A stretch of 48,091 nt of DNA, taken from contig JAIQFZ010000020.1 of the NCBI GenBank assembly GCA_020073015.1, positions 1 to 48,091 on the forward strand, in the 5' to 3' direction. The translations under genes and the position numbers were made by a program. The DNA is from Terriglobia bacterium (GTDB lineage: Bacteria; Acidobacteriota; Terriglobia; Terriglobales; Acidobacteriaceae). Position 1 is the first letter of the stretch, and every line of letters begins with the position of its first letter. The notes beneath the pieces were generated by a model that was not told the origin of the DNA, did not search any database, and worked only from the letters and a program-made list of their open reading frames with translations. Of the stretch, positions 1 through 48,091 are shown one piece after another.

Positions 1-19
1 CAGGGCAGGCTCTGCCCGC
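1..19. repeat. Dispersed palindromic repeat, copy at window edge
   Basis: The first 19 bases contain a short hairpin (GGGCAG / CTGCCC arms). They are the exact reverse complement of positions 28569-28587, so this is one of two opposite-orientation copies of an intergenic element in the window. The element may extend beyond the left edge. Confidence 0.6.
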
Positions 20-138
20 GAAAAGAGTCAGCGGCACTACATCGGGCTCCGCCATCCGAATCCTGCTGCCATACTGAAATCGCAGCATGACCGGTTGGTT
101 CTGAAATAATCAGAGACTGTAGTAAAACTGTAGTAGCC

Positions 139-228
139 GGAGAGGTGGCCGAGTGGTTGATGGCTCCGGTCTTGAAAACCGGCGTGCCCGAAAGGGTACC
201 GGGGGTTCGAATCCCTCCCTCTCCGCCA
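139..228 (+). tRNA. tRNA-Ser (anticodon TGA)
   Basis: A full class II tRNA is visible. The acceptor arm GGAGAGG pairs with CCTCTCC, the D-arm region reads GTGGCCGAGTGG, the anticodon loop CTTGAAA carries TGA, there is a long variable arm (GTGCCCGAAAGGGTACC), the T-arm reads GGGGGTTCGAATCCC, and the sequence ends with discriminator G plus an encoded CCA at 226-228. The long variable arm and TGA anticodon identify serine, reading UCN codons, mainly UCA. Confidence 0.97.
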
Positions 229-264
229 TCTTCAGTTTCGCTGGCTTCAGGCCGAGCCGTGCTC

Positions 265-936
265 TCAGTACGTCCGCTGCACTTCAGAGCAGAGAATCGA
301 GAGGTGGTCCATCCACTCTCCGCCGCGGGAGCGAAATCCAACCACCACGGCGCCCGGCGGACATTCAGCTTCCGCCGCACGTCCCCCGGGTCTGGGGATG
401 CTAACTGGATTCGTCATTTCTGTTTGACGGTTGCGCCCGCGCCGGTCGTCGAAATCGCTGCGGTCGCCGCGGTCGCCGACTTCGCGCAGCGAACTGCACT
501 CGCCAATAGCCTCGTCAATCGACGCGCCCGTCCGTCCCCTCAGTCCACGCAGCACCGTGCCGGGAGAACATTGCGCATCGTGCACAGTTCGTCCGCCCGC
601 GGGTCCGGTGCGGGCCGTAGTGCGGCGCTCTTCCCCGAGCGAGCCGTCGGAGCGCATCGGAGCGCAATCAAGCCAAGCCTGGTTGAAATATTCGCCGGTT
701 TGCACGTGGAAAGCGACGGCCACGAAGCCGCCGCCGCACCTCGCGTCGGGCATGGGTCTGCCGCCGGATCCGCCGCCGAAGTCGCGTTCCAGCACTTCAC
801 ACCCCAGCAGCAGAATGACGTTGCGGTACTGCGAGAAGGCGAGCGTGGACAGGACCAGGCAGCCTACGAGGAGCAGGCCGGTCTTCATCGAAACAGGTTT
901 TGAGGGGGCGGATCCGCTTTTGTTTGAAGTCAGCAT
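265..936 (-). CDS. Secreted protein with three Cys-flanked glycine-rich repeats
   Basis: 223 aa. The start at 936 is chosen because AGGAGG lies 8 nt upstream; a longer frame to 1011 has no such site. A hydrophobic signal-like segment (MKTGLLLVGCLVLSTLAFSQ) begins about residue 17, so the protein probably enters the envelope or is secreted. The mature part holds three repeats of about 30 residues with the pattern C-x2-G-x-V-x2-G-x-R-x-R-x-G-x2-x-D-x4-5-C, roughly around residues 66-100, 118-148 and 188-217 (for example CSPGTVLRGLRGRTGASIDE and CPPGAVVVGFRSRGGEWMD). The paired cysteines suggest one disulfide per repeat. I know of no function for this repeat; carbohydrate or surface binding is only a guess. 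It is a single gene between the tRNA and a divergent operon. Confidence 0.75.
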   Translation of the reverse strand: MLTSNKSGSAPSKPVSMKTGLLLVGCLVLSTLAFSQYRNVILLLGCEVLERDFGGGSGGRPMPDARCGGGFVAVAFHVQTGEYFNQAWLDCAPMRSDGSLGEERRTTARTGPAGGRTVHDAQCSPGTVLRGLRGRTGASIDEAIGECSSLREVGDRGDRSDFDDRRGRNRQTEMTNPVSIPRPGGRAAEAECPPGAVVVGFRSRGGEWMDHLSILCSEVQRTY

Positions 937-1204
937 AAGCAAACCTCCTGGTGACGATCGTCGGCTGCAACTGCAGTACGAGGCAGCCACTCGGCTGGAT
1001 GCTAGTGTCACTCCCCGGCGAAGTCAACGTGCATGTTTAGCTTCCCCATACTCCGCGTCCCGTTTCTGCCCTTCTTGTCGTGCTTCAGACGTCCAGACCC
1101 AGGCGGGGCTGTTCTTCTGCGATCGGCGCAGTCCCGCAATGGAACTCATGCGTCACTGACTCCTCCTCTCCGGGCGTGAGAGCATCATTGGGGAGGAGGT
1201 GACT

Positions 1205-1606
1205 ATGTTTCAGCGCTTTGCTGCCAGTACCGCGGTCGCTTCCATGGTAATCGCCGGGGCGGTTCTTATCGTATGCTTTGTGCCGGGTCTGACCTTCGGA
1301 AGAATCTATCCCCTTCCGATCTTTTGGTGTGTCGCTCCGTTCGCATGGGGAATTTGGGCATTGCTGATACCCTCGGCGTGGATGCCGAGTCGCTTGCCTC
1401 TTTGGGGAGCAATCCTGGGACTCATCGCAGGGTCGTTGGCGGCTTTCGTTTTGAACCTGCCTTCCCGGCTTTTCGGAGCGGCCGTCTCGCTCCCTTTGCG
1501 TGGAGTGGCGGTTCTCGTCATGGTGTTGTTCTACTACTTGCTCTGGATGCTGGTGCGTGCCGCTTGCCGGTCTCTGGCGTCCGCCGCCCCTGAGAACAGG
1601 CGGTGA
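1205..1606 (+). CDS. Small integral membrane protein, unknown function
   Basis: 133 aa. The ATG at 1205 is chosen because a strong GGAGGAGG ribosome site ends 5 nt upstream; the GTG at 1199 overlaps that site. The protein is almost entirely hydrophobic, with about four membrane segments (around residues 10-30, 40-60, 68-88 and 97-118) and a short basic C-terminus. No family is recognised. Its stop codon overlaps the GTG start of the next gene by 4 nt (GTGA), so it is probably translationally coupled to the radical SAM protein and the membrane spermidine-synthase-like protein that follow, and is the first gene of that operon. Confidence 0.75.
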   Translation: MFQRFAASTAVASMVIAGAVLIVCFVPGLTFGRIYPLPIFWCVAPFAWGIWALLIPSAWMPSRLPLWGAILGLIAGSLAAFVLNLPSRLFGAAVSLPLRGVAVLVMVLFYYLLWMLVRAACRSLASAAPENRR

Positions 1607-2592
1607 GCGGTCCCGGAGCCATGAACCGAGCCGAGTTCCAACCCGCTTATCTCGAACTGTGGCAGTCCGGAGAATTGTCGCGCCGCGTCGAGCTTGGCTT
1701 GGAGAAGCTGGCGGACTGCGTCCTGTGCCCGCGCAACTGCCACGTGAACCGAATCGAAGACAAGACCAAAACGTGCAGGACCGGGCGCTACGCCGTCGTC
1801 AGCAGCTCTTTCGCCCACTTCGGTGAGGAGCGCTGCCTCCGTGGCACTCATGGCTCCGGAACCATCTTCTTCAGCTGGTGCAACCTGCGTTGCGTCTTCT
1901 GCCAGAACTACGAAATCAGTTGGCTGGGCGTAGGCCGGACCACCACACCTGAGGAATTGGCTGCGATGATGTTGGCATTACAGGCGCAGGGCTGTCACAA
2001 CATTAACCTGGTCACCCCGGAGCACGTCGTTCCACAGATTCTTGAAGCGCTGTTGCTGGCGGTGGAGCGTGGGCTGCGTCTCCCTCTCGTTTACAACACG
2101 AGCGCGTACGACTCGCTCGATTCCCTCGCGCTCATGGACGGTGTGGTGGATATCTACATGCCCGATTTCAAGTTCTGGGATCCGGAAACAGCGCGTCGTT
2201 ATGCCAAGGCTCCGGATTACCCCGAAGCTGCGCGCCGTGCGATCCAGGAAATGCATCGCCAGGTTGGACCGCTGGTCACGGATGAGCATGGTGTCGCGTT
2301 GCGCGGTGTCCTTCTGCGGCATCTGGTGATGCCCGATGGTGCAGCCGGAACCCCGGAAATCATGCAGTGGGTCGCCCACGAGTTGAGTCCTGAAACCTAC
2401 GTGAACTTGATGGCGCAATACCGCACCGCCGCTCATGTCACAGCCAAGCGGTATCCCGAAATCAACCGCTGTATTACCACGAGCGAATTCCAGCAGGCCC
2501 TGGATGCCTTTCGCGCCGCGGGCCTCCATCGACTTGATCACGACTCCGGTGCGATGCCGGCAGATAGTGCCTTTGCTTTTCGACTGCCGTGA
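1603..2592 (+). CDS. PflA/PflX-like radical SAM protein
   Basis: 329 aa, cytoplasmic. The radical SAM [4Fe-4S] motif is CNLRCVFC (C93, C97, C100). A Cys-rich N-terminal segment (C39, C42, C46, C58) precedes it, as in uncharacterised pyruvate formate-lyase-activating-enzyme-like proteins of the PflX type. There is no adjacent glycyl-radical enzyme, so the substrate is unknown and a PFL-activase role should not be assumed. The GTG at 1603 overlaps the previous stop; an ATG at 1621 is an alternative that would trim six residues. The C-terminus overlaps the next gene by 4 nt, again as GTGA. Clustering with a second radical SAM enzyme of the AmmeMemoRadiSam set 4 kb downstream suggests a shared pathway, which is inference. 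Confidence 0.88.
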   Translation: MSGPGAMNRAEFQPAYLELWQSGELSRRVELGLEKLADCVLCPRNCHVNRIEDKTKTCRTGRYAVVSSSFAHFGEERCLRGTHGSGTIFFSWCNLRCVFCQNYEISWLGVGRTTTPEELAAMMLALQAQGCHNINLVTPEHVVPQILEALLLAVERGLRLPLVYNTSAYDSLDSLALMDGVVDIYMPDFKFWDPETARRYAKAPDYPEAARRAIQEMHRQVGPLVTDEHGVALRGVLLRHLVMPDGAAGTPEIMQWVAHELSPETYVNLMAQYRTAAHVTAKRYPEINRCITTSEFQQALDAFRAAGLHRLDHDSGAMPADSAFAFRLP

Positions 2593-4955
2593 ATTCTAAT
2601 GGTCACGCTGTGAGCGCGGGACAGCCACTCTCGGCAGCAATCCTCACATCCCTCAGGCTTCGCGCGATCCTGGTTCTCATTGGTTTCACGGCCACCGTCG
2701 CCCAGATTGTTCTGATGCGCGAGCTGATGGTGGTCTTCTATGGCAACGAGATCTCGCTTGGGGTGATGCTGGCCAGTTGGCTTCTCTGGACGGCGATCGG
2801 CAGCAGCCTGCTCGGCCGGTTTGGTGCTCGAACGCTGAAGCCGGCCAGGCTCATGGCAGCTTTACAGACGCTGCTTGCGCTCCTCTTCCCCGCGACCATC
2901 TTAGCGGTGCGCGCCAGCCGGAGCGTGGTTCACGCGCTTCCAGGAGAACTCCTCGGCCCCTGGCCGATCTTCCTTACTTGCCTGCTTACGCTCAGCTGCT
3001 TCTGCGCCGTATCAGGCTGGGTGTTCGTCGCCGGAAGCCGGTTCCATGTCCATGAGTCCGGCTCATCGACTTCGGTCGCGGTCAATTCTGTCTATCTGCT
3101 CGAGGCGGCGGGATCGGCCTTGGGGGGAATTCTCGCCAGCCTGATCTTGCTCCGCTCTCTGAACTCCCTGCAGATTGCTTTCCTGGTGAGCGCACTGAAC
3201 TTCATGGCCGCGGCGACTCTCAGTCTGCGAAGACGAACGCATCGGATCGTCGCGGTTTCGGCCTTAGTGGTCGCGTGGGTCCTTGTCGGTCTGCCGGAAG
3301 GCGGCCGCTTGGAAACCGCCTCTCTGGCTCGCCTGTGGCCTGGCTTTCGCCTGCTGGACACGCGCAACTCGGTGTACGGCAATCTGGCGGTCCTGGAAGC
3401 AGGCGGAGTTCGCAGCCTCTTTGAAAACGGGCTGCTGATGTTCAATGCGCCGGATCCAGCCACCGCCGAGGAGAGCGTGCACTTTGCCCTGCTCGAGCAC
3501 CCCGTTCCCCGCAGTCTTCTTCTCATCGGAGGCGGTGCGGGCGGAAGCCTGCTGCAGGCTTTGCAGCATCCCAGTCTTGAACGGGTGGATTACGTTGAGC
3601 TCGATCCCACCGTGCTCGAGCTTGCGCAGCAATATTTCCCGGAACAATGGGCCGCGGCGCGCGCGGACGCGCGCGTCCATGTTCACCATGCGGACGGACG
3701 GTTATTCCTGAAAACCACCGACCAGGCGTTTGATGTAATCATCGTCAATCTACCCGCTCCGCAGACGGCGCAATTGAACCGCTTCTATACCTCGGATTTC
3801 TTTCGCGAAGCGGCGGAGAAGCTTGCGGACGGAGGAGTGTTCTCGTTTCAGCTGCACGCTGCGGAAGAGTACCTGAGTCCCGACCTGAGCGCCTTCCTGC
3901 GCTGCGTGGTCAAATCGCTGCAGGAAGCATTTCCCGTAGTACGCACGATCCCCGGCGACACTGTACATTTCTTTGCCGCCAAGCGGGAGGGCGTCCTGGC
4001 CGCCGATCCCAACGAGTTGCTGTCTCGCCTGCGATCCCGGCACCTGCGAACGAGCTACGTCCGCGAATACTACATCCCGTTTCGCATGATGCCCGACCGC
4101 GTCGCCGATCTTGCGCAGAAAATCCAGCCTCGTCCCGACACGCCCGTCAACCGCGACCTGGCTCCGATCGCCTACTACTTCGACGTTGCTCTGTGGAGCA
4201 CGCAGTTCAATCGCGAGTATCAATCCATTTTCGAGTCCATCGCGCAAATGCGATTTGGAAGGCTGGTGGCCCTGGCGGCTGCTCTGCTTCTTGGTCTTGC
4301 CGCGATCTTCCGCTGCTGGCCGCGGACCGCCGCCCGCGTGCGCGCGAGTGCGGGGTTCTGCATCGCTCTCGCAGGCCTGACCATGATCAGCCTGGAAGTG
4401 CTGCTCCTGTTGGGCTTTCAAGCCATCTACGGCTACGTCTACCACGAACTCGCGATCCTGATTGCGCTGTTCATGACGGGCATGGCCCTCGGAAGCTGGT
4501 GGCGTTTGCGCTCGACCGCCCGCTCTGCACGCGCGCTGACTCCTCGTGCAGGTCTGATCCGGCTGGCCGGGCTCCAGGTTCTGGCTGCTGTGGCTCCAGT
4601 TCTGCTGTATCTGTTCTTCAGTTCTCTCGCTGGCATCAGAAGCTCGGGCATGCTGATGTTCGTGAGTCAGATTGTCTTCCCAGCAATGGCTTTGCTGGCG
4701 GGTGTGCTCGGTGGATATGAGTTCGCTCTTGCCACCGAAGTTTTTTTTGCGGACGCACAAGTGCCGCAGGCAGGCATAGGAATGCTGTACGGGATCGATC
4801 TGCTGGGGGCGTGCCTGGGCACGCTGCTGTTGAGCGCGTTCCTGCTCCCGCTCTTCGGTTTTCTCAAGGCAGCTTTGTTTATTGCGGTGGTGAACCTGGT
4901 ACCCGCTCTCCTGGCCGTCGGGGTGGGTCGGTCCAAACTGGAGCCTCAGGTATGA
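2589..4955 (+). CDS. Membrane-embedded spermidine-synthase-like protein
   Basis: 788 aa. The N-terminal third (about residues 25-235) has six to seven membrane helices, the middle (about 250-480) is a Rossmann spermidine synthase-type domain, and the last part (about 555-785) again has several helices. The nucleotide-binding features are present: GGGAGG at 314-319, VELDP around E337 and ADGR at 368-371. The position that is the catalytic Asp of spermidine synthases (DxxDP) reads N387-LPAP, so both acidic residues are lost and aminopropyl transfer is doubtful. The GTG start overlaps the previous stop, indicating coupling. The 3' end overlaps the convergent MEMO-AMMECR1 gene by 77 bp. An alternative role is transport or sensing of a SAM-like ligand. 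Confidence 0.85.
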   Translation: MNSNGHAVSAGQPLSAAILTSLRLRAILVLIGFTATVAQIVLMRELMVVFYGNEISLGVMLASWLLWTAIGSSLLGRFGARTLKPARLMAALQTLLALLFPATILAVRASRSVVHALPGELLGPWPIFLTCLLTLSCFCAVSGWVFVAGSRFHVHESGSSTSVAVNSVYLLEAAGSALGGILASLILLRSLNSLQIAFLVSALNFMAAATLSLRRRTHRIVAVSALVVAWVLVGLPEGGRLETASLARLWPGFRLLDTRNSVYGNLAVLEAGGVRSLFENGLLMFNAPDPATAEESVHFALLEHPVPRSLLLIGGGAGGSLLQALQHPSLERVDYVELDPTVLELAQQYFPEQWAAARADARVHVHHADGRLFLKTTDQAFDVIIVNLPAPQTAQLNRFYTSDFFREAAEKLADGGVFSFQLHAAEEYLSPDLSAFLRCVVKSLQEAFPVVRTIPGDTVHFFAAKREGVLAADPNELLSRLRSRHLRTSYVREYYIPFRMMPDRVADLAQKIQPRPDTPVNRDLAPIAYYFDVALWSTQFNREYQSIFESIAQMRFGRLVALAAALLLGLAAIFRCWPRTAARVRASAGFCIALAGLTMISLEVLLLLGFQAIYGYVYHELAILIALFMTGMALGSWWRLRSTARSARALTPRAGLIRLAGLQVLAAVAPVLLYLFFSSLAGIRSSGMLMFVSQIVFPAMALLAGVLGGYEFALATEVFFADAQVPQAGIGMLYGIDLLGACLGTLLLSAFLLPLFGFLKAALFIAVVNLVPALLAVGVGRSKLEPQV

Positions 4956-6471
4956 AAACGCGCGAGGTTTCGGATTCTCCGAATACCACAGCCGTAAACA
5001 TGAAAAGGTCCGCGTCCTTGTCGCGCCATGCTTTGGCAGGCAACCCCGCCTTCATCGCGGTCTCGTCCAAAAACGTGTTTCGATCCCAATGTTGCTCGGG
5101 CGCGACCTGAGGAAGCAACAACCCGCGGTAGCGGCCCTTCGTGATCATGAGCCCGTGCTCTCCGACTTTGATGTGATTCAGGTCCATCACTCGCCGCATC
5201 GGCGACAGGACGGAGATCTCGTACTTCAGGTGGGGTAATTCACTGGCCGTCACCGGCCGGAAACGCGTGTCCCGCAACGCGGCAAACCGTGCCACATCGC
5301 GGACCGTCAGCGCCAGGGGCTGGATAGCTGCTGTGTACCCGATACAACCTCGAAGCTCGCCATTCTCCTTGAGTGTGACGAAAGCTCCGCGGTCTTGCGT
5401 CAAGCTCGGAGGCAGGTTCGCGGGAAGTTCATAGAGTTTATTGTCCTTCACCGCAGACTCGACGGATTTCCTGGCAATCTCCAAGAGTTGCCGTTTCTCG
5501 GCCGAGGTCAAAGAAAATTTCGGCGTTTCTGTGCCTCGACCCTCGTCCTGAAACAACGCCACCGCGCCGTAACCGACGACGCGGCTACGGTCACCCGTCA
5601 CGTCGCCCGAGTTCGCATACTTGATCACCTGGGCGCGCGTCGCCCCCAGCCGCTCGGCGGCAATCATGGCGGCCACGATCGGGCCTCCCCCGCACGCTTC
5701 CCACGTCCGGTTTTGGAAGTTGTCCGAGAGTGTGAGGTAATCCCATTCCCCAATCGCGTTTAGGGTTTTTCCGTCCAGAGCGACGGCCTGCTCGTAAGGG
5801 TGATAATGCGAAAGATCGGAACTGGCCACGATCAGCGTGTCCGTTCCTCGAACCAATTCTGCGAGCGCGACCCCCAGGGCGCGGCTCGCTTCATAGCTTT
5901 GCTCGCCCATGATGATGGGCACCAGTTCGAAATCCGAGAGTGTCCGCTGCAGGAACGGCAGTTGTACTTCGAGAGCGTGTTCGGCCCCATCCTTAGAAGG
6001 AAGATGGCCCCGGCTGGATAGTTTGATGGCGGGGTTCGAGCGTGCCAGCTTCCGGGCGAACTCCTTGTCCACGGCGATCGTCCCGAGAGGAGTGGCATAG
6101 GCGTCACCCTCGTAGACCGAAGCAAACGGAAACGCGTCATAGTGGGAGGGCGCGATCACGACGACCCGATGCGTCGGCCGCCCTCTCAATAAAACATAGC
6201 TATGCGCGGCTACCGCCCCGGAGAACTGATAGCCCGCATGGGGTGCGACCAAGGCAATGATCTGCCCTTTTTGCGCGGGCACACTGGCATGGGCAAGGAA
6301 CCCGTCCACGGTCGCTGCCAGTTCCTTGGGGTCGCCAGGATAAAAAGATCCCGCCACAGCTGCTTGCCGGATCTGCTCCCCCGATCCCGCTAGCGGGCTC
6401 TTTGCAATTCCTGAACATGCCACTAATAAGGGAATTGCGATCAGCAGCGCGACTCTGATTTTGGCACTCAT
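4879..6471 (-). CDS. AmmeMemoRadiSam proteins B and A fused (MEMO-AMMECR1), predicted lipoprotein
   Basis: 530 aa. The start at 6471 follows GGAG with 5-nt spacing. The N-terminus MSAKIRVALLIAIPLLVAC is a lipoprotein signal with lipobox LVAC (C19), so the protein is predicted to be exported and lipid-anchored. Residues about 35-310 are a MEMO domain, with metal-site candidates H78 (APHAGY), H110 (PSHY), D219/H222 (SSDLSHY) and C260 (ACGGG). Residues about 320-500 are an AMMECR1 domain with the hallmark RGCIGY at 374-379. A proline-rich tail of about 30 residues runs into the overlap with the convergent gene. MEMO, AMMECR1 and a radical SAM enzyme form a known co-occurring set of uncertain function; here two are fused and the third lies 17 nt upstream on the same strand, so they are likely one operon. 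Confidence 0.93.
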   Translation of the reverse strand: MSAKIRVALLIAIPLLVACSGIAKSPLAGSGEQIRQAAVAGSFYPGDPKELAATVDGFLAHASVPAQKGQIIALVAPHAGYQFSGAVAAHSYVLLRGRPTHRVVVIAPSHYDAFPFASVYEGDAYATPLGTIAVDKEFARKLARSNPAIKLSSRGHLPSKDGAEHALEVQLPFLQRTLSDFELVPIIMGEQSYEASRALGVALAELVRGTDTLIVASSDLSHYHPYEQAVALDGKTLNAIGEWDYLTLSDNFQNRTWEACGGGPIVAAMIAAERLGATRAQVIKYANSGDVTGDRSRVVGYGAVALFQDEGRGTETPKFSLTSAEKRQLLEIARKSVESAVKDNKLYELPANLPPSLTQDRGAFVTLKENGELRGCIGYTAAIQPLALTVRDVARFAALRDTRFRPVTASELPHLKYEISVLSPMRRVMDLNHIKVGEHGLMITKGRYRGLLLPQVAPEQHWDRNTFLDETAMKAGLPAKAWRDKDADLFMFTAVVFGESETSRVFIPEAPVWTDPPRRPGERVPGSPPQ

Positions 6472-6488
6472 AGGAACTCCGATCCGCC

Positions 6489-7757
6489 TCAACTCCAAAC
6501 GCCCGGAATCACGTGTTGGCAATATTCGCACTTTCCTTTGCGAACATGGTTCTGCGTGATCGTGAACCCAGCGCGCTCGATGAGCAGACGGCGGCACTTC
6601 GGGCAGCGTGTGTTCTCGGCCGGATGCCCGGGCACATTCCCGATGTAGGCGTACTGCAAACCTTCGGCGTCAGCAATCGCCTTGGCGCGTTCCAGGGTTT
6701 CGACCGGCGTGGGAGGCAGGTTTTTCAGCAGGTACAAAGGTTGAAAGCGCGTGAAGTGGATCGGAACGTCAGTTCCGAGATTGGCTTTGATCCACCGCGC
6801 GAGCTCGCGAAATTCGGTATCGCGGTCATTCAGCGTCGGAACGACCAGGTGCACGATCTCCATCCACTTGGCTTCCTTCCGGGTTGTGACCAGCGTATCC
6901 AGCACGGGCTGAAGCTCGCCATTCACCACCTCGCGGTAGTACTTCGCGGAGAATGCCTTCAGATCAATCTTGATGGCATCCACGTGCTTGCAGAGGCGCT
7001 TCAGCGGCTCTTGCTGAATAAAGCCGTTCGACACCACCACGGCCTTCGTTCCTTGCTCCCGGGCCGCATCCGCGGCGTCGGTGACAAACTCGTTGAAGAC
7101 GGTGGGTTCGCTGTAGGTGAAAGCCACGGCCGGACAATGGTTCTGTTTGGCCAACGCCGCGACGTCTGCCGGCGGCATATACCGGGCTGGCAGATCCTCC
7201 GGCATGGCCTGCGAGATTTCCCAGTTCTGGCAGAACTTGCAGTTCACGTTGCATCCGGCGGTGGCCAGGGAGAACGCCAGAATGCCGGGATGGAAATGGA
7301 AGAAGGGCTTCTTCTCGATCGGGTCGATATGAGCCGCACACACCCGCGAGTGCACCAGCGAATAGTACGTCCCTCCCCGGTTTTCGCGGACCCGACAATG
7401 CCCGCGCTGCCGGTCTCCTACCACACAGCCGCGCGGACACATCTTGCAGCGGACGTTCTTGCCTGGCAGCTTTTCGTAGAATCTGGCCTCCACGCGAAAA
7501 TGGGCATCATCGTCTGCCAAGGAGGGAACTCCAAGAGCAACCGCCGGGCTGCCGTGAAGGCAGGCTGCGGCGCAAGCCGCCAGGCACGGGAGCGTTGTTA
7601 CCTTCAAGAACGTTCTGCGATCCGCGGGTGCGGCAGCGATCGCCCGGAGGGGGACAGAAAATCCCAACTCCGAAACGCGATCCATCGACTCACGCTCTTG
7701 GTGAAGAACCTGCAGCAAGGAGTGGCACAGGGCGTGGGTGGCATTCGCGGTGTCCAT
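6489..7757 (-). CDS. AmmeMemoRadiSam system radical SAM enzyme with Tat-type leader
   Basis: 422 aa. The start at 7757 has GGAGGTG 5 nt upstream. An N-terminal extension of about 85 residues carries DRRTFLK (R47, R48), a good twin-arginine motif, followed by a hydrophobic Ala/Cys-rich stretch ending near AVALG (residues 72-76). This implies Tat export of a folded iron-sulfur enzyme. The catalytic domain has CNVNCKFC (C169, C173, C176), a preceding Cys cluster CKMCPRGC...C (C104, C107, C111, C121) and a C-terminal four-Cys element (C385, C388, C410, C413) likely to bind metal. It lies 17 nt upstream of the MEMO-AMMECR1 lipoprotein gene. The reaction is not known for the family. Confidence 0.92.
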   Translation of the reverse strand: MDTANATHALCHSLLQVLHQERESMDRVSELGFSVPLRAIAAAPADRRTFLKVTTLPCLAACAAACLHGSPAVALGVPSLADDDAHFRVEARFYEKLPGKNVRCKMCPRGCVVGDRQRGHCRVRENRGGTYYSLVHSRVCAAHIDPIEKKPFFHFHPGILAFSLATAGCNVNCKFCQNWEISQAMPEDLPARYMPPADVAALAKQNHCPAVAFTYSEPTVFNEFVTDAADAAREQGTKAVVVSNGFIQQEPLKRLCKHVDAIKIDLKAFSAKYYREVVNGELQPVLDTLVTTRKEAKWMEIVHLVVPTLNDRDTEFRELARWIKANLGTDVPIHFTRFQPLYLLKNLPPTPVETLERAKAIADAEGLQYAYIGNVPGHPAENTRCPKCRRLLIERAGFTITQNHVRKGKCEYCQHVIPGVWS

Positions 7758-8176
7758 GAGTGCACCTCCGCGCGAAGAACCTACCTGGCACTGTTCACAT
7801 GCTCGGAATCGTCATCGATTGTCCAGTCCCGCCAGAAACGACTGAAGCCCACATTCGGAGTGTGCGAGTCAGCCGTGCCTATGGCACTCGCGGGCGTTCT
7901 CAACACCCCCTCCCGCCAGTGAACTGGCGGGCTATTGTCAGTGGTCCCTCCGGGACCCACTGCCTTGCTCCGGCTGGGATGTCAACAGAGCCAACCTACT
8001 TCTATTTTTCTACCACTCGGCGGCAGGATTTGCAGTGACGGTGGACACGTGCCGGGGTCATCATCCCCGCCTTGCGCCCGGGGCCGGTGTAAACTACTTG
8101 CCGTCTTCCCTGACTCGAACGAAATACCCAAACCAGTGTGGCACAACTCCGTCTAAGAGAAATATTGGAGGTTGCA
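7758..8176. other. Divergent intergenic region with two hairpins
   Basis: 419 nt between the divergent radical SAM gene and the M16 peptidase gene. Short frames here have no credible ribosome site and no recognisable product. The middle holds the hairpin pair listed at 7912-7962. The last 80 nt should carry the peptidase promoter, but I could not assign convincing -35 and -10 boxes. Confidence 0.6.
7912..7962. repeat. Tandem hairpins (dispersed repeat type)
   Basis: Two adjacent palindromes. The first has perfect 9-bp arms CCCGCCAGT / ACTGGCGGG with a 2-nt loop (7912-7931). The second (7939-7962) has arms CAGTGGTCCC and GGGACCCACTG with a single-base bulge. There is no T-tract on either strand, so these look like a dispersed repeat element rather than a terminator. 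Confidence 0.65.
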
Positions 8177-10912
8177 ATGATGGTACGCACGAAACTGGCA
8201 CTACACTTTCTGGTCCTTGCGATCGTCGCTGCGAGCGCCTGCGCGCAGCCTGCAGAAATCGATATCCCGTACCAGAAGTTTGTTCTCGAGAACGGTCTGA
8301 CCGTGATCGTGCACGAAGATCACAAGGCGCCGATCGTCGCGATCAACGTCTGGTACCACGTCGGTTCGAAAAACGAGAAGCCCGGAAAGACCGGATTCGC
8401 GCACCTGTTTGAGCACCTGATGTTCGGCGGCAGCGAGCACTCTGCCGGCCGCTACATCGACACCATGGAACGAATCGGCGCCACCGACCTGAATGGCACA
8501 ACGAATCCCGATCGCACGAACTACTTCCAAAACGTCCCGACCTCGGCCGTCGACCTTACCCTCTGGATGGAGTCCGACCGCATGGGGCACCTGCTGGGAG
8601 CACTCGACCAGAAAACCCTCGACTTGCAGCGGGGCGTGGTGCAGAACGAGAAGCGGCAGGGTGAGAACCAGCCCTACGGCGTGACACGGCAGTTGCTCAC
8701 CCAGAACACTTACCCCGCCGGGCATCCGTATTCATGGACGACGATCGGTGAGATGGCTGACCTTGATGCCGCCTCCATGAAGGATGTGCAGGAGTGGTTC
8801 AAAACGTATTACGGCCCTTCGAATGTTGTTTTGGTGCTGGCGGGCGACATCGATGCCAAGACGGCAAAAGAGAAAGTGGAGAAGTATTTCGGCGACATTC
8901 CGCCCGGCCCGCCTGTAGCCCATCACCAGGTTTGGATTGCAAAGATGTCCGGCACGCACCGGCAAGCGGTGCAAGATCGCGTCCCGCAAGCGCGAATCTA
9001 CAAGGTCTGGAACATTCCACAATACGGCAGTGCCGATGCGGACTATCTTGACTTAGTGAGCGATTGCCTGAGCTCGGGCAAGTCGTCGCGCTTCTACAAG
9101 CGCCTCGTGTATGACGATCAGATCGCAACTGACGCAGCGGCCTTCGTCGATCTGAGGGAAATCGGCGGGCAGTTCCGGGTGCAGGCCACCGCACGCCCCG
9201 GCCAGGATTTGACGCAGATCGAGAAGGAATTGGACGAGGAATTGTCGCGCTTCTCGAAAGACGGCCCGACGCCCGAAGAGATGCAGCGCGTCAAGGCGCA
9301 ATACCAGGCGAATTTCGTCCGCGGGATTGAGCGCATCGGAGGTTTCGGCGGCAAGTCTGACCGCCTGGCCCAGAGCCAGGTGTTTCGCGGCAGCCCCGAC
9401 GCTTACAAAGTCTCGCTAAAGCGGGTGCAGGACGCGACCGCCGATGATCTGAAATCGGCGGCCAACCGCTGGCTGTCCGACGGCGTCTACGTCCTCGAAG
9501 TGCATCCGTTCCCGGACTACAAAGCCGCGCCGACCGGCGCCGATCGCAGCAAAGCTCCCGAACCCTCGACCCCACCTGAGCTGAAGCTTCCCAAACTGCA
9601 ACGCGCCACCCTTTCTAACGGACTGAAAGTGATCCTCGCCGAGCGCCACCAGGTTCCGCTGGTCGATTTCACGCTGACATCCGACGCCGGATTCGCTGCC
9701 GATTCACTGGCCTCACCCGGAACCGCAAATCTGGCGATGCGGCTCCTCACCGACGGCACCAGCACTCGCAACGCGCTGCAGATCGATGACGAACTGCAGT
9801 TGCTCGGAGCGGAACTGCACGCATCCTCCAATCTCGATTCCTCGTTCGTCTCGCTCTCTGCGCTCAAGTCGAAACTCGATCCGTCGCTCAACTTGTTTTC
9901 CGACGTTGTCCTGAACGCATCGTTTCCGGACGCGGATTTCAAGCGCGAGCAAAAGCTTGCTCTGGCTGGAATCGAGCGCGAGCAAAATAACCCGACCACG
10001 GCCGCGTTGCGGGTTCTGCCCGCGCTGCTTTATGGAGCAGGCCACCCGTACTCGAACCCGCTCACCGGTTCGGGCACGAAAGAGAGTGTTTCCAGGCTGA
10101 CGCGCGAAGATCTCGTGAAGTTTCGCGAAACCTGGCTCCGTCCAAACAACTCGACGCTGATTGTGGTCGGCGACACGACGCTGGCGGAAATCACTCCCAA
10201 GCTTGAAAAGGCATTCGCCACCTGGAAAACCGGGAATGTCCCTCGCAAGAACGTAAAAAGCGTTCCTCTTGCGCCCAAGTCTGCGGTTTACCTCATCGAC
10301 AAGCCGGGAGCGCTGCAGTCCGTGATCGTGGCCGCAGAGGTCGCTCCTCCCACTGCTAACCCGAACGAAATTGCCATCAAAGCGATGAACGACGGCCTCG
10401 GAGGTCTGTTCGGCTCGCGTCTGAACATGAACCTGCGCGAGGACAAACACTGGTCGTACGGCGTCCGCAGCGTGCTTCGTGATGCGCGTGCCCAGCGGCC
10501 GTTCTTCACCATCGCGCCCGTGCAAACCGACAAGACCAAGGAGTCATTGGTCGAGGTCAACAAGGAACTTCGCGGAATCGTCAGTGACCACCCGATCGTC
10601 GCCGACGAACTCGCCAAGATCCAGGCGAACGAAACCCTGACGCTGCCCGGCTCGCGCGAAACGCTCGATGAGCTTGGCCAGTCCATCATCGACATCGTCC
10701 AATTTGGCCTGCCCGATGACTACTACGAGACCTACGCAGGAAAAGTCCGTGCGCTCAAAACGGTCGACGTAAATGAAGCCGCAAAAGAGGTCGTGCGCCC
10801 CGACAATCTCGTCTGGATCGTCGTCGGCGATCGCGCAAAAATCGAAAGCGGCGTGCGCGAGTTAGGTCTCGGTGAGTTGCACGTCATAGATGCCGACGGA
10901 AAGGCGAAGTAG
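8177..10912 (+). CDS. M16 family zinc metallopeptidase (pitrilysin-like), exported
   Basis: 911 aa. The ATG at 8177 (or 8180) is preceded by GGAGG at 8167-8171; the longer frame from 8138 is not supported. An N-terminal signal peptide (VRTKLALHFLVLAIVAASACA) predicts export to the periplasm. The inverted zinc motif HLFEH is at residues 76-80, and E158 in VVQNEKRQ is the expected third ligand, at the usual distance. The length fits two tandem M16 halves: the active one (about 35-450) and a second (about 475-890) that lacks HxxEH and is the non-catalytic half. Family members degrade peptides and small proteins. It appears monocistronic; a hairpin repeat follows 33 nt after the stop. Confidence 0.93.
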   Translation: MMVRTKLALHFLVLAIVAASACAQPAEIDIPYQKFVLENGLTVIVHEDHKAPIVAINVWYHVGSKNEKPGKTGFAHLFEHLMFGGSEHSAGRYIDTMERIGATDLNGTTNPDRTNYFQNVPTSAVDLTLWMESDRMGHLLGALDQKTLDLQRGVVQNEKRQGENQPYGVTRQLLTQNTYPAGHPYSWTTIGEMADLDAASMKDVQEWFKTYYGPSNVVLVLAGDIDAKTAKEKVEKYFGDIPPGPPVAHHQVWIAKMSGTHRQAVQDRVPQARIYKVWNIPQYGSADADYLDLVSDCLSSGKSSRFYKRLVYDDQIATDAAAFVDLREIGGQFRVQATARPGQDLTQIEKELDEELSRFSKDGPTPEEMQRVKAQYQANFVRGIERIGGFGGKSDRLAQSQVFRGSPDAYKVSLKRVQDATADDLKSAANRWLSDGVYVLEVHPFPDYKAAPTGADRSKAPEPSTPPELKLPKLQRATLSNGLKVILAERHQVPLVDFTLTSDAGFAADSLASPGTANLAMRLLTDGTSTRNALQIDDELQLLGAELHASSNLDSSFVSLSALKSKLDPSLNLFSDVVLNASFPDADFKREQKLALAGIEREQNNPTTAALRVLPALLYGAGHPYSNPLTGSGTKESVSRLTREDLVKFRETWLRPNNSTLIVVGDTTLAEITPKLEKAFATWKTGNVPRKNVKSVPLAPKSAVYLIDKPGALQSVIVAAEVAPPTANPNEIAIKAMNDGLGGLFGSRLNMNLREDKHWSYGVRSVLRDARAQRPFFTIAPVQTDKTKESLVEVNKELRGIVSDHPIVADELAKIQANETLTLPGSRETLDELGQSIIDIVQFGLPDDYYETYAGKVRALKTVDVNEAAKEVVRPDNLVWIVVGDRAKIESGVRELGLGELHVIDADGKAK

Positions 10913-10945
10913 CAACGCGGAGGTCGAGCAACGAGATCAGGGTAC

Positions 10946-10976
10946 CCCACTCATCGCGCACGTTGCGATGAGTGGG
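10946..10976. repeat. Perfect palindrome, 12-bp arms
   Basis: CCCACTCATCGC and GCGATGAGTGGG flank a 7-nt loop. It could stop transcription of the M16 gene, but there is no T-tract. A diverged copy lies at 11491-11520, so the VOC gene sits between two copies. Confidence 0.7.
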
Positions 10977-11001
10977 ATAGCCGCAAGCGAGGAAACTTCC
11001 G

Positions 11002-11424
11002 ATGGGCGGAGAGTCGCAGAACGCGAAGGATCAAAGGACGGCTGTAGCCCCAATGCTATCGGTCCGGAACGGGGCGAGGGCGATCGAGTTCTACAAGGCG
11101 GCGTTCGGAGCTGCCGAATTGTTCCGCATCGGCAACGATAGCGGAGCAGTGGTCGCTCGGCTGTCGGTTGGGAAAGACGAATTCTGGGTCGCTGACGAGT
11201 CTCCGGAACATTTGAATTTCAGCCCCGAGTCTCTTGGCGGTGGTACGGTGCGGATGGTGATGATCGTGACAGATCCGGATGCCGCTTTCGAGCGTGCCGT
11301 CACCACCGGAGCCACCGTCGTTTCGCCCGTCAGTGACCAGCCATACGGTTGGCGCGTAGGACGAATTGTCGATCCGTTCGGCCACCATTGGGAGATCGGC
11401 AAGCCCTTGGCTGAAGGCTCCTGA
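11002..11424 (+). CDS. VOC superfamily protein, PhnB/glyoxalase-like
   Basis: 140 aa. GAGG lies about 9 nt before the ATG. The N-terminal half carries the typical VOC pattern of a repeated small-molecule-binding protein (VRNGARAIEFYKAAFGAAE) and the C-terminal half has the usual ending VSDQPYGWRVGRIVDPFGHHWEIG. Such proteins bind metal and small substrates (glyoxalases, resistance proteins, dioxygenases, PhnB-like proteins); the substrate cannot be told from sequence. It is a single gene lying between two copies of a hairpin repeat. Confidence 0.88.
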   Translation: MGGESQNAKDQRTAVAPMLSVRNGARAIEFYKAAFGAAELFRIGNDSGAVVARLSVGKDEFWVADESPEHLNFSPESLGGGTVRMVMIVTDPDAAFERAVTTGATVVSPVSDQPYGWRVGRIVDPFGHHWEIGKPLAEGS

Positions 11425-11490
11425 GTTAAAGTCCGGCAACGACGACCTTCTCGATTGTCCGCTGCTTACTCAACTCTGCACTGGGCTGCC

Positions 11491-11520
11491 CGACTCATCG
11501 CGCACTCTGCAATGAGCGAG
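11491..11520. repeat. Diverged copy of the 10946 palindrome
   Basis: ACTCATCGCGCACTCTGCAA plus the following TGAG reproduces the first copy with mismatches; the arms CTCATCGC / GCAATGAG pair at 7 of 8 positions. It overlaps the last codons and stop of the TetR gene on the opposite strand, so the repeat encodes the end of that protein. Confidence 0.55.
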
Positions 11521-12142
11521 ATACCTCCACTCCGTGCAGCACCAGCCCGCAAAGCGCATCGGCAAAGCTTTCGTTGAGTTCGTCGTGCCGAATCAGAAAC
11601 CGCATATAGATCGGGCCGTACAGCGAGTCCAATGTGAGATCCATATCAATCCCAGCCGGCAATTCCCCGCGGTCGATCCCACGCTGCAGTGTGTGGTAGG
11701 CTTGCTGGCGCCTCGGCCACAAAAAGCGCTCGCGGAATGCGGCTATCAATTCCGGATCCGACTGCCCTCCACCCAGGAGTGCCGCCACCACCTTGCCGCG
11801 CTGGGACCGGAAAACCCGGATCAGTTGCCGCATCTGCAGGCTCATGTCCTTGTGCACCGAGCCCGTGTTTGGGAAGCGCAGTTCCTGGTCGGCACTTGCG
11901 GAGAACGCATCTGCGACCAGTGCGGCTTTGGTCGGCCACCAGCGGTACACCGTGGCCTTGCCGACGTCCGCGTCGGCTGCAATCGCTTCAATACTCAGTT
12001 GCGGGAAACCCGTCTCCTTCAGCAACTTCAGCGTGCTCCGCAGGATCGCCTGCCGCGATTCCTCGCTCCGCGGTCGCCCCGGCGCTCGTTTCCCGCCATT
12101 TCGGTTTCGCTCGAGGTTCCGTCGCTGCTCACTTTGTGCCAT
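11495..12142 (-). CDS. TetR/AcrR family transcriptional regulator
   Basis: 215 aa. An Arg-rich start leads into a TetR helix-turn-helix at about residues 30-78 (ILRSTLKLL...IAADADVGKATVYRWWPTKA); the rest is the ligand-binding/dimer domain. It is divergent from the RND efflux operon (109 nt between starts) and probably represses it and itself in response to a pump substrate. No Shine-Dalgarno is seen; a TATAAT box ends 11 nt before the ATG, so the leader would be only a few bases. The final residues (SRSLQSAR) are encoded by a repeat copy. Confidence 0.92.
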   Translation of the reverse strand: MAQSEQRRNLERNRNGGKRAPGRPRSEESRQAILRSTLKLLKETGFPQLSIEAIAADADVGKATVYRWWPTKAALVADAFSASADQELRFPNTGSVHKDMSLQMRQLIRVFRSQRGKVVAALLGGGQSDPELIAAFRERFLWPRRQQAYHTLQRGIDRGELPAGIDMDLTLDSLYGPIYMRFLIRHDELNESFADALCGLVLHGVEVSRSLQSAR

Positions 12143-12153
12143 AGCGAAAGTCT

Positions 12154-12159
12154 ATTATA
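12154..12159 (-). promoter_or_regulatory. Candidate -10 box for the TetR gene
   Basis: TATAAT on the minus strand, 11 nt before the ATG at 12142. No good -35 is seen 17-18 nt upstream; that position overlaps the palindrome at 12169-12185, which fits autorepression. Confidence 0.5.
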
Positions 12160-12168
12160 ATTTAAATC

Positions 12169-12185
12169 CGAAACGTACTGTTTTG
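12169..12185. promoter_or_regulatory. Candidate TetR operator
   Basis: CGAAACGTACTGTTTTG is an imperfect inverted repeat (AAAC / GTTT arms with a 5-nt centre) between the divergent TetR and RND genes. Position and form are typical of TetR operators. The assignment is inference. Confidence 0.4.
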
Positions 12186-12251
12186 AATCTACTGAGAAGT
12201 CTGTCAAGTCCAGTCCCAAGGGAGCGGCCAATCTAAGGCTCTCGCAAGTTT

Positions 12252-15200
12252 ATGTGGATTGTTTCCTTAGCCCTCCGACGCCCTTACACATTCGTGGTAA
12301 TGGCCCTGCTCATCCTCATTCTTACGCCCATCACCGTGCTGCGTACTCCGGTCGACATTTTCCCGGAGATTAATATCCCCGTCGTCAGCGTGGTCTGGAA
12401 CTACACCGGCCTGGCCCCCGGAGAGATGGCGGACCGGATCGTCACCAACTCCGAGCGCGGATTTACCGTCACCGTCAACGACGTCGAACACATGGAGTCG
12501 CAGTCGTTGAACGGAATCGCCGTCATCAAGATTTTTTTCCGGCCTTCCGTCAACATCCCCACCGCCCTTACCCAGGTCACGGCCATGTGTCAGACCATGC
12601 TGCGCACGCTCCCTCCCGGTACGTCTCCGCCGCTGGTCATCAATTACACGGCATCCACCACGCCCATCGTCCAGTTGGGCTTGAGCAGCAAGACTCTGCC
12701 CGAACAGCGGCTCTTCGATCTCGGGCAGAATTTTCTACGCACTCAACTCACCACCGTTCCGGGCGCAGCCACGCCCTATCCCTTTGGCGGAAAGCCGCGC
12801 CAGATCCAGGTCGACCTCGATTCCGCCAAGCTTCAGGCCTACGGACTGACCCCCGTTGACATCGTCAATGCCGTGGCCGCCCAAAACCTCATTCTCCCCT
12901 CCGGCACCACCAAGATCGGCCCGACGGAGTACAACGTCGAGATGAACGGCAATCCACAAACGGTTGCCGAACTGAACGACCTTCCGGTGAAGACCCTGAA
13001 CCGATCCACGCTCTACCTGCGCGATGTGGCTCATGTGCGTGACGGCTTCACTCCGCAAACCAACATCGTGCGGCAGGACGGTGTGCGCGGCGTCTTGATG
13101 TCGATTTTCAAGTTAGGCGGCTCGACGCTGACCATCGTCAATGGCGTCAAGGCCATGGTGCCGGTGGCCGCGCAGTCTCTGCCGCCGGAACTAACCATCC
13201 GCGCCTTGTTCGATCAATCCCTGTTTGTGCGCGCGTCGATCCAGGGTGTAGTGCACGAAGGCGTCATCGCCGCCTGCCTGACCGCGGCCATGATCCTGCT
13301 CTTTCTGGGCGACTGGCGCCCGACCCTCATCATCGCAATTTCCATCCCGCTGTCGATTTTCGTTTCCGTCATTCTGCTCAGCGCGCTCGGCCAGACCATC
13401 AACATCATGACCCTGGGAGGCCTGGCCCTTGCGGTCGGCATCCTCGTCGATGACGCCACCGTCACGATCGAAAATATCGAGCGCTACCTGGCCATGGGCA
13501 AAGACGTGAAGCAAGCCATTCTCGACGGTGCGCAGCAGATTGCCGTTCCCGCTTTCGTGTCCACGCTCTGCATTTGCATCGTGTTCGTGCCGATGTTCTT
13601 CCTCACCGGAGTGGCGAAGTTTCTCTTCGTCCCGCTGGCCGAAGCGGTCTGCTTTGCCATGCTCGCGTCTTACGTGTTGTCGCGAACCCTGGTCCCGACC
13701 CTGGTGATGCACATCATGCGCGGCCATGAGCACCGCCCCGCGGAACCGACAAATTTCCTCGCACGATTCCAGCGTGGATTCGAACGCCGCTTCGAGAACT
13801 TCCGCAGCGGCTACCAGCAATTACTGGAAGCCACAGTTGCACATCGCAGACTGTTCGCCCTCTGTTTCGTCGCTTTCTGTATTTTGTCAATGACTCTGGT
13901 TTTCTTTCTGGGAGAGGATTTCTTTCCGCAGGTGGACGCGGGTCTCCTCCGCCTGCACCTGCGCGCCCGCCCCGGCTTGCGGGTGGAAGAAACCGCGCGC
14001 CTGACGGACCAGGTAGAACAAGTGCTGCGCAGCGAGATTCCGAAAAACGAGCTGCAGACCATACTGGACAACATTGGCGTGCCCTACTCCGGCATCAATC
14101 TCTCCTACAGCAACTCCGGCGTGATTGGCACGAGCGACGCTGAGATTCTGATCTCGCTCAATCCCGAGCATCATCATCCAACCGCCCAATACATTCGCCA
14201 CCTTCGCCGCGAGTTGCCCGCGCGTTTCCCGGGCGTCGAATTCTTCTTCCAGCCCGCCGACATCGTGTCTCAGATTCTCAACTTCGGGTTGCCCGCCCCG
14301 GTCGACATCCAGGTGGTCGGCGCTGACATGCGCTCCAATTACGACATCGCCCAGAGAATCTCAAACCAGATCCGCCAGATTCCCGGTGCCGCCGACGTCC
14401 ACGTGCAGCAGATGATGGGTCTTCCCACTCTCTATCTGGATATGGATCGCACTCGGATCAATCAAGTCGGATTGAATGCTCGCGACGTCGCCCAGAGCGT
14501 CCTCATCAGTCTCAGCGGCAGCTTCCAGACGTCGCCGAATTTCTGGCTCAACCCCAAAAATGGTGTTACCTATCCCATCGCCATTCAAAGCCCGCAGTAC
14601 CGCATGACGTCGGTTCAGGACTTGATGAACACGCCCGTCAATAGTTCCACGGCGAGCGCGCCGCAAGTCCTGGGCAATCTTGCCCAACTCAGTCCTGCGG
14701 CCCGCCCTGCGGTTGTGAACCACTACAACGTGCAGCCGGTGATTGATGTTTATGCCAGCACCCAGGGCCGGGATCTGGGCGGTGTTGCCGCTGACATCAT
14801 GAAAACGCTGCAGCCATTCCAGGACCACCTGCCTCGCGGAACCCGCATCGTGGTTCGAGGGCAGATCGAAACCATGCGCTCCTCCTTCTTCGGGCTCGGT
14901 GTCGGGCTCCTGATGGCGATCGTGCTCGTCTATCTGCTGATTGTCGTCAACTTTCAATCCTGGCTCGATCCGTTCATCATCATCACCGCCTTGCCCGGAG
15001 CGCTGGCCGGGATCTGCTGGATGCTGCTTATTACGCGCACCACGCTCAACGTTCCATCTTTGACGGGAGCCGTCATGTGCATGGGCGTTGCCACCGCGAA
15101 TTCGATTTTGCTGGTTTCCTTTGCCCGTGAGCGCATGGACCAGGGCGTGCCCGCCATTCAGGCTGTGCTCGAAGCCGGTTTCACGCGCATGCGGCCGGTG

Positions 15201-15404
15201 CTGATGACCGCGCTCGCCATGATCATCGGCATGATCCCGATGGCGCTGGGATTCGGAGAGGGCGGCGAGCAGAATGCACCGCTTGGCCGCGCCGTGATCG
15301 GCGGGCTGTTCTTTGCCACGGTCGCCACTTTATTTTTTGTGCCGAGCGTTTTTGCCATCATTCACGGCCGCCGCCAAGCGCCACTGCAGGAGGAGCAGGA
15401 ATGA
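12252..15404 (+). CDS. RND efflux pump inner-membrane transporter (AcrB/MdtC-like)
   Basis: 1050 aa, the normal RND length. TM1 is at about residues 10-30, a large periplasmic loop follows, TM2-6 lie at about 335-490, and the pattern is repeated in the second half with helices near 880-1040. The proton-relay pair is D400-D401 in GILVDDATVTIEN. It works in the inner membrane as part of a tripartite pump; the membrane-fusion protein and outer-membrane factor follow in the same direction. It is less similar to the two later RND pumps than they are to each other, so it probably exports a different set of compounds. It is divergent from the TetR gene. No strong ribosome site is visible before the ATG. 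Confidence 0.95.
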   Translation: MWIVSLALRRPYTFVVMALLILILTPITVLRTPVDIFPEINIPVVSVVWNYTGLAPGEMADRIVTNSERGFTVTVNDVEHMESQSLNGIAVIKIFFRPSVNIPTALTQVTAMCQTMLRTLPPGTSPPLVINYTASTTPIVQLGLSSKTLPEQRLFDLGQNFLRTQLTTVPGAATPYPFGGKPRQIQVDLDSAKLQAYGLTPVDIVNAVAAQNLILPSGTTKIGPTEYNVEMNGNPQTVAELNDLPVKTLNRSTLYLRDVAHVRDGFTPQTNIVRQDGVRGVLMSIFKLGGSTLTIVNGVKAMVPVAAQSLPPELTIRALFDQSLFVRASIQGVVHEGVIAACLTAAMILLFLGDWRPTLIIAISIPLSIFVSVILLSALGQTINIMTLGGLALAVGILVDDATVTIENIERYLAMGKDVKQAILDGAQQIAVPAFVSTLCICIVFVPMFFLTGVAKFLFVPLAEAVCFAMLASYVLSRTLVPTLVMHIMRGHEHRPAEPTNFLARFQRGFERRFENFRSGYQQLLEATVAHRRLFALCFVAFCILSMTLVFFLGEDFFPQVDAGLLRLHLRARPGLRVEETARLTDQVEQVLRSEIPKNELQTILDNIGVPYSGINLSYSNSGVIGTSDAEILISLNPEHHHPTAQYIRHLRRELPARFPGVEFFFQPADIVSQILNFGLPAPVDIQVVGADMRSNYDIAQRISNQIRQIPGAADVHVQQMMGLPTLYLDMDRTRINQVGLNARDVAQSVLISLSGSFQTSPNFWLNPKNGVTYPIAIQSPQYRMTSVQDLMNTPVNSSTASAPQVLGNLAQLSPAARPAVVNHYNVQPVIDVYASTQGRDLGGVAADIMKTLQPFQDHLPRGTRIVVRGQIETMRSSFFGLGVGLLMAIVLVYLLIVVNFQSWLDPFIIITALPGALAGICWMLLITRTTLNVPSLTGAVMCMGVATANSILLVSFARERMDQGVPAIQAVLEAGFTRMRPVLMTALAMIIGMIPMALGFGEGGEQNAPLGRAVIGGLFFATVATLFFVPSVFAIIHGRRQAPLQEEQE

Positions 15405-15415
15405 TGAGAGCTATT

Positions 15416-15441
15416 GGTAGAGACGCGGCTTGCCGCGTCTC
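15416..15441. repeat. Palindromic repeat, GACGCGG type, copy 1
   Basis: GGTAG is followed by a hairpin with arms GAGACGCGG / CCGCGTCTC and a CTTG loop (15420-15441). The copy at 25902-25927 matches at 25 of 26 positions in the same orientation. It lies between the RND gene and the fusion-protein gene and may weaken read-through. Confidence 0.7.
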
Positions 15442-15507
15442 CCACATTTGTGAGAAAGGTAACTTTTCGCAAGCACACGCTGCGACCCGAATTCGTTGGA
15501 GATTCCT

Positions 15508-16740
15508 ATGCCCGTAGAACAACCTGGCACCGCGCAAACGGAACCCCGCCGCACCGATCCACACCTTGAGCGCTCCCCCGATCTGCCCCCGGCGCCTGCC
15601 GGCAGAGCCAAGATCCTGGTAGGCGCCGTGCTCCTGGTTCTCGTCACGGCGGGCACCGTTACTTTTCTTTCCAGAAAAAACGAAGCCGATGCCCTCGCGA
15701 AAGAGACGGAGGCGATTTCCATTCCCACCGTCGCCGTCGTGCAGCCAGAGGTCGAGCCTGGTAACGATGAACTCGTGCTCCCCGGAAACCTGCAGGCCTT
15801 TGAAGAGTCCCCGATCTTTGCCCGCACCAATGGTTATCTGGTGCGCTGGTACAAAGACATCGGCAGCCAGATTCAGAAAGGCGAGTTGCTGGCCAACATC
15901 GACACGCCGGAAGTTGATCAGGAACTTTCACAAGCGCGAGCCGGCCGCGAGCAGATCAAAGCCCAACTGGAGCTCGCCAAGATTTCCGCGGATCGCTGGG
16001 CCAATCTGCGCAAGACCGACGCTGTTTCCCAGCAGGAAGCAGACCAGCAAGCGAGCGGCTACCAACAGGCGCAGGCCAACCTTGCCGCGGCAGACGCGAA
16101 TGTTCGCCGGCTCGAACAACTCGAGTCCTTCAAGAACGTGTACGCGCCGTTTTCCGGCGTACTGACCCGGCGCAATGTTGATCCGGGCGCGCTCATTAAT
16201 TCCGGGGCCGGGGCAACGGGAAAAGAGCTTTTCGATATCGCTCGCGTCGATCCTCTCCGCGTTTACGTCAGTGTTCCGCAGGCTTATGCGCCGACCATGA
16301 AAGCGGGAATGAAAGCAGCCATTACGCTCCAGGAATTTCCTGGCCAGAAATTTCTCGGCGCCATTGCACGTACCGCCGATGCCATTGACCCCTCGACCCG
16401 CACCCTGCTCACCGAAGTGGACGTGCCGAACAAAGGTGGCAAGCTTCTTCCCGGTTCCTTCGGGCAGGTGCATTTCGCAACCGGAACGAATGTCCCCAGG
16501 ATTACCATTCCCGTCAATACCATGCTCTTCCGCGCTGAAGGCACGCGCGTCGCGGTTGTGGATAAAGACGGAAAAGTCTGGTTTCATCCCATCACGATTG
16601 GGCGCGACTTCGGCGCCACCATCGAAATCCTCGGCGGTATCGACCAGAACGATGAAATCATCATCAACCCCTCCGACTCGCTGGAAGAAGGCCAGCAGGT
16701 TCACGTCACTAAGCCAACCGACGGAGGGCAGCGCTCGTGA
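15508..16740 (+). CDS. RND efflux periplasmic membrane-fusion protein (HlyD/AcrA family)
   Basis: 410 aa. The ATG at 15508 has GGAG 6 nt upstream; a TTG at 15496 is rejected because it lies in that site. One N-terminal membrane anchor (about residues 34-54, AKILVGAVLLVLVTAG) follows a Pro-rich cytoplasmic tail. After it come a lipoyl/barrel-sandwich domain (about 85-120 and 190-225), an alpha-helical coiled hairpin (about 130-190) and beta-barrel domains. It links the RND pump to the outer-membrane factor. Its stop overlaps the next start by 4 nt, with GGAGGG before it, so the two are coupled. Confidence 0.93.
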   Translation: MPVEQPGTAQTEPRRTDPHLERSPDLPPAPAGRAKILVGAVLLVLVTAGTVTFLSRKNEADALAKETEAISIPTVAVVQPEVEPGNDELVLPGNLQAFEESPIFARTNGYLVRWYKDIGSQIQKGELLANIDTPEVDQELSQARAGREQIKAQLELAKISADRWANLRKTDAVSQQEADQQASGYQQAQANLAAADANVRRLEQLESFKNVYAPFSGVLTRRNVDPGALINSGAGATGKELFDIARVDPLRVYVSVPQAYAPTMKAGMKAAITLQEFPGQKFLGAIARTADAIDPSTRTLLTEVDVPNKGGKLLPGSFGQVHFATGTNVPRITIPVNTMLFRAEGTRVAVVDKDGKVWFHPITIGRDFGATIEILGGIDQNDEIIINPSDSLEEGQQVHVTKPTDGGQRS

Positions 16741-18206
16741 AGAGGTCGTTGCTCGCCCCCGCCTTATTCGCCACCGCCCTCCTCAGCGGATGTGCTGTCG
16801 GCCCGCGCTACCAGCGGCCCACTGCGCAAGTCCCGGCCACGTGGAAAGGAGAAGGCCCGTGGCAGACCGCTGCTCCCAAAGATGCGATCCCCAAGGGGGC
16901 ATGGTGGCAGTTGTTTCACGACGCGGAGCTTGATCGCCTTGAGCAAGATCTATTGCGAGCGAACCAGTCGCTCGCCGCCGCGCAGGATCGCTTGTCTCAG
17001 GCGCGGTCTCTCGCACGCATTGCCTCGTCGGCTTACTTTCCGCAGCTGGCCGCCGATCCCAACGGTCAGCGCCAGCGCATCTCCGGCAATCGCCCGCTCT
17101 CGGGAAGTCCGATCGCGACCGTTCCCGTCACCCAGAACGTTTTCACGCTGCCGTTTTCCGCGAGCTACGAAGTCGATTTGTTCGGATCGGTCCGCCGCAA
17201 CCTCGAGGCCGCCAACGCCTCGCTTCAAGGCAGTGCTGCCGATCTGGAAAATGTCCGCCTCGTTCTCACCGCCGAACTGGCTGCCGACTACTTCAATCTT
17301 CGCGAACTCGACCGTGAAGCGGGCGTCGTCCGGCAGTCGGTCGAGATTCAGCAGAAGGGCCTCGATCTGGTCAATAATCGCCACGAAGGCGGCGTCGCGT
17401 CCGGCCTCGAAGTCGCGCAACAAGCCGCGTTGCTCGACTCCACGGCAACGCAACTTTCGCTGGTCGAGCAGCAGCGCGCGCAGTACGAACACGCCATCGC
17501 AGTCCTCGTCGGAAAGCCAGCATCAACGTTTACCCTCGCGTCCGCGCCGTTCGACGCCACTCCTCCGCCAATCCCAACCGGCGTTCCCTCTGAGATCCTC
17601 GAACGCCGCCCGGACGTTGCCACCAGCGAGCGCCAGATGGCCTTCGAAAACGCCCAGGTCGGATTAGCCACCGCCGCCTTCTACCCGCATATCACGCTCA
17701 GTGGCTCGGGTGGATGGGAAAGCCGTGACATCGCCACGCTCGTGAATGCGCCCAGCGCCTTCTGGTCCATCGGCGGCGACCTGCTCCAGCCCATCTTCAA
17801 CGGCGGACGCAACCGCGCCACCCTGGCCGCCACCCGCGCCGCCTATGACGAGTCGATCGCCAACTACCGGCAATCCGTGCTGGTTGCTTTCCAGCAAGTC
17901 GAAGACGGACTCTCCGGGCTCGCGGTCCTCAATCAGGCCGCAGAGACTCAGCGGACCGCCGTCGCCGATTCCCGACGCGCCCTCGACATTGCCAACAGTC
18001 GCTATGTCGGCGGTGTCACAACTTATCTCGATGTCATCACCGCGCAAACTACCCTACTCAATAATGAACGTTTAGCTACCCAGTTACTCGGTCAGCAAAT
18101 GGTCACTTCGGTCTACTTAGTCAAGGCTCTTGGTGGCGGATGGGACGCCTCCCAGATCCAACAGGAACAAGTCCGCCCCACTCTGGTCCAAGCTGTGCAG
18201 CAATAG
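16737..18206 (+). CDS. Outer-membrane efflux factor, NodT/TolC family lipoprotein
   Basis: 489 aa, GTG start coupled to the previous stop (GTGA), with GGAGGG 6 nt upstream. The signal MKRSLLAPALFATALLSGC gives a lipobox with C19, and the NodT-type GPRYQRP motif follows. Two homologous halves of long helices and beta strands (about 75-270 and 280-480) are typical of TolC-like trimers that form the outer-membrane channel. It can serve the RND pump upstream and possibly also the MdtABC-like pumps downstream, which have no outer-membrane factor of their own. Confidence 0.94.
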   Translation: MKRSLLAPALFATALLSGCAVGPRYQRPTAQVPATWKGEGPWQTAAPKDAIPKGAWWQLFHDAELDRLEQDLLRANQSLAAAQDRLSQARSLARIASSAYFPQLAADPNGQRQRISGNRPLSGSPIATVPVTQNVFTLPFSASYEVDLFGSVRRNLEAANASLQGSAADLENVRLVLTAELAADYFNLRELDREAGVVRQSVEIQQKGLDLVNNRHEGGVASGLEVAQQAALLDSTATQLSLVEQQRAQYEHAIAVLVGKPASTFTLASAPFDATPPPIPTGVPSEILERRPDVATSERQMAFENAQVGLATAAFYPHITLSGSGGWESRDIATLVNAPSAFWSIGGDLLQPIFNGGRNRATLAATRAAYDESIANYRQSVLVAFQQVEDGLSGLAVLNQAAETQRTAVADSRRALDIANSRYVGGVTTYLDVITAQTTLLNNERLATQLLGQQMVTSVYLVKALGGGWDASQIQQEQVRPTLVQAVQQ

Positions 18207-18350
18207 GCACCGCTGACCGCGTCTGGGGCTTACAGGGGCCAAATCTCGGGAAATGGAAGCGGGCAAGCGATGACGGAGCTCTTGAAATCGCAACAAAATA
18301 TGCGCTTTACAAACCTTTACCAACTTTTTCTTTCCGCCAACCATCTCTAA

Positions 18351-18398
18351 GGAGCAGTATGGTCTTTGGCTGAAATGAGCTTGAAAAATCGCTGCTAG
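18351..18398 (+). promoter_or_regulatory. Possible leader mini-ORFs before the MdtABC-like operon
   Basis: AAGGAG precedes ATG at 18359 by 4-5 nt and opens a four-codon frame (MVFG) ending at 18373. A second frame, MSLKNRC, starts two bases later and stops at 18398. The real gene at 18460 lacks a visible ribosome site. This may be a translated leader or chance. The rest of 18207-18459 shows nothing clear. Confidence 0.25.
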
Positions 18399-18459
18399 AA
18401 GCATGCATCAAACGTGCCCCATCGTTCGCACAGCGATCTGATTACGCCACGGTTCTCAT

Positions 18460-19647
18460 ATGCATAAGACTCTAAATTCCAGCTGCCTCCAACTCCTCGG
18501 GACCCTCCTCCTACTCTTGACCTGGCTCGGCTGCCAGAGTGCCAACTCAAAAGACAGGCAAGCGCTCGCTGCTGCCGCACCGCGAGCCGTGCCGGTTGCC
18601 GTCGCCCCTGCCGTGCAGCAGGACATGCCCGTCTACCTCACCGGCCTCGGTTCGGTCACCGCTTTCAACACGGTCAGCCTCAAGAGCCGCGTCGATGGCC
18701 AACTGGTTCAGGTCAATTTCCGGGAAGGTCAGCAGGTCAACAAAGGCGACCTTCTCGTCCTCATCGATCCCCGTCCTTACGAAGTCCAACTCGCACAGGC
18801 CCAGGCCCAGTTGTATAAAGATCAGGCTTCACAGCGTGACGCGCAACTGAACTATCAGCGCTTCAAAGATCTGCTGCAGGTTTCCGGCGCGATGTCGCAG
18901 CAGCAGGTGGACACACAAAGGGCGACGGCGGATCAGTTCGAAGGCGCGGTCCGCGCCGACCAGGCCGCCATCGACAACGCTAAGCTCCTGCTTTCCTACT
19001 GCCACATTACCGCGCCGGTGGCCGGACGCATTGGCCTGCGCCTCGTTGATGTCGGCAACATCGTCCATGCCAGCGATCAGAATCCCATGCTGGTCATCAC
19101 GCAGCTCCAGCCCATCTCAGTCATCTTCACTCTGCCGCAGGACAGCCTGCCGGTGGTCGCGAAGAAGATGCATCAAGGCACCCTTTCCGTCGATGCCTAC
19201 AGTCGCGATGATCAAACCAAGCTCGCGTCCGGCAAACTCCTGACCATTGATAACCAGATCGATCAGACAACCGGTACCGGGCGGCTGAAGGCCACCTTCG
19301 ACAACAGAGACGGCATTCTCTGGCCTAATCAGTTCGTCAACGTTCGCCTGCTCCTCGACGTGAAGAAGAACAGCACGCTCGTTCCCAGCGTCGCTGTCCA
19401 GCGTGGGCCGCAAGGCACTTTCGTATACGTAGTCAAACCCGACAAGACCGTCGAAGCCCGTCCCGTGACCGTTGCCATGACGCAATCCAACCAGAGCGCC
19501 ATCGCCTCCGGACTTCAGCCGGGAGACATCGTCGTCACCGACGGTCAGGACAAACTGCAGAACGGCGCAAGAGTTGAAACCCGCACCCGTAGCGGCAACG
19601 GTAGCTCCAGCGCTTCCCAGTCCACCAGCGCAGCACCCGCGTCATGA
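18460..19647 (+). CDS. RND efflux membrane-fusion protein, MdtA-like
   Basis: 395 aa. The N-terminal hydrophobic segment ends in WLGC (C25), perhaps a lipoprotein site although the residue at -3 is atypical. Biotinyl-lipoyl-like sequence is seen at about residues 68-110 ([20 protein letters not shown]), a coiled region at about 110-175, then barrel domains, and a Ser-rich tail. It is the periplasmic adaptor for the two RND pumps that follow; its stop overlaps the next start (ATGA). No ribosome site is obvious, and the leader holds two tiny frames. Confidence 0.93.
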
Positions 19648-22600
19648 GCCCGTCGCGCCTCTTCATTCTCCGGCCGGTCGCCACCTCGTTATTGATGGTG
19701 GCGGTGCTGCTCGTCGGCTTTATCGCCTACCGCCAGCTGCCCGTTTCCGCCTTGCCGGAAGTTGATTACCCCACCATCCAGGTCATGACCTTCTACCCCG
19801 GCGCCGCTCCCGACGTCATGGCCTCTTCGGTCACCGCTCCCCTGGAGCGCCAGTTCGGACAAGTCCCCGGTCTGAACCAGATGACTTCTACGAGTTCGTT
19901 CGGAAGTTCGCTGATCACTCTGCAATTCGAGCTCGACCAGAACATCGACGTCGAGGAACAGCAGGTACAGGCCGCGATCAACGCCGGCACCACCTATCTG
20001 CCGCGCGATCTTCCCAACCCTCCGGTCTACAGCAAGGTGAATCCGGCCGACGCGCCCATTCTCACCATGGCGCTCACGTCCGACTCGCTGCCCTTGTCGC
20101 GCATCGAGGACCTCGCCGAAACGGCGCTCGCCCAGAAGATTTCTCAGTTGCCCGGCGTAGGGCTCGTCTCCATCAGCGGTGGCCAGAAGCCCGCGGTTCG
20201 CGTGCAAGCCAATCCCACCGCCCTCGCGTCCTACCAACTCAGCCTGGAAGACGTCCGCTCCGCCTTGGGCACCGCCAACGTCGATCAGGCCAAAGGCGTC
20301 ATCGATGGACCGCGCCAGTCCTTCACCATCGGCGCCAACGACCAGCTGCTCTCCAGCCAGCAATACAACAGCGTCATCATTGCCTACCGCAACGGCGCGC
20401 CCGTCCGCCTCTCCGACATCGCCAACGCCGTCGACAGCGCGGAAAACGTCAAGCAAGCCGCCTGGGTCAATACCACGCCTGCCGTCCTTCTCAACATTCA
20501 GCGGCAGCCCGGCGCCAATATCATCAGCGTCGCCGATCGCGTCAAGAAGGTTTTGCCGCAACTGCAGGCTTCGCTTCCCGCCGCCGTCAAAGTCCAGATC
20601 CTCATCGATCGCACGCAGACCATCCGTGCCTCTGTCGCCGACGTCCAGTTCGAACTCATGCTCACCGTTTTCCTGGTGGTCATGGTGATGTTCCTGTTCC
20701 TGCGCAATCTCTCCGCGACTATCATCCCCAGTGTTGCCGTTCCACTGTCGCTGGTCGGCACGTTCGGCGTGATGTATCTGCTCGGCTACAGCCTGAATAA
20801 CCTCACGCTGATGGCGCTCACCATCTCCACCGGATTCGTTGTCGATGACGCCATCGTCATGATCGAGAACATCGCCCGCTACCTCGAAGCGGGCGAATCT
20901 CCGCTGCAAGCCGCGCTCAAAGGCGCTGGACAAATCGGCTTCACCATCGTCTCCCTTACTGTTTCGCTCATCGCAGTGCTGATTCCGCTGCTCTTCATGG
21001 GCGACATCGTAGGCCGGCTCTTCCGCGAATTTGCAGTCACCCTTGCAGTAACCATTCTCGTGTCAGCCGTAGTCTCCCTGACCCTGACCCCGATGATGTG
21101 CGCCAGGCTCCTAAAATCCAAGCACGGGGATGGGGATGGAGAGACGGGCGCCCCCGCGCGTCCAAACATTCTCGCGCGCGCCGCGGAGAATTTCTTCAAC
21201 CGCGTCATCGCCTTCTACGGCCGCACCCTGAAGTTTGTCCTCAAATACCAAACCACGACACTTCTCCTCACCACCGCAACTCTGGTCGCCACGCTCCTAC
21301 TCTATGTCTACGTCCCCAAGGGCTTCTTCCCGGTGCAGGATACCGGCGTGATCATGGGCATCTCCGAAGGCCCGGAGAATATCTCGTTCGCCGCTCTCGC
21401 CCAGCGTCAGCAAAGTCTGGCCAGCGTGATTCTGAAGAATCCCAACGTAGACAGCCTCGCCTCCTTCATCGGAATTGATGGCACCAACACCACGCCCAAC
21501 GCCGGACGCATTCAGATCAACCTGAAGCCGCGCGATCAGCGCAAAGAGACTGCTTCCGAAATTATTCGGGATTTACAGCCGGAACTCGCCAAGGTAGAAG
21601 GCATCACCCTCTACATGCAGCCCGTGCAGGACCTCACCGTCGAAAGCCGTGTGAGCCGCACGCAGTACCAGTATTCGATGGAAGATGCCGACGTCAACGA
21701 ACTCGCTACGTGGGCCCCGCGTCTCCTGCAGAAACTGCAGACCGCGCCCGCCCTGCGCGACGTCGCCAGCGATTCGCAGAACAATGGTCTCGAAGCCAAT
21801 TTAGTCATCGACCGCGACACCGCTTCCCGCCTCGGCATTCTGCCCCAGGCGATTGACGACACTCTCTATGACGCCTTCGGCCAGCGCCAGGTGTCCACGA
21901 TGTTCACGCAGCTCAACCAGTATCACGTGGTGCTCGAAGTCGATCCCCAGTTCCAGGTCAGTCCCGACAATCTGAAACACATCTACGTCAAATCCAACAC
22001 GGGAGCGCAGGTCCCGCTCTCCACCTTCACCCATTTCGAGCAGCGCAACTCACCGCTCGCCATCAACCATCAGGGACAGTTCCCGGTGGTCACGCTCTCG
22101 TTCAACCTCGCGCCGGGCGTCTCGCTCGGCGAGGCCACCAAAGCCATCGAACAGGCCGAGCAGGAAATCAATCTCCCGCGCAGCATCGTCACCAGTTTTC
22201 AGGGAACCGCCGCCGCCTTTCACAATTCGCTTTCTTCGGAACCCTGGCTGATTCTCGCCGCCATCATCACCGTCTACATCGTTCTCGGAGTTCTCTACGA
22301 AAGCTACATCCATCCGGTTACGATTCTCTCCACGCTGCCCTCCGCGGGCGTGGGCGCAATCCTCGCGCTCCTCATCACCGGCAACGATCTCGGCGTCGTC
22401 GCGTTGATCGGAATCATCCTGCTCATCGGCATCGTCAAAAAGAACGCCATCATGATGATCGACTTCGCGCTCGAAGCCGAGCGCGTTGAGAAAAAGCCGC
22501 CCGAGGAAGCCATCTACCAGGCCAGCCTCCTGCGCTTCCGTCCCATCATGATGACCACCATGGCCGCGCTGCTCGGAGGCTTGCCGCTAGCCCTCGGACG

Positions 22601-22790
22601 CGGCACCGGCAGCGAACTCCGTCATCCACTAGGCATCACCATCGTAGGCGGACTGCTGCTGTCGCAACTGCTGACGCTCTACACTACGCCCGTCGTCTAC
22701 TTGTGGTTCGACCGCCTGGCCCACCGGTTTGCACGCTTCAAGATTGGCAACCCCATTGAGGAACCCACGGGCGAGGCGCTCGGAGACTAG
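19644..22790 (+). CDS. RND efflux transporter, MdtB-like
   Basis: 1048 aa. Classic RND architecture: TM1 near residues 12-28, a periplasmic domain, TM2-6 at about 335-480, a second periplasmic domain, and TM7-12 at about 860-1030. The proton-relay pair D401-D402 lies in [13 protein letters not shown]. The start overlaps the fusion-protein stop by 4 nt and only 2 nt separate it from the next RND gene, so the three genes form one operon. In MdtABC the two RND subunits make a mixed trimer; both Asp pairs are kept here, so either could be proton-coupled. Confidence 0.95.
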
Positions 22791-22792
22791 CC

Positions 22793-25700
22793 ATGAACGT
22801 CTCCGCCCCATTCATCAAGCGTCCGGTCGGCACGTCGTTGCTGGCTGCTGCGCTGCTCATAGCCGGCATTTTGGCCTTCAACTTCCTGCCCGTCGCTCCG
22901 CTGCCTCAAGTCGAGTTCCCCGTCATTCAGGTCCAGGCCGGCCTCCCCGGAGCCAGTCCCGAAACCATGGCCTCGGCCGTCGCGACTCCGCTCGAACGCC
23001 AATTCGGACGCATCGCCGGCATCAACCAGATGACCTCGACCAGTTCGCTCGGCTCCACCAACATCGCCCTGCAATTCGACCTGAACCGCAACATTGACGG
23101 CGCCGCCCGCGACGTGCAAGCCGCCATCAACGCCGCCCGCAGCCAGCTTCCCTCCTATCTCCCCGGCAATCCCACGTATCACAAGGCGAATCCTGCGGAT
23201 GCGCCCATCCTCATCCTTGCGCTCACCTCTGAAACCATCACGCGGCCCAACATCTACGACGCCGCCGATTCCATCCTCGCCCAGAAGCTCTCGCAGATTG
23301 AAGGAGTGGGCCAAGTCTTCGTCGGCGGAGGCGCCAAGCCCGCGGTCCGCGCTGAAGTCAATCCCACACTTCTCAACAAGCTCGGTGTTGGCCTCGACAC
23401 CGTCCGCGCTGCACTCAACCAAGCCAACGCGCACTCGCCCAAAGGAGAGTTCTCCGGTCCGATCAACGTCTGGAGCATTCGTGCCAACGATCAGATCTTC
23501 CGCGCCGATCAGTACCGCAAACTCATCGTCAGTTACAAGAATGGCGCGGCCGTCCGTCTCGGAGATGTCGCTGATGTAGAGGACTCGGTCGAAGATATCC
23601 GCAACATCGGCCTCGCTAACGGCAAGCCCGCCGTCCTGGTCATCGTCTTCCGCCAGCCCGGCGCCAACATCATCGCCACGGTCGATCGCGTCATCGCTGC
23701 GCTCCCGCAACTCAAGTTGTCGATCTCGCCCGCCATCGATCTCAGTATCGTGATGGACCGCACCACCACCGTCCGCGCCTCGGTCGCCGATATCGAGCGC
23801 ACTCTCGTCATCTCCGTCATCCTGGTTATCCTCGTCGTCTTCGCTTTCCTCCGCACTTTCCGAGCGACCATCATTCCCAGCGTAGCGGTCCCGCTCTCTC
23901 TCATCGGCACTTTTGGAGTGATGTACCTCCTCCACTACAGCCTCGACAATCTCTCGCTGATGGCCCTCGCCATCTCGACCGGCTTCGTGGTTGACGATGC
24001 CATCGTCGTTCTCGAAAACATTACTCGCTTCATTGAGATGGGCATGACTCCCGTCCAGGCCGCCTACCGGGGCGCCCGCGAAATCGGATTCACGGTCCTC
24101 TCCATGAGCACATCCTTGATCGCCGTCTTCATCCCGATTCTGCTGATGGCCGGAATCGTCGGCCGCCTTTTCCGCGAATTCGCCGTCGTGCTCAGCATCG
24201 CCATTGCCGTCTCCCTGCTCATCTCGCTGAGCCTGACGCCGGCCATGTGCGCCAAGTTCCTGCGCACGAATCACGAGAAGAAGCACAACTTCATCTACCG
24301 CATCTTTGAATCGGTCTTCGATGGCATGCACCGCACCTACGGCCGCAGTCTCAACTGGGTCTTGCGTCACCAACCCTTGACCTTCGGCGTCGCAATCGCC
24401 ACCTTCGTTCTCAGCATCGCTCTCTACTGGTTCGTTCCCAAAGGTTTCTTCCCGCAGCAGGACACGGGCCGGGTCATGGGCTCCGTGCAGGCCGCGCAAG
24501 ACATCTCCTTCGAAGCCATGAGCAGCAAGATGCGCCAGTACGTCGACATCGTCATGAAGGACCCGGCCGTTTCCACCATCGTCGGCTTCGCCGGCAGCGG
24601 CAACACGGGACGCATGTTCATCACCCTCAAGCCCCTCGCCGAGCGCAAAATCACCGCTGACCAGGTCATCGGACGCCTCCGCGGCAAACTAGCCGTGGTT
24701 CCCGGCGCGACGCTCTACATGCAGTCCGCGCAGGACCTCACCATCGGCGGCCGCATGGGCCAGGCCCAGTATCAGTACACGTTGCAGGGAGAAAATCTGC
24801 AGGAACTCAACGACTGGTCGCCGCGCCTGGTGCAGAAGCTCCGCTCCCTGCCCCAGCTCCGCGACGTCAACACCGACCAGCAGGACAAGGGACTGCAAAC
24901 CACCGTCCTCATCGATCGCGATACCGCCGCCCGTCTGGGCGTCGCCGCCGCCGATGTCGACAACGCCCTCTACGATGCTTTCGGACAGCGCCAGGTTTCG
25001 GTCATGTACCGCCAGCTCAACCAGTACCACGTCGTCATGGAGGTTGCCCCCAACTTCTCCCGCAGCAACGAAGCGCTCGATAACATTTACGTCCGCGGCA
25101 AAAACGGCACCGCCGTCCCACTCTCTTCCATCGCTCACTTCGGGCCTTCGAATGTCGCGCTCGCCGTCAATCACCAGGGGCAATATCCGTCCGCCACCGT
25201 CTCTTTCAATCTCGCTCCCGGCGTGGCCCTGGGCGAGGCCACCAAAATCATTGAAGACGCCGAGCGCAGCATCGGATTCCCCTCCACCATTCACGCCAGC
25301 TTCCAGGGCGCTGCCGCCGCCTTCCAGGATTCGCAGTCCAGCGAGCTGATCCTCATCCTCGCCGCCTTACTTACGGTCTACATCGTGCTCGGCATTCTCT
25401 ACGAAAGCTACGCCCACCCCATCACCATTCTCTCCACTCTCCCGTCGGCCGGAGTGGGTGCGCTCTTAGCACTGCTGATCTCGAAAAACGAACTCAACGT
25501 CGTCGGACTCATCGGCATCATCCTGCTGATCGGCCTCGTCAAGAAGAACGCCATCATGATGATCGACTTCGCTCTCGACACCGAGCGCCGCCACGGCAAG
25601 TCTCCCACCGACGCCATCCACGAAGCCTGCCTCCTCCGCTTCCGCCCCATCATGATGACCACCATGGCCGCGCTTCTCGGCGGACTGCCACTAGCCCTCG

Positions 25701-25891
25701 GCACCGGCACTGGCAGCGAACTCCGGCGCCCCCTGGGCATCACGATTGTTGGCGGCCTGATCGTCAGCCAGATGCTGACCCTGTTCACCACGCCCGTTGT
25801 GTACATTTACGTCGACCGTGCCCGTCTCTGGCTCCGCCGCCCCCGCACCCGTCTTGACTCCACCGCAGTCTCACGCCCCGCGCAGGGTTAA
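22793..25891 (+). CDS. RND efflux transporter, MdtC-like
   Basis: 1032 aa. It closely parallels the preceding gene along its length, including D401-D402 in [13 protein letters not shown] and the shared [11 protein letters not shown] segment near 70-86, so the pair probably arose by tandem duplication. It completes an MdtABC-like set; substrates of such pumps in other bacteria include bile salts and some drugs, but cannot be predicted here. The gene ends 10 nt before copy 2 of the GACGCGG repeat. Confidence 0.95.
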   Translation: MNVSAPFIKRPVGTSLLAAALLIAGILAFNFLPVAPLPQVEFPVIQVQAGLPGASPETMASAVATPLERQFGRIAGINQMTSTSSLGSTNIALQFDLNRNIDGAARDVQAAINAARSQLPSYLPGNPTYHKANPADAPILILALTSETITRPNIYDAADSILAQKLSQIEGVGQVFVGGGAKPAVRAEVNPTLLNKLGVGLDTVRAALNQANAHSPKGEFSGPINVWSIRANDQIFRADQYRKLIVSYKNGAAVRLGDVADVEDSVEDIRNIGLANGKPAVLVIVFRQPGANIIATVDRVIAALPQLKLSISPAIDLSIVMDRTTTVRASVADIERTLVISVILVILVVFAFLRTFRATIIPSVAVPLSLIGTFGVMYLLHYSLDNLSLMALAISTGFVVDDAIVVLENITRFIEMGMTPVQAAYRGAREIGFTVLSMSTSLIAVFIPILLMAGIVGRLFREFAVVLSIAIAVSLLISLSLTPAMCAKFLRTNHEKKHNFIYRIFESVFDGMHRTYGRSLNWVLRHQPLTFGVAIATFVLSIALYWFVPKGFFPQQDTGRVMGSVQAAQDISFEAMSSKMRQYVDIVMKDPAVSTIVGFAGSGNTGRMFITLKPLAERKITADQVIGRLRGKLAVVPGATLYMQSAQDLTIGGRMGQAQYQYTLQGENLQELNDWSPRLVQKLRSLPQLRDVNTDQQDKGLQTTVLIDRDTAARLGVAAADVDNALYDAFGQRQVSVMYRQLNQYHVVMEVAPNFSRSNEALDNIYVRGKNGTAVPLSSIAHFGPSNVALAVNHQGQYPSATVSFNLAPGVALGEATKIIEDAERSIGFPSTIHASFQGAAAAFQDSQSSELILILAALLTVYIVLGILYESYAHPITILSTLPSAGVGALLALLISKNELNVVGLIGIILLIGLVKKNAIMMIDFALDTERRHGKSPTDAIHEACLLRFRPIMMTTMAALLGGLPLALGTGTGSELRRPLGITIVGGLIVSQMLTLFTTPVVYIYVDRARLWLRRPRTRLDSTAVSRPAQG

Positions 25892-25901
25892 ACCGGTTAA
25901 C

Positions 25902-25927
25902 GGTAGGGACGCGGCTTGCCGCGTCTC
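25902..25927. repeat. Palindromic repeat, GACGCGG type, copy 2
   Basis: Matches 15416-15441 at 25 of 26 bases, same orientation; one arm base is changed, giving a G-T pair. It follows the MdtC-like gene and may act as a weak terminator, though it lacks a T-tract. Confidence 0.7.
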
Positions 25928-26006
25928 TTCTCGACCAATGCTCGCGGGTGGCGAGTCTCAAGAAAGGCGCTAAGTTCGAACAGGATCTCGTGAAATAATC
26001 GTCCGG

Positions 26007-26462
26007 CTACTCTAACTGCACGAGCTCTGCAACCACGCGTCCGGCCCGGATCTCCAGTCTTCCCACGCTCAACGGCAGCCGAAACCGGCGTGGACCTGCG
26101 CTTCCGGGATTGAAGTAGAGCACCCCATTCTTCTCTTCCATTTTCGGTCGATGGCTGTGGCCGTAGACCACGATGCGGAACCCGGATGCCTCGGGCTTCA
26201 AGTCGAGTTGGGCGAGGTCATGCAGGATATAGATCGAGACTCCTGCGATCTCGACGACTTCAGCTTTGGGCAGCCCGGCGCCCCAGCGGCCCCGATCCAC
26301 GTTCCCGCGCACGGCGGTTACAGGTGCGATTCGCGAGAGGACTTCGAGAATCTCGGGTCCGCCGACATCGCCGGCATGCAGGATTCGCTCGACGCCCTCC
26401 AGCGCCGCGAACGCATCCGGCCGCACCAGACCGTGTGTGTCCGAGATGACGCCGATTTTCAT
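26007..26462 (-). CDS. YfcE/MJ0936-type metallophosphoesterase
   Basis: 151 aa, a compact family member. The metal-binding motifs are all present: DTH (D8, H10), GD (D32), GNVD (N54), H81 and GHSH (H102, H104). Such enzymes are Mn/Ni-dependent phosphodiesterases with unclear cellular substrates. It is divergent from recQ with 166 nt between starts; no clear ribosome site is seen. Cytosolic. Confidence 0.93.
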   Translation of the reverse strand: MKIGVISDTHGLVRPDAFAALEGVERILHAGDVGGPEILEVLSRIAPVTAVRGNVDRGRWGAGLPKAEVVEIAGVSIYILHDLAQLDLKPEASGFRIVVYGHSHRPKMEEKNGVLYFNPGSAGPRRFRLPLSVGRLEIRAGRVVAELVQLE

Positions 26463-26628
26463 AGGACCGCAGAGGATTTTGCTTGATTTCTCACATTGAA
26501 CTCAATTCGTCACAAATCCGGTGTAGAAAGCTCACAGAACTCAGGACGCTTGGTGAAAGAATATAAGGTTCGATCTCTGGCCGAAGCTGGCAACGCGAAC
26601 ATTATCTATACTGCACAAGACGGAATCG

Positions 26629-28530
26629 ATGGCCGATCCAGTTCCAAATTTGGCGGAAGTGCTCCGGCGCTATTGGGGGTATCACGAATTCCGCCCCAAA
26701 CAAGAAGATATTATTCGCAGTCTGCTGGCGGGACATGACGCATGCGTGGTGATGCCAACCGGCGGCGGCAAGTCGCTGTGCTACCAACTTCCGGCGGTGG
26801 TTTCGGGGAAAACGGCCGTGGTGGTCTCGCCGCTGATCGCGCTGATGCAGGACCAAGCGGCGCAACTTGCGCAAATGGGCATTCCCGCGGCCGCCATCAA
26901 CAGCTTCCAGAATTCGTCGGAACAAAGCCGAGTGATGGCTAACGCCAAGCGCGGCGACTATCGCTTGCTCTACCTTTCCCCCGAGCGGCTGGCGGCGGAG
27001 AACACGTTTGATTGGCTGGCTAGTGTTCCCGTGGGATTCTTTGCCGTAGACGAGGCGCACTGCATCTCCGAATGGGGGCACGAGTTCCGTCCGGAGTACC
27101 GCCAGTTGAGCCGGCTGCGCACGCGTTTTCCCGAGCATCCGATCGCAGCCTTCACCGCGAGCGCGACCCGGCAGGTGCGGCACGACATTCTAAAGCAGCT
27201 GCAGATGCGCGAGCCCGATCTCTACATCGCCAGCTTTCATCGCAAGAATCTCAGTTATGTGACACACGAGTGCGAGCCGCGGACCCAACTCAACCTGCTC
27301 TGCCGCGCGCTGCGGCACTACACCGAAGGCAGCATCATCGTTTATGCTCCGACCATTCGCCGGGTCGAGGAGGCGGTCGAGTATCTGGAAGAGAACGGCG
27401 TCCCGGCGATTCCGTATCACGCGAAGATGGAAGCGCCGTTGCGCCGGCAGAACCAGGAAAAATGGATGTCGGACGAAGTCCGCGTGCTGGTTGGGACGAT
27501 CGCCTTTGGGCTCGGCATTAATAAGCCTTCGGTGCGGGCGGTGATTCATCTGTCGCTGCCCAAGTCGATCGAGCAGTATTACCAGGAAGCAGGGCGCGCA
27601 GGGCGGGACGGGCGTCCGGCTGATTGTGTGCTGCTCTGGCAAAAACGGGACCATATTCTGCTGGAGTACTTCATCGGGAAAATTTCGGACGAGGCGGAAC
27701 GCGAGCGATCCTGGGATCGCAAACGCATCATCAGCCGGTTCGTGGAGTCGCATGGGTGCCGTCAGCGGCAAATCTGCCTGCATTTCGGAGAGACACCGAA
27801 ATGGCAACGCTGCACCAACTGCGACAACTGTGGAGCGAAGCCAGAGTGGCTGCGTGAAAAGAAAGGCGACGAGGCCGTCGCCGCGCCGTTGAAACAGAAG
27901 TTTTACGTTCCCAGACTGGGGCATGACAAACCGCGAAGGCGAGATGTAGCCTACGCGGATGTGGATCCGGCGCTGGCCGAGTATCTGCGCGAATGGCGGC
28001 GGACCTTGGCGCGGGAGAAAAAAATTCCCGCCTACATCATTCTTCACGACAGCGTTCTGGAAGAGCTGTGCCGGCGCCGCCCGGCAAGTTTTGCCGAATT
28101 GCAGCAGATCACGGGCATTGGCGAGCGCAAGGCCGACGTGTACGGCGCAGACATCCTTCGAGCCCTCCGAAACTTTGGCGCCGGGGCGCGGGCCACTCAG
28201 ACTTCTTCCAGGGAACCGTCGCCCGCCGAACTCACTCTGCAGTTTCTGAATGAGGGCCGGAGTTTCGAAGAGATTGCCCATGCTCGGGCGCGGCAGGTTT
28301 CAACGATCGTATGCACGGTCGCCAATCTCATCGAAGCCGGGCTGGTGAAGTTGGACCCGAAATGGGTTTCTCCCTATGCTCAACCGCAAATCGAAGCGGC
28401 CTGCGACAAGCTTGGCCTTGAGAAGCTGAAGGCGGTGAAAGACGCTGTACCGCCCTTCGTCAGCTATGAAGATATCCGGCTGGTAGTGGCGCATTTGCGA
28501 GCACAACAGCCTCGAACCAGGAGTGCCTAA
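26629..28530 (+). CDS. recQ: RecQ family ATP-dependent DNA helicase
   Basis: 633 aa. Walker A lies at 42-49 (MPTGGGKS), DEAH at 141-144, and the helicase C-terminal motifs AFGLGINKP and YYQEAGRAGRDG are around 292-327. A zinc-binding Cys set (C377/C383, C395, C398, C401) follows. A HRDC domain is at about 446-518, then a helix-turn-helix-like C-terminus (about 534-580, LTLQFLNEGRSFEEIAHARA). The typical RQC winged helix is not evident between zinc site and HRDC. It unwinds 3'-5' duplexes in recombination and repair. TATACT lies 17 nt before the ATG and may be its -10 box. Confidence 0.94.
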   Translation: MADPVPNLAEVLRRYWGYHEFRPKQEDIIRSLLAGHDACVVMPTGGGKSLCYQLPAVVSGKTAVVVSPLIALMQDQAAQLAQMGIPAAAINSFQNSSEQSRVMANAKRGDYRLLYLSPERLAAENTFDWLASVPVGFFAVDEAHCISEWGHEFRPEYRQLSRLRTRFPEHPIAAFTASATRQVRHDILKQLQMREPDLYIASFHRKNLSYVTHECEPRTQLNLLCRALRHYTEGSIIVYAPTIRRVEEAVEYLEENGVPAIPYHAKMEAPLRRQNQEKWMSDEVRVLVGTIAFGLGINKPSVRAVIHLSLPKSIEQYYQEAGRAGRDGRPADCVLLWQKRDHILLEYFIGKISDEAERERSWDRKRIISRFVESHGCRQRQICLHFGETPKWQRCTNCDNCGAKPEWLREKKGDEAVAAPLKQKFYVPRLGHDKPRRRDVAYADVDPALAEYLREWRRTLAREKKIPAYIILHDSVLEELCRRRPASFAELQQITGIGERKADVYGADILRALRNFGAGARATQTSSREPSPAELTLQFLNEGRSFEEIAHARARQVSTIVCTVANLIEAGLVKLDPKWVSPYAQPQIEAACDKLGLEKLKAVKDAVPPFVSYEDIRLVVAHLRAQQPRTRSA

Positions 28531-28568
28531 CCCTCGGCCTCAGTCCCCACCATCAATTCCTGCGCGAG

Positions 28569-28620
28569 GCGGGCAGAGCCTGCCCTGAGCAGAGCCGAAG
28601 GGAATGCCCGCCCCACACCA
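28569..28620. repeat. Dispersed palindromic repeats, mosaic
   Basis: 28569-28587 is the reverse complement of window positions 1-19. The following part includes GAATGCCCGCCCCACAC, close to the right arm of the element at 43703-43778. Two repeat families are therefore joined here, between recQ and the convergent dihaem oxidoreductase gene. Confidence 0.6.
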
Positions 28621-28646
28621 GAGTCGGTCCGCGCGGTGGGCCAGCT

Positions 28647-29945
28647 TTAAAGTGCGCGCAAGAATGTTAGCAACTGATGCAACTCCTGTTCGTTCAGCAT
28701 CCGGAATCGCACGGATGTATCGCGGGCTTCTCCCTGGTGACGTGAGATTGCGTCTTCCAGCGAGGTCGAACGCCCGTCGTGCATCAGGCGATCGCGCGTC
28801 CGCAATCCCCAAAGAGGCGCGGTGCGCAGCTTGTTGGCCGTATCGGGCGGACCGTTCTGCACGATCCCATCGCCGGTTCCAATGTCGTGCAGCAGGAAAT
28901 CTCCGTAGGGATGGATCACCTTGCTCCCCAGAGCTTCGGGCACCGTGAAGGTTCCACCATTGATCACGGTCCCAGCGGGAGCGGTGATGATGGCAGACAC
29001 ATGACAGGTGGCGCAACCGATATGCATGAAGATCTTCTGTCCCATGCGAGCGTCGGCCGTTGTCATGACGGTGGTGTCGACCGGCGGGGCCATGGTGCCG
29101 CGGATGAACGTAGCGAAGTGGTCGATGTCCGAGAGGCCGGTGATGGGATCGGGCTTGTCTTCCGGATCGGTGGTCGTCTTGCATACCGACGTAGTGTCGG
29201 TCGGAAGCAGTCGGGTAGTCACTCCTTGTTCGTTCAGATACGCGTCGGCAGAGAAGGAAAGCAGGCTGGCGTGCTGGTCCTTCCAGCCAAAGCGACCGGC
29301 ACGACTCTGCCCGGGAGCCTCCAGCACCATGACCTGAATCAATTCGCCGTGGACCCTGCCATTACTCAACAATGGTTGCTGGGCCGCGATGCGTTGCAGC
29401 GTGCTGTCGTCAATCGCCTCCACAAAACCATCTCCGAGAACACTCAAAGACATTCGGAGGGCGCGGACATCCGCGCCGCGAGGGGCCCGTTCCTGGGCCT
29501 CGGGGCAGATGGCCCGATCGTTGACCAGCGACCGATCCGGGATGGGCGTTTGCCCTCGATTGATCACGATGGTTGGGTCCTGAAAATTTCCGTGGCGGTC
29601 GAGATTGCCGACACGGAATTCGGTGATCTGACTGCCACCACCAGTCACCGGATTCTGATGGCAATCGGCGCAGGAGCGCGCGTTGTAGATCGGGCCGAGA
29701 CCGTTGTCCACACCTTCCTCTTCCTCGAAGGCTGCCTGGTCCTGGATGAATGTATCCCCAGCGGGTTCGGGCAGGCCATTGTTGACGCTTTGGCTACCGG
29801 CCCCGGCATCCGAGCTGAGTGTCGGAGTGGCGAATCCGGCGGGAGCTTCGACGGGCGATTGGGAAAGCACTCGTGTGACTGCGGCGGACAGCATGACCAG
29901 TACTGCCGCGAAGACGGTAGCAATCGATTGTTTCCAGCTTCTCAT
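28647..29945 (-). CDS. DHOR-type dihaem oxidoreductase (exported c-type cytochrome)
   Basis: 432 aa. The start at 29945 follows AGGAG with 6-nt spacing; the longer frame to 30077 is not supported. An N-terminal signal (WKQSIATVFAAVLVMLSAAV) sends it to the periplasm. Two haem-c motifs are seen, CADCH at 92-96 and CATCH at 311-315. The family (DUF1111/DHOR) resembles dihaem peroxidases but is of unsettled function. A partner electron carrier is not encoded nearby. Confidence 0.92.
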   Translation of the reverse strand: MRSWKQSIATVFAAVLVMLSAAVTRVLSQSPVEAPAGFATPTLSSDAGAGSQSVNNGLPEPAGDTFIQDQAAFEEEEGVDNGLGPIYNARSCADCHQNPVTGGGSQITEFRVGNLDRHGNFQDPTIVINRGQTPIPDRSLVNDRAICPEAQERAPRGADVRALRMSLSVLGDGFVEAIDDSTLQRIAAQQPLLSNGRVHGELIQVMVLEAPGQSRAGRFGWKDQHASLLSFSADAYLNEQGVTTRLLPTDTTSVCKTTTDPEDKPDPITGLSDIDHFATFIRGTMAPPVDTTVMTTADARMGQKIFMHIGCATCHVSAIITAPAGTVINGGTFTVPEALGSKVIHPYGDFLLHDIGTGDGIVQNGPPDTANKLRTAPLWGLRTRDRLMHDGRSTSLEDAISRHQGEARDTSVRFRMLNEQELHQLLTFLRAL

Positions 29946-30475
29946 TTCTCTCTCCTGACTGGGGACAGGGATATCCCCAAGAAAAATGGTGCGTTGATAT
30001 CGAAGAGAGGCCTGGCGGAGCTTTCCCTCTCTCGTGTTCGGCTCAGTGGCGAACAAGAGACAAAAACGAGCTCTCAAAAGACAGGGGACCGGGTTGTGTC
30101 CAGACTGCCTTACACGTTTTGCTTATTCAGAAGTGTTGAAAGTTGGAGCAATCTAACCCCAGTTGAAAACTTGGGTCAAGGATCGAAGGTGCATAATGTC
30201 CATTCGGCTAAATGCCAAGCCCAGCGCGGAATTTGGGCCATCTCCGGCAAGGCTGTTTTCCCGCGGAGGAGCGAACGAAAATCCGTTATCTACCTGCTGG
30301 CGCTACGTCAGGCTCCAGAGCGCGAAAGGCAAGCTTCTGACGGAGATTACGGGTTTGAAAGGGTGATATTGCGGGGCGGCAGTCAGGTCTGAGACAGCAT
30401 CAGCGAGAATTCGGATGGGATGTTGAGGGGTCTTCACATCCCGAAGGCCCTGCTTTTCTGATCAAGAACGGGACT
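29946..30475. other. Intergenic region, mostly without recognisable features
   Basis: 530 nt between two minus-strand genes. Apart from the weak 56-codon frame listed separately and a small palindrome near 29960-29985 (GGGGA...TCCCC arms), nothing is recognised. It presumably holds the promoter of the dihaem oxidoreductase gene. Confidence 0.5.
30196..30366 (+). CDS. Doubtful small ORF, 56 aa
   Basis: The ATG at 30196 has GAAGG 6 nt upstream. The product (begins MSIRLNAKPSAEFG) has no signal, membrane segment or known family. It is listed because of the ribosome site and because the region is otherwise empty; it may well be chance. Confidence 0.22.
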   Translation: MSIRLNAKPSAEFGPSPARLFSRGGANENPLSTCWRYVRLQSAKGKLLTEITGLKG

Positions 30476-30991
30476 TCATTTCACCTGCTTCGGTCCGGCA
30501 CCGTGCTGGCATTCCTGCTTGTGCTGCTCCTCGATGCCGCGACGCTGCTTTCCCAGTTCATCGGCCTGCTTGATCAGTGCTTCGCGTTCCTTGGATTTTT
30601 CTGTCGCCTGGCGTTCGAGACTTACCCGCTGTTGTTCCTGAGCCTTGAGCGGAGACTCGGCGGCGCTGTTGTTTTGGCCTTTTCTCAGGGAGTGCTCTTC
30701 AGCTACGCGCTGCCTTTCGATTTGTTCGGCCTGCTTAATAAGGGCCTTCTCCTCAGCCTCTTTTTCCTTGGCTTGCACATGTAGCTGTTTTTCCTGGTTC
30801 AAGAGTTCTTTGGCCTGCGAGTTCAGAGCTTGGCAAGCGCTTTTATCCTGAGCCCCCTGACCCGTCTTGGGGGGATTGACCTTTCTGATTGGGGGGACCG
30901 CCTTTTGCTTTCCGGGCGCGGCCAGCGCGCTGCCACTGAGGGCAAGTCCGAGCGACACGAACAGAAGCAACAGACGTGGCTTCAACATCAT
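30476..30991 (-). CDS. Secreted Glu/Lys/Gln-rich coiled-coil protein
   Basis: 171 aa. The start at 30991 (or 30988) follows AGGAG about 9 nt upstream. The signal peptide is residues 1-25 (LLLLFVSLGLALSGSALAA). The mature protein is a predicted coiled coil from about 55 to 160, and two similar segments, ALIKQAEQIERQR (83-95) and ALIKQADELGKQR (138-150), point to an internal duplication. Two Cys (C53, C161) bracket the coil. No family or function is recognised; a structural or scaffold role in the envelope is only a guess. Confidence 0.8.
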   Translation of the reverse strand: MMLKPRLLLLFVSLGLALSGSALAAPGKQKAVPPIRKVNPPKTGQGAQDKSACQALNSQAKELLNQEKQLHVQAKEKEAEEKALIKQAEQIERQRVAEEHSLRKGQNNSAAESPLKAQEQQRVSLERQATEKSKEREALIKQADELGKQRRGIEEQHKQECQHGAGPKQVK

Positions 30992-31203
30992 ACAGACTCT
31001 CTCCTTTTTACAAACGCGCGCGAAGCTGGACGAGGGGCGCAATCCTAAACCCGACCTGGGTCAGAAAGTTGCGTGCCATCCAACTGTGCCCGGGATCTCA
31101 TCAGGATCGGCAAGTTTAGTCGCAAGCGAGAAGCAAAGCAAAACCCGGGCGCCAACCAACGAGAAAACCGCCTCACCCGGCGAGTGCGAGGCGGGCGCCG
31201 TGG

Positions 31204-32451
31204 CTATTCGTGGCGCAGACTCTCGACCGGATCCAGTTGTGCTGCCCGGCTGGCCGGAAGGGTGCCGAACAGGATTCCCACGAGCGAAGAAACCACGATG
31301 GCAATGATGGCGGATAGTCCGGAGATGGGGATGCGGTATGCGGTGAGAAAGCGCACTGAAAATGGGATGGCGAGGCCAATGATGATGCCGATGATGCCGC
31401 CGATGAGGGAAATCAGAATCGCCTCGGAGAGAAACTGAAAGCGAATCTCGCGCCTGGTTGCGCCAATGGCTTTGCGGATGCCGATCTCTCGGATACGCGC
31501 GCTGACGGTCGCCAGCATAATGTTCATGATGCCGATCCCGCTCACCAGCAGCACAACCAGCGCCACGGCGAGCAGAACGAGGGTCATGGCATTCGCTGTC
31601 TTGTCAGCCACGGCCAGCAGTTGGGTCAGGTTTTCGACCTTATACACCGACTCGGGCCGGTGCCGCGACTGGATCACCCGCCGGATCTGGCTGGTCACCG
31701 GCACCACCAGCGATGCGTCGGTGGTCGAAAAGTAAATCTGTCTCACGGTCGGCATCGCTTGGAAGTAGCGAGTCACCGAATAGGGAATCAGCATCGTGTA
31801 GTCGGTCACCTCCGACTGCCCGAACGTATCCACCCGTTCGCGGAAGCAGCCGACGATGGTGAACGGCAAACCGCTCAGCTTGATCGTCTTTCCCAAGGCA
31901 TTTTGGGGGGAGCCATAAAAGTCCTCGGCGAGCTTCTGCGTCACTACGCCAACCTTGTTGTGGGCGTGCGAGTCCTGCGTGTCAAAGAAACGTCCCGAGA
32001 GCACCACCAGGTTGCGTACCTGGAGGTATGCCGAGTCCACTCCGAGGATTTGCAGGTCACGCTCTTTTCCGTTGCCTACCGCCGCACGTTCAAACAGCGG
32101 CACGACCGGCGAGGCAGCGGCAATGCCAGGCACTTGCTGTTGGACGGCCTGGATGTCTTCGATGGTTAGGTCGTCGGGGCCGGTGTTGGTGATGCGCTCC
32201 CCCCGCTGGTATTCCGCCTCGATCATGTTGGCGCCGATCCCTTGAATCAGGTTCAGAACGTATTGCTTTCCGGTCAAGCCGATGGTGGTGACCAAAATGA
32301 GGGAAGCCGTGCCAATCACCATGCCCAGAGCGGTGAGCATGAATCGAACCTTATTGCTGCGGAAGGTGTCGTAGGCGAAACTCAGGATTTCGCTGAGCAC
32401 CAGGCGGGGCCGGTGTTCGTAGCCGGGGGTTCGGGTTGGAGCCGTAGACAT
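31204..32451 (-). CDS. ABC transporter permease, MacB/FtsX family
   Basis: 415 aa. A cytoplasmic N-terminus and TM1 (about 37-57, RFMLTALGMVIGTASLILV) are followed by a large periplasmic MacB-type core (about 60-280) and three C-terminal helices (about 290-312, 338-365, 375-400) with the typical ending PASRAAQLDPVESLRHE. These proteins work with an ATPase and usually a fusion protein in lipoprotein release or macrolide/peptide export. No ATPase gene is adjacent here, so the partner must be encoded elsewhere. Confidence 0.92.
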   Translation of the reverse strand: MSTAPTRTPGYEHRPRLVLSEILSFAYDTFRSNKVRFMLTALGMVIGTASLILVTTIGLTGKQYVLNLIQGIGANMIEAEYQRGERITNTGPDDLTIEDIQAVQQQVPGIAAASPVVPLFERAAVGNGKERDLQILGVDSAYLQVRNLVVLSGRFFDTQDSHAHNKVGVVTQKLAEDFYGSPQNALGKTIKLSGLPFTIVGCFRERVDTFGQSEVTDYTMLIPYSVTRYFQAMPTVRQIYFSTTDASLVVPVTSQIRRVIQSRHRPESVYKVENLTQLLAVADKTANAMTLVLLAVALVVLLVSGIGIMNIMLATVSARIREIGIRKAIGATRREIRFQFLSEAILISLIGGIIGIIIGLAIPFSVRFLTAYRIPISGLSAIIAIVVSSLVGILFGTLPASRAAQLDPVESLRHE

Positions 32452-32520
32452 CGGTGATTAGATGCTAGACCGGCATCGGGGGAGTCGCAAGCCCGGAGGC
32501 GGGATGAAACGCGTTTCGCG

Positions 32521-33804
32521 TCACGCGGCTCGCGCCTTGATGGCTGCTTTTCGTTCGAAGCGCTCCAGGAACCCCACCACGGCGTACGCCGCCAGCACCA
32601 CCACGATCGGGTCGGCCGGGCGGAAATAGTAGGTCTCCGGGTGCGACAGATAGTAGGCCAGCGGAAAGCAGGCCAGCACAATGGCGTAACGAGCCGCCAG
32701 TGGCTTATCACTCCGAAACACCCGCCACAGGCCAGTCAGGGCCAGCAGCGACAGCGTGCTTTGCACAAATATGTTTGGTGGATCGAGCGGCTCTTCCGCG
32801 AGGTAGGCCGGCGAGAAGCTCCAGTAGCCGGTCCAGAGGTAGAACGCTCGCCGCAGTGTCATCCAGGCAAACCATCCGGGATGGCTATCAATGAAGTCGA
32901 ACGCTTGCTGGCGCTTGTGCTCCATGTAAGCGATTTCACCTCGTTGCACATACTCGGCCAGTTCATGGTCGTTGTGGTTGGGGTGCAAGTCTCGGTTTAC
33001 CCAACGCTGCGAATAACCGTTGTTGCCGATATACAACTCCAGTCCAAAGCCGCTCCGGAACGGAATGAACTTATGGAAAACTTCGTAGTTGCGAACGATC
33101 CAGGGCGAGGTCATGACAAGGAAAGCCACAGTCGCGGCGAGGCCGGGCAGCTTCCAGGAACGCGCCTGCCGATACCGTCGGTAGCAGATCCAGGCTCCCA
33201 GTAGCGGCAATATGGAAAGCACCACGGGCTCGGTGAGCGCGGCGAAGCCACAGAGCAGACCGAAGCCAATCCAGTGCAGAAGGCGGCCGGAATCTTCCAG
33301 CTCCAAAGCAATGAAGAAAAGACAACACAGCAACAGGGTGACGAGACAGGTCGACCAGGCCCAGTCTGCTCCGTAGTAGATACCGTAGGGCGAGAGCGCC
33401 CAGCCCCAACCTGACCACTTTGCGACCCGATCACCAAAGCTTTTCCTAGCCACAAAAAATACCGGCACACAGGTCATGGCGGAAAGCAGGCTATTGAGAG
33501 AGAGGGTGGCAATGATGGACGCCCTGGTGTAGATCCCGAAGATCTTGAAAATCGCCGCAAGAATGTAGGGGTACACAGGAGGCAAGAGGGCGGTCGGACC
33601 AGTATCGGCGAATGGACTGCCAAACCCATGACCCGAGGCGATGGAGCGCGCAACTCTTCCGAAAGCCCAGTGCTCGAGGACGAAGGGATCCATCCACTCG
33701 TGGTAGACAAAAGGAATAACCACGAGCCGGATGGCCAACGCCACAAGAATCATCGGAACGTAAGGTGGGAGGTTGCGGGGGAACTCGAGAGACTTCGTTG
33801 GCAT
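32521..33804 (-). CDS. GT39/ArnT-like membrane glycosyltransferase
   Basis: 427 aa. The start at 33804 has GGAG 5 nt upstream; the longer frame from 33873 is not used. It is a polytopic GT-C type protein with about 10 helices. The first extracytoplasmic loop carries EHWAFGRVARSIASGHGFGSP, typical of dolichyl/undecaprenyl-phosphate-sugar transferases. It probably moves a sugar from a lipid carrier onto an acceptor at the outer face of the inner membrane. It is the last of three genes (GT2, membrane protein, this one). Confidence 0.85.
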   Translation of the reverse strand: MPTKSLEFPRNLPPYVPMILVALAIRLVVIPFVYHEWMDPFVLEHWAFGRVARSIASGHGFGSPFADTGPTALLPPVYPYILAAIFKIFGIYTRASIIATLSLNSLLSAMTCVPVFFVARKSFGDRVAKWSGWGWALSPYGIYYGADWAWSTCLVTLLLCCLFFIALELEDSGRLLHWIGFGLLCGFAALTEPVVLSILPLLGAWICYRRYRQARSWKLPGLAATVAFLVMTSPWIVRNYEVFHKFIPFRSGFGLELYIGNNGYSQRWVNRDLHPNHNDHELAEYVQRGEIAYMEHKRQQAFDFIDSHPGWFAWMTLRRAFYLWTGYWSFSPAYLAEEPLDPPNIFVQSTLSLLALTGLWRVFRSDKPLAARYAIVLACFPLAYYLSHPETYYFRPADPIVVVLAAYAVVGFLERFERKAAIKARAA

Positions 33805-33889
33805 TTGAACTCCAGGCTGCAAGGTGTCCTTTCTCGACAGCGGAATCGTGGCCGCCGACTGAGGCCACGACAATTGCGGAGGTGGGCCG

Positions 33890-35365
33890 CTACTCCACGC
33901 GGCACACCAGAACGCGGCGATTCTGATAAGGACAGGTCATTCCCGCCACTCCGGGCCGTGCGAGCACCACCCAGTTCACGCCAAAGGAAACTTTCAGACG
34001 CTGAAAGTCGGACGGTTGAAAACTGTTCCAGCCACTGGCCGCATCTACTTCTCTCTTCCATCGTGGGGCCAGCCGGGGAACGCGGGCTACCATGCCTGCG
34101 TCCTTCACGTAATCCGCGAGCACGCTGCGGTCGGCCAGAGCCCGGAAGCCATGGAAATCTTCGCCGGGCAGCTGCATGTAAAAGGGATCTATAGCGAAGA
34201 GACTGTCGGTCGGCGTGTTTTGCCGGATCCACGCGAAGGCTTGCACCCAGTCATTCTTCGGGAGGGAGCCGGGCAACTCCAGGTGCTCGGTGGAGGGATA
34301 CATCTGGCGCTGCGCATAGAACATTCCAAAAACCAGAGGAACGAAGAGCAGCAGCCAGCGATACACGTGCTTTCCCAGGATGTATTGTCCAATGAGCCCG
34401 CCGGCCAAAAGGAAAAACAACAGGTAAACCAGGTGTAAATAGCGCATCGGCTCGAACGGTCGGAGGCGCTCGAGACGGGGTGGGAGCATGATGACCAGTG
34501 CGACCACGGTCTGGAAAATGCCGAAATACACGAGGCGCGAGGCCAGTCGCGCCAGGAGGAGAGACCCGTTGCGCAGAGCGATCGAGTGAAACCCCCATAA
34601 CAGAAGCAGGGGAGCGAAAGCGCCCAGCCACTCATACCAGTGCCAGCGGCCCAGGAAGTAAAATGCGCGACTCGCGGCCGCCTGCCGCCAGGCATCAGAG
34701 GCAGGTTCGAAGATCCAGCCCAAGGGCAGCAGAAGGGCCGCCTGCGCGAGTTTGGGTGCTCTTTTGTTCCACGCCAGGAAAATGCAAAACGAGACGCCGA
34801 AAGCCGCCATGATGGCATGCGTCACGAAAGCCAGTCCCAACAGGATCCCCGCCGGCAGGCGCCGTTCTTCCAGAGTGGCCACGATGGCAGCAAGCACAGC
34901 AGCGGTGGCCAAGGTTCGGGGATGGAGATACTGGTCCGCCAGGCTGATTGCCGTGCCTGAGACCGGGATGGTCAACAGAGCGGCGACCAGAGTCACAGCT
35001 GCCCATTGGGCATGGGCGGCTGAAAAACACCGGCGGCTGATCTGCCAGCAGCCCCAGAGGATCAGAAGAATCGACGCAAACTGCCAGAGGAAAACTGTCC
35101 AGCTTATTGGCAGATGCGTCAGGCGAATGGAAAACGAGATCAGCTTATCGAAAATGGTCGCCTGGAACTGGATGCGAAAGAAGTCCGCGTCATGCGGAAA
35201 CAGGGCAGGGTTCAGATTCCTTTTGATGGCCGCCAGGTAAAAGGCGTCGTCCTCCAGGCCAGGATGGTATCCCTGAATCAATATGGCGAAGGTAGTCAGC
35301 AGCCCAAGCAGCGTCAGGTTGCGAATGCGGGGGTGCCCATCCAGAAGTTTAGACTCCAGAGTCAT
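33890..35365 (-). CDS. Polytopic membrane protein of a glycosylation cluster, unknown function
   Basis: 491 aa with about 10-11 helices from residue 17 to 345 and a soluble C-terminal part of about 130 residues (from [16 protein letters not shown]). The overall form, including an early loop with [20 protein letters not shown], resembles GT-C type membrane proteins, but no family was firmly recognised. Its start overlaps the stop of the GT2 gene by 4 nt and the GT39-like gene follows after 85 nt, so all three probably form an operon for building or transferring a glycan on a lipid carrier. Confidence 0.75.
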
Positions 35366-36159
35366 GCTCCCGGGCTATTGATAACGCCACTGTCGTAGTA
35401 CCGGCGTTCCAGAGTGCGGCCCTGCACGCTAAAGATTCGGAAGTGGGCTAGCCCAGCCCTTTGCAGGGCAAACTGCAGCGTCGTCGCCAGGACACCGAAG
35501 CCGTACTTCACGCTACGGCGAAAATTGATCGAGGAGGCTTCTTCAAAGTACTTGGTCGGACAAGAGAGCTCGCCGATGCGGAAGCCAAAATGCACGCATT
35601 GGGCGAGCATCTGGTTGTCGAAGACGAAATCATCGGAATTCTCCAGCAGCGGCAGTTTCATGAGGACTTCGCGGCTGAAGGCGCGATAGCCGGTGTGATA
35701 TTCCGAAAGCTTGATTCTCAGGAACAGATTCTCGAAGGCGGTCAGCCCCCGGTTGGCGACGTACTTATAAAACGGCATGCCTCCGCGCAGGGTGCCGCCT
35801 CCGATGATGCGGGAGCCGAGCACGACGTCATAAACTCCGTACGCCACCATGCTGGCCATGGCGGTCGCGAGCAGCGGAGTGTACTGATAGTCGGGATGCA
35901 CCATGATGACGACGTCGGCGCCGGCGGCCAACGCCTCGCTATAACAGGTCTGCTGGTTGCGCCCATAGCCGTAGTTGCGGTCGTGGACGTAAAACTGCAA
36001 TCCGAGCCGGTGCGCGATCGCCACCGTACGATCGGAGCTGTGATCGTCCACCAGGATGCGGATGTCGACCAGGTCGGGCAATTCCCGCACCGTCGCTTCC
36101 AGCGTTTTCTCGGCGTTATAGGCTGGCAACACGACGGCGATCCGTTTGCCGTTGAGCAT
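35362..36159 (-). CDS. Family 2 glycosyltransferase (dolichol-phosphate mannosyltransferase-like)
   Basis: 265 aa, soluble or peripheral. The GT-A motif [13 protein letters not shown] opens the protein; VDDHSSDRT at about 37-45 binds the nucleotide and HPDYQY serves as the acceptor-site region. There are no C-terminal membrane helices, in contrast to GtrB-like enzymes. Likely it makes a polyprenyl-phosphate sugar used by the downstream GT-C enzymes. First gene of the three-gene operon; divergent from leuC with 100 nt between starts. Confidence 0.9.
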
Positions 36160-36259
36160 GCACCTATTTTCCTATGTTTGTTTCCGAAATGGTATTGGGA
36201 AACTCGCTGGTAAGATAATCAGAAGAACCCGCGCGCTTCAGAAGGCGGGAACTAGAAAC

Positions 36260-37669
36260 ATGCCTCCTCGTACCCTGTTTCAAAAAGTGTGGGATGCCCA
36301 CGTGGTGACGGCCCACGATGGGCAATCCCCGTTGCTGTATATCGATCTGCACCTGGTGCATGAGGTAACGTCACCGCAGGCCTTCGACGGGTTGCGTGCG
36401 AATGGGAGGCGGGTACGCCAGCCCGTGCGCACGGTCGCCACCGTGGACCACAACATCCCGACCACTCCGCGCGGCCTCCCGATCATTGACCCGATTGCCG
36501 CCAGACAGATCGAAGCCCTGCAGAAGAACTGCCGGGATTTTGGCGTTCCGCTGTTCGACATGGACTCGGCGGAACAGGGCATCGTGCACGTGATTGGTCC
36601 GGAGTTGGGCATCACGCTGCCCGGCATGACGATTGTTTGCGGGGACAGCCATACCTCGACCCACGGGGCGTTTGGGTCGCTGGCCTTCGGGATCGGGACG
36701 TCGGAAGTCGAACACGTGCTGGCCACCCAGTGCCTGCCGCAGAAAAAGCCGAAGACGATGCAGATCGAGGTGCGCGGGAAATTGGCCGAAGGCGTGACCG
36801 CGAAAGATCTGGCTCTCGGGATCATCGGCCAGATCGGCACCGATGGCGCGACCGGATACGTGATCGAGTACACCGGCGAGGCGGTGCGCGGGCTGTCGAT
36901 GGAAGGCCGCATGACCCTCTGCAATATGAGCATCGAGGCGGGTGCGCGCGCCGGCATGATCGCTCCGGATGAAACGACGTTTGCCTATGCGCAGGGCCGT
37001 CGCTTCGCCCCGAAAGGCAAGGATTGGGATGACGCAATCGCGTCCTGGCGTTTGCTCGCGACCGATCCGGGCGCGAAATACGATCGCGTGATTGAAATTA
37101 ATGCCGCGATGCTGGCTCCGTTTGTCACGTGGGGGACGAATCCGGGGATGGTCGTCGCAGTGAATGCGCGTGTTCCCGAGTTGCAGAGCTTCACACAAGA
37201 GGCGGACCGCCGGGCGGCCGAGCAGGCGCTCACCTACATGGACCTCAAGCCGGGAACGCCGATCGAGCGGATTGCGGTGGATCGCGTCTTCATCGGATCG
37301 TGCACCAACTCCCGCATCGAGGACTTGCGGGCGGCGGCACGGGTTGCAAGAGGCCACCGCGTGAATCCGAAGGTCCGAGCGATGGTTGTGCCTGGATCGC
37401 AGGCTATCAAGCACGCGGCCGAGCAGGAAGGGCTCGACCGCGTGTTCCTCGAGGCCGGCTTTGAATGGCGCGAATCCGGGTGCTCGATGTGCCTGGGAAT
37501 GAATCCTGACATCCTGCAACCGGGCGAGCGCTGTGCCTCGACCAGTAACCGCAATTTTGAAGGCCGGCAGGGGCGCGGCGGACGCACGCATCTAGTCAGT
37601 CCGATGATGGCCGCAGCGGCCGCGGTCACGGGGCACTTCACAGACATTCGGAAGTGGAAGTTTGAGTAG
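36260..37669 (+). CDS. leuC: 3-isopropylmalate dehydratase large subunit
   Basis: 469 aa, matching the family. The start at 36260 opens with [13 protein letters not shown], the family N-terminus. Iron-sulfur ligands are C348 (GSCTNSR) and C408/C411 (CSMCLGM), and the substrate loop [12 protein letters not shown] is at 128-139. With LeuD, encoded 12 nt downstream, it isomerises 2- to 3-isopropylmalate in leucine synthesis in the cytoplasm. The other leu genes are not in this window. Confidence 0.98.
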
Positions 37670-37681
37670 CGAGGACTGAGC

Positions 37682-38302
37682 ATGCAAGCATTCCGGGAGC
37701 ATACTGGGGTTGTGGTTCCGCTGGATCGTGTGAATGTGGACACCGATCAGATCATCCCCAAGCAGTTCTTGAAGCGGATTGAGCGCACCGGGTTTGGCGA
37801 GTTCCTGTTCTACGACTGGCGGTTCTCGGGAGACGGAAGCAAAATCGCTGACTTTGTTCTCGACCAATCGCGCTACCAGGGCGCCACGATCCTGATCGCG
37901 GGAAAGAATTTTGGCTGTGGCTCGTCGCGCGAACATGCGGTCTGGGCACTGGCGGACTTTGGTTTCCGCGTGGTGATTGCCTCGTCGTTTGCCGACATCT
38001 TTGCCAACAACAGCCTGAAGAATGGGCTGCTGACGGTCCGCTTGGCGGAAGAACAGGTGACGGAGATCATGCGCCGGGCGAAGGAGAGAGAGAATTATCG
38101 GCTTACGATCGATCTGCAAAAACTGCGTGTGGACGACGGGCAAGGCTTCTCGGCGGCATTCGCGATGGACGAGTTTTCACGGCACTGCCTGTTGAACGGC
38201 CTGGATGATATCGGACTGACGCTGCAGCACGAGGCCGCCATCACCGCGTATGAGGCGCAACATCCCGTTCGGCCGACGATGAAGAATATTCTCGCGGGCT
38301 AG
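37682..38302 (+). CDS. leuD: 3-isopropylmalate dehydratase small subunit
   Basis: 206 aa, full length. The start is the usual [20 protein letters not shown] with the [12 protein letters not shown] motif; the conserved [13 protein letters not shown] lies near residues 78-90. It forms the leucine-pathway isomerase with LeuC, whose gene is 12 nt upstream. A repeat element begins 19 nt after the stop. Confidence 0.98.
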
Positions 38303-38320
38303 TCCTTGCTCTCTAGAAAT

Positions 38321-38403
38321 TGTCATTCCGAGCAAAGCGAGGAACCCCTGCCGGTCAACAGTCGAGTGGACAATAGGGGCGCTTCGCTTCGCTCAGCATG
38401 ACA
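38321..38403. repeat. Dispersed element with TGTCAT inverted ends
   Basis: 83 bp bounded by TGTCATTCCGAGC and GCTCAGCATGACA, which are inverted copies of each other with two mismatches. The left end resembles the elements at 45716-45784 and 47072-47140 (TGTC-TGCTGAGCGAG). It lies between leuD and the convergent SDR gene. Confidence 0.65.
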
Positions 38404-38432
38404 AGTGTTTTCTTGGGATGATGCACTCGCGA

Positions 38433-39212
38433 TCAAACAAAGTCTCCGGCTCCCTTGTATTCCTGCACCGTATTTCCGCCGTCCACGACAATCGTCTGTC
38501 CGGTAATATACGAAGCTTCCGCAGAACACAGAAAGACAATCAGAGCGGCCACCTCCTCCGGCGTTCCCGGGCGCCCGAGCGGAGTATTGCGTCCGGCCTC
38601 GATCTCCCGTTCGCTTGAAGATGCGGTCTGGATCCATCCCGGAGCTACGGCGTTGACGGTGATCCCGACCTTGCCCACTTCCAGCGCCAGACTCCGCGTG
38701 AGTCCGACCATGCCGGCTTTGGCCGCGCTGTAGGCAGACATGCCGGGATTGCTTGCGATCGGGCCGGTCACCGATGAAACATTGACGATCCGGCCATATT
38801 TCGCAGTGATCATGTGCGGAATTGCGGCCCGCGTCACGTTGAAGCAAGTTTTCAGGTTCAGCTCGATTTCGCTGTCCCACTGTTCCTGGGTCAAGGTATC
38901 GAAGCCAGCCAGTAATTCCTTGGAGCCCGACTGCACCATGCCGGCATTGTTGACCAGGATGTCGATCTGGCCAAAGTGCGCGATGACTTGTTCCACGAGC
39001 TTGGCAGCGTTGTCATACCTGCGCAGGTCGCAAATGGAAGCAAAGACGCGGTCTCCTGCAAGCTCGGCGGCCCTTTCGTGAATGCGGTCCGTCGTCGACG
39101 TGATGGTCAGCGCTGCTCCCTGAGCAAGGAGCCGGCGAGACGTAGCGAACCCGATCCCCTCGGCGCTGCCCGCGCCCGTGACCAGCGCAACTTTTCTTTT
39201 GAGGTCAAACAT
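38433..39212 (-). CDS. Short-chain dehydrogenase/reductase, FabG-like
   Basis: 259 aa, classical SDR length. The cofactor motif [10 protein letters not shown] is at 12-21, NNAG at 88-91, and the catalytic set is N119, S146/S147, Y161 and K165 (YSAAK). It is an NAD(P)H-dependent oxidoreductase of unknown substrate; a role as ketoacyl-ACP reductase is possible but cannot be shown. There is no ribosome site; TATATT lies 8 nt before the ATG, so the transcript may be almost leaderless. Confidence 0.92.
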
Positions 39213-39359
39213 AGTCAGCCAATATAAATGGTTTACGAGCGCAGGTTACCCGGCCGGCTCCCGTCCAATCTGACGCCAACCCCTCCCAAGTTGTACACTC
39301 TTGAGTTTGCCCGGCATGCAGGACTGTGCCGGCTGCAACGCTCGTATCGGGGTATCTAC

Positions 39360-41636
39360 ATGAAGAGACTTTTCCTGACCTTCAGCCTCAGCTTGTTTGC
39401 TCTGCTCTCCAGCCTGACAGCACAGACAGTGCCGCCCGCACAACAACTCACCATCGACGCCATCTTCGCCGACGGCGGACTCACCGGGCGCACTCCCGAA
39501 ACCATCAAGTGGAGCCCGGACGGGACGAAGGTCTCGTACGTCCTGCGCGATGATTCCGGCGAGCACGGCGAACTCTGGTATGTGGATACGACCACGGGCG
39601 AAAAGAAAGTCCTCGTGAGCGAGGCCAAGCTTGCCAAGCTCGCGCCGCCCGCCAGCCGTATCAAGGACGAACGCGAGAAAGAGCGCGTCACTCGCTATCA
39701 CGTTGCCGCCTACAGTTGGTCGCCAGACTCCAAACACTTGCTGTTCGACTCGCAGGGCCAGCTCTGGTACTACGACCTGGGCACGGGGACAGGCGTACCA
39801 CTCACTTCTTCGCCCGACGCCAGCGGAGACCCCAAGTTTTCACCCGATGGCAAGCGGCTGGCCTACGTGCGGAAGCACAACCTCTACGTTCATCCGGTGT
39901 CAGGGGAGGAAGGCGAGCACCAGATCACTCGCGATGAAAAAGAGAAAGACAAAGACAAAGACGAAAACATTCTGAACGGGGAAGTGGACTGGGTCTACAC
40001 CGAAGAGCTGGCCGTGCGCAGCAACTATTTCTGGTCGCCCGAAGGACACGACATCATTTTCCTGCAGATGGACGAAACCCGCGTTCCGACCTATCCAATC
40101 ACAGACTGGATCCCGACTCATCCGCATGTTGAGCAGGAGAAATATCCCAAAGCCGGCGACCCAAATCCCAGCGTGCGACTGGGTGTGGTGAGCGGTGGCG
40201 GGGGCAAGCCGCATTGGATCACACCCACCGCCGACGATGACTTCTACATTCCGCGGTTCGGCTGGATACGCGAGGGCTGGGCTTGGGCGGAAGTGCTGAA
40301 TCGCAAGCAGGACACCCTGGACCTCTACTTCATTGATGCCCGCTCGGGCAGGTCGCGCAAGGTGCTGACCGAATCTGAACCCGATGCCTGGGTCAACGTG
40401 AACGATGACTTCCGCATTCTGAAGTCCAGCGACGTCAAGTCCAACGACCTCAAGTTCCACGACCGCTTCCTCTGGACAAGCTGGCGCGACGGGCACACGC
40501 ATATCTACCTCTACAGTTTCGATAAGCAGGACCCGCTGGCCGCCGACGCGAAGCTCGAGCGGCAACTCGAGAGCGGAGATTATGAGGTCCTCGAGATCGA
40601 TGGCGTCGATGAACAGTCGGGCACCGTGTTCTTCACTGCCAACAAAGGCGACGCGCGGCAGCAGCAGCTTTTTTCGGTGAAGCTGGATGGTTCCGCTGCG
40701 CAAGGCATTTCCACCGAAGAGGGTCATTACTCAGCCGAGTTTGCCGACGATGGCAAGCACTATGTCGAGCACTATTCCAACAGCTTGCAGCCGCCGCAAG
40801 CCTCCGTATGTGCGGCGGGCAAGTCGTGCCAGAAGATCTGGGAAGGCCGCAGCGTCGCCGAGTACGACCTGGTTGCGCCCAAGTATCTCGACTTCAAAGC
40901 GGACGATGGCACACCGCTCTATGGCTACTTGATGCTGCCGCCGAATGCCGACCCGAGCCAGAAGATTCCGCTGATCGTGTTCGTTTACGGAGGTCCGGCG
41001 GGTCAAACCGTGATGAAGGCTTGGGGTGGAACCACCACGCTCTTCCATCAGATGCTGGCGAAAGAGGGCTTCGCGATTTTCTCGCTCGACAATCGCGGCA
41101 GTCCGAATCGCGGCAAGAAATTCTCGGCTTCGCTCCGGAAACAGTTTGGCGGGATCGAGTTGAACGATCAGCTCACGGGGCTCGATCAGCTGTACGCGCA
41201 GTACCCGCAGCTGGATCGGTCGCGCACGGGGATCTGGGGGTGGTCGAACGGCGGCTCGATGACGCTCTATGCGCTGACTCACTCGGATCGCTTCAAAGTT
41301 GGAGTATCGGTCGCGCCCGTGACCAGCCAGCGCAACTATGACTCGATCTACACCGAACGCTACATGGGTTTGCCGAAGGAGAACGCCTCCGGATATGACA
41401 ACTCAATCGTAAGCGCGGCCGGCAAACTCCACGGCTCGTTACTGCTGGTGCATGGCACCAGCGACGACAATGTGCATTTTCAGAACACCATTCAGATGAC
41501 CGATGCGCTCATCAAAGCCGGAAAGCAGTTTCGGCTTATGCTGTATCCGAACAAGACGCATGGAATTGCCGGGCCAGGCGCGCGCACGCAGTTGTTTCAC
41601 ATGATGGAAGATTTTTGGAATAAGGAGTTGAAGTGA
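39360..41636 (+). CDS. Dipeptidyl peptidase IV-like S9 serine peptidase, exported
   Basis: 758 aa. The start at 39360 puts a signal peptide at the N-terminus (KRLFLTFSLSLFALLSSLTA). A beta-propeller region (about 45-480) is followed by the S9 catalytic domain: nucleophile S629 in GWSNGG, D702 in HGTSDDNVHF and H734 in KTHGI. E215-E216 in DWVYTEEL is the paired-Glu motif that binds the peptide N-terminus in DPP IV. It likely removes X-Pro dipeptides outside the cytoplasm. Odd: a charged insert of Asp/Glu/Lys around 191-203. A 130-bp inverted repeat starts 4 nt after the stop. Confidence 0.93.
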   Translation: MKRLFLTFSLSLFALLSSLTAQTVPPAQQLTIDAIFADGGLTGRTPETIKWSPDGTKVSYVLRDDSGEHGELWYVDTTTGEKKVLVSEAKLAKLAPPASRIKDEREKERVTRYHVAAYSWSPDSKHLLFDSQGQLWYYDLGTGTGVPLTSSPDASGDPKFSPDGKRLAYVRKHNLYVHPVSGEEGEHQITRDEKEKDKDKDENILNGEVDWVYTEELAVRSNYFWSPEGHDIIFLQMDETRVPTYPITDWIPTHPHVEQEKYPKAGDPNPSVRLGVVSGGGGKPHWITPTADDDFYIPRFGWIREGWAWAEVLNRKQDTLDLYFIDARSGRSRKVLTESEPDAWVNVNDDFRILKSSDVKSNDLKFHDRFLWTSWRDGHTHIYLYSFDKQDPLAADAKLERQLESGDYEVLEIDGVDEQSGTVFFTANKGDARQQQLFSVKLDGSAAQGISTEEGHYSAEFADDGKHYVEHYSNSLQPPQASVCAAGKSCQKIWEGRSVAEYDLVAPKYLDFKADDGTPLYGYLMLPPNADPSQKIPLIVFVYGGPAGQTVMKAWGGTTTLFHQMLAKEGFAIFSLDNRGSPNRGKKFSASLRKQFGGIELNDQLTGLDQLYAQYPQLDRSRTGIWGWSNGGSMTLYALTHSDRFKVGVSVAPVTSQRNYDSIYTERYMGLPKENASGYDNSIVSAAGKLHGSLLLVHGTSDDNVHFQNTIQMTDALIKAGKQFRLMLYPNKTHGIAGPGARTQLFHMMEDFWNKELK

Positions 41637-41639
41637 TCG

Positions 41640-41769
41640 CGTAGGGACAGCCGCCCTCGGCTGTCCGGTCGACCCGCAGGGTCGAGTTGTTTCACCCGAA
41701 GATCCTCGCCCCCACGCGAGAGCTGCCGGGCTTTGCCCGGCTGGACAGCCGAGGGCGGCTGTCCCTACG
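41640..41769. repeat. 130-bp element with perfect 27-bp inverted arms
   Basis: The 27-base arms 41640-41666 and 41743-41769 are exact reverse complements; the 76-nt centre holds two more palindromes (TCGACCC/GGGTCGA and GCCGGGC/GCCCGGC). An arm copy is found at 42917-42943 (24 of 27 bases) and a 17-base part at 42637-42653. It may fold as a cruciform and could stop transcription from the DPP IV-like gene. Confidence 0.85.
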
Positions 41770-41785
41770 TGGGCACGGGTTATGC

Positions 41786-42637
41786 ATGTACCGTACTAGT
41801 CTCGGCGATTTCGAACTCACCGTCGTTTCTGACGGCACCTACTTCCTCGACGGCGGCGCCTTTTTCGGGGTCGTGCCAAAAACCATGTGGTCGAAGAAGG
41901 TCGCGCCTGATGAGCAGAACCGGCTGGAAGCGGGTCTGAACTCGCTGCTGGTGCGCACCGGGGAAAAGAACATCCTGATCGAGACCGGCATCGGCAATAA
42001 GTTGCCGGACAAGCTGGTGCAGATCTACAAACAGCCGGCGAAGCTGCTCGACAATCTGCACACCGCCGGGGTCGCGCCCGAAGAGATCGACATCGTCATC
42101 AACACCCACCTGCACTTCGATCACTGCGGATGGAATACGGTGCGGCGCGGCGATCAGATCGTTGCCACCTTTCCCAACGCTAAATATTACGTCCAGAGGA
42201 AGGAGTGGGAGCACGGCTGCCTGCAGCTCGAGCGCGATGCCATCAGCTACATGAGTCCGAATTACGATCCGCTGCTCGAGACCGGCCAGATGGTTCTGCT
42301 CGATGGCGATCAGGAACTGCTGCCCGGCATCTCGGTCAAAGTCTTCCCTGGCCACACCGCCAACATGCAGGCCGTAATCATCGAGAGCGGCGGGGGCAAG
42401 GGAACGAAGAAGGCGTGCTACATCTCGGATCTGATTCCCACGAGCATGCACATCGGCCTGACCTGGGTGATGGCGTTCGATCTGTTCCCGCTCGAAACCA
42501 TCGAAAGCCGCAAGAAGTACTACGCGTGGGCGATGCCCGAACGCTGGCTGACCGTGTTCACGCACGACGACCAGACTCCGTGGGGCTACATAGAAAAGGG
42601 CGAAAGAGGAAAGCTGGGTCTGGCAAAGCTCACGTAG
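41786..42637 (+). CDS. MBL-fold metallo-hydrolase
   Basis: 283 aa. The ATG at 41786 is chosen because the frame upstream runs through the inverted repeat. The metal motif HLHFDH is at residues 108-113, with a later conserved His in GHTANMQ and Asp in ISDLIP. The sequence type (SLGDFELTVVSDG...FFG) resembles the lactonase/quorum-quenching-like MBL group, but the substrate is unknown. The stop codon (ACG TAG) lies within a repeat copy that also provides the stop of the convergent dusB gene. Confidence 0.92.
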   Translation: MYRTSLGDFELTVVSDGTYFLDGGAFFGVVPKTMWSKKVAPDEQNRLEAGLNSLLVRTGEKNILIETGIGNKLPDKLVQIYKQPAKLLDNLHTAGVAPEEIDIVINTHLHFDHCGWNTVRRGDQIVATFPNAKYYVQRKEWEHGCLQLERDAISYMSPNYDPLLETGQMVLLDGDQELLPGISVKVFPGHTANMQAVIIESGGGKGTKKACYISDLIPTSMHIGLTWVMAFDLFPLETIESRKKYYAWAMPERWLTVFTHDDQTPWGYIEKGERGKLGLAKLT

Positions 42638-42654
42638 GGCGGCTGTCCCTACGT
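42632..42654. repeat. Palindromic repeat overlapping two stop codons
   Basis: ACGTAGGG and CCCTACGT arms; 42637-42653 match one end of the 27-base arm at 41743-41769. ACG TAG on the plus strand ends the MBL gene (TAG 42635-42637) and ACG TAG on the minus strand ends dusB (TAG 42651-42649). Confidence 0.8.
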
Positions 42655-43800
42655 GGTCTGTGCTGGAAGCTTGGCTTCGAAGAATTCCTCGACACGTCCC
42701 AATATTTCGGTTCCGCTCTTCGCCTCGTAGATCGCCTTCCGGAGCGCCGCGCCACCCGGTACGCCGTGCGTGAACCAGGAGGCAAACTGCTTCATCTTGC
42801 CTTCCGCTCCAGGCCTTTCTTCTTCGAGCAGCATGCGGAAATAAGTGCGGATCATCTGGTAGCGATCGGCTTCGGTGGGCTCGTCATACCTTGTTTCTGC
42901 AGAGCTTCGCTCCGCTGGACGGCCGGGGGCGGCCGTCCCTACGTGTTCTCCGGCGCGGCTCACGTACTGCTCGATCTGGCGGAAAATCCATGGATTCGCC
43001 GGCGCCATCCTGCCGATCATCACCGCATCGCACCCGGTCTGCGCCACCATTGCGCAGGCATCTTCGGGTGAACGAATGTCGCCATTCCCGATCACCGGAA
43101 TCTTCACCGCCTGTTTGACCAGCCCGATCCATTCCCACCGGGCACTGCCGCTGTACCCCTGCTCACGGGTGCGGGCATGCAGCGCCACTGCGCCCAGTCC
43201 GCAATCTTCAGCCAACCGGGCCAGGTCGACGCAGACGATCTCGTCGTCATTCCAGCCGGCACGGAACTTCACCGTGAACGGGATCTTCACCGCCGCGCGC
43301 ACTGACTCGAAAATCTGGCGGATCAGAGGCAGATCGCGCAGCAGGCCTGAGCCGCCATTACACTTGACGACTTTCTTCGCCGGGCAGCCGAGGTTCAAAT
43401 CGACCAGATCAAAGCCAAGATCCTCTACCATGCGTGCGGCGTCGGCCAGCACCGTGGGGTTGCTGCCAAACAGCTGGGCCGAGATGGGATGCTCGTCTTC
43501 GTAGAAGTGCAGGTAGCGTCCGCGCATGCGTTTATCGCGGAGCACGCCATCGGCCGAGGTGAACTCGGTCATGATCAGCCCGCATCCGCCAAGGTTCTTG
43601 ATGAAGCGGCGGAAAACGGTGTCGGTGACGCCGGCCATGGGGGCGAGCACGGTCGCTGGCGAGATACGAACGTTTCCGATCTGCAAACTCGTGGGGAACT
43701 CCCGTGTGGCGCGGACATTCTTGTCCGCGACGGTGTCCCGAGCGCTACTTTCGCGGGCAGGAATGCCCGCGCCACACGAGTTATCCCAGAACTTCTGCAC
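42649..43800 (-). CDS. dusB: tRNA-dihydrouridine synthase, DusB-like
   Basis: 383 aa from a GTG at 43800. FMN/TIM-barrel Dus motifs are clear: APMAGVTD near residues 53-60, the catalytic-type NLGCP with C139, VKFRAGW and GNGDI. It reduces uridine in tRNA. Two starts are possible: GTG 43800, with TACAAT exactly 6 nt upstream (leaderless pattern), or TTG 43686, which begins at the usual DusB N-terminus but lacks a good ribosome site. The first adds a 38-residue tail encoded by a repeat. About residues 284-307 (includes HVGTAAPGRPAERSS) are an insertion encoded by another repeat copy between two conserved regions. The stop lies in a repeat. A terminator separates it from rpmE. Confidence 0.85.
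   Translation of the reverse strand: MQKFWDNSCGAGIPARESSARDTVADKNVRATREFPTSLQIGNVRISPATVLAPMAGVTDTVFRRFIKNLGGCGLIMTEFTSADGVLRDKRMRGRYLHFYEDEHPISAQLFGSNPTVLADAARMVEDLGFDLVDLNLGCPAKKVVKCNGGSGLLRDLPLIRQIFESVRAAVKIPFTVKFRAGWNDDEIVCVDLARLAEDCGLGAVALHARTREQGYSGSARWEWIGLVKQAVKIPVIGNGDIRSPEDACAMVAQTGCDAVMIGRMAPANPWIFRQIEQYVSRAGEHVGTAAPGRPAERSSAETRYDEPTEADRYQMIRTYFRMLLEEERPGAEGKMKQFASWFTHGVPGGAALRKAIYEAKSGTEILGRVEEFFEAKLPAQTT
42917..42943. repeat. 27-bp repeat arm inside dusB
   Basis: Matches the arm at 41743-41769 at 24 of 27 positions; the three changes keep its own palindrome (GGACGGCC / GGCCGTCC). It is translated in dusB as part of VGTAAPGRPA. Confidence 0.75.
43703..43778. repeat. 76-bp element with inverted 18-base ends
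   Basis: Left end CGTGTGGCGCGGACATTC (43703-43720) and right end GAATGCCCGCGCCACACG (43761-43778) are inverted copies with one mismatch; inside are hairpins CGCGGAC/GTCCGCG and GCGGGCA/TGCCCGC. It lies in the leader or extended N-terminus of dusB. A related end is at about 28602-28618. Confidence 0.75.
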
Positions 43801-43806
43801 GTTAGT

Positions 43807-43812
43807 ATTGTA
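43807..43812 (-). promoter_or_regulatory. Candidate -10 box of dusB
   Basis: TACAAT on the minus strand, 6 nt before the GTG at 43800. This distance would place the transcript start at or near the start codon. The -35 is not clear. Confidence 0.4.
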
Positions 43813-43825
43813 GCGAGAGGGCAAA

Positions 43826-43852
43826 GGAAAAGCCCCCGCCGAAGCGAGGGCT
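43826..43852 (-). terminator. Rho-independent terminator after rpmE
   Basis: On the minus strand, AGCCCTCGC, loop TTCG, GCGGGGGCT, then TTTTCC: a strong stem with one mismatch and a short T-run, 19 nt after the rpmE stop. Confidence 0.85.
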
Positions 43853-43870
43853 CGATTCCAACAAGAGAAC

Positions 43871-44119
43871 TTACTTCTTCGCGGTCTCGGTTTTGGCCGC
43901 CTCGGCTTTGGCGGCGTCGCTCTTGGCATACTTGCGGCGGAAGCGCTCCACGCGGCCGGCCGTGTCCATCAGCTTCTGCTTGCCGGTAAAGAACGGGTGG
44001 CAGGCCGAGCAGATTTCGACCGAGATATCGCCCTTATGGGTGGAGCGAGTGTGAAAGGTGTTGCCGCAGGCGCAATGCACGCGGATCTCGTTGTAGCTGG
44101 GATGGATAGCTGCCTTCAT
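43871..44119 (-). CDS. rpmE: 50S ribosomal protein L31
   Basis: 82 aa. The zinc-binding (C+) type of L31 is shown by C16, C18, C37 and C40 (CACGNTF...[13 protein letters not shown]). The body is normal; the C-terminus (about 66-82) is an Ala/Lys/Glu-rich extension beyond the typical length. It belongs to the large ribosomal subunit. A terminator lies directly after it. Confidence 0.96.
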
Positions 44120-44240
44120 GTCAGTTCAGGGACCTCAATTCAATCATTAGATTCTACAGGAGTTAGGAAGGATTCAGCAAGGGGCAGGAGTCAGGTTGCA
44201 GGTCTCCGCAAGCAGGCGTGCCCGCGCTACACTCCATAAC

Positions 44241-44268
44241 GAAAACGGCAGGGCCGACCCCCTGCCGT
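44241..44268 (-). terminator. Rho-independent terminator after the HU gene
   Basis: On the minus strand ACGGCAGGG and CCCTGCCGT form a perfect 9-bp stem with a 6-nt loop followed by TTTC, 28 nt after the HU stop. Confidence 0.88.
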
Positions 44269-44296
44269 CTCGCAATCTACGGATGGATTCCCCTAC

Positions 44297-44578
44297 CTAC
44301 TTGCCTTTGTTGACTACCTTCTTGAGTTCATTCCCCGGGGTGAATTTCGCTACTCTGCGGGCAGCGATCTTGATGGTGGCTCCAGTCTGTGGGTTCCGGC
44401 CATTGCGAGCCTTGCGCTGCGAGACGGAAAACGTACCGAACCCGATCAAGGCTACCCGGTCCCCTTTTCTGAGGGCAGCAGTAATGCTGTCCACGGCGGT
44501 GTCGATCGCGGTCGTCGCCTGCGCCTTCGACATGTTGCAGGCTCCGGCGATCCGGTCAACGAGATCAGCTTTGTTCAT
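44297..44578 (-). CDS. HU family DNA-binding protein
   Basis: 93 aa. The start at 44578 has AGGAGA 4 nt upstream; a longer frame to 44740 is spurious. The typical HU/IHF sequence is complete: MNKADLVDRIAG, the core GFGTFSVSQRKARNGRNPQTG and DNA-binding arm sequence IKIAARRVAKFTPG. It bends and compacts DNA. HU rather than IHF is preferred from overall sequence. A strong terminator follows. Confidence 0.96.
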   Translation of the reverse strand: MNKADLVDRIAGACNMSKAQATTAIDTAVDSITAALRKGDRVALIGFGTFSVSQRKARNGRNPQTGATIKIAARRVAKFTPGNELKKVVNKGK

Positions 44579-44913
44579 GCTTTCTCCTGACAGTAGTCTG
44601 TGCGGTCCTCGCGCCTGCATCCGGGAGGGATAGCTCAGGGCGTGAGCACCGGCGACGCTCATTCTCCTCTGGTGCAAAGAATTGTCAATCGGAACAAGGT
44701 GGCGTTGGTAGTCTTGATACCGGAAAGAAGTGCCACACACTATTCTCCCAGTCCCGCCTTTTTAGCATCGGTTCGGTGGACGCACTTTGCGCTGGCGCAA
44801 GGTAAGGTTTCCTCGGCTGTCCACAAGCAATGTGCTCTCTCCACAGGATGTACACAGAGAACAGGCGCTTTCGAGTTGCGGCCCAGCCGGGTTCGGGTGC
44901 AGAGTCTTAACAG
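44579..44913. other. Divergent intergenic region, HU gene and DnaC-like gene
   Basis: 335 nt containing the HU ribosome site at one end and three CCACA/ACACA-type motifs near the other (see 44817-44856). No RNA gene was recognised. Confidence 0.6.
44817..44856 (+). promoter_or_regulatory. Three DnaA-box-like motifs
   Basis: CTGTCCACA (44817), CTCTCCACA (44837) and ATGTACACA (44848) each match TTATNCACA at 7 of 9 positions, all on the same strand, about 60-100 nt before the DnaC-like gene. They could mark DnaA control, but two mismatches each make chance plausible. Confidence 0.3.
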
Positions 44914-45690
44914 ATGAAAACGGCCACGGAAAGTTGTCCGATGTGCGCGGGTTCGGGATGGAAGGCCGTCCCCGGCTCCGAGCACGGCGTCACTCGCTGC
45001 GACTGCCAACTACGCGCCCGCGCCGCTGCCATGATCGTGGCGGCGCGCATTCCCAAGCGCTATGAGCACTGCGAGCTCTCGAACTTTACGACCGATTTCC
45101 CCGGCGCCGACCGCTCCATCTCCTTGTCCCAGATCACTGCCGCCCGCTTCGTCCAGGAATTCGACCCGCGCGACGGCAAGGGCCTGCTGCTGGTGGGCGG
45201 GATCGGAACTGGCAAGACTCATCTCGCGGTAGGGATTTTGAAGGAGCTGATCGCGACCCGGGCGACGGCCTGCCTGTTCTGCGACTATCGCGAGCTCCTG
45301 AAACAGATTCAGAACTCCTACAACGACTCTGTCCAGGCAACCGAATTGCAGGTGCTGCGCCCGGTGTTCGACGCCGAAGTGCTGGTGCTCGACGAACTCG
45401 GCGCCGTGAAACCCAGCGAGTGGGTGTGGGACACCGTCAGCCTGATCCTCAATACGCGCTACAACGACAACCGAACCACCATCATTACCACGAATTTTCC
45501 CGACGAACCAGCCGCTGGCACGGGCAGTGAATTCTCGCCGCGCTCGTCCGCCTTCGCGGCCACCCGGCGTGAAAGTCTGGGCGACCGCATCGGCGAACGC
45601 ATGCGCTCCCGCCTCCACGAGATGTGCCGGGTCGTGAAGATGGAAGGCCCTGACTTCCGGACAAAGTTCAAAAGCGCCAGCTTCGGGTAG
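44914..45690 (+). CDS. DnaC/IstB-like AAA+ ATPase with N-terminal zinc-type Cys motif
   Basis: 258 aa. N-terminal C8, C11, C29, C31 form a likely zinc finger; Walker A is GGIGTGKT at 95-102, Walker B LVLDELG at 157-163, sensor-1 IITTNFP near 190-196, and an arginine-finger-like GERMRSRL near 228-234. It resembles helicase loaders (DnaC/DnaI) and IstB proteins; no transposase is adjacent, so a chromosomal helicase-loader role is more likely. No clear ribosome site. A 69-bp repeat lies 25 nt after the stop. Confidence 0.88.
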   Translation: MKTATESCPMCAGSGWKAVPGSEHGVTRCDCQLRARAAAMIVAARIPKRYEHCELSNFTTDFPGADRSISLSQITAARFVQEFDPRDGKGLLLVGGIGTGKTHLAVGILKELIATRATACLFCDYRELLKQIQNSYNDSVQATELQVLRPVFDAEVLVLDELGAVKPSEWVWDTVSLILNTRYNDNRTTIITTNFPDEPAAGTGSEFSPRSSAFAATRRESLGDRIGERMRSRLHEMCRVVKMEGPDFRTKFKSASFG

Positions 45691-45715
45691 GCCTCCTTCT
45701 GCGACTGGTTTCATT

Positions 45716-45784
45716 TGTCCTGCTGAGCGAGGATTGAGCTTCGCGTTAGCGAAGCTCAACCGGAGTCGAAGCACCCCTACTCCC
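45716..45784. repeat. 69-bp direct repeat, copy 1
   Basis: It contains a perfect 11-bp hairpin, TTGAGCTTCGC / GCGAAGCTCAA with a GTTA loop (45734-45759). The copy at 47072-47140 is in the same orientation and differs at about six positions. The two bracket the UvrC-like gene. Confidence 0.8.
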
Positions 45785-45893
45785 GCATGAGTCTGTCTCT
45801 TGCAGTCCCAGGTTCCTTCGGGGCCTTGCTGGTTAAAGACTGTCGTGGGTCCGCCAAGTCTGAACGTTTCTGCAATCGACATCGAATCCGCAC

Positions 45894-45899
45894 TAGAAT
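45894..45899 (+). promoter_or_regulatory. Candidate -10 box of the UvrC-like gene
   Basis: TAGAAT exactly 6 nt before the GTG at 45906, the same spacing as TACAAT before dusB. It would give a leaderless transcript. No convincing -35. Confidence 0.4.
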
Positions 45900-45905
45900 C
45901 GGCTA

Positions 45906-47066
45906 GTGCTGACCGAACGCATCGAGTTCCATCCGGAACGTGACAGCGCGATCTTCTCGGCCGTCCCGGCCGCTCCCGCCGTTTTTCTCCTGCGTAGCAC
46001 CGACCCCGCCTCCGAACCCTACGTCAGCAAGACCGCCAACCTGCGCCGCCGTCTGCAGCGTCTGCTCTCCGTCCCGGAAGAACGTACGAAACGCCTGAAC
46101 CTGCGCGACAAGGTTCGCGAGATCGAATTCACGCCGACTGGTTCGGACTTCGAGTCCGGATTCGTGCTCTATCAAGTCCTGTGCGGTGCCTTTCCCAAGA
46201 CATACTCGAGTCGTCTCCGCCTGCGCTTTGCCCCGCTCGTCAAGCTGCACCTGGAAAATGAATACCCGCGCGCCTCCGTCACCACGCGTCTCGGCCGCGT
46301 CAACGGGAGAAATCTCTACTACGGCCCGTTCGCCGCGCGCGTGGCGGCCGAGAAATTCATGAACGACGCGCTCGACTTCTTCAAAATGCGGCGCTGCGTC
46401 GAAGACCTGCACCCCGATCCCCAGTTTCCGGGCTGTGTCTATTCCGAGATGAAGATGTGCCTGGCCCCGTGCTTCCGGGGTTGCACCGACGCCGAATATC
46501 GGGCCGAGGTCGTCCGGGTAGAAGACTTCCTGAATATGCGCGGCGACTCGCTCAAGCGTCAGATGGCGGCCGAGCGCGACCGTGCGTCCGAGAACCTCGC
46601 CTTCGAGGAAGCCGCCGCCCTCCACGCCCGCCTCGACAAACTGACTCCGGTACTGCAGCAGATGCCCGAGGCCGTTCACCGTATTGACCAGATGCACGCA
46701 CTGATCGTGCAAAAGTCTGCACAGGAGGAGACCGTCGCGCTATTTCGCGTTGATGTCGGCGCAATCTCTGGTCCCCTGCCGTTTCCGATCTCAGGTGCGG
46801 AACACACGAAGTCGCAGTCGATGGAAGCGAGAATCCAGGCAGCCCTCGCCGAGTTCCTGCCTGCCGAACCACACAGCGCAATCGAGCGAATGGAGCACCT
46901 GGCGATCCTGAAACGCTGGTTCTATCGCGGCAGCCGGACAGGCGAAATTTTCTTCGCAAATGGAAAAGGAGAGCTTCCCATGCGCCGCATCGTCCGGGGC
47001 ATCGGGCGCGTCTACAAGGGAGAGGCGCCGGAAACGGAGGTCACACCGCCTCCACAGCCCACGTAG
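45906..47066 (+). CDS. UvrC-like protein with degenerate GIY-YIG domain
   Basis: 386 aa, about 60% of UvrC. The N-terminus aligns with the UvrC GIY-YIG fold (PAVFLLRS...PYVSKTANLRRRL), but Y-V-G-K reads Y39-V-S-K42 and the catalytic Glu of ALLLE is replaced near Y89. A Cys set (C164, C177, C185, C189, C193) resembles the UvrC iron-sulfur-type cluster, and a UVR motif lies at about 215-249. The RNase H-like second nuclease and HhH domains are missing. It is a UvrC paralogue, probably not a competent excision nuclease; it could bind UvrB or DNA. GTG start without a ribosome site. Flanked by two direct 69-bp repeats. Confidence 0.82.
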   Translation: MLTERIEFHPERDSAIFSAVPAAPAVFLLRSTDPASEPYVSKTANLRRRLQRLLSVPEERTKRLNLRDKVREIEFTPTGSDFESGFVLYQVLCGAFPKTYSSRLRLRFAPLVKLHLENEYPRASVTTRLGRVNGRNLYYGPFAARVAAEKFMNDALDFFKMRRCVEDLHPDPQFPGCVYSEMKMCLAPCFRGCTDAEYRAEVVRVEDFLNMRGDSLKRQMAAERDRASENLAFEEAAALHARLDKLTPVLQQMPEAVHRIDQMHALIVQKSAQEETVALFRVDVGAISGPLPFPISGAEHTKSQSMEARIQAALAEFLPAEPHSAIERMEHLAILKRWFYRGSRTGEIFFANGKGELPMRRIVRGIGRVYKGEAPETEVTPPPQPT

Positions 47067-47071
47067 ACATC

Positions 47072-47140
47072 TGTCATGCTGAGCGAGGATTGGGCTTCGC
47101 GTAAGCGAAGCTCAACCGCAGTCGAAGCATCCCTACTCCC
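47072..47140. repeat. 69-bp direct repeat, copy 2
   Basis: Same orientation as 45716-45784; the inner hairpin has one G-T pair (TTGGGCTTCGC / GCGAAGCTCAA). It lies between the UvrC-like gene and the convergent gene at the window edge and ends 1 nt before the stop of that gene. Confidence 0.8.
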
Positions 47141-47141
47141 T

Positions 47142-48091
47142 TTACGCACTCCTGCGAGGAGCAACCTGACTCCTCAACTCGCTCGGTCGTTTCCGAAACA
47201 CGACCCGCACGCCCTCCCGCCAGCGCTCGTCAATCCCCAGTAACTCCCATTCGATTTGCGGCGAAAGGTAGCGCAGGATCGTGTCCGTCGCCGGATGCAC
47301 ATGCAGCGCCGGAGCCACTAACAGCAGCAGGGGCGACTGGTCCGAGATTTCGCCCCCGGGAAAATAACCGAAGCGTCTAAACTCACCACGGCTCTGGTGC
47401 CAGGCGACGCGCGACCAGTAATCCACCCCCTGCAGTGGCAGATGAATGTCCTCGTCGGCTTTGAGTTCGATGACCGCCAGCCGATGCTCGCGGGTCATCG
47501 CCAAAATATCGATCATCGCCCGGTCAGCGGCGGAAAACGCCGGTACCTGTGAATACACCCACTCCGGCCGCAGTCGCCCATCGAGCGCCTCGATGTCTGC
47601 GACCACCGACGACTCCAGCCACCGTTCCGGATGCATCCGCCACAACGCATGATTCTTCGGACCGTCTTTGCGCCGGATGGCTGCCGCCAGCCGAATCAGA
47701 TCGCCAAAATCCGCTTCATTGCGCTCGTCCAGAACCCGTTCTTCGGCGCCCACGCCGAAATTCACTTCCTGACCGCTCTGAAAGTTCCGCGGGTCGTGGG
47801 CAATTCGGGCCTGGGCGAATTCCAGGCCGTGCAGGCGGAACGAAATCATTGCAGAAGAGAGGACCGCAATCTCGCATTGCGGCAGAATGTTGCGCACGCG
47901 GGCGATCGATTGGGCGAAGCGATCGTGCGCCATGCCTTCATCGATCGCATGAACCAGCCGCGTGGTCAGGTTGCCGTGATCGCCGATTTCGACCGCGACC
48001 ATCTCGTCGGCGCGCTCGTCGAATTCCCACAACTGCCACTTCGCAGCCGTTGGGTGCAGATGCACCATACGCTGTTGCGTCAGGGCAGCCG
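47142..48091 (-). CDS. Predicted PD-(D/E)XK nuclease-like protein, 5' end cut by window
   Basis: At least 308 aa from the ATG at 48068; the frame stays open to the window edge (codons for LTQQR before that ATG), so the true start may lie outside. The motif D187...E201-L-K203 within RAMIDILAM and AVIELKADED matches the PD-(D/E)XK nuclease core, followed by a conserved-looking QGVDYWSRV. The N-terminal 100 residues resemble no known domain to me. A DNA-cleaving or repair role is inferred from the core only. Confidence 0.7.
   Translation of the reverse strand, partial: AALTQQRMVHLHPTAAKWQLWEFDERADEMVAVEIGDHGNLTTRLVHAIDEGMAHDRFAQSIARVRNILPQCEIAVLSSAMISFRLHGLEFAQARIAHDPRNFQSGQEVNFGVGAEERVLDERNEADFGDLIRLAAAIRRKDGPKNHALWRMHPERWLESSVVADIEALDGRLRPEWVYSQVPAFSAADRAMIDILAMTREHRLAVIELKADEDIHLPLQGVDYWSRVAWHQSRGEFRRFGYFPGGEISDQSPLLLLVAPALHVHPATDTILRYLSPQIEWELLGIDERWREGVRVVFRKRPSELRSQVAPRRSA

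Follow-up and report, generated by a model that had tools for sequence, protein, structure and literature searches.

Radical SAM enzymes are considered cytosolic, as their reactions use up both SAM and a strong reductant. In the AmmeMemoRadiSam family, such an enzyme is associated with MEMO and AMMECR1, two proteins conserved into humans. The primary molecular function of MEMO1 is called unknown in the abstract of PMC11081632, and AmmeMemoRadiSam is mentioned incidentally in the passages where it appeared. A literature search, mainly of open-access sources, returned no title on an exported radical SAM enzyme and nothing combining Memo1, AMMECR1 and radical SAM, covering AMMECR1 and Memo1 in bacteria, pairing DUF362 with radical SAM, or describing a membrane spermidine synthase. 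The nearest characterised-type radical SAM models were those of the glycyl-radical-enzyme activases PflA, YjjW and NrdG2 (53-66 bits), far under their cut-offs of 131-250 bits; compared to these, the enzyme described here adds N- and C-terminal Cys motifs and predicted export.

The window analysed here, a stretch of 48,091 nucleotides, carries adjacent genes that match TIGR04337, TIGR04336 and TIGR04335 above cut-off, with cluster and SAM-site motifs kept as in known AmmeMemoRadiSam systems. Unlike the cytosolic systems, MEMO and AMMECR1 are fused, the radical SAM enzyme has a Tat leader and the fusion a signal peptide, and the locus is linked to a membrane protein with a spermidine-synthase fold (SPDS) and, in related loci, often to a DUF362 protein, neither of which was found near cytosolic-clade loci. 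A version of AmmeMemoRadiSam thus appears, from its sequences, to lie outside the inner membrane in soil bacteria and their relatives, and we consider it probable that this is an extracytoplasmic variant with its own SAM-handling and electron-supply partners.

Leader and cluster motifs of the radical SAM enzyme

The radical SAM enzyme (422 aa; 6489..7757, minus strand; TIGR04337 360 bits, cut-off 220) starts at ATG 7757, with a Shine-Dalgarno GGAGGT (7764..7769, minus strand) 6 bases upstream of it. In the seven nearest kin (L034-L040), GAGGT likewise precedes an ATG. The leader region (7560..7757, minus strand) consists of a long n-region, a twin Arg and a short hydrophobic stretch. The preliminary description had pointed to DRRTFLK followed by a hydrophobic segment, and this was confirmed: the protein includes DRRTFLKVTTLPCLAAC, in which the twin Arg are residues 47-48 (codons 7614-7619), and the hydrophobic stretch comes with an LAAC lipobox-like site. 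The n-region of 46 residues is long for a Tat signal, and Pfam TAT_signal did not match the window protein (of 44 members, just 17 were matched). Alignment A2, whose rows were picked as Tat rows, shows no variation at Arg47 and Arg48. TatC is encoded in this genome (233 bits), as are a leaderless radical SAM protein and a leaderless MEMO, all of which fit the export reading.

The columns of an N-terminal CxxCxxxC...C (C104, C107, C111, C121; 7395..7448, minus strand), a probable auxiliary cluster site, and of the radical SAM motif CxxxCxxC (C169, C173, C176; 7230..7253, minus strand; PF04055) are fully conserved in all groups. A C-terminal CxxC...CxxC (C385, C388, C410, C413; 6519..6605, minus strand) is 98-100% conserved in the exported groups. 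In these groups the CxxxCxxC and SAM-site motifs are kept at 100% (C145, C149, C152 and TYxEP in the numbering of a 398-aa protein).

Conservation of the leaders was evaluated in two samples. The leader-blind sample was made of TIGR04337 matches, of which 110, a part of the full match list, were retrieved: 30 were supplied by the search tool, and 80 were picked by us, broadly following the scores, while their leaders were still unseen. A separate set of 80 relatives was obtained with a query that contained the leader and is biased towards leaders. In the leader-blind sample, the Tat motif was found in 55 of 56 rows of the exported clade and in 0 of 54 others. Overall, RRxF followed by a hydrophobic stretch was found in 125/136 clade rows compared to 0/54 other family rows, the clade being cut at a leader-free core score >345, with L025 moved to the cytosolic side, a division fixed after the data were seen (L025 is still counted in the 126-row Tat group for neighbours, column conservation and MEMO partners). 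The same test was positive in 49 of 986 unrelated ORFs of at least 300 aa and in 3.1% of shuffled leaders. Leaders were kept in rows titled Acidobacteria, Calditrichota, Latescibacterota, KSB1, Zixibacteria and Aminicenantes and were missing from the cytosolic clades, so that the earlier reading of an exported radical SAM enzyme is supported in silico. A pattern of homologues without leaders and with start sites shifted downstream was not what the comparison showed. Given the recurring GAGGT-ATG and the Tat motif conserved across the clade, a start-site artefact was rejected.

Four leaders not called by the script (L059, L067, L082 and L117) are evident on inspection, L088 is truncated at the end of its contig, and L081 has no readable leader in frame. 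Five rows of the exported clade have no leader; they form one clade in a FastTree phylogeny, while a mixture-model tree containing four of them needs two changes. Among their MEMO partners, that of L083 keeps a signal-like segment, and those of L097 and L099 have an 11-residue hydrophobic stretch that is rejected by the 12-residue rule used for calling such segments.

The MEMO-AMMECR1 fusion and the haem-motif sister group

The fusion protein (530 aa; 4879..6471, minus strand; TIGR04336 277 bits, cut-off 26; TIGR04335 183 bits, cut-off 99; Pfam Memo and AMMECR1) contains a MEMO domain (TIGR04336 match, 5557..6369, minus strand) and an AMMECR1 domain (TIGR04335 match, residues 328-497; 4981..5490, minus strand). 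The protein begins MSAKIRVALLIAIPLLVAC, and its predicted signal peptide (6415..6471, minus strand) ends in LVAC with Cys at residue 19; the lipobox named in the preliminary description is thus present in the window protein. Signal-like segments were found on 79/85 MEMO partners in the Tat group and 9/11 in the haem group, compared to 0/10 cytosolic ones. Together with the Tat counts, this bears out the proposal that export signals on both partners are not a matter of chance. The proposal of an exported lipoprotein held for the signal peptide only: a lipobox occurred in just 12/85 and 3/11 partners of the two groups, respectively, and Trp replaces the lipobox Cys in two very close relatives (L035 and L036). 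The lipobox was therefore rejected as a general feature.

Eleven exported enzymes that form a sister group provide a further indication of export. All 11 rows have an inserted CxxCH, which by its sequence is a c-type haem motif, as well as a further downstream His, and each has the Tat motif. Since haem c attachment is confined to the extracytoplasmic side, the insertion supports export.

SPDS and other neighbours of the exported enzyme

The SPDS gene (2589..4955, plus strand) is convergent with the fusion gene and overlaps its end. Profile matches, topology and an AlphaFold2 model describe a protein of 788 aa with seven membrane helices, a domain of spermidine-synthase fold (residues 254-552; 3348..4244, plus strand) and then a further six to seven membrane helices. 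SPDS reached 66.5 bits against the spermidine synthase and fused MFS-spermidine synthase model NF037959 (cut-off 40), and the best Foldseek matches of the domain model were spermidine synthases (1uir, E 1.2e-13). The domain is predicted outside: the K/R charge bias placed it there in 68/68 proteins, with one loop of the window protein (708-737) violating the charge rule.

SPDS was found in 10/11 loci of the haem group, 78/126 of the Tat group and 0/53 of the cytosolic clade. At the genome level, using a profile some of whose source loci belonged to the genomes sampled, it was present in 52/54 genomes with a fetched exported enzyme compared to 0/65 without TIGR04337, and in 0/5 genomes with a leaderless enzyme compared to 10/10 other genomes searched. 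In two genomes that encode the exported enzyme (G087 and G122) there was no SPDS match at E<=1e-60, and SPDS was absent from 3/15 non-acidobacterial genomes. Being present with the exported enzyme and absent where the family is missing or the leader lost, SPDS tracks export.

In its fold SPDS agrees with spermidine synthases, whereas two of their hallmarks are mostly lost. Position 317, the acidic residue of GGG[D/E] that binds the dcSAM amine, is V, A, L, I or F in 60/68 proteins, and position 387, that of the first catalytic Asp, retains Asp in 13/68. The ribose acid and the adenine Asp are kept, the second acidic position is Asp or Glu in 60/68, and a near-invariant new motif, PxP...QxNR, has been added. 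An ordinary spermidine synthase is therefore disfavoured.

Two further proteins are frequent neighbours of the exported enzyme: a DUF362 protein of LarA fold and a polyferredoxin resembling NapH/NapG. DUF362 is present in most Tat-group loci and absent beside the haem group and at the window locus. Fold searches led to LarA, the nickel-pincer racemase, of which DUF362 has the N domain only; it is often Tat-leadered, although many loci of Aminicenantes and Zixibacteria have a form that lacks the leader. Searches against solved structures gave no match by sequence at E up to 1 or by profile at E up to 10. Its conserved His205 and Lys215 are candidates for nickel-pincer cofactor residues, with a spacing that may resemble that in LarA, to which no alignment was obtained. 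The polyferredoxin (NapG 93.5 bits, NapH 69.7 bits, both under cut-offs) differs from NapH/NapG ferredoxin-type proteins in being fused with DUF6599 in one ORF. It lies near only 29/126 Tat-group loci, and its match in this genome is in two pieces with a stop. A second radical SAM gene in the window (1603-2592) was left out of the system because no ORF reached >60 bits to it among 193 loci.

A proposed route for radical SAM chemistry outside the cytoplasm

The radical SAM enzyme would very probably fold and load its Fe-S clusters in the cytoplasm and leave in the folded state via Tat, while the fusion would be exported through its own signal peptide and SPDS would hold its SAM-type nucleoside-binding domain on the outer face. 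As a working model, SPDS could supply, present or handle SAM or its adenosyl product for the exported enzyme, this being its most likely role. In this genome and at many loci, the NapH/NapG-like polyferredoxin might deliver the electrons; in the sister group, the built-in haem c might do so. The exported enzyme might then modify an extracytoplasmic substrate, which MEMO, with its metal site of the extradiol-dioxygenase type, and AMMECR1 could process further; in most loci of the Tat group, the LarA-fold DUF362 protein may belong to this pathway as well. The full scheme, in which radical SAM chemistry takes place outside, SPDS exports or presents SAM through its outward domain, electrons arrive from a polyferredoxin that spans the membrane or from a fused haem c, and the exported MEMO, AMMECR1 and LarA-fold partner lead to an extracytoplasmic cofactor or metabolite, is put forward tentatively, at somewhat below even chances.

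An alternative explanation is that the chemistry is completed in the cytoplasm before Tat export, or that the leader acts as a tether, the exported form being an Fe-S electron carrier or scaffold. In its favour, the cytoplasm is where SAM and strong reductants are located, and known Tat systems export Fe-S proteins in the folded state. However, the SAM-site motifs are as invariant in the exported groups as in the cytosolic ones, and the exported clade gains in SPDS a partner with an outward SAM-type domain that is missing where leaders are lost, which makes this explanation unlikely. That the leaders are non-functional, through a chance motif or a wrong start, and the proteins stay cytoplasmic is less probable still: the long n-region, the Pfam result and the five leaderless rows fit such a reading, but the conserved start and leader, the low background in ORFs and shuffles, the leaders of the partner proteins and the haem-c motif all argue against it.

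A greater share of doubt falls on SPDS, which may be an aminopropyltransferase or another pathway enzyme instead of a SAM supplier, an explanation compatible with export and standing below even chances. Its best fold matches and the second acidic position speak for an aminopropyltransferase, whereas the replaced GGG[D/E] acid, the rarity of the first catalytic Asp and the new PxP...QxNR speak against it; moreover, SPDS as an enzyme would still require a SAM-type ligand on its side of the membrane.

If the probable reading of an extracytoplasmic variant holds, the conserved exported clade and its haem-c-motif sister group would mean one of two things: in several phyla the periplasm is supplied with SAM and low-potential electrons, or the family plays a role that was not foreseen. 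An operon-linked exported version, together with a membrane partner of SAM fold whose occurrence follows export, would also provide concrete, testable parts with which to approach the question of MEMO1 function.

The gene pair and the Tat leader of its radical SAM enzyme

The radical SAM enzyme gene (7757 to 6489, minus strand; 422 aa) is followed after 17 bases by the MEMO-AMMECR1 fusion gene (6471 to 4879, minus strand; 530 aa), and the sequence of the window confirmed both at the positions given by the preliminary description. The enzyme matched TIGR04337, and the fusion TIGR04336 and TIGR04335, all above the curated cut-offs and with concordant Pfam results; by these family tests the pair belongs to the AmmeMemoRadiSam families. 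Our reading of its sequence is that it is an exported variant of this system, with export predicted, and no report of such a variant was found in the literature searched. Because GGAGGT-GCACTC precedes the start at 7757 and each of the seven nearest relatives (L034 to L040) likewise has an ATG preceded by GAGGT, we used the 422-residue reading, which makes the twin arginines residues 47 and 48.

The Tat leader proposed for the enzyme in the preliminary description proved to be conserved in its clade. We compared 193 loci, comprising 80 from named genomes, 3 from the window's genome and 110 (30 + 80) that are part of all TIGR04337 matches in a phylum sample, where the family is present in 132 of 197 genomes. 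The core pattern was missing in three loci (L019, L021, L176), and in the remaining 190 rows the score against the leader-free core set an exported clade of 136 rows apart from 54 others. A script found the Tat motif in 125/136 rows of this clade and 0/54 other rows; in the leader-blind subset of 113 loci, which gave 110 rows, the figures were 55 of 56 and 0 of 54. Rows related by descent are not independent, so the p-value of this comparison was given no weight. The sole scripted miss there, L117, has MKRRDFLKLSCGLCLSL. The same test was positive for 49 of 986 unrelated ORFs of at least 300 aa and for 3.1% of shuffled leaders. Pfam TAT_signal matched 17 of 44 exported members, the window protein not being one of them, and did not appear in a list of 25 families compiled for 44 cytosolic members (lowest listed count 3). 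Leader-bearing rows are titled Acidobacteria, Calditrichota, Latescibacterota, KSB1, Zixibacteria and Aminicenantes. Of 80 genomes reached via a Zixibacteria genome, 68 had matches, and the motif was present in 16/16 loci that the script could read out of 30 returned.

The window's genome (5.5 Mb, 99% complete) encodes TatC and three TIGR04337 genes, with Tat leaders on the window gene and the C100 gene and none on the C174 gene, which lies at a contig end. A stand-alone MEMO on contig C39 has no leader either, and its adjoining gene is KsgA/RsmA-like by eye. In the second exported locus of this genome (L001:1755-3521), DUF362 genes flank the enzyme on both sides; LNRREALIKLLRLGG, another Tat-like sequence, occurs in the downstream gene.

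Two further features of the leaders were observed. An [IVN]DxLP motif precedes the twin arginines within the n-region of 12 of 78 Tat leaders long enough to test, versus 0.5 expected by shuffling (carriers include L039, L040, L041, L069, L084 and L138; titles Acidobacteria, Calditrichaceae and Latescibacterota), and may serve chaperone or partner binding. A lipobox-like site (LAAC, LAGC, LTAC) was matched by pattern inside 23/125 Tat leaders, including L035-L045, others and the h-region of the window enzyme (7560-7610, minus strand); the radical SAM enzyme itself may therefore be a Tat-exported lipoprotein.

Partner leaders, a haem-c motif and conserved active sites

The fusion had likewise been described as carrying an export signal with a lipobox. 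A signal-like segment recurred on MEMO partners in 79/85 Tat-group and 9/11 haem-group loci versus 0/10 beside cytosolic enzymes, the two haem-group misses resembling, by eye, signal peptides cut by the core finder. The lipobox did not prove conserved, accompanying such a segment in only 12/85 and 3/11 partners, respectively. From a reading of motifs, H78, H110 and C260 of the partner would be the counterparts of H49, H81 and C244, named as the human MEMO1 metal-site residues in PMC11081632. Among 96 exported MEMO partners, 95, 96 and 92, respectively, retain them.

In 11 rows, CxxCH stands 22-26 residues ahead of the radical SAM core, and each of these rows also has a Tat motif farther upstream and another His downstream; they form one group (support 100), and a twelfth member was found in genome G017. 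Since attachment of haem c takes place exclusively on the outer face of the membrane, this predicted haem-c group is evidence for export that does not depend on the leader. When 80 selected rows were placed in a mixture-model tree, those of the haem and Tat groups and those lacking a leader came out together (SH-aLRT 91), with the exception of the long-branch row L125. In the exported groups, conservation is 98-100% for the cysteines of all three motifs and for TYxEP, DxK and ND, at least as high as in cytosolic groups.

A membrane protein with a spermidine-synthase fold

SPDS (2589-4955, plus strand), a membrane protein that includes a spermidine-synthase domain, is convergent with the pair, overlapping it by 77 bases. 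It was found near 10/11 haem, 78/126 Tat-group (L025 counted here) and 0/53 cytosolic-clade loci, and near 7/7, 53/69 and 0/20, respectively, among loci that extend 3.2 kb or more upstream and 3.9 kb or more downstream. Overall, 57 of the 197 sample genomes have SPDS. It is present in 52 of the 54 with a fetched exported enzyme (all except G087 and G122), none of the 65 without TIGR04337, and two (G021 and G178) of the 32 for which only cytosolic rows were fetched. Five SPDS genomes had no fetched exported row; the exported enzyme is present after all in G017 and G178, radical SAM pieces with unread leaders lie on the SPDS contig in G020 and G021, and SPDS is near a contig end in G187. SPDS also occurs in 12 of the 15 genomes whose loci carry titles other than Acidobacteria. 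Five rows within the exported clade are leaderless (L075, L083, L096, L097, L099), and their genomes, which may be incomplete, gave no SPDS match above 36 bits, compared with matches above 600 bits in each of the other ten genomes searched, including that of L081, whose leader could not be read.

An AlphaFold2 model of SPDS (pLDDT 90.3, pTM 0.89) has seven N-terminal membrane helices, the fold at 254-552, best matched by spermidine synthase 1uir, and six or seven C-terminal helices. The K/R bias over loops places the N terminus inside and, seven helices later, the domain outside in 68/68 homologues; loop 708-737 departs from this rule in the window. The ribose acid is kept in 68/68 and the adenine-site Asp in 67/68. 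True synthases have an acid at position 317; here 60/68 have V, A, L, I or F instead. P389, P391, Q395, N397 and R398 are each retained by 64-68 of the 68 homologues. We infer that the domain binds a nucleoside of the SAM type but does not carry out classical aminopropyl transfer.

A second radical SAM gene (1603-2592, plus strand; PF04055) of a family unrelated to that of the pair lacks a leader and overlaps the SPDS start by 4 bases; its NrdG2 match is weak (24.5 bits, below cut-off), and no homologue was found next to SPDS in the related loci compared. In six loci (L101, L105, L109, L115, L117, L137), SPDS is followed by a Fer4 protein and by a heterodisulfide-reductase-like protein with a CCG domain; both are possible further electron carriers. 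In nine loci (L101, L102, L112, L116, L117, L126, L130, L135, L136), a transporter gene of the AI-2E family lies in the vicinity of the polyferredoxin.

A possible pathway outside the membrane

Conserved leaders on enzyme and partner, the haem-c motif, SPDS co-occurrence and intact active sites were all observed in silico, and from these we infer a location outside. Hypothetically, SPDS would handle SAM, the polyferredoxin or haem c would supply electrons, and MEMO, AMMECR1 and DUF362 would act in the same pathway.
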